Assembly (NCBI GenBank): GCA_013360295.1
Contig: JABWCL010000016.1
Location: 1-64,000, forward strand
Direction of reading: 5' to 3'
DNA: 64,000 nucleotides
Origin: Ignavibacteriaceae bacterium
GTDB taxonomy: Bacteria > Bacteroidota > Ignavibacteria > Ignavibacteriales > Ignavibacteriaceae
In this document: positions 1-64,000 of the stretch, piece by piece
Position numbering within the stretch: the first letter of the stretch is position 1
How the letters are laid out: every line of letters begins with the position of its first letter
Notes under the pieces: generated by a model
Databases searched by the model: none
The model's input: only the letters and a program-made list of their open reading frames with translations
Told to the model about the DNA's origin: nothing
Position numbers and translations under genes: made by a program

Positions 1-442
1 CGATAAAGAATGGATTAAGGTTCTGGAGGAAGAAGGCATCCGGGTTTTTATAGAGCGGTGGATGGAAACCGAGCTTTTCAGAAGGTTAAGAAATATTTTG
101 TCCGGCGAGAAATATGTTGCACTTGTGACAAAAAAAAGTAATAACAGTCCCTCGGTACTAATAAACTATCTTAAAGAATTTGGAACCGGGATTATGAGTC
201 CCTTGTGGGGTTTCCTGAGAAATATCGAATATCCGGTACTTCTCATATCAGGAGAAGAGGACATTAAATACTCTTCGATTACGAAGAAGATGGAGGAGAA
301 CATTATTTCCGCAGAGTGGAGAATTGTCGGAAATTGCGGGCACAATATTCATCTTGAACAACCTTTAGAATTTAGTTTATTAATAAATAGTTTTTTAGAT
401 AAAATTAATATTGATTATGAAAGAAAAATGGAAAACAGCTAA
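1..442 (+). CDS. menH: 2-succinyl-6-hydroxy-2,4-cyclohexadiene-1-carboxylate synthase MenH (3' part)
   Basis: The gene is cut by the left edge of the window; the frame is open from base 2 and ends at a stop at 440-442. About 146 C-terminal residues of an alpha/beta hydrolase are visible. They include the segment [12 protein letters not shown], carrying the acidic member of the triad, and [10 protein letters not shown], carrying the catalytic His; the nucleophile lies upstream. MenH removes pyruvate from SEPHCHC to make SHCHC in menaquinone synthesis. The identity comes from the fold plus its place directly before menB, menA, menC and menE; its end overlaps menB by 26 bases, so the genes are probably cotranscribed. 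menF and menD would be expected upstream. Confidence 0.85.
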
Positions 443-1250
443 AAAGTATAACGATATCATTTATGAAAAAATGAATGGTATTGCGAAAATAACCATTAAT
501 CGTCCTGAAGTAAGAAATGCTTTCAGGCCTGAGACCGTTATGGAATTATACGATGCGTTCGCAGACGCAAGGGAAGATCAAAAAATTGGTGTCGTTTTAT
601 TCACCGGCAAAGGCCCTGCCGCGGATGGGAAATATGCATTCTGCTCAGGGGGTGATCAGCGAATAAGAGGAGACAAAGGATATAAAGGAAAAGACGGCGT
701 AATGAGGCTGAATGTACTGGATTTGCAGAAACTCATCAGGTCTATGCCAATCCCTGTAATTGCTCTCGTAGCAGGATATGCGATCGGCGGAGGACACGTG
801 CTCCATGTTATTTGCGATTTAACTATCGCGGCTGATAACGCAATTTTCGGGCAGACCGGACCAAAAGTTGGAAGTTTTGATGGCGGATTCGGATCAAGTT
901 ACCTTGCCCGCCTTGTCGGACAGAAAAAGGCACGCGAGATATGGTATCTTTGCAGACAGTACAACGCGGACGAAGCTTTGGCGATGGGGCTTGTGAACAA
1001 AGTGGTCCCTGTTGAAAAACTTGAAGAAGAGGGAATAATCTGGGCTAAAGAGATATTAGAGAAATCTCCCATGGCGATCAGAGTTCTTAAGAGTGCGTTT
1101 AACGCTGAACTTGACGGCCAGTCCGGAATCCAGGAACTTGCCGGCAACGCGACATTGCTTTATTATATGAGTGAAGAAGCACAGGAAGGTAAGAAAGCTT
1201 ACCTTGAAAAGAGGAAGCCTGATTTTAAAAAATATCCAAAACTACCCTGA
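417..1250 (+). CDS. menB: 1,4-dihydroxy-2-naphthoyl-CoA synthase MenB
   Basis: Crotonase-fold enzyme of 277 residues that closes the second ring of o-succinylbenzoyl-CoA to give DHNA-CoA. Family signatures are intact: FCSGGDQ near residue 77, the oxyanion-hole and active-site stretch [16 protein letters not shown], and [14 protein letters not shown] with the Ser and Asp typical of MenB rather than general enoyl-CoA hydratases. The ATG at 417 ([14 protein letters not shown]) is preferred over an in-frame TTG two codons upstream because MenB proteins usually begin close to this point. It overlaps the end of menH and is followed four bases later by menA. Confidence 0.97.
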
Positions 1251-1254
1251 GAAG

Positions 1255-2130
1255 ATGAATCCTGTTAAGATATGGACACTAGCAAGCCGTCCAAAGACTT
1301 TGTTAGCAGCCCTTGTTCCTGTGACGGTAGGTGCGGCAATTGCGGCCTCTGAAGGTAAAATAGATTATATCTCAACATTTATAGCACTTGTCTGCGCGGT
1401 GCTGATTCAAATTGGCACCAATTTCGTGAATGATCTTTATGATCATCTGAAAGGCGCAGACACTAAAAAACGAGTGGGGCCGGTGAGGGTGCTGAATGCC
1501 GGTTTGGTCTCCGTTAAACAGATGAGGATTGCTATCGCTATCGTTTTCAGTATATCGTTTTTTATCGGACTCATACTCGTAGACAAAGGGGGAGTACCTG
1601 TATTGATGATCGGCGTTGCTTCGTTATTAGCCGGGTATGCTTATACCGCAGGTCCGTTCCCTCTAGCATACAAAGGTTTGGGAGATATTTTCGTTTTTAT
1701 TTTTTTTGGATTCGTAGCCACCGTGGGCACCTATTACATTAATACTTTATCAGTTACGATGATTCCCATACTCGCATCTATTCCTGTGGGCGCACTGATC
1801 ACTAACATCCTGGTGGTAAATAATTACCGCGATATTGATCAGGACAAAATAGCAGGGAAGATCACTCTTGCGGTCAGGATTGGCAAAAAGAATACGAGGT
1901 ACGAATATATTTTTCTGATTCTCACATCATTTATAACACCTGTACTGATCTATTTTGTCGGTAAGCAGGGATTGTGGATACTTCTGCCATACCTTACCCT
2001 GCCTCTGGGACTAAGGCTTATCAGAATGTTAAATCAGTATACCGGACCTCAGTTAAATTCGACTCTTGAACTTACAGCTAAGTTTTCCGCACTCTACGGA
2101 CTCCTTTTTGCACTCGGATTTATTTTATGA
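1255..2130 (+). CDS. menA: 1,4-dihydroxy-2-naphthoate polyprenyltransferase MenA
   Basis: UbiA-superfamily integral membrane protein of 291 residues that attaches the polyprenyl tail to DHNA, giving demethylmenaquinone. Both Asp-rich motifs are visible: NFVNDLYDHLKGAD in the N-terminal third and NNYRDIDQDKIAGK in the middle, with about eight hydrophobic segments around them. The start ATG at 1255 gives MNPVKIWTLASRPKTLL, the usual MenA N-terminus; a longer frame starting inside menB is open but lacks family resemblance. It starts four bases after the menB stop and its own stop overlaps the menC start as ATGA. Confidence 0.95.
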   Translation: MNPVKIWTLASRPKTLLAALVPVTVGAAIAASEGKIDYISTFIALVCAVLIQIGTNFVNDLYDHLKGADTKKRVGPVRVLNAGLVSVKQMRIAIAIVFSISFFIGLILVDKGGVPVLMIGVASLLAGYAYTAGPFPLAYKGLGDIFVFIFFGFVATVGTYYINTLSVTMIPILASIPVGALITNILVVNNYRDIDQDKIAGKITLAVRIGKKNTRYEYIFLILTSFITPVLIYFVGKQGLWILLPYLTLPLGLRLIRMLNQYTGPQLNSTLELTAKFSALYGLLFALGFIL

Positions 2131-3170
2131 AAATATCGAAAGCCTTCTTTGAGCATTTTCTTTTAAAGCTAAGGACACCTTTTCGCTTCGGGAATAATAC
2201 TCTAACACATAAAGAAGGTTTTTTGCTCAAACTGTCAGATGATAGGGGAAGAATAGGTATGGGAACGATTGAACCTTTTGAATATTTTGGGACTGAATCA
2301 TTCCAAAGTGCCGGAGAACAGTTATCCAGGCTTTCGTCCTTTTGGGAGAGTGGTGACTCTGATAATCCTGAAGAAATTTTGGACAAAATTAAAAATCTAT
2401 TCGGTGAATATCCCGCGACACATTCAGGTATCGAACAGGCTATCCTCTCGTTATGCTCCTCCTCAGAAGATAAAACTTTTCCTCATCTGCCCGGGAATGA
2501 TTCAAGGAAGCTGCTTAGGGTTAATGGTGTTGTGGGGTTAGGTGATGTAACTGAGGTTATCAGGGAAGTTGGAAGATTACTGGAAGCCGGCAGAAAGACA
2601 ATTAAAATAAAGTGCGGAAGAGAAAAAACTTTCCAGGACCTGAAAGTTTTTATGGCTGTCCGTAAGGAATTTGGAGATAAGGTAATCCTGCGCGGTGACG
2701 CTAACGGAAAATGGACAAAGACCCAAGCGGTTGAAGTTCTGAAAGCATTCGAGGACATAAATATTGAATATATGGAACAACCGGTCAGGGATCTTAATGA
2801 ATTTGAATTTCTGAAATCAAGAGTAAAAACCCCGATCGCTGCCGACGAATCATTCAGAGGATTAAATGAACTGGAAACAATCTTATCGGAAGGTACCGCA
2901 GATTACCTCATACTCAAACCGATCCCTGCCGGCGGATTACTGAATTCTATAAAGATAATCGATCGATGTAAGGTTCAAGGTACACCTGTGATTGTTACGA
3001 CATCAATGGATTCCTGTATCGGAAAAAGAATTTCAGTTCTTGCTGCTACCAGGCTGGACTCTGACCGTGCATGTGGTTTAGATACTACGCAGTTTTTTGA
3101 AGCAGACTTAGCAGAGGATGTGTACCCCGTAGTCGAAGGAAAGATAACTATCACTCAGCCGATAATCTGA
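2127..3170 (+). CDS. menC: o-succinylbenzoate synthase MenC
   Basis: Enolase-superfamily dehydratase of 347 residues converting SHCHC to o-succinylbenzoate. The barrel-domain catalytic residues are readable: KIK (Lys160, Lys162), DANGKW with Asp191, EQP with Glu217, ADES with Asp240, and LKP with Lys264. The first ~110 residues form the capping domain. The start codon overlaps the menA stop (ATGA at 2127-2130), which indicates translational coupling. MenE follows 12 bases after the stop. Confidence 0.93.
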   Translation: MKISKAFFEHFLLKLRTPFRFGNNTLTHKEGFLLKLSDDRGRIGMGTIEPFEYFGTESFQSAGEQLSRLSSFWESGDSDNPEEILDKIKNLFGEYPATHSGIEQAILSLCSSSEDKTFPHLPGNDSRKLLRVNGVVGLGDVTEVIREVGRLLEAGRKTIKIKCGREKTFQDLKVFMAVRKEFGDKVILRGDANGKWTKTQAVEVLKAFEDINIEYMEQPVRDLNEFEFLKSRVKTPIAADESFRGLNELETILSEGTADYLILKPIPAGGLLNSIKIIDRCKVQGTPVIVTTSMDSCIGKRISVLAATRLDSDRACGLDTTQFFEADLAEDVYPVVEGKITITQPII

Positions 3171-3182
3171 CGGATCAGGAAA

Positions 3183-4625
3183 ATGTTGAGTATTGACTCA
3201 TCCGCCAAAGCTGCGATAATATTTCCCGGGGATAATCTCGTTACACTTTCAGAATACTTACCTGTAGCCTCCGAGGTCGGGGGAGGCTTCCGATCAATAA
3301 GCTATCGTGAATTAAACAGCTTAACAGATGGTATTGCTCGTGAAATCAAAAAAGCTCCCAATTTTAATCATAATACAGTAATCCTTCCCGCGGAAAACTC
3401 GCTTCAGTCAATATTGCTGATAATTGCACTTTGGAAAGCAGGAAAAAGCCCTTTTCTCGTTTCTTCTGCTATAAGGCAGGAAGAATTACAAATGATCAGG
3501 GACAATTATAAACTTGAAGTATATTGGGATTTAATCAAAGACCAGCATCCTAGTCTTGTTTCGAAGGCTGAAGTTCCAGACTTTTCGGAAGCTGATACTA
3601 ATCCTAAAGCTGCGATAATCAGAACATCAGGAAGTGAAGGAGTTCCCTCAGCAGCGAGTATACCTTTCAAGTCAATTACCGAGCATTTAAAGATATGCGG
3701 TGAATACTTTCAGTTCGGAAGCGAAGACCGGTGGCTCTTAAGTCTGCCGATTCATCATGTCAGCGGTCTGGGAATAATCTGCCGTTCATTATTTAATGGC
3801 CTGACCCTCGTCATACCGAAATCTCTGAAGATGCATGATATTTCAGATGCGATGACGAGGTTCGGAGTAACGCACGCTTCGTTTGTAACACCTCAGTTAA
3901 AAGAAGTGATGGATCGAAAAATTTCCCCATCTGATTCTATGAAAGCCCTGCTGGTTGGAGGAGGGCCCGCAAATTCTAAATTAATCCTTTCCGCGGTGGA
4001 GGCTGAGTGGCCTGTTTTTAAGGTTTACGGATCAACAGAAACATTTACATTTATCAGTGTACTTGATGTAAAAACAAGGCCTGATAAAGTTGATTCGGCG
4101 GGGCTTCCGATGCGAAATGTCCTGCTTGAAACAGACCCGCTTACAGATGAATTACAGGTGAGTAGTCCTTCATTGATTGAAGAATATTACGAACACAACG
4201 AAAGAACCCGGGAGAAATTTCATAATGGATGGTTTAACACCGGGGATATTGCCAGAATTGATGAGGAGGGTTTTCTTCACATTTTAATGAGAAGGACGGA
4301 CCTGATAGTAAGCGGTGGAGTGAATATTAATCCCTCTGAAATTGAAGAGCAGATTCTTAAGTCTGGTTACATTGCGGATGTATGTGTTACAGGACGGACA
4401 GAGGAGCGGTGGGGTGAAGAAATCGTAGCGGTGATTGTGCTGAAAGAAGGCATTAAATTCGAAGAAAAAAATCTTCGTTCTTTTTTAGCAAAGCACTTAG
4501 ACAGGATGAAAGTTCCCAAAAGATTTCTGATACTGGAGAACCTTCCCAGAACCGAAACAGGAAAAATCAAAAGGGGAGATATTAAAAAAATGATTAATTC
4601 TGATATCTCTTCAAAACATCAATAA
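3183..4625 (+). CDS. menE: o-succinylbenzoate-CoA ligase MenE
   Basis: ANL-superfamily adenylating enzyme of 480 residues that activates o-succinylbenzoate to its CoA thioester. The P-loop region reads IIRTSGSEGVPSAA near residue 145, the A5-type motif is YGSTETF, the A7-type Asp is in NGWFNTGDIARID, and the catalytic Lys lies near the C-terminus in RTETGKIKRGD. An AGGA sequence just upstream of ATG 3183 fits a ribosome site. Its last 32 bases overlap the 3' end of the convergent thioesterase gene. Position in the men operon separates it from other ligases of this superfamily. Confidence 0.93.
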   Translation: MLSIDSSAKAAIIFPGDNLVTLSEYLPVASEVGGGFRSISYRELNSLTDGIAREIKKAPNFNHNTVILPAENSLQSILLIIALWKAGKSPFLVSSAIRQEELQMIRDNYKLEVYWDLIKDQHPSLVSKAEVPDFSEADTNPKAAIIRTSGSEGVPSAASIPFKSITEHLKICGEYFQFGSEDRWLLSLPIHHVSGLGIICRSLFNGLTLVIPKSLKMHDISDAMTRFGVTHASFVTPQLKEVMDRKISPSDSMKALLVGGGPANSKLILSAVEAEWPVFKVYGSTETFTFISVLDVKTRPDKVDSAGLPMRNVLLETDPLTDELQVSSPSLIEEYYEHNERTREKFHNGWFNTGDIARIDEEGFLHILMRRTDLIVSGGVNINPSEIEEQILKSGYIADVCVTGRTEERWGEEIVAVIVLKEGIKFEEKNLRSFLAKHLDRMKVPKRFLILENLPRTETGKIKRGDIKKMINSDISSKHQ

Positions 4626-4995
4626 GGTACTGAGGAATTGCTGATTTAGAACCGTTCTTCGAGTCTAATGATATGTGTACGGTCTCAACAGAAGCAAGTT
4701 CATTTCCCTCCGCGTCAACTATTAAATGAACCAGTGAAAATGAGTTTTCCCTAAGATCTTCACAGCGTATCAAAATATAAATTTGCTTATGCAATTCCAT
4801 TTTTTTAACGAATACTGATTTCGCCGTATAGACAGGGAAAAGATGATCTCTTCTTGAGAAATACACTTGAGAGATTTCCTCATTCAATAGCAGGTCTTCA
4901 AATGCATCGTGGCATATTTTAAAGATATTTCCGAAGAACAAAATTCCTGCCGGGTCGCAGTCGCTGAATTTGATCTGATATTGATAACTGAACAT
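4594..4995 (-). CDS. 4HBT-type hotdog thioesterase, probable DHNA-CoA thioesterase (MenI-like)
   Basis: A 133-residue single hotdog-domain protein. The N-terminal motif SDCDPAGILFFGN carries the Asp (residue 17) that is the nucleophile in 4-hydroxybenzoyl-CoA thioesterases. Menaquinone synthesis needs a hydrolase to turn DHNA-CoA into DHNA between MenB and MenA, and none of the five men genes supplies it. The location of this gene, tail to tail with menE and sharing 32 bases with it, makes that role likely. The family also contains general acyl-CoA thioesterases of the YbgC type, so substrate assignment is inference. Confidence 0.75.
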   Translation of the reverse strand: MFSYQYQIKFSDCDPAGILFFGNIFKICHDAFEDLLLNEEISQVYFSRRDHLFPVYTAKSVFVKKMELHKQIYILIRCEDLRENSFSLVHLIVDAEGNELASVETVHISLDSKNGSKSAIPQYLIDVLKRYQN

Positions 4996-5091
4996 CCGTA
5001 ATCCTGTAAATTATTTATCCAAAAATTAATACTAAAACATCTATTGTTCAAAAGTTGTAAAAATATTTGCTCCATTATATTAAATTATTGA

Positions 5092-6018
5092 ATGGAAAAT
5101 GTAAACTTAATGCAGCAATCAAACTTATACCTTCTTATAGCACTTGCGGTTATTACTGTCATTTTCCTGGTGCGTTTGTTATCCGTGCTCCGGATCAGAA
5201 AGTCCCTTCAGCAGTTACGCTACTTCCATTTTGAGAACATTACTAATGATTTTATGGAAACAAAGCCACGGTTAAGTCTGAATCACAATTCGGATACCGT
5301 AATACTATTGCTTCACGGGTTTTCGTCTTCTGTCCACGAATTCGACGGTCTGATAAAGAAACTGGATGAGAACAAAATAAATTATTATGCCCCGATTCTC
5401 ACAGGGTTTGGATTGGCAGATGTGGATCTGCTGTGCAGGATCAAGTATCAGGATTGGATCAGAGACACCGAAAACGCATATCAATTACTGAGATCAAAAT
5501 ATAAGAATGTTTTGGTTGCGGGACACTCAGCAGGAGGTGCTCTTTCAATGTGGTTAGCCTCGAAATATCATTTACCCGCAATCTTCATAACTTCACCCTA
5601 TGTTCAGATAAAGAACGGACATACCTACATCCATAAACTTACCAGATCTTCCTTACTTTTTGACCTGATTAAACTTTTTCATCCTATTGTCAGTAAGTCA
5701 AAAACTAAGAATAATAAAGGCGTAAAAAGGTTTGTCTTCGACGCGGTTCCTTTGGCCGCGGTAAAGGCTGTATGGGACCTCACAGAGGTAATAGATTTTA
5801 AAGATCTCAACGAAACTGATGTGTGTTTATTTACTTCCGTTAAAGACAATACTGTTATCGAAGCGGATCTTTTGGATTTGTTCAACAGGTCCGGGATTAA
5901 ATATAAACACCGTTCTTACGAAGCCTCCGGGCATAATATCCTGGAGGATGCCGAGAAAGAAGCGGTGGTTCAGGAACTGGCAGAGGACTTAGTAAAGCGG
6001 GTGAAGGGGCTGAATTAA
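5092..6018 (+). CDS. Membrane-anchored alpha/beta hydrolase (carboxylesterase/lipase type)
   Basis: A 308-residue hydrolase. Residues ~12-33 form one hydrophobic segment (LYLLIALAVITVIFLVRLL), probably a membrane anchor. The hydrolase core begins at residue 70 with LLLHGFSSS (oxyanion loop); the nucleophile elbow is GHSAGG with Ser146, an Asp is in the late segment SVKDN, and the His is in ASGHNIL. These make a complete Ser-Asp-His triad. It resembles monoglyceride lipase/carboxylesterase proteins, but the substrate cannot be read from sequence. It is transcribed away from the thioesterase gene, with about 96 bases of AT-rich sequence between them. Confidence 0.8.
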   Translation: MENVNLMQQSNLYLLIALAVITVIFLVRLLSVLRIRKSLQQLRYFHFENITNDFMETKPRLSLNHNSDTVILLLHGFSSSVHEFDGLIKKLDENKINYYAPILTGFGLADVDLLCRIKYQDWIRDTENAYQLLRSKYKNVLVAGHSAGGALSMWLASKYHLPAIFITSPYVQIKNGHTYIHKLTRSSLLFDLIKLFHPIVSKSKTKNNKGVKRFVFDAVPLAAVKAVWDLTEVIDFKDLNETDVCLFTSVKDNTVIEADLLDLFNRSGIKYKHRSYEASGHNILEDAEKEAVVQELAEDLVKRVKGLN

Positions 6019-6040
6019 TCAGGAGTGGTACAAATGAAAA

Positions 6041-6060
6041 ACCCGGACGATAGTCCGGGT
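6041..6060 (-). terminator. Rho-independent terminator after tRNA-Cys
   Basis: A perfect 8-bp stem, ACCCGGAC and GTCCGGGT, around a GATA loop. On the minus strand it is followed by TTTTTCA, so it ends the leftward transcript carrying tRNA-Cys, four bases after the tRNA 3' end. It may also slow the converging hydrolase transcript. Confidence 0.8.
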
Positions 6061-6064
6061 CTAG

Positions 6065-6138
6065 AGGCGCCGGTCGGATTCGAACCGACGAATAAAGGTT
6101 TTGCAGACCTTCCCCTTAAGCCACTTGGGTACAGCGCC
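6065..6138 (-). tRNA. tRNA-Cys (GCA)
   Basis: Read on the minus strand this folds as a 74-nt tRNA. The acceptor stem pairs GGCGCTG with CGGCGCC (one G-U), the D loop region is CCCAAGTGGCTTAAGG, the anticodon arm is AAGGT-CTGCAAA-ACCTT with anticodon GCA, and the T arm is GTCGG-TTCGAAT-CCGAC. The discriminator is U as expected for Cys. CCA is not encoded. Confidence 0.95.
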
Positions 6139-6159
6139 ATAAATATCTCTAAAAAAAGA

Positions 6160-6179
6160 ACTCCACTTGTGGGTGGAGT
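6160..6179 (-). terminator. Rho-independent terminator between tRNA-Gly and tRNA-Cys
   Basis: A 7-bp stem ACTCCAC/GTGGAGT with a 6-base loop, followed on the minus strand by TCTTTTTTT. It lies between the two leftward tRNA genes, so tRNA-Gly appears to end here and tRNA-Cys either relies on read-through or has its own promoter in the remaining ~20 bases. Confidence 0.7.
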
Positions 6180-6186
6180 CTCTTAG

Positions 6187-6259
<73 letters not shown>

Positions 6260-6303
6260 AAAAATGAATTTCTAATTTAGCAATTCATAATCTTTTTTGC
6301 AAG

Positions 6304-9000
6304 TCAGATTTTCTTTCTTCTGAAAATTTTCCAGATTTCCACGATTACCAGTACGAAAACGGCGCTTACCAACAAACCAACCCACTCAGCTGCCGCGATT
6401 GTAGTAGTATGGAATGCTTTCTGAAGAAATCCTATAAACACCACAGCCAGGGACATTCCTAGAGAAACGAATGACGCATAAAGCAAAGATTTATTGGAGA
6501 ATAACGGCATTTTGAAAATTGACTGATCCAATGAACGGCAATTCAAACCGTTAAATAATCTTGCAAAAATAAGAGTCAGGAAGAAGACAGTACTTGCTTC
6601 TTTTTGTTCATATCCTTCCGATAGAGCCCATACGTAGGCGGTAACTGTAACCGCTGCGATAATAACTCCGACGAATCCGATATAGAAAATAGTATCTCTG
6701 TTTAGTATTCCTTCCTTAACATTTCGCGGCTTCTTGTTCATTATTCCGGGTTCCGGGGGTTCAACTCCCAGTGCGATGGCCATTAAACCATCCATAATAA
6801 AATTAATGAAAAGGATCTGGACAGCGGAAAGGGGAATGATAAGCCCGGCGATGAGAGTATAAATAAGCGCGAACACAGTTCCCATATTGCCGCTGAGCAG
6901 GAACACCAGGTATTTGCGAATATTTTCAAAAATACTTCTACCTTCCTCCACGGCGTTTACAATGGAAGCGAAATTATCGTCTGTAAGTATCATGTCCGCT
7001 GCTTCTTTACTGACATCGGTACCGGTGATACCCATCGCTACCCCGATATCTGCTTTTTTGAGGGAAGGGGCATCATTGACGCCATCACCGGTCATCGCAA
7101 CTATATTGCCTTTTTTCATCAGAGCTGAAACTATCTTAAGTTTGTGCGAAGGGGAGATGCGCGCGTAAACGTCCGTCGTCTCGACCGATTTTTCAAATTC
7201 AGCATCAGTTAATTGTTCGAGTTCAACCCCTGAAAGAGCTCCCCCTTTTTGGAGGATACCAAGCTCTTTTGCCACTGCCACAGCAGTTACTTTATGATCA
7301 CCGGTGATCATTATCGGACGAATACCAGCGGAGAAGCACCGTTCTATCGCCACCTTTACTTCCGGCCGGGGCGGATCAAACATTCCGACCAGTCCGATAA
7401 AGGTCATTTCTTTCTCAGCGTTTTCCATGGAGAATTTACTAGACTCGAAATGGTGAACTGAAAATGCCAGCACCCTAAGAGCTTTTTTACTAAGTTCGTT
7501 CGCAACGTTTATAAAGTTTTCCCTGACTTCAGCTGTTAGTTCCTTTACATTTTCTCCTTCAAGATACGTCGTACAACTGTCCAGAATTACTTCAACTGCG
7601 CCTTTTGAATAAGACTCAAGATTATGCCTTAATTTGTGAATAGTGGTCATTCTTTTGGTTTCGGAGGAGAATGGAATTTCGTCAATCCGCGGATTCTGGT
7701 TACGAATAAAATCGATGTCAAGGCCGGCTTTAGCAGCGGCTGTTACCATTGCGCCTTCAGTAGGATCGCCAATAATATCCCAACTATCACCAATTTTTTT
7801 CAGGATAGTATCGTTACACTGCGCGCTTACGTGAAGTAAACGGTTAAGATCGTGGTGTTCGAGCGGATTGATCTTTCCGCCTGACAATAGAAATTCACCC
7901 GCGGGATTATATCCGACTCCCGTAACATCAACCAATTTATTATACGAATACAGATTTCGAATAGTCATTTCATCCTGGGTAAGGGTACCGGTTTTATCAG
8001 AACAAATCACGTTAGTTGCGCCAAGTGTTTCAACCGCTGGGAGCTTCCTGATAAGGGCCCTTCTTTTTACCATTCTTCTTACGCCCAGCGCAAGGCTTAT
8101 AGTTACAACAGCGGGGAGGGCTTCAGGGATAACGGCAACAGCAAGAGCGACACCCCAGGTAAACATTTTGACTAATGTTTCACCGCGGAGCCATCCTATC
8201 ACACTCATCACCGATGCAAGCACGATTGCGAATAAGCCGATCTTCTTTCCAAGTTCATCCAGATTTTCTTGTAAAGGTGTTTTACGGTTTTCTGTGGATT
8301 GCAGCATTCCGGCGATTTTCCCAAATTCTGTTCTCATACCTGTAGCAGTAACGACTGCTTTGCCTCTGCCGTAAGAAATGGCAGTGCCCATAAACACCAT
8401 ATTTTTGCGGTCGCCAAGGGGACTGATCAGATCGTCGATTTTCTCGATCGACTTCTCGACGGGAACCGATTCGCCTGTCAGAGATGCTTCTTCGATACGA
8501 AGATTCAGGGATTCAACCAACCTACCGTCAGCAGGTATTTTATCTCCCGTTTTAAGGATAACAATATCTCCTGGCACAAGATCAGCAGCATTGATATTAA
8601 TTTCCTCTCCGTTTCGTAACACATGCGCGTGAGGTGATGCCATCTTTCTCAGAGATTCTATGGCTTTGCCTGCCTGAAATTCCTGTACGAAACCAAGTAC
8701 TCCGGCGAGAAGAACGATAATAATTATTGCTATAGCCTCAACAAAATCACCCATACCCCATGATATTGCGGCGGCGATTACCAGAATTATTATTAGCAGA
8801 CTTTTGAACTGACCTAGGAGAAGCAGCCAGGGGGAAACTTTGGCTTCTGCTTCCAGTTCGTTGGGGCCGAATTCAGCAAGGCGCTTTTGAGCTTCGTCAG
8901 ATGATAATCCCGAACGGCTGGTATCCAGTTCCTTCAGAGTGTCAGCTGTTAATAAAGTATGCCAGTCTTCCCGGAGAAATTTACTATAAATGCTGTCCAT
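6304..9000 (-). CDS. P2-type cation-transporting ATPase (Ca2+-ATPase-like)
   Basis: An 898-residue P-type ATPase with the full domain order: cation-ATPase N-terminal domain, TM1-2, actuator loop with TGES near residue 175, TM3-4 with VIPEALP, phosphorylation motif CSDKTGTLT with Asp335, nucleotide domain, hinge TGDGVNDAPSL, and six C-terminal helices. The TM6 stretch FINFIMDGLMAIALG keeps the Asn and Asp that line Ca2+ sites in SERCA/PMR1-like pumps, which favours Ca2+ (or Mn2+) over Na+/K+. PEAL replaces the PEGL common in eukaryotic pumps. The gene stands alone next to two tRNAs, with no regulator gene beside it. Substrate is inferred. Confidence 0.9.
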   Translation of the reverse strand: MDSIYSKFLREDWHTLLTADTLKELDTSRSGLSSDEAQKRLAEFGPNELEAEAKVSPWLLLLGQFKSLLIIILVIAAAISWGMGDFVEAIAIIIIVLLAGVLGFVQEFQAGKAIESLRKMASPHAHVLRNGEEININAADLVPGDIVILKTGDKIPADGRLVESLNLRIEEASLTGESVPVEKSIEKIDDLISPLGDRKNMVFMGTAISYGRGKAVVTATGMRTEFGKIAGMLQSTENRKTPLQENLDELGKKIGLFAIVLASVMSVIGWLRGETLVKMFTWGVALAVAVIPEALPAVVTISLALGVRRMVKRRALIRKLPAVETLGATNVICSDKTGTLTQDEMTIRNLYSYNKLVDVTGVGYNPAGEFLLSGGKINPLEHHDLNRLLHVSAQCNDTILKKIGDSWDIIGDPTEGAMVTAAAKAGLDIDFIRNQNPRIDEIPFSSETKRMTTIHKLRHNLESYSKGAVEVILDSCTTYLEGENVKELTAEVRENFINVANELSKKALRVLAFSVHHFESSKFSMENAEKEMTFIGLVGMFDPPRPEVKVAIERCFSAGIRPIMITGDHKVTAVAVAKELGILQKGGALSGVELEQLTDAEFEKSVETTDVYARISPSHKLKIVSALMKKGNIVAMTGDGVNDAPSLKKADIGVAMGITGTDVSKEAADMILTDDNFASIVNAVEEGRSIFENIRKYLVFLLSGNMGTVFALIYTLIAGLIIPLSAVQILFINFIMDGLMAIALGVEPPEPGIMNKKPRNVKEGILNRDTIFYIGFVGVIIAAVTVTAYVWALSEGYEQKEASTVFFLTLIFARLFNGLNCRSLDQSIFKMPLFSNKSLLYASFVSLGMSLAVVFIGFLQKAFHTTTIAAAEWVGLLVSAVFVLVIVEIWKIFRRKKI

Positions 9001-9094
9001 TATTGGTGTAACGACCTTCTTTGGTAAGTTTCAATAATAAATTAATTATACTAAATATACAAATAACAAACTAAACAAAATAGTTCAAAATATA

Positions 9095-9613
9095 TTATTT
9101 TCTTGCAGATTGAATGAAGCCGCGATATGGTATTGATGATTGCACATTGATGAATGCCTGGTGGTCAATACTGTCAATCAGTTCGATAATTCGTTTTTGA
9201 TTTTTTCGCTGGATTATGCACACAATTACAGCAACGCCACCCGTGATGCCCTCACCAGGGAGGAGTGTGGCTCCGACCTTTTGCCTTCTCAAGGCATTAG
9301 CAATCTCGTCTGTTTTGAATTTTGAGATTATCGTCAACTGAATATAACCAAGGCCTATCCTTTGTTCTATGGTAATGCCGAGAACATTCCCCAGCGCAAA
9401 TCCCAGAGCATACCCGAACAAATTATAAATATTATCAAGTTGAGTAAAAATGAACCTTATCGCGAAAACCCAAATAAGGACTTCAAAAAAACCTATAACT
9501 CCAGCAAGGTATTTTCTTCCCTGGATTACCATAATAGTCCTGAAAGTGCCAATACTTACGTCGCAAATACGCATTAATGCAATAATGAGGGGGCCAATTA
9601 AAATATGATACAT
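9095..9613 (-). CDS. UPF0316-type membrane protein (DUF5698/DUF2179)
   Basis: A 172-residue protein with two parts. The first ~95 residues carry three hydrophobic helices and the family segment MRICDVSIGTFRTIMVIQGR. The last ~75 residues (from about YIQLTIISKFKTDEI) form a cytosolic DUF2179-type alpha/beta domain with the characteristic LPGEGITGG stretch. The molecular role of the family is not known. It lies between the cation ATPase, on the same strand but 94 bases further downstream, and the divergent pcm gene. Confidence 0.82.
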   Translation of the reverse strand: MYHILIGPLIIALMRICDVSIGTFRTIMVIQGRKYLAGVIGFFEVLIWVFAIRFIFTQLDNIYNLFGYALGFALGNVLGITIEQRIGLGYIQLTIISKFKTDEIANALRRQKVGATLLPGEGITGGVAVIVCIIQRKNQKRIIELIDSIDHQAFINVQSSIPYRGFIQSARK

Positions 9614-9678
9614 CTGAACTGATACTTTTTCTAAATAAAAGGAATAACTATCTTTAAAATAAATTATTTTTTGATTTT

Positions 9679-10317
9679 ATGTACGAATTTGAAAGAGAAG
9701 AACTGGTCAAAAATCTGATCAGGAAGGGGATAAAAGGGAAAGAGATACTCAACGCCATCCTGAAAGTTGAGAGGCATAATTTTATACCTAAGTCAATGTG
9801 GAAGGATGCATATCTGGATACAGCCTTGCCGATAGGTTATGAGCAGACAATCTCCCAACCTTATACGGTGGCCGTAATGACAGAGGCACTTGAGGTAAAA
9901 AAGGGGGACAAAATACTGGAGATTGGAACAGGTTCAGGGTATCAGGCAGCGATACTAAGCAGGATGGGGGCACAAGTTTTCTCCATTGAAAGAAATTACC
10001 AGTTATACCTGCTTGTGCGTAAACGGTTCGACGATCTTGGAATTCACGCGGCTCTGAAATATGGTGACGGTACCATTGGCTGGAGCGAAGTATCGCCGTT
10101 CGACGGAATAATCGTAACTGCAGGCTCTCCCGATATTCCACAGACTTTAGTCAGACAGTTGAAGAATCGCGGAAAAATGGTTATACCTGTAGGTAATAAA
10201 TATGAACAGGATATGGTGATTATAGAAAAAATTGATGATAATAAAATCTCAAAAAAAGTAATACCCCACTTTGCATTCGTTAAACTGATCGGAAGAGAAG
10301 GTTGGAAAAAAGAGTAG
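9679..10317 (+). CDS. pcm: Protein-L-isoaspartate O-methyltransferase
   Basis: A 212-residue SAM-dependent methyltransferase that repairs isoaspartyl residues in aged proteins. The family signature PIGYEQTISQPYTVAVMTE (residues ~52-70) is followed by the SAM-binding motif LEIGTGSGYQAAIL. Length matches the bacterial family. It is the first gene of a rightward run; the start of miaA lies inside its last codons (16-base overlap), suggesting coupled translation. Confidence 0.95.
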   Translation: MYEFEREELVKNLIRKGIKGKEILNAILKVERHNFIPKSMWKDAYLDTALPIGYEQTISQPYTVAVMTEALEVKKGDKILEIGTGSGYQAAILSRMGAQVFSIERNYQLYLLVRKRFDDLGIHAALKYGDGTIGWSEVSPFDGIIVTAGSPDIPQTLVRQLKNRGKMVIPVGNKYEQDMVIIEKIDDNKISKKVIPHFAFVKLIGREGWKKE

Positions 10318-11237
10318 TAATTATTACCGGGCCAACAGGTTCCGGAAAAAGTGAGCTGGCTTTTCTTCTTGCTAAGACTCTCGGAACAGAGATCATTGTT
10401 GCTGACAGCAGGCAGATTTACAAGGAACTGGTGATCGGTTCAGCTCAACCTTCGAAAGACAAACAGCAGCAGATACGTTACCATCTGCTCAGCAGCCTGA
10501 ACCTGAGCGAAAATTTTAACGCCGCCAGATTTGAAGCATTGTCTGATTCAATCATAGGCAGCCTTTTAGGCGAAAATAAAATACCTGTCATAGAAGGAGG
10601 AGCGGGGTTATATTTGCGTGCCCTGATCGGAGGCATCGTGGAAATACCCGGTGAAACGGACGTTTACAGGCGGGAGTTAAATGACTTACTTCTCCGCGAA
10701 GGTCGTGAATTTGTTTATAATCTTTTGTGCGAAGAAGATCCCGAGACTGCAAAAACGCTTTTGCCACAAAATTATAAAAGGGTAATACGCGCTCTGGAAG
10801 TGAAGAGGGCGACGGGAAAATCAATTCAATGGTTTTTCAGCCACCAGGAGGTTAAGAGGAGTTACGATAGCCTGCAATTCGGGTTGCTGAGGGAGCGTGA
10901 TGATCTCTACAGAAGGATTAATGAGCGGGTGGACAAAATGATTGACGCGGGACTAGTAGAAGAAGTCAAAGGTATCCTTTCGGTAGGTTATGATGCCGGA
11001 ATCAATCCTCTGAATACCGTCGGTTATAAGGAGATAATTGCGTTTCTCAGAGGTGAATTTGAGCTCGATACAGCAATAGAATTAATTAAAAGAAATAGCC
11101 GTCACTATGCGAAAAGACAGATGACCTGGTTTCGAAAACAACCGGGAATTGAATGGTGTAGCATCACAAATGACGACGGATATAACAAAATAGTTGAAAA
11201 GATTATAAAAAAAATTCAAAAACCAAATGAAAGATAA
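10302..11237 (+). CDS. miaA: tRNA dimethylallyltransferase MiaA
   Basis: A 311-residue enzyme that adds a dimethylallyl group to A37 of tRNAs reading UNN codons. It has the P-loop GPTGSGKS at residues ~10-17, the DSRQIY motif (usually DSMQVY), GSAQPS, and GGAGLYLRAL. No ATG is available near the family N-terminus; TTG at 10302 is chosen because it gives the normal short lead MEKRVVIITGPTG and has a purine-rich GGAAGAGAAGG immediately upstream. The start overlaps pcm, and the stop overlaps the next gene by 11 bases. Confidence 0.95.
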   Translation: MEKRVVIITGPTGSGKSELAFLLAKTLGTEIIVADSRQIYKELVIGSAQPSKDKQQQIRYHLLSSLNLSENFNAARFEALSDSIIGSLLGENKIPVIEGGAGLYLRALIGGIVEIPGETDVYRRELNDLLLREGREFVYNLLCEEDPETAKTLLPQNYKRVIRALEVKRATGKSIQWFFSHQEVKRSYDSLQFGLLRERDDLYRRINERVDKMIDAGLVEEVKGILSVGYDAGINPLNTVGYKEIIAFLRGEFELDTAIELIKRNSRHYAKRQMTWFRKQPGIEWCSITNDDGYNKIVEKIIKKIQKPNER

Positions 11238-12591
11238 GATCAGAATTGCCTCCGGGCAGGGCTTTTGGGGTGACTTAATGGACGCTCCGGTTTACCAGGT
11301 AACCAGAGGTCAAATTGACTATCTCGTGATGGATTATCTTGCTGAAGTTACAATGTCAATTTTACAGAAGCAAAAGAATAAAAATCCCGAAATGGGTTAC
11401 GCGCGTGATATACCCGAATTGATGATAAAAATCCTTAGAAGCTGCAAGGAAAATAATATTAAAATCATCACAAACGGTGGCGGCGTGAATCCGGTTTCCT
11501 GCGCGAAAGCATGTAAGAAAGTTGCTGCTGATCTGGGTATTGAAGGGGTGAAAATTGCCGTAGTGCACGGTGATAATATCCTTAGTTCCATAGACGACCT
11601 GCTTGATAAAGGTGCGGGGTTAAGCAATATGGAGACAGGAGAACCTATAGAGGATGTTAAAAGCCGTTTCCTGAGTGCAAATGTATACTTCGGGGCTTTT
11701 CCAATTGTTGATGCGCTTGAAAAAGGTGCAGATATCGTTATTACGGGAAGGACTACAGATACAGGCTTGACTCTCGCTCCGATGATTTATGAATTTGGAT
11801 GGAAAGCAGATGACTGGGATCTGCTTTCAGCAGGAACAGTTGCCGGCCATATCCTCGAGTGCGGCGCTCAGGCAACCGGAGGAAATTTCCTTGGTGATTG
11901 GGAAAGTATCGAGAACTTTGAAGAAATCGGATTTCCTATTGCTGAAGCTTACCCTACCGGTGAAATAATTATTACGAAACACGAGTCGCTTGGCGGCCTG
12001 GTTAATGTGGAAACCGTGAGTGAACAACTGCTGTATGAGATCGGCGATCCAAAGAATTATATCACACCTGATTGTGTGGCTGACTTTACTACAATCAATC
12101 TGATCCAGACGGGTGAAAACCGGGTTGAAATTTTCGGAATAAAAGGCAAACCCGCTACACCATTTTATAAAGTCTCGTGTTCCTATGAGGACGGTTATTC
12201 CGCTGTAGGTACATTAACATACTCCTGGCCAAACGCTTTAACTAAGGCTAAAAAAGCTGATCTAATTCTTCGCGGCAGGCTCGAAAAACTCGGCTTGAAA
12301 TTTGATGAAATCCGGACAGAATTTGTGGGCTATAACGCTTGTCATGGACCTTTAGCTCCTGCCAGGGATGAAAATGAGATCAGCGAAATAATGTTGCGAG
12401 TAGCGGTAAGATCTCAGGATAAGTCTTCAGTGGAAAGGTTCGGAAGAGAGCTTGCTCCGCTGGTGCTCACCGGTCCCCCCTCAGTAACAGGATTTGCCGG
12501 TGGCAGACCGCGGCCGAGTGATGTTGTGGCGTACTGGCCGGCACTAATTGAGAAGAGTTTAGTGACTCCGATCGTTGAAATAGTAGAATAG
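11227..12591 (+). CDS. AtuA-family (DUF1446) protein, large part
   Basis: A 454-residue protein matching the N-terminal domain of the acyclic terpene utilisation AtuA family (DUF1446). Recognisable stretches are IASGQGFWGD at the start, ITNGGGVNP near residue 80, DIVITGRTTDTGLTLAP near residue 175 and the C-terminal GPPSVTGFAGGRPRPSDV. Family members are linked to acyl-CoA or terpenoid catabolism, but no reaction has been firmly assigned. In many bacteria it is one protein with a C-terminal ferredoxin-like domain; here that domain is the separate next gene. It overlaps miaA by 11 bases. Confidence 0.85.
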   Translation: MKDKIRIASGQGFWGDLMDAPVYQVTRGQIDYLVMDYLAEVTMSILQKQKNKNPEMGYARDIPELMIKILRSCKENNIKIITNGGGVNPVSCAKACKKVAADLGIEGVKIAVVHGDNILSSIDDLLDKGAGLSNMETGEPIEDVKSRFLSANVYFGAFPIVDALEKGADIVITGRTTDTGLTLAPMIYEFGWKADDWDLLSAGTVAGHILECGAQATGGNFLGDWESIENFEEIGFPIAEAYPTGEIIITKHESLGGLVNVETVSEQLLYEIGDPKNYITPDCVADFTTINLIQTGENRVEIFGIKGKPATPFYKVSCSYEDGYSAVGTLTYSWPNALTKAKKADLILRGRLEKLGLKFDEIRTEFVGYNACHGPLAPARDENEISEIMLRVAVRSQDKSSVERFGRELAPLVLTGPPSVTGFAGGRPRPSDVVAYWPALIEKSLVTPIVEIVE

Positions 12592-12599
12592 GAAAGATC

Positions 12600-12962
12600 A
12601 TGAAAAAGATTAAACTGATTGAATTCACACACGCCCGGAGTGGAGATAAAGGGGATGCTGCAAACGTTGGTGTTATTGCATTTACCAGACAGGGTTATAC
12701 TATTATAGATAAATATCTTACGGTCGATCGGGTGAAGCAATATTTTGACGGCATCTGTTTGGGTGATGTAATCAGATATGAATTACCTAATCTTAATGCA
12801 CTTAATTTTATACTAAATAATACACTCGGAGGCGGGGGTACCGTCTCCACAAAACTTGATGCACAGGGGAAAACCCTTGCATCTGCCATCCTTGGTTTAG
12901 AGATTGAAATTGAGGATAAAGAATTGAATTTATTAACACTTGAAAGTCCGGAGCACGATTAA
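12600..12962 (+). CDS. AtuA-like ferredoxin-fold protein (small partner)
   Basis: A 120-residue protein matching the C-terminal AtuA-like domain. It begins IKLIEFTHARSGDKGDAANVG, the family's hallmark with conserved SGDKGD, and contains a glycine-rich turn NNTLGGGGTVS. It starts eight bases after the large AtuA part and its stop shares one base with the prfB start (TAATG). Large and small parts together cover the full AtuA architecture, so they probably work as a complex. Confidence 0.85.
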   Translation: MKKIKLIEFTHARSGDKGDAANVGVIAFTRQGYTIIDKYLTVDRVKQYFDGICLGDVIRYELPNLNALNFILNNTLGGGGTVSTKLDAQGKTLASAILGLEIEIEDKELNLLTLESPEHD

Positions 12963-14060
12963 TGTTTGATGAGGAGAAAAGATCGCTAAAAGAACAAGAG
13001 ACCAGGGTAACTAATCTACGAGGTTTTCTTTAAATTAGACGACAGAATTAAACTACTCGAAAAATTGAAATCAGAGACCGAGGAAACCGGTTTCTGGAAT
13101 GACCAGAAAAAAGCTCAGAAAACCCTGCAAAGAATCAAGGAGGAGCAGGATTGGGTAAATCACTGGGAGAAAGTGAAAACGCAGTTAGATAACCTCGGCG
13201 AGTTCCTCGATTTAGCCGCATTGGAAGAAGATGAAAGCTTGGGAAGTGAAATAAATAATGAGCTTACCAGGCTGATTTCGAATGTTGATGAGCTTGAATT
13301 CAGAAATATGCTCAGCGGGAAAGATGATTCGAAGAACTGCATTCTCTCGATACATTCAGGAGCGGGCGGTACTGAAGCACAGGATTGGTCGGAAATGCTT
13401 ATGCGAATGTACTTAAGATGGGCTGAATCAAGGGGTTACAAAGCTTCAATTGTGGATATGCTTGATGGTGACGGAGCCGGAATTAAAAGCGCTACACTCG
13501 AGATAGTCGGTGATCATGCATTTGGATACCTGAAAGCTGAGAATGGAGTGCACAGGCTCGTGCGCATTTCTCCGTTCGACTCGAATAAGCGCAGGCACAC
13601 ATCTTTTGCCTCAGTTTTCGCGATACCTGAGATTGATGATGATATTGAAATTGAAATTAATCCCGCAGATTTAAGAATAGATACCTATCGCTCCGGTGGC
13701 AAGGGAGGGCAGAATGTTAATAAAGTTGAGACGGCCGTACGCATAACCCACATACCAAGCGGAATAGTAGCCGCGTGCCAAAGTGAGCGTTCTCAGACTC
13801 AGAACAAGACTAACGCGATGAAATTGCTTAAGTCAAAACTATACCAGGTTGAAAGAGAAAAACAGGAAGCCGAACTGGATGAAATCGAAAAGAGTAAACT
13901 GAAAATTGAATGGGGAAGCCAGATACGTTCTTATGTTTTTCATCCCTACAATATGGTTAAAGACCACAGGACCAATGTGGAAACTTCAGATGTTCAAGGT
14001 GTGATGGACGGGGCATTAGATGAGTTTATAAAATCGTTTTTATTAAAGTTTTCAAATTAG
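12962..14060 (+). CDS. prfB: Peptide chain release factor 2 (programmed +1 frameshift)
   Basis: Two overlapping frames make one protein. Frame one runs from ATG 12962 for 23 codons ([15 protein letters not shown], ending LRGFL) to a TAA at 13031-13033. Skipping T13031 continues in the next frame as [12 protein letters not shown] to the stop at 14058-14060, giving 365 residues, the usual RF2 length. The codon-recognition tripeptide SPF and the catalytic GGQ ([11 protein letters not shown]) are intact. The LRGFL sequence matches the RF2 segment just before the classical frameshift. RF2 reads UGA and UAA. The second frame alone has no ATG start and would lack the N-terminal segment. Confidence 0.93.
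13019..13034 (+). promoter_or_regulatory. prfB +1 frameshift site with UAA
   Basis: The sequence CGAGGTTTTCTTTAAA holds an internal Shine-Dalgarno-like GAGG, a short spacer, the slippery CTT codon and the in-frame stop TAA followed by A. The classical site is AGGGGG-TAT-CTT-TGA-C. The layout is conserved, but the stop is TAA, the base after it is A rather than C, and the internal SD is short and one base further away. Confidence 0.85.
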
Positions 14061-14066
14061 AGCTCG

Positions 14067-14480
14067 ATGAAATTTCATACTGAATATCTCTGGTTTTCGA
14101 CCAAAAAGCGGCGTGAGTATATAAATATCACCGGGGAAGTTGAAAGTGTCCTGCGAAAAAGCGGCATTATGGAGGGGCTGATCCTGGTCTCGGCAATGCA
14201 TATTACAGCAGGGGTTTATGTCAATGATGCTGAGAGTGGCTTGATTCAGGATATTGACAAGTGGCTGGACGAAATTGCTCCCTTTGGAAAAAATTATTTG
14301 CATCACCGCACCGGTGAGGATAACGGTGATGCGCACTTGAAAAGCATGCTTGTTCATCACCAGGTCGTGATTCCGGTTACAGCAGGACGGCTAGACTTCG
14401 GCCCATGGCAGCAAGTTTACTATGCGGAATTTGACGGGATGCGCAGAAAAAGGGTTATCATCAAGGTTATGGGAGAATAA
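14067..14480 (+). CDS. YjbQ/UPF0047 family protein
   Basis: A 137-residue protein of the YjbQ family. The conserved His-containing patches are present: [13 protein letters not shown] near residue 43, [15 protein letters not shown] near residue 80, and [15 protein letters not shown] with [17 protein letters not shown] after it. Some members have weak thiamine-phosphate synthase activity, but the real role is not settled. It starts six bases after prfB and is probably the last gene of the pcm-miaA-atuA-prfB run, facing the convergent aminotransferase. Confidence 0.85.
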
Positions 14481-14518
14481 GATTTGTAATCTGCGCGATT
14501 ACCGGTCGGTGAACCGGA

Positions 14519-15673
14519 TCAAAAGCCGGAATACGAACCTGATTTCAGTTTCAAAGAAGCATCTTCCAATACTTTTTCTGTTTTTGCGAAACAGATACGG
14601 ATATATTTTCTTTTCCCCTTGACGGTGTAAAACGGGGAAAGTGGGATCACGGCCACTCCAATTTCCTTAACAAGCTTTTCTGCAAAACTAAAATCATCCA
14701 TTGAACTTATTCCAGTATAATCGAGCAATTGAAAGTAAGTGCCCGATGCAGGGGAGGCTTGAAAGGGTGATTCACTGATCAATTCAAGGAAATAATCCCT
14801 CTTCTTCTGGTAGAATTCCGGAAGCTGCCGGGGGTGCTTATCATCTTTCATGAACTCAGCATAAGCGTGCTGGACTGGTGTATTTACAGCGAAGACATTG
14901 AACTGGTGGACCTTACGGAATTCCTTTGCTAATTCTTCATTCGCGATCACATATCCCATCTTCCAACCTGTCGTATGATAAGTCTTTCCAAAAGATGAAA
15001 TTACAAGACTCCTCGAACTCAATTCAGGGTATTTAAGGAAAGAAAGATGTTCCTTCCCATCGAAAATAATATGTTCGTATACTTCATCGCTAATAAAAAA
15101 AACATCTTTTTCTGAAGCTATTTTCTGCAATTCCGATATATCTTCCGGGGTGAAGACATACCCGGATGGATTATGTGGTGAATTCAGAATAATAAGCCGG
15201 GTTCGGTTAGTTATTTTTGCTCTGACCAATTCCCAGTCATAGCTGAAGTCTTTTTCATTTAATTCTACCGGAACCGGTACCCCTCCCGCAAGAATGATTG
15301 CAGGGAGGTACGAATCATATGCCGGTTCGAATACGATTACTTCATCACCATCTCCAACAACTGCCAGAATCGCTGTGAATAGTGCCTGAGTCGCACCAGC
15401 AGTAATTGTGATATTAAGTTCCGGGTCGGTATCATGATTGTAAAACCTTTTGACTTTAGCCGCAATCTCTTCCCTCAGCCGGAGGACACCGGGCATAGGG
15501 GCATACTGATTAAACCCCTTTAGAGAATAATGCCTGACAAGTTCAATAAGCTGATCAGGACAATTAAAATCAGGGAAGCCTTGTGAAAGGTTGATTGCTC
15601 TTTGATCGTTTGCCATTTTAGTCATAACAGCAAATATGCTCTGACCAATACCGGGAAGTTTGGACTCAATCAT
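14519..15673 (-). CDS. Class I/II aminotransferase (methionine/kynurenine aminotransferase type)
   Basis: A 384-residue fold-type I PLP enzyme. The PLP Lys is in SSFGKTYHTTGWKMGY (Lys230); NSPHNPSG holds the Asn168 contact, SDEVYE the Asp196 contact, and KYIRICFAK the carboxylate-binding Arg. QGFPDFNCPDQL and the FGKTYHTTGWK form are typical of the YbdL/kynurenine aminotransferase subgroup rather than AspC. ATG at 15673 is chosen since it begins the family N-terminus MIESKLPGIGQSIF and lies seven bases after the preceding peptidase gene; a longer frame would read into that gene. Confidence 0.88.
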   Translation of the reverse strand: MIESKLPGIGQSIFAVMTKMANDQRAINLSQGFPDFNCPDQLIELVRHYSLKGFNQYAPMPGVLRLREEIAAKVKRFYNHDTDPELNITITAGATQALFTAILAVVGDGDEVIVFEPAYDSYLPAIILAGGVPVPVELNEKDFSYDWELVRAKITNRTRLIILNSPHNPSGYVFTPEDISELQKIASEKDVFFISDEVYEHIIFDGKEHLSFLKYPELSSRSLVISSFGKTYHTTGWKMGYVIANEELAKEFRKVHQFNVFAVNTPVQHAYAEFMKDDKHPRQLPEFYQKKRDYFLELISESPFQASPASGTYFQLLDYTGISSMDDFSFAEKLVKEIGVAVIPLSPFYTVKGKRKYIRICFAKTEKVLEDASLKLKSGSYSGF

Positions 15674-15680
15674 AAATCGA

Positions 15681-17627
15681 TTATTTTTTAATCTTAAAGT
15701 AGTTGTTTTGCAGTTCAATATCTGGAATGTGAGCATCACCGATCATCACTGAGTCAGCGCTTAAACCGGTCCTGATTTCGAGTGTGACGGATTCAGGATT
15801 TTCTCGCCAGATACCGGAATTAAAATAAAAAGTCTCAACATTTTTTTTCATGTCGTAGACCTTCACCGGAACTGGAAGAGGCAGTTTGCCGGTATTAACC
15901 AGCTTTATTTTTATAAGATCATTTTCTTGTTTTACATAGTCAATTCTGACCTCAGGATATGCCGTGCTGAAAAACCAGGGTTTCCAGTACCAGGATAAGT
16001 TTTCTCTGAGGTGATCTTCAAACGTAAAAAAGAAATCAGAAGGAATTGGATGTTTACCATTCCATCTGCTTACGAACTCTTTCAGTGCTCCATCAAATTT
16101 TTCATTACCGAGATAATCGCGTAAAAAGTAGTAAGCACAAGCAGGACGGGAATATGCTGCATTTCTGTATGCCGGACCCCTTGCGTGATACGTTGAAATA
16201 TTGAGTGGGACTTCGTATTCAGTACCAGCAATACTGGCAAAGCTCTTAGCATTTCGTATCCTTGGATCATTTTCAGGAGCGAGTTCCAGCTGAATTTCAA
16301 AAGGAAACAGGACAGCCCACCCCTCATCCATCCAAGCGTACCTTTTTTCATTTATTCCCATATAAAATGGAAAATAGGTATGAGCAATTTCGTGAGCGGT
16401 CAACCCTATTGCACCGGCTCGGCTGGAACTTGAACCATTGTTCACTATCATGGGAAATTCCATCCCGCCGCCGCCGTTGAAGACCGTCATAACCGGATAA
16501 GGATAGGGAATCCCGGGGAACACATTAGAAAACTTATCAATAGAATATCTCGCAAAATATGCCACTTCATAAAAATCTTTTGAAACGGGGTTGTATGCTG
16601 CATGGATCATCACCCTTTTTTCGCCCGGTTTTACGATCATTGAGGAGGCATCCCAGTAATATTTATTAGAAGTACCAAATGCAAAATCAGGGACTCCGTC
16701 TGCTTTGAACTTCCATGTCGTTTTGCCGTCGGCCGATCTGAATTTAACCGGTTTTGTATATGAAGCAGAATCAAGTATTTTAACTATTGTATCGGATCTG
16801 GCTGCCAGATCATATTTCTTTTTTATCTCCTCGGGAAATATGTCGCCGGCATTAATAAGGTCTCCTGTTGCCCAGACACAAAAGTCAGAAGGAACACTAA
16901 TATTTACAATATAGTCGTTTATATCATTGTAATATTCAGTCTCGCCATTATACTGCAGTTTATCCCATCCGAAAACATCGTCATAGACAGCGACTTGCGG
17001 ATACCATAATGCAATAAAAAATGATGATGAATCATAACTGCCCATCCTCACACGGGAAACTTCCGGGACTTTAAAGCTCCACTTTACTTCAATTTTACTG
17101 CTCTTGCCGGATTGGAGAGAAAGTTCAGGAAAGAAAATCAGATGTGTATCATCAAAACGATACCTGCTTCTTTCCTCAAGTGAGATCTCAAAACCGTCAA
17201 GCGACATATATGAGATATCTACACCGTCTGTAACATCGCCCGGGGAAATACTAAAATTCCTTACGGCACCTTTTTTGTAGAAATTCTGGTAGAGGCGCAG
17301 AACGATTTCGGACAGGGAATCCGGACTGTTGTTAAAATATTCAATCTTTACCGTGCCTTCAACTGTTTTCTTCTCAATGTTCAGCGTAGCGTCAATTTTA
17401 TATTCCGCACGATTTTGCCAGTAATTCTTTCCAGGTTTACCGGCAAAGTCACGGGTCTGGTTTTTGTACGCCTGGAGAACATCACGCGGAACAGGCAGAG
17501 TTTGAGCGAAAACAGGGCTCCCAATAAAAATAAACAGAGAAAATAAGAACACGAAAAGTGTTAGACCCTTCCGGCCCGGGAAAGGAATACCTGATCTTTT
17601 TGATGAATGGGGGATTTGTCTTTTCAT
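15681..17627 (-). CDS. Secreted M1-family zinc metallopeptidase
   Basis: A 648-residue exported peptidase. Positively charged residues and a hydrophobic stretch (residues ~22-40) ending at VFAQ form a signal peptide. The gluzincin motif HEIAH (His412, Glu413, His416) is followed exactly 18 residues later by Glu435 in WMDEGWA, and a GGGMEFP segment stands where aminopeptidases have GAMEN. The N-terminal ~300 residues match the beta-rich M1 domain. Probably an aminopeptidase degrading peptides outside the cytoplasm. It precedes the aminotransferase gene by seven bases, suggesting peptide use and amino-acid turnover in one operon; that link is inference. Confidence 0.88.
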   Translation of the reverse strand: MKRQIPHSSKRSGIPFPGRKGLTLFVFLFSLFIFIGSPVFAQTLPVPRDVLQAYKNQTRDFAGKPGKNYWQNRAEYKIDATLNIEKKTVEGTVKIEYFNNSPDSLSEIVLRLYQNFYKKGAVRNFSISPGDVTDGVDISYMSLDGFEISLEERSRYRFDDTHLIFFPELSLQSGKSSKIEVKWSFKVPEVSRVRMGSYDSSSFFIALWYPQVAVYDDVFGWDKLQYNGETEYYNDINDYIVNISVPSDFCVWATGDLINAGDIFPEEIKKKYDLAARSDTIVKILDSASYTKPVKFRSADGKTTWKFKADGVPDFAFGTSNKYYWDASSMIVKPGEKRVMIHAAYNPVSKDFYEVAYFARYSIDKFSNVFPGIPYPYPVMTVFNGGGGMEFPMIVNNGSSSSRAGAIGLTAHEIAHTYFPFYMGINEKRYAWMDEGWAVLFPFEIQLELAPENDPRIRNAKSFASIAGTEYEVPLNISTYHARGPAYRNAAYSRPACAYYFLRDYLGNEKFDGALKEFVSRWNGKHPIPSDFFFTFEDHLRENLSWYWKPWFFSTAYPEVRIDYVKQENDLIKIKLVNTGKLPLPVPVKVYDMKKNVETFYFNSGIWRENPESVTLEIRTGLSADSVMIGDAHIPDIELQNNYFKIKK

Positions 17628-17794
17628 AGACCTTCAGATTTCATTTTAGAAAAACGGAATGTAACATTAATTGCTGACGCATGAAAGAAAAACATCAAGA
17701 CTGTAGCCAAGCGCATGGAACTTCAGTGTAAAGATTATCGGCAGCATTTTATTTAGGAACAAAAGAGTCAACGCTTCAGTAAAAGCGTACGGAG

Positions 17795-19003
17795 TTAATT
17801 AAAAATGCTGTTACGCTTTTTCTCAAGGAATGATTTGAAACCATCAATCATCAAATCCGAAAATTCTCCGGCTTTTTCAACCAGCTTTTTAAGATTGGGG
17901 TCGAAATTGTACTGCCGCTTAATTTCCTGAATAGAATCGCTGAACTCAGTTCCTTTTTTGGAGATTTCATCAAAATGGCCTGCAATTTCAGAAATAGACG
18001 CGAATCGCGCTTCCTTGAGAATCTGATTCTGCGCGATATAAAGATCATCATAAGAGCGTTTGATTTCATCTAACTGGCGCTTCAACTCATCATTAAGAAG
18101 GGCATTTTCGATAGCGATACCGGTATTGGCTGCCATACTGCTGAGGAATAACTGGTCTTCCTTGTTGAAGTTACCGGATTTCTTATTGAGGATCTGGAAA
18201 GCGCCAATAATCTCTCCGCCTAAATTCTTCATAGGGAGGCAGAGGATGTTTCTTGTCTTAAAGCCGGTTTTTATGTCCACATCCTTATTAAATTTCGGAT
18301 GTGAGTAGGGATCATCAATGATCTGAGGCTGACCGGATACTACGACTTCACCGGCGATACCCCTGTCCATTGGGAACCGGATTTCCTGTTTCTCTATCCC
18401 AATTCCGGTTCTGGACCACAACTCTTTTCTCTTTTTATCAAGAATGAAAAGGGTGGCTCGTTCCGCATCAAGAGCGCCGATTGCCAATTCAATAATGTGA
18501 TGCAGCAGCAGGTCAAAATCTGTAATGGAGTTAAGGCTCCTGGACATTTCCATAAGAACAGATAATTTCTTTGATTCCAGTAATACATCATCGATCTTAG
18601 TTTCCTTGAAGGGCGATTTTGGAATCTCAACTTCAGCTTGAGGGGTTTGTATCTGTTCGTATGATTCGACTAATTTCTCAACAGAGAGGGGTTTTAGGAT
18701 GAAGTCAGCTATCTTGCCGCCAAAAACGAGATCCTTCGTGTCGTAGAAAAAAGAAGACACGACAATAATGGGAACATCTTTTGCAACTCCATGTACCTGG
18801 TCGACAAATTCAATCTCAGACATTACGGGATGCATAATCTCGATAATGATCAGATCAAATTTTTGTTCGAGCAACATTTGTATACTGGTCTTGCTGCGAT
18901 CCTTGAAATAGAACCTCAAATTATGTAGATTAGCAAAAGCCATATAGTTGCTTTGAGTGTCCCGGTTTTCAGAAAATATAATAAGGGTCTTGACTTTTTC
19001 CAT
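17795..19003 (-). CDS. Pseudo-receiver/GAF-domain signalling protein
   Basis: A 402-residue soluble protein. Residues ~5-115 resemble a response-regulator receiver domain, but the acidic pair at the start is replaced (LIIFSENRD) and the phospho-acceptor Asp is Glu55 (IIIEIMHPVM); Lys104-Pro is kept. Residues ~145-315 are a GAF domain (LLLHHIIELAIGALDAERATLF; RNILCLPM near its core). The last ~85 residues are charged and helical, probably coiled coil. There is no output domain such as GGDEF, kinase or DNA-binding. Partner unknown. It lies 167 bases from the peptidase gene and has its own upstream region. Confidence 0.8.
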   Translation of the reverse strand: MEKVKTLIIFSENRDTQSNYMAFANLHNLRFYFKDRSKTSIQMLLEQKFDLIIIEIMHPVMSEIEFVDQVHGVAKDVPIIVVSSFFYDTKDLVFGGKIADFILKPLSVEKLVESYEQIQTPQAEVEIPKSPFKETKIDDVLLESKKLSVLMEMSRSLNSITDFDLLLHHIIELAIGALDAERATLFILDKKRKELWSRTGIGIEKQEIRFPMDRGIAGEVVVSGQPQIIDDPYSHPKFNKDVDIKTGFKTRNILCLPMKNLGGEIIGAFQILNKKSGNFNKEDQLFLSSMAANTGIAIENALLNDELKRQLDEIKRSYDDLYIAQNQILKEARFASISEIAGHFDEISKKGTEFSDSIQEIKRQYNFDPNLKKLVEKAGEFSDLMIDGFKSFLEKKRNSIFN

Positions 19004-19086
19004 TTCCTAAACTTCTTGAGAATTGTCTGAACAAGATAATAAAATAATTTATAAACCGGAATGAATAATTTTTCTAAATTAAAATT

Positions 19087-20736
19087 TCAGGATCGCGAGA
19101 CTTCCGCATAAAGTTCTGCGGGAGAAGAGAAATCCTTCAGATAGAACAATTTTACCGAACTCCTGTTTTTAATAACCCAATTCAGCATCATCTTCAGTTT
19201 TTCAATATCTTCGTCAGTCAGGTGTATATCGTATTCCCGGCTGTAGTAAAAATGTTCAAGTTCGTTATTAAAACGTTCTCCCGGAGTCAAAGGGTAATCT
19301 TTAATAAAAACCCTGCCGTTTTTCAGAAGGACGAAATCCTTTGACCCGCCCGAATTAATAACCAGAAGCAGGTTTGCTGAGTTGATTGGTTCTCTCAATA
19401 ATGACGATTTATGTACCTGTTTGAGAATCTCTTCTGTAAGAGTTTTTATTTCTGCAGCTTTTTCAAACTGCTGTGTTGTTACATATTTCTTCATCTTATT
19501 CAGAAGCCGATCGATTACTTCCCTGGTATTTCCGTAAAGGAAATTGTAAACCTCTTTCAACTCTTCTGAATACAATATTGAATCATGGTTCAGGCACGGC
19601 GCAGTGCATCGTTCAATGTGCATCAGGAAACAGCCCCGCTTTTTATCAAACTCCTTTTCATCACACTCGCGTAACTGAAATGCCCTGTCTATGATTGTAA
19701 GAAAATCCCTGGCTACATTCCGTGAATAAAAGACTCCGAAGTAGTCTGAGCCGTCAAAATCAAATTTATTGGTGATTTCAATTCTCGGAAATCCCGTGAG
19801 AGTGTCTATCCTGAGAAAGTATTTGTTGCCATAGCTTTTCAGCATAACATTATGCTTTGGCAGTATTTGTTTTATCATCTCAGCCTCGTAGAAGAGTGCA
19901 GTCAGCTCAGAGGAGGTTGTCTGATATTTTAGTTTTTTCGCAAATCGAAGTATCTTTTTACTCTTAGCTGGTGACTTGCCACCCAGATATGACTGAAGCC
20001 TTGTTCTTAAAGATTTTGCCTTACCGATATAGATAATTTCGTTTTTGGAATTATAGAACATATAAACGCCAGCCCGGTCGGGCGCGCTGATGATCTCACT
20101 GATTATATCCCCGCTGAAGTTGTCAGAGGGACTGGAGGACTGCTTATTGAACTGAAAATTGAGCAGGTCACCGATCGTATAAAAAGCGTACTTACGGACT
20201 GATGAATCGATCATTTTTAGGAGGATCTGGGCTGTTGCCTTTGCATCCGGCAACGCCCGGTGACCACGCAAGTTGTGAATACCGTACTCGTGGCATAAAC
20301 TTTCAAGATTCCTTCTTCGTAAAAGTGGATTGAGCTTTTTTGATAACCTGAGGGAGCAGAGGTAAAGAGGTTTAACATTTTCCTCACCGCACTGAAGAAA
20401 CTCGTGTTTAATGAACCCCAGGTCAAACTGAAAATTATGCCCGCCCCACACCGTGTGCTCGAGGAGCCGCCGGATTTCCGGCATGATCTCTTCGAAGAAA
20501 GGGGCTGTTCTTAACTCACTATCGGAAATTCCGGTCATTATGGAGATAAAACCGGGGATTTTCCTCCCCGGATTAACGAGTGACGAGTATTCCGAAATAA
20601 TTTCTCCGTTTTTTATCTGCACTATTGCTATTTCTATAATTCGGTTATGAACCGGACTAAGCCCGGTTGTTTCCACGTCAATTACGGAAATCGGAGTATC
20701 CTGAATTCTTGAAAGTATGTCGAGGTTGCCAAACAT
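19087..20736 (-). CDS. DnaQ-like 3'-5' exonuclease fused to UvrC-type GIY-YIG endonuclease
   Basis: A 549-residue fusion. Residues 15-175 are a DEDDh exonuclease: VIDVETTGL (Asp20, Glu22), HNFQFDLGFI (Asp105), and HRALPDAKAT (His159, Asp164). Residues 218-300 are a GIY-YIG nuclease with GVYMF and YIGKAKSLRTRLQSYL. A later RGCFLMHIERCTAPC segment matches the cysteine cluster of UvrC, and QQFEKAAEIKTLTEEI resembles the UVR motif. The UvrC C-terminal RNase H-like nuclease is absent, as in Cho. Such fusions are known in other phyla and probably act in excision repair. The gene is monocistronic, divergent from ymdB. Confidence 0.9.
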   Translation of the reverse strand: MFGNLDILSRIQDTPISVIDVETTGLSPVHNRIIEIAIVQIKNGEIISEYSSLVNPGRKIPGFISIMTGISDSELRTAPFFEEIMPEIRRLLEHTVWGGHNFQFDLGFIKHEFLQCGEENVKPLYLCSLRLSKKLNPLLRRRNLESLCHEYGIHNLRGHRALPDAKATAQILLKMIDSSVRKYAFYTIGDLLNFQFNKQSSSPSDNFSGDIISEIISAPDRAGVYMFYNSKNEIIYIGKAKSLRTRLQSYLGGKSPAKSKKILRFAKKLKYQTTSSELTALFYEAEMIKQILPKHNVMLKSYGNKYFLRIDTLTGFPRIEITNKFDFDGSDYFGVFYSRNVARDFLTIIDRAFQLRECDEKEFDKKRGCFLMHIERCTAPCLNHDSILYSEELKEVYNFLYGNTREVIDRLLNKMKKYVTTQQFEKAAEIKTLTEEILKQVHKSSLLREPINSANLLLVINSGGSKDFVLLKNGRVFIKDYPLTPGERFNNELEHFYYSREYDIHLTDEDIEKLKMMLNWVIKNRSSVKLFYLKDFSSPAELYAEVSRS

Positions 20737-20828
20737 TAGAAAATTTTTATCCGAAAGATAAAGAAGTATGTAGTATGTTTTTTACTTAAAAATTATATTG
20801 GAAGTAATTTATTTAATTTTAAGGTATA

Positions 20829-21620
20829 ATGGAATCAGTCTCAGTACTATTTATCGGAGATATCATTGGGAAGCCAGGATTATCATTTGTTCAAACGTGG
20901 CTCCCCGCGTTAAAAAAGGAATATAAACCGGACATAATTATTGCTAACGGTGAAAATGTGAACGACGGCAAAGGTATCGTCAAGACTGAAGGAGAGGCCC
21001 TTTTCCAGCTTGGTGTTGATGTTATCACGGGTGGAAACCACATCTGGGACAAACATCAATCTCAGGATTATCTTAAGAATGAGTCTAAAGTGCTTCGACC
21101 CCTTAATTATCCTAAAGGCACACACGGAAACGGCATTTATCTTCTTGAGAAGGAAGGTGTTAAATTAGGTGTCGTGAACTTGCAGGGACGATCTTTTATG
21201 GCGACAATTGACTGCCCGTTCAGAGCTGCCGATTTCGCGATATCCAAGCTAAAGACAGAAACAAATATGATTTTCGTTGACTTTCACGCGGAAGCTACCG
21301 CTGAAAAGATCGCTCTTGGATGGTACCTCGATGGGAAGGTGAGCGCCATAGTCGGAACTCACACGCACGTTCAAACTGCTGACGAACGAATCCTTCCAAA
21401 CGGTACTGGGTATATTACTGACGCAGGAATGACAGGACCCTACGAGTCAGTAATAGGTATGAAAAGCCAGGCAGCAATAAACAGGTTTATTTATCAGACT
21501 CCTCAGAAATATGAAACAGCTCAGAATGATATTCATCTGAGCGGGGTTCTATTTCAGATTACTAAAGAAACCGGAAAATGTACATCGGTAAAACGGGTCT
21601 TTTTTCCGGAATTTGCTTAA
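20829..21620 (+). CDS. YmdB-family metallophosphoesterase
   Basis: A 263-residue TIGR00282-type phosphodiesterase. Metal-binding motifs are all visible: GDIIGKPG at the N-terminus, ANGENVNDGKG near residue 40, GGNHIWDK near residue 74, DFHAEATAEK near residue 155 and GTHTHVQTAD near residue 180. YmdB enzymes hydrolyse 2',3'-cyclic nucleotides. It starts a run of seven rightward genes, 19 bases before folD. Confidence 0.9.
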   Translation: MESVSVLFIGDIIGKPGLSFVQTWLPALKKEYKPDIIIANGENVNDGKGIVKTEGEALFQLGVDVITGGNHIWDKHQSQDYLKNESKVLRPLNYPKGTHGNGIYLLEKEGVKLGVVNLQGRSFMATIDCPFRAADFAISKLKTETNMIFVDFHAEATAEKIALGWYLDGKVSAIVGTHTHVQTADERILPNGTGYITDAGMTGPYESVIGMKSQAAINRFIYQTPQKYETAQNDIHLSGVLFQITKETGKCTSVKRVFFPEFA

Positions 21621-21639
21621 TCATTTATATTTTTAAACC

Positions 21640-22527
21640 ATGCAATTAATTGACGGTAAAAAAGTATCGCAGGATATCCTGAACTTGATTCAGAGTGAAG
21701 TAACCGAGCTTAAGAATAAGACTGGAAGAGTACCCGGTCTGGCTGCAATTTTAGTTGGAGATAACCCGGCATCCCAGGTCTATGTGAATAGCAAGATAAA
21801 AGCATGCGGGAAGGTTGCGATCAATTCGGAAGTGGTTAAACTGCCGGGAACGGTTAGTGAAGATGAACTTCTTCGAGTCATTGAAAGCTTTAATCAGAAC
21901 GACAATTTCGATGGTATTCTTGTGCAGCTTCCGCTTCCGAAGCACATCAGTGAATCAAGGGTCATTGAGGCTGTTTCACCCCTTAAGGATGTTGACGGTT
22001 TTCACCCGGTGAATGTTGGCAAACTGGTTCTAGGTCTTGATACACTCTTTCCCTGCACACCCGCAGGAATCCAGGAATTACTAAAAGCTTATAAGATTGA
22101 AACAGTGGGACAGCATGTTGTTGTTATCGGCAGAAGTAATATTGTGGGGAAACCAATTGCGAATATTATGCTTCAGAAGAAAAGTTTCGCAAATTCTGTC
22201 GTGACGGTATGCCACTCCGCCGCGAAAGATTTAATGAGTATAACAAGAAGCGCTGACATACTGATCGCGGCGATTGGTGTTGCAGACTTCGTAACAGCTG
22301 ATATGGTGAAAGACGGAGTAGTGGTAATAGATGTCGGAATTAACCGTGTTGCGGATAGTTCACCGAAGGGATATAAAATTAAAGGTGACGTTAATTTTGA
22401 TGAAGTTGCACCTAAATCATCATATATTACACCTGTACCGGGTGGAGTCGGACCGATGACAATAGCGATGCTTATATCAAATACACTAAAATCATTTAAG
22501 ACAAAGATGAGATTGAATTATGAGTGA
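21640..22527 (+). CDS. folD: Bifunctional methylenetetrahydrofolate dehydrogenase/cyclohydrolase FolD
   Basis: A 295-residue enzyme interconverting methylene-, methenyl- and formyl-tetrahydrofolate. The catalytic Lys is in [11 protein letters not shown], followed by QLPLPKHI, the NADP-binding [15 protein letters not shown] and the closing signature [13 protein letters not shown]. Length and motifs are ordinary. Its last eight bases overlap deoC. It supplies one-carbon units used by ThyA and DHFR encoded near 44-49 kb. Confidence 0.97.
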
Positions 22528-23386
22528 CACCGTTAACAGGGTTATCTCCCAGGTATTGCTTGAAAAATCCTTAAAAGATTTCTATTGCAAAAACGATACT
22601 TGCAAAGGCTGGGAGACGAATGTAATCAATCAGCCAATGACTGTGAAAAGCCTGATTACTAACGGAGCGGAAAGAATTGCCGCCGGCTTAGGAGTGGGTG
22701 ATGCAGTAACTGACAGGGAAGTAGCCAGCAAAATCGATCATACTCTTCTGAAGCCGGAGGCGACCCCCGACGAGATTAAACAATTATGCGAGGAAGCGCG
22801 ACAATACCACTTTGCGAGCGTGTGTGTTAATCCTTCATACGTCAGCCTCTGCAGCAGCCTACTGAAGTCAACAGGTGTTAAAGTATGTACAGTTATCGGA
22901 TTTCCTCTGGGTTCAACAACGTCAGAGGTTAAACGTACTGAAGCAATGCAGGCTATTGAGAATGGAGCGCAGGAACTTGACATGGTCATTAATGTGGGGA
23001 GGTTGAAAGCCGGCGAGCATAATTATGTATTTAATGATATTCAGCAGATCGTGCTTACTGCTAAACCACATCGGATATTAGTTAAAGTTATTCTTGAAAC
23101 ATCTCTTCTGACGGATGAGGAGAAGATAAAGGCTTGTCTCATCTGCAAGGAAGCCGGAGCGGATTTTGTAAAAACTTCCACTGGGTTTTCTAAGGGTGGT
23201 GCGACTGTAGGAGATATCGCACTTATGAAATTGATCGTAGGTTCAACTGTCGGAGTCAAAGCCTCCGGCGGAATCAGAAGCCGTGAAGACGCTGAAGCGA
23301 TGATTAAACACGGTGCCAATCGCATTGGCGCGAGCGCAAGCGTAAAAATAGTCCGGGGGGAGAAGTCTGCGGGCGGGAGTTATTAA
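22520..23386 (+). CDS. deoC: Deoxyribose-phosphate aldolase with N-terminal extension
   Basis: The class I aldolase core starts at about residue 70 ([17 protein letters not shown]) and contains the Schiff-base Lys in [15 protein letters not shown] and the second essential Lys in VKASGGIR. It splits deoxyribose 5-phosphate into acetaldehyde and glyceraldehyde 3-phosphate. The first ~68 residues are additional to short DeoC proteins and carry a cysteine pair, [11 protein letters not shown], then [18 protein letters not shown]. The ATG at 22520 overlaps folD by eight bases, and no better start exists closer to the core. Confidence 0.93.
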
Positions 23387-23392
23387 TCTTTA

Positions 23393-23623
23393 ATGATACT
23401 TGATCTTGTTGTTGAAAAAGGAATAGACGGATTTAACGCTGTTGTCCCGTCTCTCGAGGGATGTGAGTCCTGGGCACACGATGAAGATACTGTGCTGGAA
23501 AAAATAACGGAGATGGTCGCTTACTACTTAGGAGTTAAGAATCTTAAAAAAATAAAACTCGACCTTGCCCGGAAGGAAGAAGATTCAAAGATTTATAAAA
23601 TAATCATTTCTGACAGACATTGA
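23393..23623 (+). CDS. HicB-like domain protein, no HicA partner
   Basis: A 76-residue protein with the HicB-type partial RNase-H fold: an initial strand, then GFNAVVPSLEGCESWAHDED, the hallmark region of HicB antitoxins, and a helix. It lacks a C-terminal DNA-binding domain. No HicA toxin is adjacent; the neighbours are deoC (six bases upstream) and trmH (TTGA overlap downstream). It is therefore more likely a stand-alone HicB-like protein with an unknown housekeeping role than half of a toxin-antitoxin pair. Confidence 0.7.
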   Translation: MILDLVVEKGIDGFNAVVPSLEGCESWAHDEDTVLEKITEMVAYYLGVKNLKKIKLDLARKEEDSKIYKIIISDRH

Positions 23624-24201
23624 TTTCTGAAAAAAGAAAAGAGAAGTTCAGAAGTGTTTTCAGTGCCCGGCAGACTGACTTAAGTCTGGTGCTGGAAAAT
23701 ATACACGATCCCCATAATGTCAGCGCTATCCTCCGCACCTGTGATGCTGTTGGTATCGGGAGTATTCAGCTGTTGTACAATTATGAAAAGTTTCCCAGGA
23801 TTGGGAAAAAATCCAGTAGCTCAGCATTAAAATGGGTAGAAAGGGAAAAGCATACCTCCGTTGCCTCGTGTGTCGAGGAACTACATAATTCCGGTCACAA
23901 AATATATGCATCAGTTCTGAGTGAAGATGCGGTGGATTTCTATTCACTTGACTTCACAGAAAAAACGGCTGTAGTCGTCGGTAACGAGCACAGGGGGGTA
24001 AGTGACGAGATGCTCCGGAAAGCTGATAAACTTTTTTATATTCCGATGTTCGGAATGATCCAGAGCCTTAATGTCTCCGTCGCAACCGCGGTAATTCTTT
24101 ACGAGGCATTAAGACAAAGACGTGAGAAAAGAATGTATGATAAAGTTATTTCAGAAGAACAGCTTGAAATTCTGATTAAGAAATATTCCAGGAAAAAATG
24201 A
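23620..24201 (+). CDS. SpoU/TrmH-family tRNA 2'-O-ribose methyltransferase
   Basis: A 193-residue SPOUT methyltransferase. Motif 1 is VLENIHDPHNVSAILRTCDAVG, motif 2 is VVVGNEHRGVSDE, and motif 3 is IPMFGMIQSLNVSVATAVILYE, the trefoil-knot region that binds SAM. The form with IPMFGMIQSLNVSVA matches TrmH, which methylates G18 of tRNA. The start is TTG at 23620, overlapping the previous stop as TTGA; no ATG is available before the conserved region. The stop overlaps aroA as ATGA. Confidence 0.88.
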   Translation: MISEKRKEKFRSVFSARQTDLSLVLENIHDPHNVSAILRTCDAVGIGSIQLLYNYEKFPRIGKKSSSSALKWVEREKHTSVASCVEELHNSGHKIYASVLSEDAVDFYSLDFTEKTAVVVGNEHRGVSDEMLRKADKLFYIPMFGMIQSLNVSVATAVILYEALRQRREKRMYDKVISEEQLEILIKKYSRKK

Positions 24202-25478
24202 CTGAGAAATTTAATAAGGTACTACAGGTAAGCGGTGAACTTACTTTCGACGGGGATAAATCAGTTTCCCACCGCGCCCTGATTTTTTCTGCAATGGCAG
24301 AAGGGGATTCAATCATCAGAAACATAAACCGGGGACTCGATGTTAACAGCACGATGAACTGTCTGAGAGAATTAGGTGTCCGGATTGAAGATAAAAATGA
24401 CTTCTTAATTGTTCACGGAAAAGGGCTAAAGGGTTTCGAACGACCTGAACGGATGCTGGATGCAGGTAACTCAGGCACTACTGCACGATTATTGAGCGGT
24501 TTGTTATCAGTACAAAATTTCAAATCGGAGATCACCGGCGATGAAAGCCTCTGCAGGCGACCTATGAAGCGCGTCTGTGACCCTTTACGGGAAATGGGAG
24601 CAAATATTAAAAGTAATGATGGATTCCTGCCTCTCACATTCTTCCCTTCGAATGAACTCAGCGCGATCAGGTATCAGCTTACAATTCCCAGCGCACAGGT
24701 TAAAACAGCAATTATACTAGCTGCACTTCATCTGGATGAAGATACGACCATCAAAGAAACAGCCGGAAGCAGAAACCATACTGAGAATATGCTTGGATTG
24801 CCAGTGAACCCGTCCCCAGACGGGAATATTATCTTAATCAATAGTTCTTTCTACCCTTCACCACGCGAGTATGATATTCCTGGGGACATTTCTTCAGCTT
24901 CGTTTTTTATCGTGCTTTGTTTATTAGTTCCTGATTCCCACCTTGTATTGAAGAGTGTACTTTTGAATTCTCAGAGGCTGGCATTCATAAAACACCTGCA
25001 AAATATGGGGGCAGACATCACCATGCTCAAGGATGACGGTACATCCGGCGAACTAACAGGAAGTATAGAAGTTAAGTACTCACAATTACGAAACGTTCCA
25101 TTTGTGAATGAAATGATTCCTTCGCTAATTGACGAGTTACCTATTCTTACGATTGCCGGCCTTTTTGCTGAGGGAGATTTCTGCCTTACTAATGCAAATG
25201 AATTAAGAGTAAAAGAATCTGACCGTATTGAATCCATGGTTGCAAATATCAGATTAATGGGAATAAATGTGGATGTTTATGAGGATGGTTACAAATTTCC
25301 AGGGAATAATACTCCAACCGGGGGATTATTGTTTGATTCATACGGAGACCACCGGATAGCGATGTCTTTAATTATTTTGGCTTTGCTATTGAAAGATGGT
25401 GCAAAAATTAATAACTTAAGTGCTGTAAAAATTTCAAATCCGAATTTTTTTGATCAATTAAAGAAAATAACCAGATAA
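24198..25478 (+). CDS. aroA: 3-phosphoshikimate 1-carboxyvinyltransferase (EPSP synthase)
   Basis: A 426-residue enzyme of the shikimate pathway joining shikimate 3-phosphate and PEP. The N-terminal DGDKSVSHRALIFSAMAEG, the first signature LDAGNSGTTARLLSGLL near residue 90, and the second signature LRVKESDRIESM near residue 335 are intact, as is the late GDHRIAMS. The start overlaps the trmH stop as ATGA. No other shikimate genes are nearby. Confidence 0.96.
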   Translation: MTEKFNKVLQVSGELTFDGDKSVSHRALIFSAMAEGDSIIRNINRGLDVNSTMNCLRELGVRIEDKNDFLIVHGKGLKGFERPERMLDAGNSGTTARLLSGLLSVQNFKSEITGDESLCRRPMKRVCDPLREMGANIKSNDGFLPLTFFPSNELSAIRYQLTIPSAQVKTAIILAALHLDEDTTIKETAGSRNHTENMLGLPVNPSPDGNIILINSSFYPSPREYDIPGDISSASFFIVLCLLVPDSHLVLKSVLLNSQRLAFIKHLQNMGADITMLKDDGTSGELTGSIEVKYSQLRNVPFVNEMIPSLIDELPILTIAGLFAEGDFCLTNANELRVKESDRIESMVANIRLMGINVDVYEDGYKFPGNNTPTGGLLFDSYGDHRIAMSLIILALLLKDGAKINNLSAVKISNPNFFDQLKKITR

Positions 25479-25482
25479 AACC

Positions 25483-26589
25483 ATGGCTGATGTAATATTA
25501 AAGAATGTCTATAAGATATATGAAGGTGGAAATACTGCCGTGCAGGACGTAAATCTTGAAATCAAAGACCGTGAATTTGTTGTACTAGTAGGGCCTTCCG
25601 GATGCGGAAAATCAACAACCCTGCGTATGATAGCAGGGCTTGAGGAGATTTCTAAAGGCGAATTGTTTATAGACGGGAAGCAGGTAAACGACGTTTCGCC
25701 GAAGGACCGGGATATTGCCATGGTTTTTCAGAATTACGCTCTTTATCCGCATATGACGGTATTTGAGAATATGGCATTCGGATTAAAACTCAGGAAATTT
25801 CCAAAAGAAGAAATCAAAAAGCGTGTCACGGATGCTGCCAAGATTCTTAACCTGGAGGAATACCTGGAACGTAAGCCTAAGGCTCTTTCGGGCGGGCAAA
25901 GGCAACGCGTTGCGGTCGGACGAGCGATCGTGAGAAAACCGAAAGTGTTTTTATTTGATGAACCGTTAAGCAACCTTGATGCTAAACTTAGAGTACAGAT
26001 GAGAACTGAAATTAGCCGTCTGCATCAGAGGCTTGAAGCTACTATGGTTTATGTAACACACGACCAGGTAGAAGCCATGACCATGGGAGATAAGATAGTT
26101 GTTATGAAGGATGGAATTGTTCAGCAGATTGATGCTCCCCTGAATCTTTACAATTACCCAGTGAATAAGTTCGTGGCGGGCTTTATCGGAAGTCCTGCAA
26201 TGAATTTTATTAAAGGTAAACTCTCCCCAGATTCAAACATGGTTTTTACTTCAGCTAAAGGAAATCTTAGCCTCCCGCTGCCGGAGAACTATAACCAGAA
26301 ATTGGGTGAGTATAAAGGAAGAGAAGTCTGGTTAGGTATCCGTCCCGAAGATATTACCGATTCAGTTCAGAACCGTGAGGGACACCAGTTCTCTGCCGTA
26401 GAAACTGTACTGGAAGTTATTGAACCAATGGGTAATGAGATATTCTTATACTTTACGATTGAAGACGTACAGTTCACGGCAAGAATACCATCGCGGATCA
26501 AGCCATCCCTTAACGTAAAAACAATACTTCATTTCGATCTCAGCAAGTGCCATTTCTTCAGTTGTGATAACGAAAAAACTCTGCTCTGA
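25483..26589 (+). CDS. MalK/UgpC-type sugar ABC transporter ATP-binding protein, orphan
   Basis: A 368-residue ABC ATPase. Walker A is GPSGCGKST, the Q-loop is VFQNYALYPHMTVFENM, the signature is LSGGQRQRVAVGRAI, Walker B is FLFDEPLSNLDAKLR, and the H-loop is YVTHDQVEAM. From about residue 235 a TOBE-like regulatory domain typical of MalK/UgpC/MsmK follows (WLGIRPEDI). Such ATPases energise carbohydrate importers, yet no permease or binding protein is encoded in the window, so it probably serves transporters elsewhere. It starts four bases after aroA. Confidence 0.9.
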   Translation: MADVILKNVYKIYEGGNTAVQDVNLEIKDREFVVLVGPSGCGKSTTLRMIAGLEEISKGELFIDGKQVNDVSPKDRDIAMVFQNYALYPHMTVFENMAFGLKLRKFPKEEIKKRVTDAAKILNLEEYLERKPKALSGGQRQRVAVGRAIVRKPKVFLFDEPLSNLDAKLRVQMRTEISRLHQRLEATMVYVTHDQVEAMTMGDKIVVMKDGIVQQIDAPLNLYNYPVNKFVAGFIGSPAMNFIKGKLSPDSNMVFTSAKGNLSLPLPENYNQKLGEYKGREVWLGIRPEDITDSVQNREGHQFSAVETVLEVIEPMGNEIFLYFTIEDVQFTARIPSRIKPSLNVKTILHFDLSKCHFFSCDNEKTLL

Positions 26590-26617
26590 GCGGTAGCAGA
26601 ATGAAAGGTTCTCAGAG
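26584..26617. repeat. Inverted repeat carrying both convergent stop codons
   Basis: CTCTGAG at 26584-26590 and CTCAGAG at 26611-26617 are exact reverse complements separated by 20 bases. The left arm contains the stop of the MalK-like gene and the right arm the stop of bshC. There is no U-run after either arm, so terminator function is uncertain. Confidence 0.45.
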
Positions 26618-28240
26618 TTCTATTACCTGGTGTTCGAACTGATGGGTATCTACTTCATTGTAGATTCGGTGGATCAGCCCAGGACCGTATTTGTTGGCAA
26701 AGTAGAAGTAGTTAATCTCCCGTTCCTGCAGTTCATTGAATGGTAGCAGGGACATTAAGAGCTTTTGGATTTGCCGGGTAATTGTTTCATTTTTCATTTT
26801 CTCAGCGTCAATAGTCTTACGTTTCAGGTCTTCCAGGAACTGATCAAATCTAAGTCTGAATTTTTCCACACTTTCCGCCGTTCCTCTGTCAACCTCATTC
26901 ACGTAACTCTTCAGTGCCCCAAGGCTTTGTTCTACAGAGTTGAAGGTGTCTCCGAAGACTGATTCCAAGTCCTGCAATGATCTTTCCCTCAACACTTTTT
27001 CGACGATCTTCTCCGGTTCCTTAAAAACCTCAGTGTACTCCAATGAATATTTTTGCAGTACAGTCTGGATATTTTTTTCAACCAGGGTAACCGAAGCCCG
27101 GGGATAGAGTATAGGCCGGTTTATATCAAAGAAACCATATAGAGTAAATGCCTGAGCGAAATAACTGATTTCCCCGGGGCCTGCGACATAGAAAGCAGTT
27201 TTGAATAAGTAGTCCTGGCAAACAGGGCGCAGCATTACATTCGGAGAGAATGCTTCAGGGGTTTCCTCACAAAAATTAAGCAGCTCCTCCTTTGAGTATT
27301 TTACTTTTTTACGTTTTAAGCGGAAACCGCCGTCTTCAAGCGGTTCAATAGCGAATCTGCCGTTCTCATGTTTGATAAATAAATTTACCGGACGTACTTT
27401 TGCCTGAGCATGATATGCTTCTTCGAGTTCAGCACTTATCCTGATCAGCTGTTCAGTATGCGGTCGGAAATTTTCAATTTCATTTTTAAAAACAGGCTTA
27501 AGTAACTTCTTTACGGCGTCATCCTGCGGATCAAAGATGATTAAACCATACTCATCAAACAATATTCGGATAACATTCCTGAAACTTTCCTTGAATGTCT
27601 TATTGGGAGAGTAAAAGGAACTTAAGAGTTCCAGGATATCATTGGTGTACTCTGTATTTCTGAGAGAATTCCTGATGTCGTTAATCGTCAGGCTTATGTT
27701 TTCGTTAAATTTTATTTCACCGACGTATCCTCTGTCAGTTTCCTCAGGAAGCCCATCATCGTAGTAGATCCTTTTTTGAGAATTATCATCCGCGATGATC
27801 GTGCATTTCCTAACTTCATCAAAGTCATGGTCATCACCCTCAAGCCAGAAAACAGGGATAAAATTAATATTAACATATTCCTGGTTTAGTTTTTCGGCTA
27901 ATTTTATGGCGGTTATGGCTTTATATAACGTATATAAAGGACCGGAGAAAATTCCAAGTTGCTGACCAGTGACGATGAAGAGCGTGTTTTCATGATCCAG
28001 CAGGGAGAGGGATTTAGAGGTTTTTTCAGAGACCGTTTGACTGGAATACTGATTTCTTATAATTTCTGCAAGTCTTGAGAATCGCTCATTCTTTTTATCA
28101 ATAAGTTGCTTAAAGAACTGAGTGTAGTGGTCAGTATCTCTAAAGTTCAGGTGATAGTATTTTTTTACCTTGTTAAAATCATAGAAAAAGTCCCGTACTA
28201 TAGAGGGGAACTGATTCAATTCGTCAAACTTTACAAACAT
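26612..28240 (-). CDS. bshC: Bacillithiol biosynthesis cysteine-adding enzyme BshC
   Basis: A 542-residue protein of the BshC family, which joins cysteine to glucosaminyl-malate in the last step of bacillithiol synthesis. Clear family stretches are TGQQLGIFSGPLYTLYKAITAI near residue 93, FWLEGDDHDFDEV near residue 133, and the long helical (coiled-coil) segment around residues 430-490. Length agrees with the family. It converges on the MalK-like gene, with a 22-base gap containing parts of an inverted repeat, and is divergent from the glycan cluster. bshA and bshB are not in the window. Confidence 0.92.
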   Translation of the reverse strand: MFVKFDELNQFPSIVRDFFYDFNKVKKYYHLNFRDTDHYTQFFKQLIDKKNERFSRLAEIIRNQYSSQTVSEKTSKSLSLLDHENTLFIVTGQQLGIFSGPLYTLYKAITAIKLAEKLNQEYVNINFIPVFWLEGDDHDFDEVRKCTIIADDNSQKRIYYDDGLPEETDRGYVGEIKFNENISLTINDIRNSLRNTEYTNDILELLSSFYSPNKTFKESFRNVIRILFDEYGLIIFDPQDDAVKKLLKPVFKNEIENFRPHTEQLIRISAELEEAYHAQAKVRPVNLFIKHENGRFAIEPLEDGGFRLKRKKVKYSKEELLNFCEETPEAFSPNVMLRPVCQDYLFKTAFYVAGPGEISYFAQAFTLYGFFDINRPILYPRASVTLVEKNIQTVLQKYSLEYTEVFKEPEKIVEKVLRERSLQDLESVFGDTFNSVEQSLGALKSYVNEVDRGTAESVEKFRLRFDQFLEDLKRKTIDAEKMKNETITRQIQKLLMSLLPFNELQEREINYFYFANKYGPGLIHRIYNEVDTHQFEHQVIEL

Positions 28241-28307
28241 AATTCTTCCGTATTATACATTTCCAAAACTTAATAAAACTTTATCAATTTTGAAAAGCAG
28301 ATAATGT

Positions 28308-28835
28308 ATGTATATTTTAAATATGAATTTATCGTATATCAACTATATCACTCCCGGGTGTGTGCTGTATTTAATTTTAGTCGGGCTTTCTTACCCGTTT
28401 TTGGTTGTTTTGTGGAAACCGAAAGACTGGGGGCAGCCTGTTATCCTCTTTATTGAGCCAGCCAAACGGTGTAATTTTCAATGTCCGGAAAGCCAGTCCT
28501 GCTTTGGGGCTTTAACCAGAAAACTCGGTTATATGATTTTTGAAGATTTTAAGAAAATAATTTATGAGATCCGTGAACATGCATTTTATATAAAGATATA
28601 TCTGCAAGGTGGGCCTAATCTGATTAAGGAATTGTTCCGGTTGCTGGCTTACGCAAGGGAAAACAAATTATTTACAGTCGTCAGTATCAACGGATCAGTC
28701 CTTAAAAAGTGGACTTTTGACGGAATTCTCGAGAACGCTCCTCATAAACTAATTTTTTCGATCAATGGACTGGATATGTGCCATAATTTTACGAAGGATG
28801 TCAGAATAAATTCTCTCAGGTCAGAAGTTAATTGA
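28308..28835 (+). pseudogene. Truncated, decayed radical SAM (SPASM-type) protein
   Basis: A 175-residue frame. Residues ~48-150 resemble the N-terminal half of radical SAM proteins (FIEPAKRCNFQCPES, then GYMIFEDFKKIIYEI, and FTVVSINGS). The expected CxxxCxxC cluster-binding motif reads CNFQCPES: the third Cys is replaced by Ser62 (AGC at 28491-28493, one base from TGC). A normal protein is about twice as long; here the frame ends soon after SINGLD and the SPASM half is missing, with the next gene beginning at the stop (TTGA). The N-terminal hydrophobic segment may be a late addition. Decayed remnant is the best reading; a cluster-free small protein cannot be excluded. Confidence 0.7.
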
Positions 28836-29812
28836 ATAAGATCACGTCTTTAAAGCAACAATTCAACGGGGCAAGGACAAGCCACAAATTGCTTTTCCTA
28901 CTAAAGATTATTATAGCTATTGTAGTCCTTTATGTGATAATTAGAAAAATAGGAACTAACGACATCTTAAGAATCCTTAAAGGGGCTGATTTATACTTAT
29001 TGTCTGTGGCTGTGCTATTAATGCCTCTAAATATTTTTTTGCAGTATTTCAGGTGGAGAATATTCTGTGTGAACACATTGAAAGAGACAAGCCGGAAAGC
29101 GGCCTTTTTTTCAGTAGTGGAGGGTATATCCATCGGACTTTTCACTCCGGCAAGAATAGGTGAAATTTTTGGCAGAAAGTTATCATTGCACAATAATAGC
29201 CTTACTCAAGTAGCAGTGATGACCCTGGTAGATAAAATTTTCGGTATGTTCTCCATAGCACTTTTCGGGTCGATGGCGATGATCCTTTACCTGAATTACC
29301 AGTTAAATGTAGCCCCTCTCGTTACTTTTTCTTTATTAGTTTTAGTGGGTTTTGTTTTTTTATTTTTCCTCTTCCTGCTGATGAATGAAGAATACTGGCG
29401 GACACTGATTCTGAATTTTATTAGCAGAGTTAAATTCCTTACAAAAATAAAGCCCAAATTTGAAGTGCTGAAACAACTTGATAAAAGGGTCCTACTGAGA
29501 TCAATAATATTTTCATTGACACATTATATTTGTTATCTCGTTCAATACACACTTCTTGCGGCTGCATTCGCGGGGAATTATGATTTTTATATCCTTTTCT
29601 GGGGTGGTGTACTTACTTTTTTTACGAAGACTCTTATTCCTTCGTTTTCCTATGGTGAGTTAGGGATTAGAGAAGCCATCTCGGTTTTTTACCTTACTGG
29701 TTTAGGTTATGCCGCGAGTGTAGGATTTAACGCTTCGCTTTCAATATTTTTTATTAACATAATTATACCATCTGCCGTTGGAATTATATTCCTCTTTCTA
29801 CCCGATAATTGA
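28832..29812 (+). CDS. Flippase-like membrane protein (LPG_synthase_TM / UPF0104 family)
   Basis: A 326-residue polytopic membrane protein with about eight helices. The family core is recognisable: LQYFRWRIFC near residue 72, GLFTPARIGEIFGR near residue 100, VDKIFGMFSI, and the late SFSYGELGIREA. The same transmembrane domain forms the flippase part of MprF, and stand-alone versions often sit in glycan or lipid clusters, as here beside two GT2 enzymes. The start is TTG 28832, overlapping the preceding stop. Substrate unknown. Confidence 0.85.
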   Translation: MNKITSLKQQFNGARTSHKLLFLLKIIIAIVVLYVIIRKIGTNDILRILKGADLYLLSVAVLLMPLNIFLQYFRWRIFCVNTLKETSRKAAFFSVVEGISIGLFTPARIGEIFGRKLSLHNNSLTQVAVMTLVDKIFGMFSIALFGSMAMILYLNYQLNVAPLVTFSLLVLVGFVFLFFLFLLMNEEYWRTLILNFISRVKFLTKIKPKFEVLKQLDKRVLLRSIIFSLTHYICYLVQYTLLAAAFAGNYDFYILFWGGVLTFFTKTLIPSFSYGELGIREAISVFYLTGLGYAASVGFNASLSIFFINIIIPSAVGIIFLFLPDN

Positions 29813-30959
29813 GTTGATAGTTTTTGTAGCTGCCTTTTCGGGTGCAATATTTTACGCTCTTTTTATGGAGTATATCCTGGTCGGTATAAAACGGCTCCGG
29901 GTACAAAAACATCCGGTTTTGGTCCCTGCCCGCACAGTCTCAGTCATAGTTCCTGTAAGGAATGAATTTGAGAATATCTCTGAATTGATAAACTCACTCA
30001 GTGAAATCGATTATCCTGACGATTTGCTGGAAATTGTAATCGTTGATGATGAATCAACTGATGGCTCATCTGAGCTATTAAGCAACCTGATTTCAGGGAA
30101 GATGAAAATAATGAGGATTCACAGAGAAAGCGGAAATTATTCAGTTGGGAAAAAGGGTGCTATAGAATATGGGATTGAACACTCATCCGGGGAAATAATT
30201 CTTGTTACAGACGCGGATTGCAAGGTAAGTAAAAGCTGGGTGAAGTCGATTGTAACGAGATTCCGTGGAAATACCGGAGTCGTTTCTGGTCCACTCTTTA
30301 TTGAAACTCCGTCCGGATTTATCAGAAATATTTTTTTACTGGAGCAGGCAGGAATCCTGATTGCAGCTGCGGGACTCATAGAAAATGGGACCCCTGTAAC
30401 CTGCAGCGGCGCGAATCTCGCTTACCTCAGAAAGGCTTTTCAAGAAGTGGAAGGCTACCAGGGGTTCAACAACGTTGCGTCGGGAGATGATGATCTTTTG
30501 ATGCAGAAGATTCACAGTACGGGAATATACAGAGTAGCATATGCGTGGGATACCAACGCCTTGGTTCATACAAAAACCGCTGGGTCTTCAGCAGAATTTT
30601 TAAAACAGCGAAGCCGTTGGGCGAGCAAAATACTCCTGTACAAGAACAGGCTAACCTTGATCGTCCTGAGCCTTATTTTTTTATTTATGGTTAGTTTTAC
30701 ACTGATGACTACGTGGGTAATCGTAAAACCGGAATTTCTAATGATTCTGATAGCAGCATATTTACTTAAGATGAATTATGATTACCGGGTATTATTAGCA
30801 GGAAAAAGATTGTTTTTTAAGGATTTTAAGTTCTTATTGTTCTTAGCAGGCAGTTTCATTCATCCTTTTTACCTTATCTTCTCCACAATTTCAGGACAGT
30901 TGACATCTGTAAAATGGAAGGGGAGAGATTTTGGTAATCCCCACTCGAAAAAATCATGA
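29778..30959 (+). CDS. Membrane-bound family 2 glycosyltransferase
   Basis: A ~393-residue processive-type GT2. An N-terminal membrane helix precedes the GT-A domain: SVIVPVRNEFENI, IVIVDDESTDGS, the DxD-like motif LVTDADCKVS, GDDDLL, and QRSRW (the QxxRW motif); two C-terminal helices follow. TTG at 29778 overlaps the flippase-like gene by 35 bases; another in-frame TTG at 29814, two bases after that gene's stop, is an equally possible start. It likely makes a polysaccharide or glycolipid on the inner face of the membrane. The stop overlaps the deacetylase start (ATGA). Confidence 0.85.
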   Translation: MELYSSFYPIIELIVFVAAFSGAIFYALFMEYILVGIKRLRVQKHPVLVPARTVSVIVPVRNEFENISELINSLSEIDYPDDLLEIVIVDDESTDGSSELLSNLISGKMKIMRIHRESGNYSVGKKGAIEYGIEHSSGEIILVTDADCKVSKSWVKSIVTRFRGNTGVVSGPLFIETPSGFIRNIFLLEQAGILIAAAGLIENGTPVTCSGANLAYLRKAFQEVEGYQGFNNVASGDDDLLMQKIHSTGIYRVAYAWDTNALVHTKTAGSSAEFLKQRSRWASKILLYKNRLTLIVLSLIFLFMVSFTLMTTWVIVKPEFLMILIAAYLLKMNYDYRVLLAGKRLFFKDFKFLLFLAGSFIHPFYLIFSTISGQLTSVKWKGRDFGNPHSKKS

Positions 30960-31585
30960 TCCCTTACACTACGAACAGAGCAATAAAGTTATTTCATCCG
31001 GGTGCAATTTGGGATTGTGATGAGCGGGGTGTAATGCTTACCATAGATGATGGTCCCAGCTCTGGAGGAACAATGAAAATAATTGAAACACTTCAGGAGA
31101 TCGGATGTAAAGCCATCTTCTTTATCTCCGGAGAAAATATCAAGGGGAAAGAGGATATTCTCAATGAGATAATTAAGCACGGACATTATCTGGGCAATCA
31201 CGGATATCTTCACAAAAGAATTTCTTTGTTAGGGAAGGCAGAATTGATGAAGTCAATCAGGTCTACCAACGAACTGATCAAATCAATAACCGGCAAGGAT
31301 GTGACTTTTTACAGGCCTCCATACGGCGCCCCTTCACTATTTCTGCAGAGCGTGATGAAAGAACTTCAGATGCAAGTCGTTATGTGGTCACTGCTGGCCT
31401 GGGATTTCAGGGGCTCAATCGTAAAATCAAAAACTATACTTACAAGGTATCTTAAACAAGGCGACATCATCGTCTTTCATGACAATGCAAAAGCCGCTTC
31501 TGTTTTTCCCGAAATATTATATTCATTAAAATCCGTGATAAATGAGAGGGGACTGGAATTTCTGGAGCCAAAGTGTTTGAAATAA
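30956..31585 (+). CDS. NodB-domain polysaccharide deacetylase
   Basis: A 209-residue carbohydrate esterase family 4 protein. Motif 1 is LTIDDGPSSGG with the catalytic base and metal Asp, motif 2 is GNHGYLHKR (His-x3-His), motif 3 is FYRPPYGAPS, motif 4 is MWSLLAWDFRGS and motif 5 is DIIVFHDN. No signal peptide is visible, so it may act on the cytoplasmic or membrane face. It sits between two GT2 genes with overlapping start and stop codons, consistent with N-deacetylation of the sugar they assemble. Confidence 0.88.
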   Translation: MIPYTTNRAIKLFHPGAIWDCDERGVMLTIDDGPSSGGTMKIIETLQEIGCKAIFFISGENIKGKEDILNEIIKHGHYLGNHGYLHKRISLLGKAELMKSIRSTNELIKSITGKDVTFYRPPYGAPSLFLQSVMKELQMQVVMWSLLAWDFRGSIVKSKTILTRYLKQGDIIVFHDNAKAASVFPEILYSLKSVINERGLEFLEPKCLK

Positions 31586-32661
31586 TATTTACGGTGATTG
31601 TTATGCTGTACGGAATAGTCCTGTTCTTTATCGTGACTGGGATAAGGAAGCGATTTAATTTATCAGAGAATTCAGGAACCAGAGTGACTATTGTCGTTCC
31701 TGTGAGAAATGAAGAGGCCAAAATAACTGCCCTGATTAAAAGTATAATCAGTCTTGATTATCCAAAAGAATTATTGGAACTGATAATTGTTGATGATGAA
31801 TCTGTGGATGCTACAGCTCTGATTGTAAAAAGGGTCACGGAAGGTTACGATAATTTCAGGTTTATACCTGTTATTGAAAGTCCGGAGATTCCAAAAGGAA
31901 AAGCGAGAGCCCTGGATACAGGGATCAAAGCAGCCTCAGGCGAGGTAATAATGATCACTGACGCAGATTGCTTTTTACCGACCGGCTGGGTCAGGGCTCA
32001 CCTGAAATATTACCGTGATGAAATTAAGATGGTATGCGGTTTCACCACAGTCTCGGGGGAGGATTCATTCAGCGCCTTTCAGGCATACGATCATTTTTAT
32101 TTACTGGGCATAGCCGCTGGCATGACGAACCACGGACTTCCGGTCAGTTGTATCGGTAACAACCTGAGTTTCAGAAAGAGCGCCTATGAAATGACAGGAG
32201 GGTATTCATCTTATCCCTGTTCTGTGAATGAAGATTTTTATCTTTTACACGCAATAAGGGAACTTGACGCAAAATCGGTCTGTTTTCCGCCTGACCCATC
32301 CGCTTTAGTAGTTACTGATCCGGTTAAGAGTGTTGCAGGTTTCCTGAAACAGAAAAAAAGGTGGGGAAGTACACTTAGGGATGTCCCGGTACACGGGCTT
32401 TTCCTGATTATTACTGCTTTCGCAACTAACATTATGTGCCTTTTTTCGGGTTTTTCCTTCTCCTCCGTTTCACTATATTTATTGTCTTTAAAAATTGCTT
32501 TGGATTATTTCTATTTAAGATATCTCTCCGGAGCATTTTCTATAAATAAACGTCTTGGGACGTTTCTTCTTTTTGAATTAGTATTCCTGGTTTACCTATT
32601 TATCGTGCCATTTATGCTGCTGATGAACAGGAAAGTTGAATGGAAAGGGAGAACGTCTTAA
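31573..32661 (+). CDS. Membrane-bound family 2 glycosyltransferase
   Basis: A 362-residue GT2, similar in layout to the one two genes upstream: N-terminal helix, RVTIVVPVRNEEAKI, LIIVDDESVDATAL, MITDADCFLPTGW, the acceptor-site region VNEDFYLL, the QxxRW-type motif QKKRWGSTL, and three C-terminal helices. The start is GTG at 31573, overlapping the deacetylase by 13 bases. The two GT2 proteins share motifs and order and may be old duplicates. Confidence 0.85.
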   Translation: MFEIIFTVIVMLYGIVLFFIVTGIRKRFNLSENSGTRVTIVVPVRNEEAKITALIKSIISLDYPKELLELIIVDDESVDATALIVKRVTEGYDNFRFIPVIESPEIPKGKARALDTGIKAASGEVIMITDADCFLPTGWVRAHLKYYRDEIKMVCGFTTVSGEDSFSAFQAYDHFYLLGIAAGMTNHGLPVSCIGNNLSFRKSAYEMTGGYSSYPCSVNEDFYLLHAIRELDAKSVCFPPDPSALVVTDPVKSVAGFLKQKKRWGSTLRDVPVHGLFLIITAFATNIMCLFSGFSFSSVSLYLLSLKIALDYFYLRYLSGAFSINKRLGTFLLFELVFLVYLFIVPFMLLMNRKVEWKGRTS

Positions 32662-32708
32662 GTTCATTGAATTATTAGAAATAATGGAAAATTTAAGGTT
32701 AAATTTTA

Positions 32709-33542
32709 TTGGCTAACTTAGTATTAATTACGTTTTGTTTTATTTTATTATTGGGGAATAATCACCAGGCGCAGGAAAAATCAAAATTCTTTCCGGATCA
32801 GCTTCTTATATCACCCTTTAAGGCTAACTTTCTAGAACCGAAACTCGGATTTAGTTCGATGATAGGAGAAAATGAGATAAGGCTTGACATTGGGAATTCA
32901 AGAGATCTATATCATTACTCGGATGGAGAAATCAGTTATTCCGCAGGCGCAGACCTCTTTACGTTCACACGACTTAGCGGTGAAAAGGAATTTCATTTTC
33001 CCGTCGAGGCGGTTGATTATCTTTTTGGAATTAACGGCGGTTTCAAGAAAGCATTCTCAGGGTACAGTATTGGTGTGAGAGGCAGGCTGTCACATATCAG
33101 CGCTCATTTTGTGGATGGGCATTTTGACGGTACGCTTGGTACCTGGAAGAACAACCGGAATCCGATAGTTTACAGCAGGGAGTTCATTGAAATCATTCCT
33201 TTCTATGAAACATCAAATATGCGTTTTTATGGTGGTTTGACATTTTTATTTCATGTCGTGCCGAATAATATTGGAAGAATGATTTACCAGGCAGGTTGCG
33301 AATACACCCCCGAGTTATTTGAAGGCTCAATAATAAAACCATTTCTGGCTTACGATTTTCGTTTGCAGCAGATCGGTGTGAGTACTTCAACAAACAGTGC
33401 TATGCTGGGTATTAAATTCGGAGGATTCAATTCCTCGGGTGTTACTATATACCTCAGTTACTTCAGTGGCATGAGCGTCCACGGTGAATATTATGATGTA
33501 AGGGAAGAATATATATCTTCGGGACTCAATATTGACATCTGA
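32709..33542 (+). CDS. DUF1207-like exported protein
   Basis: A 277-residue protein with a hydrophobic signal peptide (residues ~3-17, cleavage probably near NNHQAQE). The remainder is rich in alternating strands and aromatic residues and ends in a beta-strand-like stretch, which would suit an outer-membrane beta-barrel or periplasmic beta protein. FFPDQLLISPFKANFLEPKLG resembles the start of DUF1207 proteins. The start is TTG 32709: the frame is closed by a TAA at 32700 and there is no ATG before the signal peptide. Function unknown. It follows the glycan cluster and precedes the S2P-like gene by 10 bases. Confidence 0.65.
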   Translation: MANLVLITFCFILLLGNNHQAQEKSKFFPDQLLISPFKANFLEPKLGFSSMIGENEIRLDIGNSRDLYHYSDGEISYSAGADLFTFTRLSGEKEFHFPVEAVDYLFGINGGFKKAFSGYSIGVRGRLSHISAHFVDGHFDGTLGTWKNNRNPIVYSREFIEIIPFYETSNMRFYGGLTFLFHVVPNNIGRMIYQAGCEYTPELFEGSIIKPFLAYDFRLQQIGVSTSTNSAMLGIKFGGFNSSGVTIYLSYFSGMSVHGEYYDVREEYISSGLNIDI

Positions 33543-33552
33543 GGTTTAATCT

Positions 33553-34542
33553 ATGAGCGAAGAATTTCAAACGGGTGCTCCTGAGAGTAGTAAAACCAAT
33601 TACTGGCTTCCCATACTTTTGTTTCTCCTTACCTTTGCTACTACTACGATTGCAGGAAAAGAGTGGATTTCAGGATATAGTCCCAGGACCGAACTTACAG
33701 ACCTGGTGCAGGGTTTACCTTTCTCTTTATCAATACTTTTTGTCCTGGCTTGTCACGAATTCGGACATTACTTCGCATCGATGTTTCATAAAGTCAAGAC
33801 TTCACTTCCTTATTTTTTACCATTTTTTTCTTTCCAGGGAATGATACTCAACTTTGGAACACTTGGCGCGCTAATCCGCACTAGAGAACCAATTCAGACG
33901 AAGAAGGCGCTCTTCGACATTGGTATAGCAGGGCCGATTGCCGGCTTTATCGCTTCTCTAGGTGTATTGATTTACGGTTTCCTTAATGTTCCTGATCTAG
34001 ATTATTTGCTGAGAATCCATCCGGATTATTTCGCTCCCGATTATGGGAAAAATTCACTTATGTTACTTTTTGGTGATAACTTGCTTTTTTCCTCACTTCG
34101 GTGGCTAATTGTCCCTCCGGATATGTTTTTCCCTCCGATGAGTGAAATTTATCATTATCCTTATCTGTGTGTTGGATGGTTTGGTTTATTTGTTACGTCG
34201 ATGAACTTAATCCCCGTGGGTCAATTGGATGGAGGGCATATTGTATATTCAATGTTCGGAGATAAAATCCATAAAACAGTCTCATCAATTTCGCTGATAT
34301 TGCTGGTCGCACTTGGCATAATTGGCATCATTGAGAACTATATGGCCTTAAATACGTCAATTGGATGGATTGGCTGGTTATTCTGGGCAGCGGTCCTGAA
34401 TTTTATATTAAAAAGAGACCATCCGCCGGTATACGATAGCACTGAACTTGATCTGAAGAGAAAAATCATTGGTTATATAGGAATACTGATTTTTATCCTC
34501 AGTTTTACACCGGTACCTTTTTATATTGGAGGCACAATATGA
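33553..34542 (+). CDS. Site-2-protease-like membrane metallopeptidase (M50)
   Basis: A 329-residue multi-pass protein. The zinc motif HEFGH (His68, Glu69, His72) lies in a hydrophobic helix, and the third ligand is in NLIPVGQLDGGH (Asp226), the two signatures of S2P peptidases. No PDZ domain interrupts the membrane domain, unlike RseP. The stop overlaps the lipoprotein start as ATGA. S2P enzymes cut membrane-embedded helices, often in envelope stress signalling; with no anti-sigma factor nearby, the target here is unknown. Confidence 0.88.
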   Translation: MSEEFQTGAPESSKTNYWLPILLFLLTFATTTIAGKEWISGYSPRTELTDLVQGLPFSLSILFVLACHEFGHYFASMFHKVKTSLPYFLPFFSFQGMILNFGTLGALIRTREPIQTKKALFDIGIAGPIAGFIASLGVLIYGFLNVPDLDYLLRIHPDYFAPDYGKNSLMLLFGDNLLFSSLRWLIVPPDMFFPPMSEIYHYPYLCVGWFGLFVTSMNLIPVGQLDGGHIVYSMFGDKIHKTVSSISLILLVALGIIGIIENYMALNTSIGWIGWLFWAAVLNFILKRDHPPVYDSTELDLKRKIIGYIGILIFILSFTPVPFYIGGTI

Positions 34543-35348
34543 AATATATAGTCCTCAACTACTCGAAATATCTTTTTGTGATACTTGTCGCGATGATTCT
34601 TTTCCAGGGATGTGACAAAGAGTACGATGGGGTGATTCAGCCCCAAACCACCGGTTATACAATAACTGATCTCACAGGAACCAGTACATTTACCAGGACA
34701 GAGACGGATTCAGTTTTGACCTTATTTATTAAAGTCAGCAATCCGGCGGTCATAAATGGTATAAGTGTAGATATGCGTGATCCGGATGATAAAAGAGTCA
34801 CCGGTTTTCCTGTGCCCTTGCTCGATAACGGAAAATCAGACAATGGAGATCTTACCGCGGGTGATGGGGTCTATTCAAACAATATCATCATGAGCCGTAA
34901 TTATCTGAACGGTACATATTATCTTGAATACAGCATCGCAGTAAGAGGCGCGGGTTCAAAGCCTGCAGCCTCTCAGACGATTATTTTTAATAACGGGCAA
35001 AATAATATTGCCCCCGTTCTCTCGAACCTGACTGCTCCGGATACTCTAACGGTTTCAGATACAACACTTATCTTCATGACAATAGAAGCATCGGATAGTA
35101 ACGGTTTAAATGATATCGAAAGAGTTTACTTTAAAAGCTTTCGTCCGGACGGGACCACAAGCGGGGCAACTTTTTCGCTGGTTGACAACGGTCGTGACGG
35201 AGATGCAACAGCCAATGATGGTATCTATTCCGTTATCATATCGGTAAACCCCTCTAATCAGAAAGGGACGTACACATTTGAGTTCGAAGCAATCGACAGG
35301 GGAAAAAAGAAGAGTAATATCGTAACACACCGGATAACGCTTTTATGA
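34539..35348 (+). CDS. Lipoprotein with two Ig-like repeats
   Basis: A 269-residue predicted lipoprotein: the signal peptide ends in a lipobox, MILFQGCDKE. Two repeats of about 110 residues follow, each with an acidic Ca2+-binding-like turn: LLDNGKSDNGDLTAGDGVYS near residue 100 and LVDNGRDGDATANDGIYS near residue 215, each then followed by GTYxxEF-type strands. This resembles the surface Ig-like domains found in FCB-group proteins. It is coupled by ATGA overlaps on both sides (S2P-like gene before, FlgD-tailed protein after), which suggests a joint surface function. Confidence 0.75.
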   Translation: MKYIVLNYSKYLFVILVAMILFQGCDKEYDGVIQPQTTGYTITDLTGTSTFTRTETDSVLTLFIKVSNPAVINGISVDMRDPDDKRVTGFPVPLLDNGKSDNGDLTAGDGVYSNNIIMSRNYLNGTYYLEYSIAVRGAGSKPAASQTIIFNNGQNNIAPVLSNLTAPDTLTVSDTTLIFMTIEASDSNGLNDIERVYFKSFRPDGTTSGATFSLVDNGRDGDATANDGIYSVIISVNPSNQKGTYTFEFEAIDRGKKKSNIVTHRITLL

Positions 35349-36979
35349 AGTTTCAGATTATAGTACTCCTTTTTTTCTCATTTGGAAGCCTGGTTTATTC
35401 CCAGTCTCCGCGTAATTACAAACTACCGTCAGACGACAGTTTTGCTAAGACGGGATATGACGAAGCTCCTGCGTCAAACTCAATAAATGACATTCTTGTC
35501 GCCGGCGATACAATTTGGCTGGGGACTTCAAGGGGATTGAGCAGATCGACAGATAACGGATTAACCTGGAAAAACTTTTACGGATCTCAGGTATTCGGCA
35601 CAGAAAGCATTTCGGCCATAGTGTATGATTACGGAACGAATACTATCTGGGCAGCGACCGCGCACAGTACTGAAGTCGCGGGATCCACACTGCCAGAAGG
35701 GAGCGGACTCAGATATTCATCCGATAACGGCAACACCTGGGTTTTTGTGGATCAGCCGCTTGATGATATTAATGACACTTTAGAATTATACGGCTCAAAC
35801 GAACTCCGCGCATTACCGGTAACTGTAAGAATTCAAAATATAACTTACGATCTCGCAATAACCGGGAATACTATCTGGGCTGCAACATTTGCCGGCGGAT
35901 TGAGAAAAAACAGTATCTCAAAACTTCTTTCTGATCCTGGGAACAGGTGGGAGAGGGTAGTGCTTCCGCCTGATTCACGCTCTTCAATCCAACCTACGGA
36001 TACCTTAAATTTTTGTCTCGCTCCCGTTGCAGGGAAATTTTGCGGTGAAGGTAATCTTAATTACCGGCTCTTCAGTGTAATATCTATTGGTGACTCCGTC
36101 GTAATTGCTGGAAGCGCGAATGGAATTAATATTACTTATGAAGCGAAACTTGCGGACACAACTAATAATCTCAGATGGACGAAATTCAATCATCAGAACC
36201 AAATTGACGGGATTAGCGGCAATTTTGTTGTCGCTCTGGGCCATAATGATTTTAACAATACAATCTGGGGCGCGACTTGGAAGGCTGAGGATCTTAAGGA
36301 GAACACCGCAGTAAGCTATTCGTCAGATTTCGGTCAAACCTGGAATATCACACTACGGGATGAGAAAGTACATAACTTTGGCTTTTACTCTAACAAGGTA
36401 ATTGCACCCGCTGATAATGGTCCATTCAGATCTTTTGATGGGGGAGGGCGCTGGTTATTACCTGGACCTATAGTTGATAGTAAGAGCGGGCTAACCCTTT
36501 CGACAAATGTATTCTACAGCTCCGCCTTTTCTCCGAGTGGATCTTCGCTCTGGTTAGGAACAACGGACGGATTGATCCGGAATGAGGGCGTCTCTGACCA
36601 GTGGCCATCGGCGTGGAAATTATATTATGCCTCTCAGAAACTCGAAAATACCGGCTCTACTTATGCTTACAGCAATCCGTTTAATCCCAAAACTGAAAAA
36701 TGCCGTATTGCGTATACCATTCCGGAGGGTACTGGTTCAGTTACAATCAGAATTTTTTCCTTTTCAATGAGCTACATCCGGACAGTCGTTCAGAATGTTG
36801 AGCGTGGGGGGGGAGTACATAATGTTAGAAGCGGAAGTAACGGAGAACTGTCGGTTATAATTGATGAGTGGGATGGTACAGATGACGATGGTACCATAGT
36901 TCCGAATGGTGTTTATTTTTACCGTATCGATATAAGCGGCCGAGATCCGCTTTTTGGAAAGATTATGGTACTCAGATGA
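35345..36979 (+). CDS. Secreted propeller-like protein with FlgD-type C-terminal domain
   Basis: A 544-residue exported protein. The signal peptide ends near LVYSQ. Several BNR/sialidase-like repeats follow (WLGTSRGLSRSTDNGLTWKN, RYSSDNGNTW, YSSDFGQTW, WLGTTDGLI), predicting a beta-propeller. The last ~85 residues, from about YAYSNPFNPKTEKCRI, match the FlgD Ig-like domain with EWDGTDDDG and NGVYFYRIDI, used as a C-terminal sorting domain in Ignavibacteria and relatives. It sits directly before two PorV/PorQ-type genes, overlapping the first as ATGA. Confidence 0.8.
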   Translation: MKFQIIVLLFFSFGSLVYSQSPRNYKLPSDDSFAKTGYDEAPASNSINDILVAGDTIWLGTSRGLSRSTDNGLTWKNFYGSQVFGTESISAIVYDYGTNTIWAATAHSTEVAGSTLPEGSGLRYSSDNGNTWVFVDQPLDDINDTLELYGSNELRALPVTVRIQNITYDLAITGNTIWAATFAGGLRKNSISKLLSDPGNRWERVVLPPDSRSSIQPTDTLNFCLAPVAGKFCGEGNLNYRLFSVISIGDSVVIAGSANGINITYEAKLADTTNNLRWTKFNHQNQIDGISGNFVVALGHNDFNNTIWGATWKAEDLKENTAVSYSSDFGQTWNITLRDEKVHNFGFYSNKVIAPADNGPFRSFDGGGRWLLPGPIVDSKSGLTLSTNVFYSSAFSPSGSSLWLGTTDGLIRNEGVSDQWPSAWKLYYASQKLENTGSTYAYSNPFNPKTEKCRIAYTIPEGTGSVTIRIFSFSMSYIRTVVQNVERGGGVHNVRSGSNGELSVIIDEWDGTDDDGTIVPNGVYFYRIDISGRDPLFGKIMVLR

Positions 36980-37992
36980 TCGCCAGGTTGAATTTTATCC
37001 GTCTGTTTATTTTACTCACTATTTTAAGTGTGGTTTTATCTGCTCAGCCCAGGTATGAAAAAACAAACTCCGCCCCGGGGGAGTTTGCAAGGCTCGGATT
37101 TGGCGCGCGCGGAATCGCCATGGGTAACGCGATAAGTGCGTATAAAACAAATTTCCCTATATCTTTTTATAATCCTGCACTCGCCGGTTTTCAGTCGGGA
37201 AATTTATTAAACGCCGGTTATACGTTCCTCTCATTAGACAGGAGCGTCAACTATCTGAGTTTCGGGCGCAAATTTGAATTTTATTCTGCGAAAGATTCAG
37301 CACTGCCAGGAAGGAAACCGCGCGCGACCGCGGGATTTGCATTTGGTATCATAAATTCCGGCGTCGATGAGATTGACGGCCGGGATAATCATGGATTCAA
37401 GACAAAGACATTATCCACAAGTGAAAACCTGCTCTTTATATCACTTAGTAACAGGTTCTCGGATAGATTTGCTGCAGGTTTAAACGCTAAATTATACTAC
37501 TACAAATTATACGAAGACGTAAGCGCCACATCACTTGCATTTGACGTGGGGATACTATACAATTACAGTCAGAATCTTTCATTCTCATTCACACTAAGTG
37601 ATTTAAATGCTGCCTATCGCTGGGATACTTCTCCGATTTATTCGCAGGAGGGAAGTATTACTGACGAAAAGTTTCCTACAACGAAAAAACTTGGAATTGC
37701 TTTTTCAATGCCGGAGCTAAGACTTGATATAGCAGGAGAATTTGAATGGAATAACCTAGAAAGGAAACTTGTTAGGGTTGGCGCTGAATTCAAATTATAT
37801 GAAAACCTCTTTATTCTTGCCGGCCTGGATAAAATTCACTTTTATAACCGGGATGAAATGCCGGTTCCATCACTCGGTATTTCATATATGCACACAATAA
37901 ATCCTGTCAATGTCGGTTTTGATTACGCTTTTTCATATGAACAGTTTTCACTTACCACACGGCATCTTATTAATTTAAAGATTTTATTCTGA
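36976..37992 (+). CDS. PorV/PorQ-family outer-membrane beta-barrel protein (first copy)
   Basis: A 338-residue outer-membrane protein with a signal peptide ending near LSAQ. The N-terminal segment GEFARLGFGARGIAMGNAIS followed by FYNPALAGF is the PorV/PorQ (UPF0164/FadL-like) hallmark, and the remaining strands end in a C-terminal aromatic residue. PorV shuttles type IX secretion cargo to its surface attachment complex; PorQ relatives have less clear roles. The ATGA overlap with the FlgD-tailed protein suggests that protein is its client. Other type IX secretion genes are not in the window. Confidence 0.8.
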   Translation: MIARLNFIRLFILLTILSVVLSAQPRYEKTNSAPGEFARLGFGARGIAMGNAISAYKTNFPISFYNPALAGFQSGNLLNAGYTFLSLDRSVNYLSFGRKFEFYSAKDSALPGRKPRATAGFAFGIINSGVDEIDGRDNHGFKTKTLSTSENLLFISLSNRFSDRFAAGLNAKLYYYKLYEDVSATSLAFDVGILYNYSQNLSFSFTLSDLNAAYRWDTSPIYSQEGSITDEKFPTTKKLGIAFSMPELRLDIAGEFEWNNLERKLVRVGAEFKLYENLFILAGLDKIHFYNRDEMPVPSLGISYMHTINPVNVGFDYAFSYEQFSLTTRHLINLKILF

Positions 37993-37996
37993 TATT

Positions 37997-38893
37997 ATGA
38001 TTTACAAGATATTATTTTTACTTTTTTTGGTTCAGGCCCTATTAGCGCAGGACGCCGGGAAAACCGGGCTTTCGTTTTTAAAGATTAGCACTTCAGCAAG
38101 AAATGCTGCCTTGGCAGATATGGGAAGCGCTCTTTCCAAAGACCTGTCAGCAGTATTTTATAACCCCTCTCTCATCACCTCTCTGGAATCAGCTGCTGTA
38201 GGTGTAACATACAATAAGTGGTTTGAAGATGCCAATTATTCTGTATTCACAATGAATGCCGACTTGGCGGGCATTCCATTCGCGGTCTCGATAAATTCGT
38301 TTTCTGTTCCCGGAATTGAAATAAGAGAAAAACCCGGGGATCCGCTAGGAACATTTAAGGCTCAGTATTTCTCAGGTTCTTTTGTTACGGGTTATAAGGT
38401 GTATAAAGAATTGAGTATTGGGGTTGGCGGGAAATATATCTATGAAGGTTTATTTTCTGAAGAGGGGACAGGGTATGCATTCGATTTTGGGGTAAGTCAC
38501 TCCGGCATAATGGAAGGATTATCACTTGGATTCTCTGTAAGGAACATCGGCTCTATGAAGGAATTAAAAAACGCCTCGACTGAATTACCTTCAGAACTCA
38601 GAGGAGGCGGTACCTATAAAATGACTCTGCCGGAATATAAGGTAGCTTTTGTCACGGGAGCAGATATGATCAAATATATGAATTATTCTGATTTGAAGTT
38701 TTCGGTAGGCGGGGAGGCAACTTATGACAGGCTATTAAGTATAAGAGCAGGGTACAGAACCGGGGTTGAGGCAGTCGGATTCAGTTTTGGTTTCGGAATT
38801 AACTGGAATTCAATTCAGTTCGACTATGCCTTTTTACCTTTTTCGGATGGATTGGGTAATGGGAACATCATTGGTCTGATTTATAATTTCTGA
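37997..38893 (+). CDS. PorV/PorQ-family outer-membrane beta-barrel protein (second copy)
   Basis: A 298-residue relative of the preceding gene, four bases downstream. The signal peptide ends near LLAQ; then come FLKISTSARNAALADMGSAL and VFYNPSLIT, the family hallmark, and about fourteen predicted strands ending FDYAFLPFSDGLGNGN and IYNF. Compared with the first copy it is shorter and closer to the standard PorV/PorQ N-terminus. The pair may be an old duplication. Confidence 0.85.
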   Translation: MIYKILFLLFLVQALLAQDAGKTGLSFLKISTSARNAALADMGSALSKDLSAVFYNPSLITSLESAAVGVTYNKWFEDANYSVFTMNADLAGIPFAVSINSFSVPGIEIREKPGDPLGTFKAQYFSGSFVTGYKVYKELSIGVGGKYIYEGLFSEEGTGYAFDFGVSHSGIMEGLSLGFSVRNIGSMKELKNASTELPSELRGGGTYKMTLPEYKVAFVTGADMIKYMNYSDLKFSVGGEATYDRLLSIRAGYRTGVEAVGFSFGFGINWNSIQFDYAFLPFSDGLGNGNIIGLIYNF

Positions 38894-38903
38894 GATTTTT
38901 TCT

Positions 38904-39878
38904 ATGATTGAATATAGTTCACTCAAAAACAGCCGTATCAGTGACAAGGATTGGGATGATTTTGTTGACCAGTCAGATAACGGTACAATATTCCACAAAC
39001 GCAAATTTCTCTCCTATCACGCAAAGGATAAGTTTAATGATGCTTCTTTTGTTGTTTTCAAGGACAGCAATATACTCTCAGCAATGACAGCAGCTCTTAT
39101 TAGAAGAGATAATAAATTAATACTATCTTCTCATCCAGGTGCGTCTTACGGAAGCTTTGTCTACAGGTCTGAACTTTCCTTAAAGGAGGCGCATGAGATA
39201 GTAGAAAGCCTGATCGACTATGGTTCCGAGCTGAATGTAGATTCAATACAACTGACTCTGCCTCCGATGATTTATCAGAAGAAATACTCTAACTACCTTG
39301 ATTTTGCTCTGACACAAAATGGATTTAGTTACCTGAAGAGGGAAGTATCCAGCGTAGTTCAGCTTGATGTTGAGAAAGAAAAACTGCTCTATACTTTCAG
39401 GCCGGAGGCGCGGACAGCCACAAAGAAGGCAATTAGTAGTAATGTTGAGATTGTAGAAACAGAAAGATTCGCTGAATACTACGAGATTCTGAAGAAGGGA
39501 CTGAAGATGCGCCATAACGTATCTCCCGCACACTCACTGGAAGAATTGATAAGGTTAAAGGAATTATTCCCAACCAAAATAAGATTGTGGGGAGCATTTG
39601 TTGATGGAAAACTTATTGCGGGAGTTTGTAACTTTAACGCAAATAATAATGTCGTGCTTGCTTTCTATATCAGCCACCTCATAGAGTACCAGAATTACCG
39701 CCCCGTGAATGTATTGTTTTATGAAATAATGCATAAATCACGGGAGGAGGGACTGAAATTTCTTGACTTTGGAATCTTCACTGTTAATATGGAGCCGAAC
39801 TGGGGATTAGCTAGATTTAAGGAAAACTTCGGTGCCAGGGGAATCTTCCGAGATACTTTTATTAAGCATTTGAAATAA
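38904..39878 (+). CDS. FemAB/GNAT-type acyltransferase
   Basis: A 324-residue protein with tandem GNAT-like folds as in FemAB-related enzymes. The N-terminal half includes GTIFHKRKFLSYH; the second half has FRPEARTATKKAI, RLWGAFVDGKLIAGV and the late LDFGIFTVNMEPNWGLARFKENFGA. Such proteins transfer amino acids or acyl groups to cell-wall or exopolysaccharide precursors. It begins 10 bases after the PorV-type gene and leads into three glycosyltransferase genes, so acylation of a surface glycan is plausible. Confidence 0.75.
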   Translation: MIEYSSLKNSRISDKDWDDFVDQSDNGTIFHKRKFLSYHAKDKFNDASFVVFKDSNILSAMTAALIRRDNKLILSSHPGASYGSFVYRSELSLKEAHEIVESLIDYGSELNVDSIQLTLPPMIYQKKYSNYLDFALTQNGFSYLKREVSSVVQLDVEKEKLLYTFRPEARTATKKAISSNVEIVETERFAEYYEILKKGLKMRHNVSPAHSLEELIRLKELFPTKIRLWGAFVDGKLIAGVCNFNANNNVVLAFYISHLIEYQNYRPVNVLFYEIMHKSREEGLKFLDFGIFTVNMEPNWGLARFKENFGARGIFRDTFIKHLK

Positions 39879-39883
39879 AGACC

Positions 39884-40972
39884 TTGTATAGTATTCTCCA
39901 TATCGCTCCGGAGAATATAGCCGGGGTCCCATTCAGTTTTTATGATATGTTCAAAAAGATGGGACATGACTCAAGGCTTGTTACGTTCCATAAGAATCCT
40001 TACGGTTTGCCTGAGGATATTTGTGTTGATTTTTATCTTCCGAGAAATCCATTTGCGATGAATTGGAGAAGGAAAAAGGTAGGTCTACGTGAGAAACAAT
40101 TAAAGACCAATCACCTGGCTCGTGAGTTTTCGCCGGGTAACCTATTTGAACAAACATTTTTTTATCTCAGAGATCTCCTCAGAAGAGGCAGGGTAAATAA
40201 ACTTATAAGTGATAATTTACTTGACTCATTCGACATTGTGTTCTATCACGGTGGATTAGATTTTTACCGTTATCCTCATCAGGCTCTCAGATGGAAAAGT
40301 GCAGGGAAGAAGATAGTTTGCTTCTATCACGGCAGCGACCTGCGGATCCGGGGCTACATAAAGGAACTGGACTCTGCAGCTGATCTGAATCTCACGTCTG
40401 AATATGACCTTTTAACGATGAAGGAAAACCTCGGTTATTGTTTTTATCCATACGATTCCTCTGAGTTACCCGATCGAAAGACACATAATAATGATCCAAT
40501 TCGAATAGTTCATTCTCCTACGAACAGGCGATATAAAGGAACCGATCTGATCATATCCGTAATTGAAAAGATAAAAGATGAGAGAAATATTGAATTTCTT
40601 CTGCTTGAAGGAATACCGAGAAAGGAAGTGCTTGAGATAAAAGCAGGATGTGATATTTGCATTGACCAGGTCGGAGGCGAAATGGGGGGGACAGGATATG
40701 GAAAATCAGGTATAGAAAGCCTTGCGATGGGACTGCCAACTATTACCAATATGACTGATGAATATCAAAACTGGCTGCCTGATAACCCTTTCGTCGTTTG
40801 CAATAACAGTGCCGAACTTTATAATAAACTGATATGGTTGATTGATGACTCAAGTGTAAGAGAAGCCATAGGAGGTCAGGGAAAAATTTGGGTAAAGAAA
40901 TATCATGGTTATGAATCAGTTTATAATCACCTTTCTTCCTTATTTACTGATAAACGTATCATTCCCGCCTAA
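39884..40972 (+). CDS. GT-B-fold glycosyltransferase (GT4-like)
   Basis: A 362-residue protein with a two-domain GT-B layout. The C-terminal domain has IRIVHSPTNRRYKGTDLI, the donor-binding region, and GTGYGKSGIESLAMGLPTI, corresponding to the GT4 E-x7-E region. The N-terminal domain starts LHIAPENIAGVPFSFYDMF. The start is TTG 39884, five bases after the FemAB-like gene. The last four bases overlap the convergent glycosyltransferase. Substrate unknown. Confidence 0.75.
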   Translation: MYSILHIAPENIAGVPFSFYDMFKKMGHDSRLVTFHKNPYGLPEDICVDFYLPRNPFAMNWRRKKVGLREKQLKTNHLAREFSPGNLFEQTFFYLRDLLRRGRVNKLISDNLLDSFDIVFYHGGLDFYRYPHQALRWKSAGKKIVCFYHGSDLRIRGYIKELDSAADLNLTSEYDLLTMKENLGYCFYPYDSSELPDRKTHNNDPIRIVHSPTNRRYKGTDLIISVIEKIKDERNIEFLLLEGIPRKEVLEIKAGCDICIDQVGGEMGGTGYGKSGIESLAMGLPTITNMTDEYQNWLPDNPFVVCNNSAELYNKLIWLIDDSSVREAIGGQGKIWVKKYHGYESVYNHLSSLFTDKRIIPA

Positions 40973-42090
40973 CTTTCTTCGACAAATTCAACAAATTCTT
41001 TTTCGGTCCTCTCCCAGTTTAGTTTACTGTCAAAAATCATTTTATTCCGGCTGCAGTACTCACTATAAAGGGTTTCATCCTTTATGAGTATGACCAGATT
41101 TTTCATAATTGAATTGATATCATCAGGATCACAGAAGATTCCCGAATCCTTTAGTTCAGGATGGTGTTGAAATACCTCTAAATCTGAGAAGATAAACGGT
41201 TTACCGGCTGCGATGTAGTCAAAGATTTTTATTGGCAGGGACCTGTCAAAGAATGAGGATTTGTCCCGCAAGTCAATCAGCAAACTTGATTCGCTGATTA
41301 CCTTGAGGTAGTTTTCATATTTATCCCAGGTAATAAGTTCGAGCGGTATTTGGGTATCAGAGGTAGACAACTTTTTATAGTTTTCTTTCTCCTCCATTGA
41401 AGCGAATTTCCCAATTGCCTGGAATCTGAGCAGGGGATACTTTTCCGGTGTAAATAGTTTAATCAGCTCAAGGTAGCGGAAAAAGCCTCTGGCTTTAGTG
41501 AAGAGACCGCTGTAGGTGATCGTAATTATCCCGCTTTCGATTGGTTTTGATTCAGGAAGGAGTGATTTTGGGACTGAATAACCGAATGTCTTATATTTGA
41601 TCCCGGGCCTAATAATCCTGTATCGCCCAGCCTTATTCGTTTCCCCAACAATCAGTGCGTCTGCAAGGTAGGTAGCAATAACACTGACTGACCATAGAAC
41701 CATCGCGGAAACTAACTTTTTTAATCCTGACAGTTTGTGGGTGATGTTTTCAGGATAAAGTTCAGTAATGTCGAGGATGATCCTTACTTCAGGTGAATAC
41801 TTCTTCCTAAACAGAGATGCAGGTAAAACTGTAAAATGTTCAGCACAAAGAATAATGTCTGGCATAAAGTGTTTCAGACGCTGAACGATACCCTCCGCTT
41901 TGATCTTTCTTCCTGCATTAGAAGCGTCAAATGAATTAATGGTGACGGAACCTTCTCGAATTATCTGATCTTCGATCGTACTGATGATCTCCACCCGGTG
42001 CCCAAATTTTTGTAAAGACAGCGCGAATTTGTAATATAACCTGTCATCTTTAGAAAAATGACCGGAAGTGACTATAGCTATTTTTTTCAT
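40969..42090 (-). CDS. Glycosyltransferase (GT4-like)
   Basis: A 373-residue GT-B protein on the opposite strand from its neighbours. N-terminal IAIVTSGHFSKDDRLYYKFALSL and the C-terminal stretch SLPIKIFDYIAAGKPFIFSDLEV (the GT4 donor-binding Glu is Asp here in KIFDY) support the call. It ends inside the last codon of the upstream glycosyltransferase and is divergent from the GT9 gene with a 15-base gap, so its promoter must lie within that neighbour or in the short gap. Confidence 0.75.
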   Translation of the reverse strand: MKKIAIVTSGHFSKDDRLYYKFALSLQKFGHRVEIISTIEDQIIREGSVTINSFDASNAGRKIKAEGIVQRLKHFMPDIILCAEHFTVLPASLFRKKYSPEVRIILDITELYPENITHKLSGLKKLVSAMVLWSVSVIATYLADALIVGETNKAGRYRIIRPGIKYKTFGYSVPKSLLPESKPIESGIITITYSGLFTKARGFFRYLELIKLFTPEKYPLLRFQAIGKFASMEEKENYKKLSTSDTQIPLELITWDKYENYLKVISESSLLIDLRDKSSFFDRSLPIKIFDYIAAGKPFIFSDLEVFQHHPELKDSGIFCDPDDINSIMKNLVILIKDETLYSEYCSRNKMIFDSKLNWERTEKEFVEFVEES

Positions 42091-42105
42091 ACTTAATAAT
42101 ACAAA

Positions 42106-43125
42106 ATGCAGTTCAATTTTTTAATAATCAGGCAAGACCGTATTGGCGATGTGGTACTCTCTTTACCAATCGCGATTACTTTAAGAAAGGCTTTCCCTGG
42201 CTGCCGGATTACAGTTCTGCTGAGGGATTATGCGAGGGCAATTTATCAGAACAGCAGATTTGTTGACGAAATTATGAGCTACAAGGACTTTGATCTTGAC
42301 TACAGAGGCATTTTTTCACTGGCGTACCAGCTCAGAAAACGTAAGTTTACTCATTCAGTGATGCCACTTCCTGACAGCAAATTAAATCTTACGACATTTC
42401 TTGCGGGTATCCGAGTTCGAATATCCAATGGACATAAACTATTTCATCTGCTGACGAACACTAAAAGTACGTACAGACGCAAATATATTCAGTTCAGGCA
42501 TGAGAGCGATTACTGTCTGGACTCATTAAGAAAAACCGGACTTGAGATCCACCATCCGGAAGCAGAAATTACTATCTCAGAAACTGAGAGAATGGAGAAC
42601 AGGAAAATGAAGGATAGGCTTTGCCCAAACTTGGAGAAACTGATCGCCATCAATACTTCCAGCGGAAATTCGGCACCCAATCTTACACGCGCTGCCTATC
42701 TCGAACTCACAAAATTGTTGGTTTCTGATCCATTAATTAAAGTACTAATCACAGATAAAGATCCATTGCCAGAATTTGAGAGCATTCCCGGTGTACATTT
42801 TCTTGAGGATAAAAATGATCTAAGGGAAATGATCAACTATCTTTCAATAAGTGATGTGGTGGTTTCCTCAAGCACTGGCCCAATGCACATTGCTGGTGCA
42901 CTGAATGTTCCAACGGTTTCAGTGTTTTGTCCTCTGCCGGCCTGCAGTCCGGTTTTGTGGGGCCCGATTGGAAATAAACCCACATACGTGCTCCCGTCTG
43001 AGACTTACTGTGGAAATATTTGCTCTGGTAATCCCAAAACGTGCTCCTTCGAAGGAGAGGGCGGAATCTCACCCGGAACCGTATACGAGAAAATACTCGG
43101 TGTACTCAATTCTCAGCGAAGATGA
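42106..43125 (+). CDS. Family 9 glycosyltransferase (heptosyltransferase-like)
   Basis: A 339-residue GT9 protein. It opens with the family motif RQDRIGDVVLSLPIAITLRKAFP and has the C-terminal donor-site region DVVVSSSTGPMHIAGALNVPTVSVFCP, in which heptosyltransferases bind ADP-heptose. A cysteine-containing tail (YCGNICSGNPKTCSFEG) follows, as in WaaF-like proteins. It likely builds lipopolysaccharide core or another surface glycan. The stop overlaps the glycerate kinase start (ATGA). Confidence 0.88.
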   Translation: MQFNFLIIRQDRIGDVVLSLPIAITLRKAFPGCRITVLLRDYARAIYQNSRFVDEIMSYKDFDLDYRGIFSLAYQLRKRKFTHSVMPLPDSKLNLTTFLAGIRVRISNGHKLFHLLTNTKSTYRRKYIQFRHESDYCLDSLRKTGLEIHHPEAEITISETERMENRKMKDRLCPNLEKLIAINTSSGNSAPNLTRAAYLELTKLLVSDPLIKVLITDKDPLPEFESIPGVHFLEDKNDLREMINYLSISDVVVSSSTGPMHIAGALNVPTVSVFCPLPACSPVLWGPIGNKPTYVLPSETYCGNICSGNPKTCSFEGEGGISPGTVYEKILGVLNSQRR

Positions 43126-44255
43126 ACCTACTAATTGCGCCGAACTCGTTTAAAGGATGCGCGGATTCAGTCAGGGCGGCTAACCTCATTTCTCAAATAT
43201 TAGAGAAAACTCCTAACTCTTTTGATTACATAGAATTATGCCCCATCTCAGACGGCGGTGATGGATTTCTTGAAGTGTTAAAGCATAATCTTGATATCCT
43301 TGAAGAGATCCATTTCACTGTTCCTTCATATTTTTCTGATGAAAGACGTGAAGTGGAAGTAGTATATCACCGTGAAAATAATATCATTTTTATTGAGAGC
43401 GCCAAGGTTTTTGGATTGGCGCTGAATTTAACTAAGGATCGTAATCCATTATATTATAATACTGTTAGCTTCGGTGAGCTGTTGAGAGAAATCTTTGACT
43501 CAGACCTAATAGATCACACCAATGTATTAAAGATAATGGCGGGTTTCGGAGGGAGTGGTACGAATGATCTTGGGATCGGTGCTGCAAGTGTGTTTGGATT
43601 AAAACTCTTCGATGAAGCAGGCAATGAATTGCTTCCTCTGCCGGTTAACTATTCCAAAGTTAAAAGTATTGCTCCGCCCACCAGGCTAAAGGGGATTGAC
43701 ATAGAAGTAATCTTTGATGTTAATATTCCGCTTCTCGGTAAAAATGGCCCTAGTCTTGAGTATTCGAGGCAAAAGGGAGCAAGCATGGAGCAGGCGTTGT
43801 TGATGGAGGAGGGAAACAGAAATATTATAAGAATTGTCTCAGAATTGACGGGAGTAACAGAATTGGAAAAAATGAACGGGGCAGCAGGCGGGACTGCGCT
43901 CGGCTTAAGTTTTCTCTCGGATATAAAGTTCACTTCCTCACGAAAGTTTTTGGCGGATTTCTTGAATATTCGCCAGAAAATCAAGTTTTCCGACATTATT
44001 ATCACAGGAGAAGGAAAATTCGACCGTCAGTCCTTTATGGAAAAGGGGACCGGGATAATCCACGATCTTTGCAGAGAAATGAATAAAAGACTCTTCATCT
44101 TATGCGGTGAAACTGATGATGTTGGTTTAACCGATTTCAAAGCAGAGATAATAAAGATCCGGAAAAATGGGGAAACCGTCCGGAGCGCGATAGAAAATTT
44201 TCCTTGTAGAATGGAATCGGCAATTCAGGAAATAATTTATAAACTAAATAATTAA
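43122..44255 (+). CDS. Glycerate kinase (GlxK/GarK family)
   Basis: A 377-residue kinase. The N-terminus MNLLIAPNSFKGCADSV, PISDGGDGFLEVL near residue 45, MAGFGGSGTNDLGIGAA near residue 142 and the late IIITGEGKFDRQS are the family signatures. It phosphorylates glycerate to 2- or 3-phosphoglycerate. The ATG at 43122 overlaps the GT9 stop as ATGA and begins at the family N-terminus; a longer frame into GT9 is open but unsupported. The coupling to a glycosyltransferase is unusual for a glyoxylate-pathway enzyme. Confidence 0.88.
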   Translation: MNLLIAPNSFKGCADSVRAANLISQILEKTPNSFDYIELCPISDGGDGFLEVLKHNLDILEEIHFTVPSYFSDERREVEVVYHRENNIIFIESAKVFGLALNLTKDRNPLYYNTVSFGELLREIFDSDLIDHTNVLKIMAGFGGSGTNDLGIGAASVFGLKLFDEAGNELLPLPVNYSKVKSIAPPTRLKGIDIEVIFDVNIPLLGKNGPSLEYSRQKGASMEQALLMEEGNRNIIRIVSELTGVTELEKMNGAAGGTALGLSFLSDIKFTSSRKFLADFLNIRQKIKFSDIIITGEGKFDRQSFMEKGTGIIHDLCREMNKRLFILCGETDDVGLTDFKAEIIKIRKNGETVRSAIENFPCRMESAIQEIIYKLNN

Positions 44256-44303
44256 TCAATTATTTTTAAATTATTGTTTTATTTAATCTTAACTCCACAT
44301 ATA

Positions 44304-45143
44304 ATGAAAGAATATCTTGATTTAGTAAAAATGGTAATGAACGAAGGTTTGAGGAAACCTACCCGTACCGGCGTTGATACCATTTCATATTTTTCCGCAC
44401 ACTACAGAGTTGATCTGCAGAAGGGATTCCCATTGCTAACCACAAAAAAAATGGAGTGGAAATCGCTGCTGCATGAAGTACTCTGGTATCTGTCGGGTGA
44501 AAACCATATAAGAAATCTGCGTAAGCACACAAAGATATGGGATGCGTGGGCGGATGAAGAAGGGAACCTTGAGACTGCATACGGTTACTACTGGAGGAAA
44601 TTCCCCAGTGCTAAAAAAGATGAGCGGGGTGTTTGGTATGTAGAGGAGGTCGACCAGATAAAATATGTTATTAATGAAATAAAACGTAATCCCAATAGCC
44701 GGCGTCTGGTTGTTGTCGCGTGGGAACCCGGAAATGCAATAACCAGCAAACTCCCCCCTTGCCATTATACGTTTGCCTTTAATGTTTCAGACGGGAAACT
44801 TAATTGCCACCTGACCCAACGTTCCGGTGATATTGCCCTGGGAATTCCCTTTAATCTCGCGGCATACTCAATCCTTACTCAGATAATAGCAATGGAGACA
44901 GGTCTTGAATTAGGATTCTTCTCACACACAATTATCGATGCTCATATTTATGTTGCAGACAAAGGCAGCCCAACTGAAAGATTTGATCATCTTGAGGGAC
45001 TGAAGGAACAAATTAAGCGGGAACCTTTGCCACTAGGAAAGCTCGAAATTAATAAAAAACCGATTGACGAATTAACTTTCGAAGATTTCAGACTTACGGG
45101 TTATGAATCTCATCCAAAAATCAGGTTTGAAGTAGCAGTCTAA
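44304..45143 (+). CDS. thyA: Thymidylate synthase ThyA
   Basis: A 279-residue folate-dependent thymidylate synthase making dTMP from dUMP. The catalytic Cys is in LPPCHYTF, followed by LTQRSGDIALGIPFNLAAY; the N-terminal RTGVDTIS carries the phosphate-binding Arg, and HIYVADKGS lies near the C-terminus. ATG 44304 begins the family N-terminus MKEYLDLVKMVMNEG. Twenty bases separate it from the histidine kinase gene. With folA nearby it forms the dTMP-folate cycle. Confidence 0.96.
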   Translation: MKEYLDLVKMVMNEGLRKPTRTGVDTISYFSAHYRVDLQKGFPLLTTKKMEWKSLLHEVLWYLSGENHIRNLRKHTKIWDAWADEEGNLETAYGYYWRKFPSAKKDERGVWYVEEVDQIKYVINEIKRNPNSRRLVVVAWEPGNAITSKLPPCHYTFAFNVSDGKLNCHLTQRSGDIALGIPFNLAAYSILTQIIAMETGLELGFFSHTIIDAHIYVADKGSPTERFDHLEGLKEQIKREPLPLGKLEINKKPIDELTFEDFRLTGYESHPKIRFEVAV

Positions 45144-45163
45144 GGACATCACCTCAAATTTTT

Positions 45164-48100
45164 ATGAGAATTACAATTCTAATCCTCCTGTGGTGCCTCT
45201 TTAACCCGGCATTGTCGGGTCAGTATCTGTTTTACAAGTACACCAGTAATGACGGGATGAGGAGCAGTCTCGTTAGATGCATTGCCAAAGATAAATTCGG
45301 ATATATCTGGCTGGGAAGTGACGGGGGATTGATGCGTTTTGATGGGAAATATTTTAATTCTTACCACAATTTACTGCCAAGTATATTCATTAAAGACTTA
45401 CATTTATCCTCAAAAGGGGAACTGCTGGTTGCCCACGATAAAGGTTTTGGAAAAATGAAAGCCTCCGGTACCGGCTATGTCTATGAACATATCTCAGGAG
45501 TGGGTAAGAGCCAGGCTGATACTGCATTATACTATCCAAAAGAAATTTATGAGGACAGCGACGGTCGGATCTGGATCGGGGACCTTACAGGAATAAGCGT
45601 CTTTAAGAATGGAAAGATTAAGAAATATTATTTTGATAGCCCTGAGCACTCAGACAGTTACTTCAGGGGTTTCAACGTTTCGGAAAACAGCTCTGGTCAC
45701 ATAATTGTTTCATCAATGAATGGTTCTCTTTTCAGATACGATGAGTCCCTGGACGTTTTTACACGCATTCAATTGCCCGTTAATTTAAATATTACTTACA
45801 TTAGCGCGTTAACCCGTTTTAGGGAGGATGAATTTCTTTTGGGGACAAATTCCGGAATTTATAAAACCGTTTATACTGGGACTTCCGATAAAATTTCTCT
45901 GACACAAATCTCATCCGTGACCGATATATCTGATCTTTCCGTCAACGACAAAAATGAAATCTTATTCGGGACCTGGAGTGAAGGATTAGGTTTTATTGAT
46001 TCTGACGGCAAGAAGTTGCTCTCTGAAGATCTGAGTAATTACAGGGGCTTATCAGTTAAAGAATTATTTTTTGATGATGGTGATTACTGGATAGGTTCTG
46101 ATGATGGATTACTTCTTATACAAAAAAGTCAGTTTTTAAAGGCCGGCAATGCACCCGGTTCAGGCACCGGTAGATTCAATGATATAAGAAACATCAGACT
46201 GGATTCGGACTACAAACAGATACTATTCAGCGACGGCAGAAGCATTAATTCGGTTGATTTGCTCAGACCTTCGGAAACTCCGAAGGCATTGTTCACTGTT
46301 ACGGGTCAGGATATTCTTAATTTCATCCCCTCTAAAAACGGTTATTGGATTTCCTATCTCAATAATTTACTCGAATTCCGGGACAGAAAAACCTTTAAAG
46401 TCCTCTACTCGTTGATAAGAGAGGATGATTCATTCCATAGTCTCCACCTGGATGAAAATAATCACCTTTGGGCTTATCTTCCCCTGACAAAGCAAATAGT
46501 TTTAATCGGTTTTAACCGTGAAATAAAATATTTCCCATTGCCCGCTGATCAGGTTACTTACGTGAACAAAATAGGAAATGTTGGTAAAAGGATTCTTGCC
46601 TCGGGCACTACTGAAGGAGTATTATTCTTTGAGATACTGCCTGCTGAAGGATCGGTCAAGCCATATAAAATTGATTTACAACACAAAGCTTCTTCTTCCA
46701 TACAGGTTTTTGATTTCACCTCCCAGGATGGATTAAATATATACTTCGCTACATCGGAAGGAAGTATAAATTATTCATTTGACAGTCGGAGTAACGGTGC
46801 ATCGCACCAGGATCTTCGAGTGGAATTACTTAAATCTGTAAACCTTGATTTCAATGGCTCTTTGTGGTATGGAGGAGAAGGTAAAATATATTCCACCTGC
46901 CAGGGTGATTATCTTCGGTTTGGGAAATCGGACGGGCTTTTCGAAGGGTCGGTTTTACAGCAGGGAAGTATTATTGATCCAATGAACAGGATTTGGATAG
47001 CTTATCCCAAAGGAATTGTATACTCACCCCTCCCTCAGAATGAATTTAAAAAGTCTAAGCGTCCTGAACTAACTAATGTCTTCATAGACGACTCTTTGGT
47101 GTTCGCTTCAGGAGAAATTGTACTGCAGACGGCAAATAATCTTGTGCTGGAATTCAGATCTCCCGCATATCCAGGAGAAGGGGTGTTCTATCAGTACAGG
47201 ATAAAAGAATTAAATGAAAAATGGTCTGAACAGTCTGAATTATCAGTCATCAGACTTCTGTCTCTTCCAGCTGGTGAGTATACCTTTCAATTCCGGGCAA
47301 AAAAAGCAAATATGCTCTGGAGCGAAATAAATTCGATAAAGTTGAATATTAGTGTTCCCTGGTACTTAACAGCATACGCATTTGTTATCTATAGCGTTAT
47401 AATTCTCCTTTTGATCTCGTTTGTTTTGGCGAAATATAACAAGTACCGTATGTTAAATTTTTACCGGAAAGAAAAAGAATTATCCGATATTGTCTCTCAG
47501 CGTACAGCTGCACTTCAGGCTGAAAAGAAATTGACGGATATACTACTACAGGATAAAGAGAAAGCCTACTCGGAAATGGCCGCAATGAATGAGCAAAAGA
47601 ATACTCTGATCGGTATGGTGGTACACGACTTAAAAAACCCTATCCATGCAATTCAGGGATACTCGGACTTAATTATAGAAGCTTCGGGTGAAAAGGATAT
47701 CAAGCAGTATGGTGAAATTATCTTCAAATCCTCTGAACGTATGATTGACCAGATTGACCAGTTTTTAGAAGCCTCAACTATCAACGAAAATCTTCTTCAT
47801 TTTTCCCCGGAAAACCATTCTTCCGTGGATCTTCTCTCAGAGGTCGTCTGGAATAACCAGGCTCTCGCCCAGAAAAAGAATCAAAACCTTATCGTGAACA
47901 TCACGACCGACTGTCTCCTTTTTATTGATAAAGAACTCGTTACCAGGGCTATATCAAATGTTGTTAATAATGCTATTAAATACAGCAATTATGGGAAAAA
48001 GATAGAAATATCGGACTCTATTGAGAATAATCTTTTTTTCGTGAGAGTCATTGACGAGGGACCTGGTTTCACGGACGAAGATAAGTCGCAGTTGTTTCAG

Positions 48101-48277
48101 AAATTAAAACGTCTAAGCGCGAAGCCTACAGGTGGGGAATCCTCAACGGGTATCGGTTTGTACTACGTAAAAACGATCATTGAAAAAAGCGGTGGCGAGA
48201 TACTACTTGAAAGGACAGGCAAGGACGGATCTACTTTCCTGATTAAATTACCAATAGCCGCAGAAGAGAAAAAATGA
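45164..48277 (+). CDS. Histidine kinase with N-terminal two-component-regulator propeller
   Basis: A 1037-residue transmembrane sensor kinase. A signal peptide (ending near LSGQ) is followed by ~600 residues of Reg_prop-type propeller repeats (FGYIWLGSDGGLMRFDGK; DGRIWIGDLTGISVF), a Y_Y_Y domain (GEYTFQFRAKKANMLWSE), a membrane helix at ~735-757, a short coiled coil, HisKA with MVVHDLKNP (His near 823), and HATPase with NVVNNAIKYS, DEGPGF and GIGLYYV. No receiver or DNA-binding domain is attached, unlike many hybrid Bacteroides HTCS proteins. Such propellers often sense glycans. It lies between thyA and folA and overlaps folA as ATGA. Confidence 0.92.
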   Translation: MRITILILLWCLFNPALSGQYLFYKYTSNDGMRSSLVRCIAKDKFGYIWLGSDGGLMRFDGKYFNSYHNLLPSIFIKDLHLSSKGELLVAHDKGFGKMKASGTGYVYEHISGVGKSQADTALYYPKEIYEDSDGRIWIGDLTGISVFKNGKIKKYYFDSPEHSDSYFRGFNVSENSSGHIIVSSMNGSLFRYDESLDVFTRIQLPVNLNITYISALTRFREDEFLLGTNSGIYKTVYTGTSDKISLTQISSVTDISDLSVNDKNEILFGTWSEGLGFIDSDGKKLLSEDLSNYRGLSVKELFFDDGDYWIGSDDGLLLIQKSQFLKAGNAPGSGTGRFNDIRNIRLDSDYKQILFSDGRSINSVDLLRPSETPKALFTVTGQDILNFIPSKNGYWISYLNNLLEFRDRKTFKVLYSLIREDDSFHSLHLDENNHLWAYLPLTKQIVLIGFNREIKYFPLPADQVTYVNKIGNVGKRILASGTTEGVLFFEILPAEGSVKPYKIDLQHKASSSIQVFDFTSQDGLNIYFATSEGSINYSFDSRSNGASHQDLRVELLKSVNLDFNGSLWYGGEGKIYSTCQGDYLRFGKSDGLFEGSVLQQGSIIDPMNRIWIAYPKGIVYSPLPQNEFKKSKRPELTNVFIDDSLVFASGEIVLQTANNLVLEFRSPAYPGEGVFYQYRIKELNEKWSEQSELSVIRLLSLPAGEYTFQFRAKKANMLWSEINSIKLNISVPWYLTAYAFVIYSVIILLLISFVLAKYNKYRMLNFYRKEKELSDIVSQRTAALQAEKKLTDILLQDKEKAYSEMAAMNEQKNTLIGMVVHDLKNPIHAIQGYSDLIIEASGEKDIKQYGEIIFKSSERMIDQIDQFLEASTINENLLHFSPENHSSVDLLSEVVWNNQALAQKKNQNLIVNITTDCLLFIDKELVTRAISNVVNNAIKYSNYGKKIEISDSIENNLFFVRVIDEGPGFTDEDKSQLFQKLKRLSAKPTGGESSTGIGLYYVKTIIEKSGGEILLERTGKDGSTFLIKLPIAAEEKK

Positions 48278-48759
48278 ACATTATCTTAATAGCAGCCATC
48301 GCGAAAAATGAAGTTATCGGGAAAGCAACCGGGGAAATGCCCTGGCACGTAACGGAAGAATTTAAACATTTTAAGGAAACAACTACCGGGTATCCGGTAC
48401 TTATGGGAAGAAAAACATTTCAAACTCTTGGAAAACCGCTTAAGAACCGTACCAACATTATCATTTCCACGAATGATATCTCTATCCAGGGTAATCCGGA
48501 GGTATTTGTTTATAAAGACATCTTGAGCGCGCTTGAGTTCTGTGAAAGACAGGGCTATGAAAAAGTATTTATTATCGGGGGAGGGACTATTTATGCCCAA
48601 ACCATAAGTATTGCTGATGAAATGATACTGTCCTACATGAATTTTGAGGCTGAAGGCGAAGTGAAATTTCCTGAATTCAACAGAAGAGAGTGGGATGTCT
48701 GGAAGGTGGACGAGAGGGAATTATTTACTATCTTTTATTACAGAAAGAAAAGTTTATAA
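48274..48759 (+). CDS. folA: Dihydrofolate reductase
   Basis: A 161-residue DHFR regenerating tetrahydrofolate after ThyA. The family motifs are AIAKNEVIGKATGEMPWHV (with the active-site Trp), LMGRKTFQTLGKPL, and the NADPH-binding IIGGGTIYAQ. The acidic active-site residue is Glu in TEEFKHF. The start overlaps the kinase stop (ATGA), so its translation is probably coupled to the sensor kinase. mutL begins two bases after the stop. Confidence 0.96.
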   Translation: MNIILIAAIAKNEVIGKATGEMPWHVTEEFKHFKETTTGYPVLMGRKTFQTLGKPLKNRTNIIISTNDISIQGNPEVFVYKDILSALEFCERQGYEKVFIIGGGTIYAQTISIADEMILSYMNFEAEGEVKFPEFNRREWDVWKVDERELFTIFYYRKKSL

Positions 48760-48761
48760 AA

Positions 48762-50630
48762 ATGTCTGTTATAAGGATTTTACCCGAACATCTAGCAAAT
48801 AAGATAGCCGCCGGAGAAGTTATTCAGCGGCCCGAATCTGTCGTAAAGGAATTGATGGAGAATTCCGTTGATGCTTCCGCGAAGGCCGTTGAACTGCATA
48901 TTAAACACGCAGGAAAAAGCCTTATTCAGGTGATAGATGACGGTATCGGGATGTCTGAAGAAGATGTTAAAATGAGCATACAGAAGCATGCTACAAGCAA
49001 AATCAGTACTCTTGAGGATCTTGAAAGAATTACTACTCTCGGATTCCGGGGTGAAGCACTGAGCAGTATTATGTCCGTTGCCCAGATCGAAATAAAGACG
49101 GAAAGGCGGGAGGATGAAATTGGAACCCTCCTCAGGATCGAAGACAGTGAAAGGATAATCCTTAATAAGGGTTCTTTCTCTAAGGGTACTTCCATAGCGG
49201 TTAAAAATCTCTTCTATAATACGCCTGCAAGAAGAAACTTCCTAAAGACCGATAACACTGAATTGAAACACGTCATTGATATTTATAATAAAATATCACT
49301 CGCTAATCCTGATCTGACATTCAGAATGTTCCTCGATGGTGACTTGCTACTTGATTATCCTGCGGGAACACTAAGTGATAGGATCGGTCAGATTTTCTTT
49401 CCTGATTTCCTTAACGGGATCATCCCTGTGGAGGAGATCACTGACTTTATGTCGATCAGAGGATATGTAGGTAAACCTTCTCTTATTAAGAAAACTAGGG
49501 GAGATCAGTACCTGTTCATTAATAAGAGATTTGTCAACAGCAGACAGATAAATCATGCAATTTTCAATGCTTACGAGAATGTACTTGAGAAAGGTGATTA
49601 TCCTTTTTTTGTATTATTTCTTGAACTTGATCCGGCAAAAATAGATGTAAATATACATCCTTCGAAACTCGAAGTCCGTTTCGATAATGAGAAGGATATT
49701 TACTCTTTTGTTGTTGCCGTAATTAAAAGAAGCCTCGGGAATTACGATCTCATATCAAATATCTCTTTCCGGAGTCCCACTGAATCAAGAGAATCTCTTA
49801 AGATCGATAAGATCGGGGAGAAAGCGGAATTCAGAGATTTTGGAGACAGGCCTAAAAGAACTTCTACAACCTTTACAGGAAAAACTCTGGGGGATGATGA
49901 CATAGAACGGATTTTCGGTGGTTTGAATCTCTCGGTTGAAGAAGAAAGGCAGCCTGAGGCAGTTATCCTTCCTTTTGAGCAGAAGATGATGGAATCAATC
50001 GCGGAACCTGAAAAGAAAGAGCAGGATAAAAAGACCCCATTTTTTGGCGATGAGATATATTCACCTTTTATTGTGCAGCTTCAGAACAAGTATATTCTCA
50101 CTCAGATACGATCCGGGTTGATGATTGTTGACCAGCATGCAGCCCACGAAAGGATATTGTACGAAGAAGCTCTTAAAAAGATGAAAACTGATCTGCCTTT
50201 TTCTCAGCCCTTGTTGTTCAGTAAGACGATACAGCTTGATCCGGGTACCTATAAACTTGTCCAGGAGTTATATCCTCATCTTCAGCGGCTTGGATTTACG
50301 ATAAAATTCTTCAGCAAGCATGCTATTGTAATTGACGGCATACCTGCTGACGTCAAGATGGGCGATGAGGAAAAAATTATTCTGGAGATCATTGAAGAAT
50401 ATCTGATAAATCAGAGAGAAAAGAATATACTTGAAGACCAGGATAACCTTGCAAAATCCTACTCATGCAAAACGGCGATAAGGACTGGTGACAGGCTTTC
50501 TGAAGACGAGATGCATAACCTTATTGACAGATTATTCGCGACTTCAATGCCTTACGTCTGTCCTCACGGCAGGCCAATTGTCGCAAAACTGACCATAGAT
50601 GAATTTGATAGAAGGTTCGGGAGAACCTGA
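48762..50630 (+). CDS. mutL: DNA mismatch repair protein MutL (endonuclease-proficient type)
   Basis: A 622-residue GHKL ATPase. N-terminal motifs are KIAAGEVIQRPESVVKELMEN, DDGIGM, TLGFRGEALSSI and DVNIHPSKLEVRF. The C-terminal domain has DQHAAHERILYEE, the DQHA-x2-E-x4-E metal-binding motif of nicking MutL proteins, plus SCKTAIRTGD and CPHGRP, so it probably cuts the strand itself and no MutH is needed. ATG 48762 gives the family N-terminus MSVIRILPEHLA. Confidence 0.96.
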   Translation: MSVIRILPEHLANKIAAGEVIQRPESVVKELMENSVDASAKAVELHIKHAGKSLIQVIDDGIGMSEEDVKMSIQKHATSKISTLEDLERITTLGFRGEALSSIMSVAQIEIKTERREDEIGTLLRIEDSERIILNKGSFSKGTSIAVKNLFYNTPARRNFLKTDNTELKHVIDIYNKISLANPDLTFRMFLDGDLLLDYPAGTLSDRIGQIFFPDFLNGIIPVEEITDFMSIRGYVGKPSLIKKTRGDQYLFINKRFVNSRQINHAIFNAYENVLEKGDYPFFVLFLELDPAKIDVNIHPSKLEVRFDNEKDIYSFVVAVIKRSLGNYDLISNISFRSPTESRESLKIDKIGEKAEFRDFGDRPKRTSTTFTGKTLGDDDIERIFGGLNLSVEEERQPEAVILPFEQKMMESIAEPEKKEQDKKTPFFGDEIYSPFIVQLQNKYILTQIRSGLMIVDQHAAHERILYEEALKKMKTDLPFSQPLLFSKTIQLDPGTYKLVQELYPHLQRLGFTIKFFSKHAIVIDGIPADVKMGDEEKIILEIIEEYLINQREKNILEDQDNLAKSYSCKTAIRTGDRLSEDEMHNLIDRLFATSMPYVCPHGRPIVAKLTIDEFDRRFGRT

Positions 50631-50676
50631 TTATTGATTAAGCTTAACCGCAAAACTTAATGGAAGGAATCACTTA

Positions 50677-52332
50677 ATGGATAAAACGAGATATGAAAAA
50701 CTTAAAGCCGAGTACAAGGCCAAAGTTCAGAAATCAGGAGATCTTGGACTGAAGTATACTACGGTAAGCGGAGAACCAATAGATATTCTTTATTCACCGG
50801 ATAACCTGGATAAAACTGATTTTGTAAAAGACATCAATTTCCCCGGTGAGTATCCTTTTACCAGGGGAATTCATCCAACAGGGTACAGGGGGAAGATTTG
50901 GACTATGCGCCAATTTGCCGGTTTTGGAACCCCTGAGGATACGAATAAGCGGTTCAAATACCTTCTCGAACATGGACAGACAGGCTTATCTGTCGCGTTT
51001 GATCTTCCGACTCTTATGGGCTGGGATGCCGATGCGGAACTGGCAAACGGAGAGGTAGGAATATGCGGTGTCGCAATTTCATCACTGCAGGATATGGAGA
51101 TCCTCTTTGACGGAATTCCCCTTGATAAAGTGTCTACATCCATGACGATCAATTCTCCCGCCGCTATGATTTTTGCTTACTATCTTGCCGTAGCTCAGAA
51201 GCAGAATATTGATTTTAAGTTGCTCAGAGGTACACTGCAGAATGACATACTCAAAGAATATATAGCTCAGAAAGAATATATATATCCTCCTCACCCTTCC
51301 ATGAGAATAATTGTGGATATGATTGAGTATTGTAAGAATGAAGTTCCCCAGTGGAATCCGGTATCGGTAAGCGGTTATCATATCAGAGAGGCAGGATCTA
51401 CTTCGGTACAGGAACTCGCCTATACACTAGCGGACGGATTTGCGTATATTGAAGCCTGTATGGAAAGAGGAATGGATGTTGATGAATTTGCCCCAAGAAT
51501 ATCCTATTTCTTCAATTCGCATCTCGATTTTTTTGAAGAGATTGCCAAATTCAGGGCTGCAAGGCGTATATACGCCCGCAGAATGAAAGAAAAATATGGC
51601 GCCAAGAATCCCCGTTCCTGGTGGTTAAGATTCCATACTCAGACAGCGGGGTGCACTCTCACTGCACAACAGCCGGAGAATAATATTGTCAGGACTGCTA
51701 TTCAAGCCCTGGCGGCTGTACTTGGAGGAACACAATCACTGCACACAAATTCAATGGATGAAACGCTCGCTCTCCCAAGCGAAAAAGCAGTGAAGATTGC
51801 TCTGAGAACCCAACAGATAATTGCCTACGAGACGGGCGTAATCAATACGGTAGATCCGCTTGGAGGCAGTTACTTTGTTGAATCTTTGACGACTAAAATG
51901 GAAGAAGAGGCTGAAAAAATCTTCAGTGAGATAGATGCGCTCGGCGGTGTTATTAACGCCATTGAAGCAGGTTACTTTCAGAAACAGATTGCGGACTCTG
52001 CATACAGATACCAGAAAGAAGTTGAAGCAAAAGATAAATATATTGTCGGAGTCAATGAGTTTGTTGAGAAGGGCGAAAAAGTTGAAATTCCGATCTTGTA
52101 CATCCCGCCGGAAGTGGAGATTAAACAGAAGGAAAGACTCGCGGAACTAAAAAATAACAGGAGCTCCGCACAGGTTGAAGAATGCCTGGCAGAATTGAAG
52201 CAGGCTGCGATCGATAACAGAAACCTGATGCCGCCGCTCATAAACGCCGCCCGTTCTTATGTCACACTCGGAGAAATGGTCGGAGAACTCAGAGAAGTAT
52301 TTGGCACATACGAGGAAAGTGTAGTTTTCTGA
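50677..52332 (+). CDS. B12-dependent acyl-CoA mutase large subunit, isobutyryl-CoA-mutase-like
   Basis: A 551-residue catalytic barrel of the methylmalonyl-CoA mutase family without the cobalamin-binding domain, which must be a separate small subunit encoded elsewhere. Family stretches include [45 protein letters not shown] and [10 protein letters not shown]. Methylmalonyl-CoA mutases have Tyr89 and Arg207 to bind the substrate carboxylate; the matching residues here are Phe80 (MRQFAGFG) and Gln198 ([11 protein letters not shown]), the pair known from isobutyryl-CoA mutase IcmA. A substrate without the carboxylate, such as isobutyryl/butyryl-CoA, is therefore more likely. A strong SD (GGAAGGA) lies upstream. 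Confidence 0.88.
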
Positions 52333-53195
52333 TGCGTCCCTATTTTGAAATTCTTAGGGTAAAGCAATGGATAAAAAACTTTTTTGTCCTTGTTCCCCTT
52401 GTTTATTCAAAACACTTGTTTGATGAAGCATACCTGACTGAAGGAGTACTGGCTTTCGTTGCTTTTTCTTTCGTGTCAAGTGTAGTGTATATAATCAATG
52501 ATATCTTCGATGCTGATTCTGACCGGAACCACCCTGTAAAAAAGTTGAGGCCGGTTGCAGCGGGTAAGATAAGTAAAAATAACGCCTGGATATATGCTTT
52601 TTTCGTTCTTGTACCGGTTTTTATTTCCGCGGCATTGCTTAATACTGAATTCAGATTAATCCTGGCGGCCTATTTGGTAATTAATTTCCTTTATAGCGTT
52701 AAACTAAAGCATGTTGTTCTGATAGACCTTTTTATCATTGCTGCCGGCTTTATGCTCCGCGTGATCGGGGGAGGGTTGGCCATTAATGTTGAAATTTCAA
52801 GCTGGCTGATTCTGACTACGATGTTCGTTTCTCTTTTCCTGGCGGTGATGAAGAGAAGGTCAGAACTTGACAACCACGGTACGAAGGTAGGGACCAGAAG
52901 AGTGCTTGAGAGTTACAGTTATAGTTATATTGACCAGATTTCAAGCGTCGCTGCTGGTAGTGTAATCGTTTGTTATGCCCTCTATACCACATCAGAGCGA
53001 ACAATATCGGTGTTTAACACTGAATATTTAGTTTATACGACCCCATTTGTAGTTTTTGGCATCTTCCGTTTTATGTTCCTGGTGCATATCAACCAGAAGG
53101 GAGAGAATACATCAGAGGTAATTGGAAAAGATATTCCTAGCCTTATGAATATTCTTTTCTATATTCTGACTGTTTTGTTAATAATTTACCTTTGA
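52332..53195 (+). CDS. UbiA-family prenyltransferase, DPPR-synthase-like
   Basis: A 287-residue membrane protein with about eight helices. The prenyl-diphosphate motif is NDIFDADSDRNHPVKKLRPVAAG, the sequence form found in decaprenyl-phosphate phosphoribose synthase (Rv3806c-like) rather than MenA or heme O synthase. The second motif is in MKRRSELDN. Such enzymes put 5-phosphoribose onto polyprenyl phosphate for arabinose-type sugars, which would fit the glycan genes of this window; a different acceptor cannot be excluded. The start shares one base with the mutase stop (TGATG). Confidence 0.75.
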   Translation: MRPYFEILRVKQWIKNFFVLVPLVYSKHLFDEAYLTEGVLAFVAFSFVSSVVYIINDIFDADSDRNHPVKKLRPVAAGKISKNNAWIYAFFVLVPVFISAALLNTEFRLILAAYLVINFLYSVKLKHVVLIDLFIIAAGFMLRVIGGGLAINVEISSWLILTTMFVSLFLAVMKRRSELDNHGTKVGTRRVLESYSYSYIDQISSVAAGSVIVCYALYTTSERTISVFNTEYLVYTTPFVVFGIFRFMFLVHINQKGENTSEVIGKDIPSLMNILFYILTVLLIIYL

Positions 53196-53216
53196 AGATA
53201 GAGTAATAATTAAACG

Positions 53217-54464
53217 ATGCTGACCGAGATTATTATATTACTTCTTTTACTGGTTCTGTCCGCTGTATTATCTTCCGCGGAGATAGCTTACATATATACG
53301 AACAGAATAAAGAAGGAAATTGAATCAAGAAAAAGCGAAGGTGATAAAAAAGGCGAGTTTGATCTAAACGGCCATACACAGGATTTCATTTATACCGTTA
53401 CTATCAGCAGTGTTAGCCTCCAATTACTGGTTGTTGCTTATATAGCGTATTCAATAATCCAGGATTTCAGCCTGCCATTGACTGTTTGGACGGTACTTGC
53501 AATATCTTTTTTCGTCTTCTTATGGGAGATATTCCCGAAGTTCATGGCGACAGAGTACCCGGAAAAGGTATACAGAATAAGTTCAGGTTTTGTTAAAGTT
53601 TTATCTTTCATTTTATCCCCGCTGATTGGTATCACACGGCAACTCGTGTTTTACTTCATTAAGAATAATGAAATTTCTTTTAGCCGTCACTCAATGATCT
53701 TTGATAAGGAAGATATCCAGACTCTCGTCGAAGAGAGTGAAGAAGCGGGAAAGGTCGAAAAATCGGAGGGATACTACATCCGGAAAGTTCTCGATCTTAC
53801 TGATCAGAATGTCTATGAGGCAATGCGACCGCGGACTGAGATCGTGGGTGTGGAAATAAAAAGTAATATTGACACGGTGATTGAGGAGTTTATCCATTCC
53901 GGTTTTTCTAAATTGCCGGTTTATGAGGACAATCTGGATAATATTAAAGGTGTTATTTACAGTTACGATCTTTTTAAGAAACCAGACGAGATGAAGGATA
54001 TTATCAGGGAAATTATCTTCGTTCCAGAGACAAAGAAGAGTATCGATATGCTGAATGATTTTCTCTCTAAGGGATTATCAATTGCAATAGTTGTTGATGA
54101 ATTCGGCGGTACTTCAGGAATGGTAACGATGGAAGATATCATTGAAGAGCTTTTGGGTGAGATAAAGGATGAGTATGATACTGAGGATAATATTCTGATT
54201 AAGAGCAGAGACGATTCGTATGTCGCTAGCGGAAAAGTTGAGATCGATTTCATAAACGAAAAATACAACGTTGAATTCCCGGAAGGTGAATATGAGACTA
54301 TCGCCGGTTTTATTACCACCAAACTTGGCAGAATCCCTAAGACCGGTGAGATAATAAAGATAGATAATTTCACGTTTAATATATTGAGATCAGGTGCTAC
54401 AAAAGTTGAAATGGTAAAATTCACGATAGAGGAGAACGGAGGTTCACACAAAACCAGGGAGTAA
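53217..54464 (+). CDS. CNNM/CBS-domain membrane protein (hemolysin-C/CorC family)
   Basis: A 415-residue protein in three parts. Residues ~1-150 are the CNNM (DUF21) membrane domain starting LTEIIILLLLLVLSAVLSSAEIAY. Residues ~180-310 are a CBS pair, with MRPRTEIVGVE, FSKLPVYEDNLDNIKGVIYS and IVVDEFGGTSGMVTMEDIIEELLGEI. Residues ~325-405 are the CorC_HlyC domain. Relatives export or sense Mg2+ or Co2+. It starts 21 bases after the prenyltransferase; its end abuts the DCC-family frame. Confidence 0.9.
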   Translation: MLTEIIILLLLLVLSAVLSSAEIAYIYTNRIKKEIESRKSEGDKKGEFDLNGHTQDFIYTVTISSVSLQLLVVAYIAYSIIQDFSLPLTVWTVLAISFFVFLWEIFPKFMATEYPEKVYRISSGFVKVLSFILSPLIGITRQLVFYFIKNNEISFSRHSMIFDKEDIQTLVEESEEAGKVEKSEGYYIRKVLDLTDQNVYEAMRPRTEIVGVEIKSNIDTVIEEFIHSGFSKLPVYEDNLDNIKGVIYSYDLFKKPDEMKDIIREIIFVPETKKSIDMLNDFLSKGLSIAIVVDEFGGTSGMVTMEDIIEELLGEIKDEYDTEDNILIKSRDDSYVASGKVEIDFINEKYNVEFPEGEYETIAGFITTKLGRIPKTGEIIKIDNFTFNILRSGATKVEMVKFTIEENGGSHKTRE

Positions 54465-54468
54465 AAAA

Positions 54469-54855
54469 ATCGTCTTTTATGACGGAGTATGCAGGTTTTG
54501 CAATTTTTGGGTTAACAGGATTATTAAAGCAGATCCGGAGGGTAAGTTCAGTTTTACACCAATTCAATCAGAATACGCGAAATCTTTCTTTTCGGAAACC
54601 TGCGAGAATCCTGAGACCATTGACGCTATATATTATTTTAACGGAAAAGAAATGCTTCATTCTGCGACAGCAGTAATTGAAATTCTTAAGGAACTGAGAA
54701 AATACAGATTATGCCTGGGCATCCTCAGATTCATTCCCTCCGACATAATCAACTATGGATATCGGTTCATAGCGAAAACACGCTACTCCTTATTTGGTCG
54801 CCTAAAACATTGCCCCATACCACAGGAGAATATTAAGTCTCGTTTTCTCATCTGA
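54469..54855 (+). CDS. DCC-family (DUF393) thiol-disulfide oxidoreductase-like protein, unusual start
   Basis: The frame from 54430 to the stop at 54853-54855 encodes a clear DUF393 protein: KKIVFYDGVCRFCNFWVNR (the DxxCxxC motif), FTPIQSEYAK, and a C-terminal Tyr/Arg-rich region. There is no ATG, GTG or TTG before the DGVCRFC motif; an in-frame TAG at 54427-54429 closes the frame. The start given here is ATC 54469, chosen because family members usually begin at this strand. ACG 54436, a non-standard start, or a +1 frameshift from the CNNM gene, which ends at 54464, are alternatives, as is a mutated start. The ~129-residue length is normal for the family. Confidence 0.7.
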   Translation: MVFYDGVCRFCNFWVNRIIKADPEGKFSFTPIQSEYAKSFFSETCENPETIDAIYYFNGKEMLHSATAVIEILKELRKYRLCLGILRFIPSDIINYGYRFIAKTRYSLFGRLKHCPIPQENIKSRFLI

Positions 54856-54859
54856 GTTC

Positions 54860-56386
54860 TCACTTTTCATCATCCGTGAAATCATCCGCATCGAAATCAT
54901 CCTGCTCACTCTTACCGGAGAACATTGAACTTATAAGATCTCTGAACTGAAATCTGCTTTCAATTTTACTTTTACTTAGCATTGAACACTCCGCGAGCCC
55001 ATGAAGAACAAATTCCATATAAAGGTTTTTTTCATCATCTGAGAGCTCAGGATAGTATTTCTTTATAATATCATCCAGCCGGGGTATATTGCGCAGAGTT
55101 TCAGCGTAAACCATATTAGTGGAGGTATTTAAGAAATCGGTGTAATTACCTTTACCGTACCACTCCATAATATCAGAATAGACCGACTTTTCCTTTCCCT
55201 TTTTGGTGTTCTGAGGGGTCGGGAACATTTGCAGGAATGTAGAGCGTATTGCTTTACCAATTAGGTTGAATGCAACTTTAGAGGGACCCTCCTGCTCTCC
55301 CTCATATACAAGTTCAATCTTGCCTGTAATGGCAGGGATAACTCCATAGAGATCTGAAATTCTGGCAGAGGTTTTATCTTCGCCGGTTTTAAGAATTCTC
55401 CGGTGAGCGGTACTGAAAAGATTTTCAAAAGCAGTGATTGTTAATCTGGCTGATACACCGCTTTTCGAATCGACCAACTCGCTTGCCCGGGCCTCGAACG
55501 CGATTTGTTCAATCAGATCTTCGATAAGCCCTGATACTCTGATCTTTTCTTTAATGTCTTCAGGTATAACAGCTTCCTGTCTGGTTATTTTTTTTGATAC
55601 TTCAATTGACCTGGGATAGTGAGTTAAAATCTGGCTCTCGATCCTGTCTTTTAACGGTGTAACAATAGAACCCCTGTTAGTATAATCTTCGGGATTGGCA
55701 GTGAAAACAAAAGCGATATCCAGCGGTAACCTCATTTTAAAACCGCGGATCTGAATATCCTCTTCCTGGAGAATATTAAATAATGATACCTGTATCCTTG
55801 CCTGAAGGTCCGGGATCTCGTTAAGAACAAAGATGGAGCGGTGTGAACGGGGGATCAGTCCGAAATGAATCGCTCTTTCATCAGAATAATTTAGCTTATT
55901 CGATGCTGCTTTTATCGGGTCAAGATCACCTATCAAGTCAGCAACAGTAACATCGGGGGTGGCAAGTTTTTCTGTATACCGGTTACTCCGGTGAAGCCAC
56001 TCTATCTCCGTATTATTCCCGTCTCTGCTTATTTTATCCTTCGCGAATCCGGAGATCGGGTCAAATGGATCATCGTTGATTTCAGTCCCTTTAACAATTG
56101 GAATAAATTCATCGAGTAAATTAGTAAGCTGCCGGGCAATCCTGGTTTTTGCCTGTCCGCGCAATCCCAGAAGTAGAATATTGTGGCGGGAAAGAATTGC
56201 CTTCTCAAGATCAGGTATCACAGTTTCATCATAGCCGAATATTCCCGGGAAGGGGTTTTGTCCGTTATTTAATGCTTTGATCAGATTTTCTCTAAGCTCC
56301 GTCTTAACTGACCTTTGTTTGTAACCAGCATCTATTAATTCACCCAAAGTTTTAATCTTTGGTATATTATTAAGGTAGTTTTTCAT
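54860..56386 (-). CDS. MoxR/ChlI-like AAA+ ATPase
   Basis: A 508-residue AAA+ protein. Walker A is LLLGLRGQAKTRIA, and the Walker B position reads IFVLNEIPDLQ, with Asn in place of the usual Asp before Glu. Sensor 1 lies in VFTANPEDYTNRG. A C-terminal extension of ~200 residues ends in an acidic tail (DDFDADDFTDDEK). It forms a pair with the VWA gene upstream, an arrangement used by MoxR-type chaperones that insert cofactors or remodel complexes. ATG 56386 is chosen since AGGTGAT lies five bases before it; a GTG at 56395 overlapping the VWA stop is possible. Confidence 0.85.
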   Translation of the reverse strand: MKNYLNNIPKIKTLGELIDAGYKQRSVKTELRENLIKALNNGQNPFPGIFGYDETVIPDLEKAILSRHNILLLGLRGQAKTRIARQLTNLLDEFIPIVKGTEINDDPFDPISGFAKDKISRDGNNTEIEWLHRSNRYTEKLATPDVTVADLIGDLDPIKAASNKLNYSDERAIHFGLIPRSHRSIFVLNEIPDLQARIQVSLFNILQEEDIQIRGFKMRLPLDIAFVFTANPEDYTNRGSIVTPLKDRIESQILTHYPRSIEVSKKITRQEAVIPEDIKEKIRVSGLIEDLIEQIAFEARASELVDSKSGVSARLTITAFENLFSTAHRRILKTGEDKTSARISDLYGVIPAITGKIELVYEGEQEGPSKVAFNLIGKAIRSTFLQMFPTPQNTKKGKEKSVYSDIMEWYGKGNYTDFLNTSTNMVYAETLRNIPRLDDIIKKYYPELSDDEKNLYMEFVLHGLAECSMLSKSKIESRFQFRDLISSMFSGKSEQDDFDADDFTDDEK

Positions 56387-56391
56387 CGTAA

Positions 56392-57489
56392 TCACCTGAT
56401 TCTTCTTTTTTTATTCTTTATGTAATCTTCAAAAATGAATTGTCCTAATCCGTTCAGTGTGCTGTAAAATGCCTTGCCATTATTTACAGCGGTAAATTCC
56501 CTTACGAATCGCTGCAGATACGGGTCCTTCGCGATCATAAATGTAGTAATTGTTATACCTCTCTTCCGGCATACGGCTGCCTGATCAAGAGTTTTGTTGA
56601 TTATTTTTCTGTCAAGACCGAAACTGTTTTTATAGTATTTTATACCTTCTTTAATGCAGGTTGGTTTACCGTCAGTGATCATAAATATCTGCCGGTTTTT
56701 TGTTTTCCTTCTCCGTAGCAGATCCATGGCGAGTTCAAGACCGGCAACAGTATTTGTATGGTAAGGCCCGACTGAGAGGTAGGGGAGGTCTTTAATCTCA
56801 ATCGGCCATGCATCATCACCAAACACGATTATGTCTAATTTATCTTTTGGAAATTTCATGTGGATAAGTTCGGTAAGTGCAAGCGCGACTTTTTTCGCGG
56901 GAGTTATCCTGTCCTCCCCGTAAAGAATCATTGAATGAGAAATATCGATCATTAGCACTGTTGATGTAATGGATCTGTGGTCTTTCTCCCTGATTGTGAG
57001 ATCATTTTCAGTAAGATGAAAATCATCCAATCCATGATTTATCTGGGAATTCCTTATAGAGTAGGTAAAGTCAATTTGTTCGGGAGAGTCCCCAAACCGG
57101 AAATCCCGTATATCTGATGTAATCTCGTCACCGTTTCCAGATATAAAAGATGAATGGTCACCGCGCGAGGTTTTCCTCAGTTTGCCAAAAATCTCTTCAA
57201 GAGATTCTTTTCGCAGATGCAATTCTGTTTTGGAAGTAATATTAAGGTTTCCCGAGACTGGATCTTCGGTGAGGAAATTTCTTTTTTTGAGGTCCTCGAT
57301 AAAGTTACCGATTCCGTATTCAGTTGAAGTGAGCTGATATTTCCGGTCAATTTCGTTCAGCCAGTTGAGTGCTTCGGGAACATTACCGGAAGTGATCAGC
57401 AGTAACTGAGTAAAGAGGCTCATTAGCTGATCAAATCCACGGTCCTTAGCAGCCTTTTTTACATATTTGCTTATTCTTAATCCGATCAT
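56392..57489 (-). CDS. von Willebrand factor A domain protein, partner of the AAA+ ATPase
   Basis: A 365-residue cytosolic protein. The VWA domain begins near residue 175 and has a complete MIDAS: DISHS (Asp182, Ser184, Ser186), the Thr in YHTNTVAG, and the Asp in MITDGKP. The first ~170 residues are helical with charged segments and have no recognisable domain. MoxR-VWA pairs act as metal- or cofactor-insertion chaperones; the client is not evident from the neighbours. Confidence 0.85.
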   Translation of the reverse strand: MIGLRISKYVKKAAKDRGFDQLMSLFTQLLLITSGNVPEALNWLNEIDRKYQLTSTEYGIGNFIEDLKKRNFLTEDPVSGNLNITSKTELHLRKESLEEIFGKLRKTSRGDHSSFISGNGDEITSDIRDFRFGDSPEQIDFTYSIRNSQINHGLDDFHLTENDLTIREKDHRSITSTVLMIDISHSMILYGEDRITPAKKVALALTELIHMKFPKDKLDIIVFGDDAWPIEIKDLPYLSVGPYHTNTVAGLELAMDLLRRRKTKNRQIFMITDGKPTCIKEGIKYYKNSFGLDRKIINKTLDQAAVCRKRGITITTFMIAKDPYLQRFVREFTAVNNGKAFYSTLNGLGQFIFEDYIKNKKRRIR

Positions 57490-57537
57490 ACCCTGATAAC
57501 AAATCTGTTGTTATAAAGGTTCACCGAAAAGGAAGAG

Positions 57538-59028
57538 CTAATTAGGGCGCTTTTTATTTATTTTTTCCTGTTCTTTAATGTACTTATTCAGGGCGGGGTC
57601 CTTGCTTTTTTCAAATGCTATTTTCAAGAATTTTAGACCCAGGCCAATATTTTGATCCATGATGTATGTTTTTCCCAATTCAGTTAGAATTGCGGCATCA
57701 TTCTCATGAAGGATATTAAGGTGATTTAATAATTTTATGGCACTTTCCCTTTTGTTAAGAGCAACGAGATCTCTTGTGAAATCAAGAATCTCAGGTAGAT
57801 TATACACACAAGCGAGCGAGTCATCAGCTCTGAGAGTATCGAGAAAGCTAATTACCTCTTTAATACCACCTGAACTGTATAGAATGTGCAGTGAATCATC
57901 CAGAAGGCAAAACGGGAGTGTGAGAGACGAATCACCTGATGCAAGTATCAGAATATCTTTCGCAGCGTCACCAATATTTCGATCTCTGAGATTAATAAGA
58001 TGGGCAGTCACCATTTTTTTTCGGGGATGTATAATGAGATTTGAAACGAATCCTGTCCCCGCACCGCTGTGGCCAAAGTATTGAATTTCATTATTGACAG
58101 AGTTAATTGTAACTCCAAGGCCATAGGTTGGATTTTGTTTCGAGGGTCTTAACACAGAATCAAGAGAAGCACCTGTTATTAAATTATTGTTCAATAGTGC
58201 GCTGCCAAGATTAAGAAGGTCTTCCAGAGAGCACAGCATGCCTCCACCGGCGTATTTTATGGATAGGTCCGCAAGGCCAGCGTTTTCGAATTCACGCGTT
58301 GCATTCTTTGAGTATCCTTTAGCTCTGTTGGAGATCAGGGATCTTTGCACATCAAACCTTGCTGTATTCATTTTAGCAGGGGTAAAAATATTCTCTTTAA
58401 TATAATCCACGAAAAGTTTTCCGCTGACTTTTTCAATAACTGCAGCAAGCAGATTGTATGAAAGTGTAGAGTAGAGATACCTGGAACCCGGTTTGAATTC
58501 CAGAGAATCTTTAGCAATGTAATTTACTGCATCAATAGAAGAGCCAAAATAAATCGTAAGATCAAATTCCTTTGCCCGGTAAGTTCTCAAACCTGAAGTG
58601 TGATTTAGTATGTGGCGTATAGTGAAAACATATTTTTTCCTCGGAAATTCAGGCAGATATTTCCTTACATCATCATCAAGTTTTATTTTACCGGTCTCCA
58701 CGAGCTGCATTATCGCTATTGAAGTGATTAATTTAGAAATCGAAGCTATACGGAACAACGATTTTGGGCCTGCAGGTATTCCGTTTTCCAGGTCGGAATA
58801 ACCCCGGTAGGCTGTCCATCTCGTTGAGTCTGGCATCTGAAGTCCAACTTCTAAGGCGGGTACTTTGTAGAGAGAATAATATTTGTCCGCGTAATCATTA
58901 AGCTTTTTCGTACTGATTTGCGGATATGTCCAGGTTGAGAGAAAGAAAGCAAGAAGTAAAAATCTGATTATCAGAGCGGGGCGGAATAAAGATGCCGGTT
59001 CGATTATATAGTTATAATAAGTAGTCAA
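57538..59028 (-). CDS. Exported class C beta-lactamase-like serine hydrolase with TPR-like tail
   Basis: A 496-residue protein. A hydrophobic segment (IIRFLLLAFFLSTW) acts as signal peptide or anchor. The beta-lactamase-fold domain has SISK (Ser96, Lys99) and FGHSGAGTG near residue 320; the usual YxN motif reads YST, so Asn is replaced by Thr. From ~residue 400 helical repeats (AIKLLNHLNILHENDAAIL, then GLGLKFLKIAFEKSKD) look TPR-like. It is probably an esterase or D-amino peptidase rather than a resistance enzyme. The longest frame starts with TTG 59028 inside a hairpin; CTG 58974, just before the signal peptide, is another possible start. Confidence 0.75.
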   Translation of the reverse strand: MTTYYNYIIEPASLFRPALIIRFLLLAFFLSTWTYPQISTKKLNDYADKYYSLYKVPALEVGLQMPDSTRWTAYRGYSDLENGIPAGPKSLFRIASISKLITSIAIMQLVETGKIKLDDDVRKYLPEFPRKKYVFTIRHILNHTSGLRTYRAKEFDLTIYFGSSIDAVNYIAKDSLEFKPGSRYLYSTLSYNLLAAVIEKVSGKLFVDYIKENIFTPAKMNTARFDVQRSLISNRAKGYSKNATREFENAGLADLSIKYAGGGMLCSLEDLLNLGSALLNNNLITGASLDSVLRPSKQNPTYGLGVTINSVNNEIQYFGHSGAGTGFVSNLIIHPRKKMVTAHLINLRDRNIGDAAKDILILASGDSSLTLPFCLLDDSLHILYSSGGIKEVISFLDTLRADDSLACVYNLPEILDFTRDLVALNKRESAIKLLNHLNILHENDAAILTELGKTYIMDQNIGLGLKFLKIAFEKSKDPALNKYIKEQEKINKKRPN

Positions 59029-59036
59029 ACCGGCAT
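58992..59036 (-). promoter_or_regulatory. 12-bp inverted repeat over the serine hydrolase start
   Basis: ATGCCGGTTCGA (58992-59003) and TCAAACCGGCAT (59025-59036) pair over 12 positions with one G-U in the transcript. The 21-base loop is AT-rich. It stands between clpP and the hydrolase gene, and the TTG 59028 start lies in one arm. It could be a weak terminator for the tig-clpP transcript (only CTTTATT follows) or a translation-controlling hairpin. Confidence 0.55.
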
Positions 59037-59048
59037 TCGGGGAAAAAA

Positions 59049-59660
59049 TTATTGACGTTTGTCAAGAATATTATCAATGATATTGTATTCTTTGGCTTCT
59101 TGTGAAGTCATAAAATAATCTCGTTCACAGTCCTTGAAGATTTGTTCGACGCTTTTACCTGTGTGAGAACTTAATATCTGATAAAGGGTATCTCTAGTTT
59201 TAAGCATTTCCTTTGCGTGGATCTCGATATCCGTGGTCTGGCCCTGTAAGCCACCGACCCAAGGCTGGTGAATCATAATCTTAGAATGAGGGAGTGCGGT
59301 TCTTTTTCCCGTGGCTCCTCCAGCCAGAAGAACAGCTCCCATACTTGCTGCCATACCTACGCAGATCGTGGATACATCCGGTTTTATATATTTCATTGTA
59401 TCATAAATGGCAAGACCCGCTGAAACGCTGCCGCCTGGGGAATTAATGTAAAGGAAAATATCCTTCTGAGCGTCTTCAGCTTCAAGGAAAATCAACTGGG
59501 CAATAGTAAGGCTTGCTACGTGGTCGTCCACCGCGGTCCCAAGGAAGATTATTCTTTCCCGAAGAAGGCGGGAATAGATGTCCATGCCGCGTTCGCCGCG
59601 CCCGGTCTGTTCAATAACGTACGGAACCAACTGGTTCATTATCTCATAGTTGCTATTCAT
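59049..59660 (-). CDS. clpP: ATP-dependent Clp protease proteolytic subunit
   Basis: A 203-residue serine peptidase of the Clp complex. The triad is Ser106 (GMAASMG), His131 (KIMIHQP) and Asp181 (CERDYFM); [13 protein letters not shown] is the oxyanion strand region. The ATG at 59660 ([20 protein letters not shown]) is preferred to an ATG 24 bases upstream because it has GGA at a proper distance and starts at the family N-terminus. It overlaps tig by eight bases, the common tig-clpP arrangement, but clpX does not follow. Confidence 0.96.
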
Positions 59661-60948
59661 GCTTGTGATCCGTTTCTTTTTCATTTTCTTTATTTATTTC
59701 TTTCGTAACTACATTATTATTTGAAATGAGGAAATCGATCAATTTCTTGTTTTCAATTCTACTCTTGACATTATCATCAGTGCTTCTGCCACGGTCTGAT
59801 TCAAGTTCGGCTTTCACTTCTTCATCAGTAGCATAAAGGTTTTCCTTCTCGATTAATGCTTCTTTTAAGAGCAGCCACTTGACTGTATTTTCAACCTTTG
59901 TCTGGTTTCGTTTGTTAAATTCCTCTTCTGAGATGGGGCCACGCTGGTTTCTTGCTTTTTTATCCCTCACTTCATCCTCATATAAGGAGTGAAGGTAACG
60001 CTTGACATAAACCGGGGGAGGCGTGAAATTATTTTTTTCGACAACTTTACTCTGGATCGCAGAGACCGTGAATTCGGTAGTGAGTTCCTGATAATAACGG
60101 TCGAAATAGGATTTCAGGAAATCCCTGAATTCGGTTTCGCTTTTTGCCATCCCATAAGATACCTTCTGGAAATTTTCTTCCGTGGGTTCGGGAGGCACAA
60201 TTTTGTTAATTTCTTTAACGATTCCTTTATATTTAAATTCTTCTTCGTGAAGAACTTCCTCATTCGTTTCGGGATTTTTATGGGTATGTGAATCTTTGAA
60301 AGTGAAAATGAAATCTTCGTTTAGGTTTTTACCCATCAGAGCTTCTTTTAAAGCGGGCATAACATTGGGATCAGACAGATCAACTTTTATGTTTTCCATC
60401 ATCGATCCGGCTACGATATTGCCGTCATTGTCAATCTTATTCAGATCCAGTGTCACGGAATGGCTATTATCTGAAATGTTTTCCGCCGGGGCAAGAGTGC
60501 TCAGACTTTTGAGAGCTTTTTCGTACTCTGAGTCAATTTCCTCTTGCCTGGCTTCAAATTTTACTATTTCAACTGTCTGTGCGGTATAATCTTTAACGTC
60601 CAGTATCGGAGGGATCTCATACTCAGTTTTGAATGTCAGGGCTTCCTTGCCGGTAAAATCAAGGTCTTTTATCTTAACGGTTTCGGGTATAGGATAAATT
60701 GCATTAGCCTTGAGGTATTCCGACGCTGTATCTATCGCGATGTTTTCGTAAGCGATCAGTTCAAGAGAATTGCCATACAGACGTTTGATTACCGAATCAG
60801 GTACCTTACCTTTTCTGAAACCGTCAACGGCAATTTTGCTTTTTTGTTTTTTTATCTCTTTGTCGAAAGATTCCTCAAGTTCTGAAAATGGGACTGTAAA
60901 GGATAATTCGATCTGCGAATCTGAAATGTTAACTTGTTTAGTTTCCAA
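59653..60948 (-). CDS. tig: Trigger factor
   Basis: A 431-residue ribosome-bound chaperone. The ribosome-docking motif GFRKGKVP is at residues ~43-50, the PPIase-like domain spans ~155-250, and the rest is the helical arm domain. The start is TTG 60948 ([10 protein letters not shown]), with GAGG ten bases before it. The longer frame that stays open upstream would run through the tRNA-Leu gene and is not credible. The last eight bases overlap clpP. Confidence 0.93.
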
Positions 60949-60972
60949 AAAATGACCTCGTTTATTAAATTG

Positions 60973-61054
60973 TGCGGAAGAGGGGACTCGAACCCCTACG
61001 GATTGCTCCACTAGATCCTAAGTCTAGCGCGTCTGCCAATTCCGCCACATCCGC
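60973..61054 (-). tRNA. tRNA-Leu (UAG)
   Basis: An 82-nt class II tRNA on the minus strand. It has the Leu-type D arm TGGCGGAATTGGCAGACGCGC, anticodon arm CTAGA-CTTAGGA-TCTAG with anticodon UAG, a long variable arm GTGGAGCAATCCGT, and T arm AGGGG-TTCGAGT-CCCCT. The acceptor stem GCGGATG/CTTCCGC has a U-U mismatch at the sixth pair. The discriminator is A; CCA is not encoded. It lies 24 bases upstream of tig on the same strand. Confidence 0.93.
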
Positions 61055-61240
61055 TAAAAAATTTAAACCATAAATATACGGGGAATTAGAATTTTTCCCA
61101 AATCACCAACAAATCGTGGTTCTTCTCAAAAGTGACTTATGACAACAAAATGGATATTCTTCCGGTTCGGCAATATAAAATCTTTTATTTTAGCAGTTAT
61201 ATAGTTATTTTCATTACTTTATTTACATAGTTTATAAATA

Positions 61241-61969
61241 ATGAAATTAAACTACATATATTCATCGAGAACCGGTCTTAGACGGAGCATAAACGAGGAC
61301 TATGTTGATGTTTTTGAAGTCGAAGACGGATTATTAGCTATAGTTTGTGACGGTCTCGGGGGCAATAAAGCCGGTGAGGTGGCATCCAAACTGGCTGTAT
61401 CTTCCATTTATAATTCGTTTCTGAGTAGTAGTGCCTCTGATTACAAAACCAGGATCCATGACTCAATCAAATTCGCTAATAGTCAATTGATCAGTGCTTC
61501 TTCCAATAATAATGAATATAAGGGGATGGCAACGACATCAGTAGTACTTTTCCTGAATAAAAACCTCGCTTACTGGGGGCATGTGGGTGATTCAAGATTG
61601 TACTATTACTCCCATAATCAGATCGAACAGGTAACCAAAGACCACAGTTTTGTTCAAAAACTACTCGATGACGGCTATATTTCATCCAAAGACGCAGAGC
61701 ACCATCCTCATAAAAACGTAATAATGAGGGCGCTTGGAGATAAATCTAATCTTGAGATTGATACAGATATAATCAAATTCCATAAAAATGAATCGTGGAA
61801 ATTTCTCCTTTGCACCGATGGTGTCAGTAACGTATTATCAAAAGCTGAACTTGCACAGCATCTCAGTAATGATAACCTCGAATTTATTTCAAAATCCTTC
61901 TCTCAAATAATTGAGGAAAGGGGAGCCCCGGATAATTATTCTTTTATCATAATTAGTAACCACATTTAG
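61241..61969 (+). CDS. PP2C-family Ser/Thr protein phosphatase
   Basis: A 242-residue metal-dependent phosphatase. All PPM motifs are present: RRSINEDY, CDGLGGNKAGEVAS, MATTSVV, GHVGDSRLYYY, VTKDHSFVQ, IMRALGD, CTDGVSNVLS and PDNYSF. No membrane segment. It precedes a PknB-like kinase by 14 bases, the standard phosphatase-kinase pairing, and probably removes phosphate from that kinase and its targets. About 185 AT-rich bases without a gene separate it from tRNA-Leu, and its promoter is expected there. Confidence 0.93.
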   Translation: MKLNYIYSSRTGLRRSINEDYVDVFEVEDGLLAIVCDGLGGNKAGEVASKLAVSSIYNSFLSSSASDYKTRIHDSIKFANSQLISASSNNNEYKGMATTSVVLFLNKNLAYWGHVGDSRLYYYSHNQIEQVTKDHSFVQKLLDDGYISSKDAEHHPHKNVIMRALGDKSNLEIDTDIIKFHKNESWKFLLCTDGVSNVLSKAELAQHLSNDNLEFISKSFSQIIEERGAPDNYSFIIISNHI

Positions 61970-61983
61970 TTAAGCAGGTAAAG

Positions 61984-63894
61984 ATGATCGGATCAGTAAT
62001 AGAGAACTATAAAATTATTTCCGTTCTGGGTGAGGGAGGGATGGGAGTAGTGTATAAAGCCCTTGATATGAAACTGGAGCGGTTCGTGGCTCTCAAGATC
62101 CTTGGCACACAATCCCTGAACAGTTCTCAGTTTATCGAGAGATTCAAAAGGGAAGCCCGTAATCAGGCTAAGTTAAATCATCCGAATATTGTACCTGTGT
62201 TTGGGTTTACTGATGATAACGGGATTCTGGGGATAGCCATGGAATATGTTGAAGGTGAAACTCTCGAAAAGATTATTTTCAGAAAAAAACGGCTGGAAGT
62301 TGTTGAAGCCCTTAATATAATCAAGCAGGTTTTGGCGGGTGTTGGATATGCACACAGTAAAGGTTTTATACACCGTGATATTAAGCCGTCAAACATAATA
62401 ATCAGCCGTGAGGGCACGGTGAAGATAATGGACTTTGGAATTTCCAAATCGATCTTTGAAAAGGGGATCACGAAAACCGGCACCAAGATTGGCACTATTC
62501 TTTATATGAGCCCTGAACAGATTCGCGCTGAAGAACCAACAAGACAGAGCGATATCTATTCTATTGGTATCACACTTTATGAAATGCTTACCGGGATCAC
62601 ACCTTTTGATTACGGGACAGAGTACGACATCATGGAGGGGCATCTTAAGAAAACACCGCAAAGAGTATCTCTGACAATCAATACAATCCCTCCGGAAGTT
62701 GATAAGATCGTCGCGAAAGCATTGGATAAACTCGCAATTAAGAGATATAAAAGTTGTGATGAATTTAATGAAGAACTTGAACCGGTAATTCTAAGATATT
62801 CGCAAAAAGCTCCGACTACTTACAAGGAAGCAAAAAAAGAACCGGTACAGCGTTCAGGATTTATCCATAAAACTAAAATCACTTTACTGACTGCTGTAAT
62901 CCTTGGAATGTTTCTTGGTCTAGCGTACTTATTATTCCAGGCCATCTCCGATTTTTGGCCTTCGATTACAAAACTGGAACCAAAATCGGTGGAAGATACA
63001 ACTTCCGGTGTCAAGAATTCACCTAAATATGTTGAAAAAAGTAATTTCGCGCAGCTATCTACAGGTATCAGTGGTAACCTTAATTCAGTCTATTTTGTTG
63101 ATGAATATCTCGGTATAGCTTGCGGGGAGGCAGGTACAATTATTAAAACTACCGACGGCGGAGAAGCTTGGCAAATAGTTAATTTCCCGGATTCAATTTC
63201 TTTATTTGATGTACGGTTCAGCAGCGCGGGCAGTGGATTTTTAATTGGCGAGGGCGGGAGAATTTACAAGACTACTGACCTTGGCGATACATGGGTCAGG
63301 GTCCCGGTTCAGGTTAATGAAAGTCTCTTCTCAATTGAGTTTGTTGATAATAGTAATGGTTTCATCGTCGGAAGTAAGGGAATGGTACTCCGTACAACCA
63401 ATAGCGGTAATAACTGGTATCAGGTCAGAGTTCCAACATCGAATCTTTTATATAATCTTGCTTTCGCCGATAACAGTACAGGCTTTATCGTTGGCTGGAA
63501 CGGTACCGTGCTGAAAACAAATAACGGAGGTGTCTCCTGGGAAACTGTACCTTCATTCACTGATAAGTATCTAAGGGATGTTGCTTTGATTGATCAGAAT
63601 ATTGGAATTGTATGCGGAGCGGGAGGCGAGGTTTTTAGAACTTCGGATGGTGGTAAATCATGGACATCCATTTCTACCGCATCCACTTCTGGGTTAGCAT
63701 CAGTTTTATTCGTCAATGATTCCAGGGGATTAATCGTGTCAACACGAGGCGAAATTCTTGAATCATTTGACGGGGGAAACTCATGGAAAATTAATCCGAG
63801 CGGGAATTATTTTTCTTTATCGAAGATCGCGGCATCCGGGAAAAATCTCTATGTTGCCGGATTTAATGGTGTTGTCCTTAAAAGCGGTTTCTGA
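61984..63894 (+). CDS. PknB-like Ser/Thr receptor kinase with Ycf48-type propeller sensor
   Basis: A 636-residue transmembrane kinase. The kinase domain has the glycine loop GEGGMGVVYKA, Lys38 (VALKIL), HRDIKPSN (Asp132), DFGISKS (Asp150) and MSPEQI. A membrane helix spans ~299-319. The C-terminal ~280 residues, outside the cytoplasm, hold seven Ycf48/BNR-type repeats with the pattern G-x-G-T-I-x-K-T-x-D-G-G-x-x-W, for example GTIIKTTDGGEAW, GMVLRTTNSGNNW and GEVFRTSDGGKSW; the last is incomplete. This replaces the PASTA domains typical of PknB. The ligand is unknown. The PP2C gene is immediately upstream. Confidence 0.92.
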   Translation: MIGSVIENYKIISVLGEGGMGVVYKALDMKLERFVALKILGTQSLNSSQFIERFKREARNQAKLNHPNIVPVFGFTDDNGILGIAMEYVEGETLEKIIFRKKRLEVVEALNIIKQVLAGVGYAHSKGFIHRDIKPSNIIISREGTVKIMDFGISKSIFEKGITKTGTKIGTILYMSPEQIRAEEPTRQSDIYSIGITLYEMLTGITPFDYGTEYDIMEGHLKKTPQRVSLTINTIPPEVDKIVAKALDKLAIKRYKSCDEFNEELEPVILRYSQKAPTTYKEAKKEPVQRSGFIHKTKITLLTAVILGMFLGLAYLLFQAISDFWPSITKLEPKSVEDTTSGVKNSPKYVEKSNFAQLSTGISGNLNSVYFVDEYLGIACGEAGTIIKTTDGGEAWQIVNFPDSISLFDVRFSSAGSGFLIGEGGRIYKTTDLGDTWVRVPVQVNESLFSIEFVDNSNGFIVGSKGMVLRTTNSGNNWYQVRVPTSNLLYNLAFADNSTGFIVGWNGTVLKTNNGGVSWETVPSFTDKYLRDVALIDQNIGIVCGAGGEVFRTSDGGKSWTSISTASTSGLASVLFVNDSRGLIVSTRGEILESFDGGNSWKINPSGNYFSLSKIAASGKNLYVAGFNGVVLKSGF

Positions 63895-63926
63895 TCACAT
63901 ATTGTTAAAACATTATTACTGAAGAC

Positions 63927-64000
63927 TTGAGGATTTTTCGGAACTCAGGAATCGCTCTTTTAAGATTTAATTCTCTTCACTGGCTCATCTTAATTCTGAT
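63927..64000 (+). CDS. Possible N-terminus of a membrane protein (partial)
   Basis: From TTG 63927 the frame stays open to the window edge and reads MRIFRNSGIALLRFNSLHWLILIL, a positively charged lead followed by a hydrophobic helix. It could be the first transmembrane segment of a RodA/FtsW-type protein, which often accompanies PP2C-PknB pairs, but only 24 codons are visible. The 32 bases between the kinase stop and this codon show no other feature. Confidence 0.25.
   Translation, partial: MRIFRNSGIALLRFNSLHWLILIL

Follow-up and report, generated by a model that had tools for sequence, protein, structure and literature searches.

Frameshifting in prfB, the gene for release factor 2 (RF2), is a textbook case of translational autoregulation, and the UGA stop at which it occurs is interpreted as evidence that RF2 monitors its own level. 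The consensus of the site has been written YTT_TRA_C (PMC3711429), and the E. coli CUU shift site has been assayed with UAG replacing UGA, with consistent values (PMC5009743; see also PMC8710568). The most closely related survey, which covers 8,164 genomes (Prince, Lin and Feaga 2025; PMC12421855), gives TGA for 98.6%, TAA for 1.4%, and no TAG, and it describes premature TAA as occurring in multiple phyla without being broadly fixed in clades. The UAA variant at prfB as such is thus already published. Among the titles listed by our literature searches, none concerned prfB of Ignavibacteriales.

The window analyzed here, a stretch of 64,000 nucleotides from an Ignavibacteriaceae genome, carries such a variant on its forward strand. 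The zero-frame leader ORF (12962–13033, +) opens with ATG and consists of 23 codons followed by a TAA stop. This premature in-frame stop (13031–13033, +), which is UGA in most bacteria, lies directly 3' of CTT and forms part of the slippery CTT-T (13028–13031, +), on which tRNA-Leu would be expected to move from CUU to UUU. An internal Shine-Dalgarno (SD)-like GAGGT (13020–13024, +) occupies the place of the E. coli AGGGGG; its spacing is the fixed one but the run is weak. The +4 base (13034, +) is A rather than the C that makes for a weak termination context, and after the shift it becomes the last base of AAA, the codon for Lys24. The main ORF (13032–14060, +) lies in the +1 frame and encodes RF2 residues 24–365, including residue 27 (GAC, Asp; 13041–13043, +), where most UAA genes have an acidic amino acid. 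When CTTT is taken as one Leu step, an unbroken RF2 of 365 residues is obtained, and its conceptual translation contains the junction LRGFL-KLDDR, so that the recoding site and the junction peptide proposed in an initial annotation of this DNA are both borne out. In place of the RF2-specific UGA there is a TAA, which is still a codon read by RF2. The leader ATG at 12962 shares its A with the stop of the upstream gene (TAATG), which encodes an AtuA ferredoxin-like domain protein, and this overlap suggests translational coupling. The region directly upstream of prfB (11227–12962) encodes, according to Pfam, this protein and an AtuA protein.

The product has the properties of RF2. Its +1-frame part scores 515.7 bits against the NCBIfam prfB model (cut-off 370), PCRF and RF-1 domains as well as the SPF and GGQ motifs are present, and E. 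coli RF2 (1gqe) is the best fold match of an AlphaFold2 model. A search of the same genome with the +1-frame protein matched prfB and prfA only, in one copy each; because prfB is single-copy, the shift would be needed to make the sole RF2 unless an unseen start is used. The two factors that, as the initial annotation stated, read UAA are therefore both encoded in this genome, and RF1 scores above the cut-off in 69 of the 80 genomes of the family, including this one. UGA accounts for 31% of 309 stops sampled in the genome, and the demand for RF2 is therefore real.

We searched the order, which judged by its named relatives is Ignavibacteriales, with the +1-frame protein and found prfB in 149 of 164 genomes; 144 of these loci were examined, and five that matched only in part and lacked the junction (G008, G029, G055, G074, and G148) were left out. 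The 144 loci comprise 65 with TAA, 72 with TGA, five single-frame genes that all belong to one genus (g30), and two that are cut before the site (G086 and G153). TAA thus occupies 65 of the 137 prfB frameshift sites in the order. None of the 60 sites considered in two further orders of the class (the best 30 of 37 and the best 30 of 39 matches) has it, all of them being TGA. By GTDB family, there are 14 TAA versus 53 TGA sites in the family of the window, 49 versus 16 in a second family, and two versus three in a third. The first family lies near Ignavibacterium and the second near Melioribacter, as judged from the 43 of 80 named records whose protein is identical to that of an order locus over the last 250 residues. 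The other 37 named relatives match no locus of the order and include 35 TGA genes, one single-frame gene, and one that is cut off; seven of these 37 share a gene with the 60 loci of the two other orders.

The only other genome of the genus that was compared (G001; record LaPlata-7m-b_bin-312), which has an RF2 85% identical to that of the window, also reads CTT TAA A. Relatives with TGA, which the initial annotation had set against its own reading, do occur and make up 53 of the 67 sites in the GTDB family of the window, but both genomes of the genus have TAA. The UAA trait is mosaic within this family. TAA is found in all 30 species, from 8 genera, of one subclade (SH-aLRT 96 and 93). In genus g30 (L221, L224, L218, L226, and L223), prfB is single-frame and the SD-like run has been lost in all five genes, and the frameshift was apparently lost in this genus. 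A record titled Ignavibacteriales (CG07; L083), unmatched to the loci of the order, has a further single-frame prfB; its junction reads CTC GAC, and upstream of it a G-rich run can still be seen.

Apart from the stop, most elements of the site are conserved together with UAA. An ATG lies exactly 23 codons 5' of the stop in all 65 TAA relatives and in 71 of the 72 TGA relatives, the remaining one having GTG. CTT-T is present at 65 of 65 TAA sites, though CTT represents 31% of the Leu codons elsewhere in these genes, and an SD-like G-purine-purine-G is kept in 65 of 65 UAA genes. This joint retention argues that frameshifting itself is not decaying, and because genus g30 lost the SD-like run in every gene, its retention with UAA points to use. 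By contrast, the +4 base is C at 62 of 72 UGA sites but at only 2 of 65 UAA sites, 60 of which have G or A. With the +4 C missing at 63 of 65 sites, the weak-context part of the control looks relaxed, and the suggestion of the initial annotation that control has been relaxed applies to this part only.

The short internal SD, which had been listed among the peculiarities of the locus, is present as a weak GAGG-type run but is not a feature of UAA. The mean duplex in the order is −6.66 kcal/mol at UAA sites (65 genes) and −6.92 kcal/mol at UGA sites, which are thus equally weak, compared with −11.43 and −10.21 kcal/mol in the two other orders. Loci of those orders with less than 42% G+C still have strong duplexes (−11.36 and −9.84 kcal/mol), so that base composition does not explain the weak SD. 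The anti-SD GGATCACCTCCTTTCT is intact in all three 16S genes found among nine relatives; the genome of the window and six of these nine relatives, several of which are single-contig, yielded no 16S rRNA gene. An SD-like motif is present at 67 of 207 ATG starts in the genome versus 12 in one shuffle, the starts being approximate.

A second zero-frame stop often lies nearby. Among the 65 UAA genes, 37 have a TGA three codons on; among the 72 UGA genes, 26 have a TGA two codons on and 23 a TAA three codons on. In the window the next zero-frame stop after 13034 is a TAA six codons on (region 13034–13060). Use of GAT for Asp26 is somewhat raised, at 41 of 45 and 51 of 58 cases compared with about 74% in the remainder of the gene (p 0.006 and 0.016 in binomial tests that ignore phylogeny). 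The pattern may simply follow from the amino acids encoded.

One point missing from the initial annotation is the change that UAA brings to the RF2 protein. The last two letters of the stop open the next codon, so that UGA-N encodes Asp or Glu and UAA-N encodes Lys or Asn: residue 24 is Asp in 69 and Glu in three UGA genes, and Lys in 60 and Asn in five UAA genes. At residue 27, 54 of the 65 UAA genes but 4 of the 72 UGA genes encode Asp or Glu, and this position is the best separator of the two groups among the alignment columns compared (0.835; next 0.615). An all-branch pairing test of the coupling between residues 24 and 27 gave 16 pairs, of which on average 9.9 agreed with expectation and 0.7 ran counter to it; a test restricted to supported branches comprises three pairs and has no power. 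In the RF2 model (39-row alignment, mean pLDDT 77.8), helices span residues 3–22 and 25–38, which places residue 24 at the start of the second helix. A figure in PMC13245932, according to its legend, sets the prfB site against the first two RF2 helices. On our model, Asp24 would cap the second helix, and with Lys24 the acidic residue three positions on may take over this role. UAA swaps Asp24 for Lys, probably via Asn, and RF2 would adapt with Asp or Glu at residue 27.

The history of the stop was followed on an RF2 tree of 152 rows, which represents one gene and has 43 of its 149 inner branches open, so that counts of changes on it are rough. To account for the stop states, 17 changes are required, and 16 if the region around the junction is removed. 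With the root fixed as TGA, a gains-only history takes 20 steps and a single gain requires 17 reversals, and a single clade of all UAA rows is rejected on this tree (p-AU 0.005). UAA appears to have been gained several times, with possible reversion, within an order whose internal SD is weak throughout. Among the five Asn24 genes, G065 and G131 retain Lys27, as do 17 of the 72 UGA genes, and they resemble fresh TGAC to TAAC changes; the three Glu24 UGA genes may have reverted from Lys24. In the tree, genus g30 is placed with a UAA species (SH-aLRT 85), and it bears the UAA-type pair K/R24 and E27 in all five genes, as expected if it descends from a UAA ancestor.

Judging from these patterns of conservation, we consider it likely that the locus is a functional +1 programmed frameshift site of the classical prfB type with UAA as its stop, and the best reading of the sequences is that frameshifting at UAA is kept by selection. 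A ribosome whose A site holds UAA while tRNA-Leu sits on CUU would pause, and the internal GAGGU would pair with the anti-SD. Unless a release factor binds, tRNA-Leu would slip to UUU, AAA (Lys24) would enter, and full RF2 would be made. We infer that shifting takes place here in vivo, with RF1 probably competing alongside RF2 at UAA. Work on E. coli leads one to expect stronger termination at UAA with A or G in the +4 position than at UGA-C, and together with the weak SD this means that efficient shifting is not self-evident. Because UAA is read by RF1 and RF2, the site would report the joint UAA-reading capacity of the cell, and a lower feedback gain on RF2 than at UGA would be expected. In a simple competition that we derived, RF2 output responds to the level of RF2 as −k2R2/(kfs + k2R2) at UGA; at UAA the expression becomes −k2R2/(kfs + k1R1 + k2R2), where the k1R1 term makes the response to RF2 weaker and answerable to RF1. 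The degree of weakening hinges on the share of RF1 at UAA; according to PMC12421855, UAA may be read mainly by RF2 in most taxa, in which case the feedback would stay nearly intact. A more far-reaching proposal, which we put forward tentatively and hold to be doubtful, is that prfB in UAA lineages would be a sensor of joint RF1 and RF2 capacity at UAA, with RF1 cross-regulating RF2, and further that the near-universal conservation of UGA-C would be partly a protein constraint, the site having to encode Asp24 at the start of the second helix, with UAA spreading only where RF2 tolerates Lys24 together with an acidic residue 27.

UAA could alternatively be a relaxed, near-neutral step toward loss of the frameshift in an order where control of RF2 is irrelevant, an explanation with which the order-wide weakness of the internal SD, the missing +4 C, and the grouping of the single-frame genus g30 with a UAA species, with its UAA-type residues 24 and 27, would all agree. 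However, every UAA gene retains CTT-T, the length of the leader, and the SD-like run, and the 30-species UAA clade has no single-frame member. With RF2 encoded by a single-copy gene, the shift is moreover still needed, and we regard such drift toward loss as unlikely. It has also to be considered that shifting might be too efficient in these cells, for example in those without RF3, and that UAA restores the proper level of RF2. RF3 was not found in 32 of 45 UAA versus 21 of 44 UGA genomes (Fisher p 0.03), the genome of the window being among those without an RF3 (prfC) match, and E. coli K-12 without RF3 shifts at about 47% instead of 28% (PMC5373646). This idea is improbable in our view, since 13 UAA genomes possess RF3, independent pairs show no trend (and have no power), and RF3 occurs in only 109 of 300 sampled genomes outside the order, yet all 60 sites in the two other orders are UGA. 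We rejected loss of RF3 as a driver, the association being weak and uncontrolled. Across the 391 sampled genomes of the class, RF3 is patchy (147 at E 1e-120, 145 over the cut-off), with 38 in the 91 genomes of the order from the same draw.

An assembly or sequencing error, by which the true gene would be single-frame or the true site TGA, was raised in the initial annotation as an indel near 13031. Draft assemblies are common among the genomes, and the site sits in CTTTAAA; nevertheless, the same CTT TAA A in G001 and CTT TAA in 65 genomes of the order, including the single-contig assemblies G140 and G129, make an indel artefact very unlikely, and the named TAA genomes derive from many different isolates. 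The relatives in effect refute this reading, to which we attach practically no weight.

Stop-codon usage was rejected as a driver: TGA ends 20.1% of 478 ORFs in stretches with UAA sites and 19.0% of 521 in stretches with UGA sites (Fisher p 0.69), counting ORFs of at least 150 residues in the fetched stretches only. Altered codon recognition by RF2 was rejected as well, as SPF is present in 152 of 152 RF2 rows (GGQ in 151 of 152) and the residue aligned with E. coli 246, unread in 42 of the 152 rows, is Ser or Ala in both groups wherever the pattern matched. The earlier proposal that another signal supports the shift found nothing convincing in its favor: there is no Rfam match in 12500–13500, and folding of the 75 nt downstream differs between UAA and UGA sites (mean z −0.47 versus 0.07; p 0.009, phylogeny ignored) by too slight an amount to carry weight.

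UAA can be stable at the prfB site, and a coding need for Asp24 is suggested as one among the reasons for the retention of UGA-C elsewhere. An order in which UAA was seemingly gained repeatedly and kept offers a natural experiment in which stop identity, +4 base, internal SD, and encoded residue are separated. We found no mention of the +4 change or of the coupling of residues 24 and 27 in the consulted sections of PMC12421855; the named genomes here are mostly metagenome assemblies, which a survey of RefSeq may have overlooked.

The site of the window shares with E. coli-type prfB (CUU UGA C) its position, leader, CUU-U slip, spacing of the internal SD, and +1 frame, and differs from it in having UAA rather than UGA, A rather than C at +4, a weaker internal SD, and Lys rather than Asp as the first shifted residue. 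Single-frame prfB genes, such as those of genus g30 and of Actinomycetota (PMC12421855), likewise encode RF2, and those of g30 share K/R24 and E27, but they are without the premature stop, the SD-like run, and the frameshift. The motif CTTTAA is common to the site of the window and the TAA sites described in that survey; whereas those sites are scattered, TAA in Ignavibacteriales is found at nearly half of all sites and throughout a subclade of 30 species, which makes this order an exception to the non-fixation of TAA as published there.
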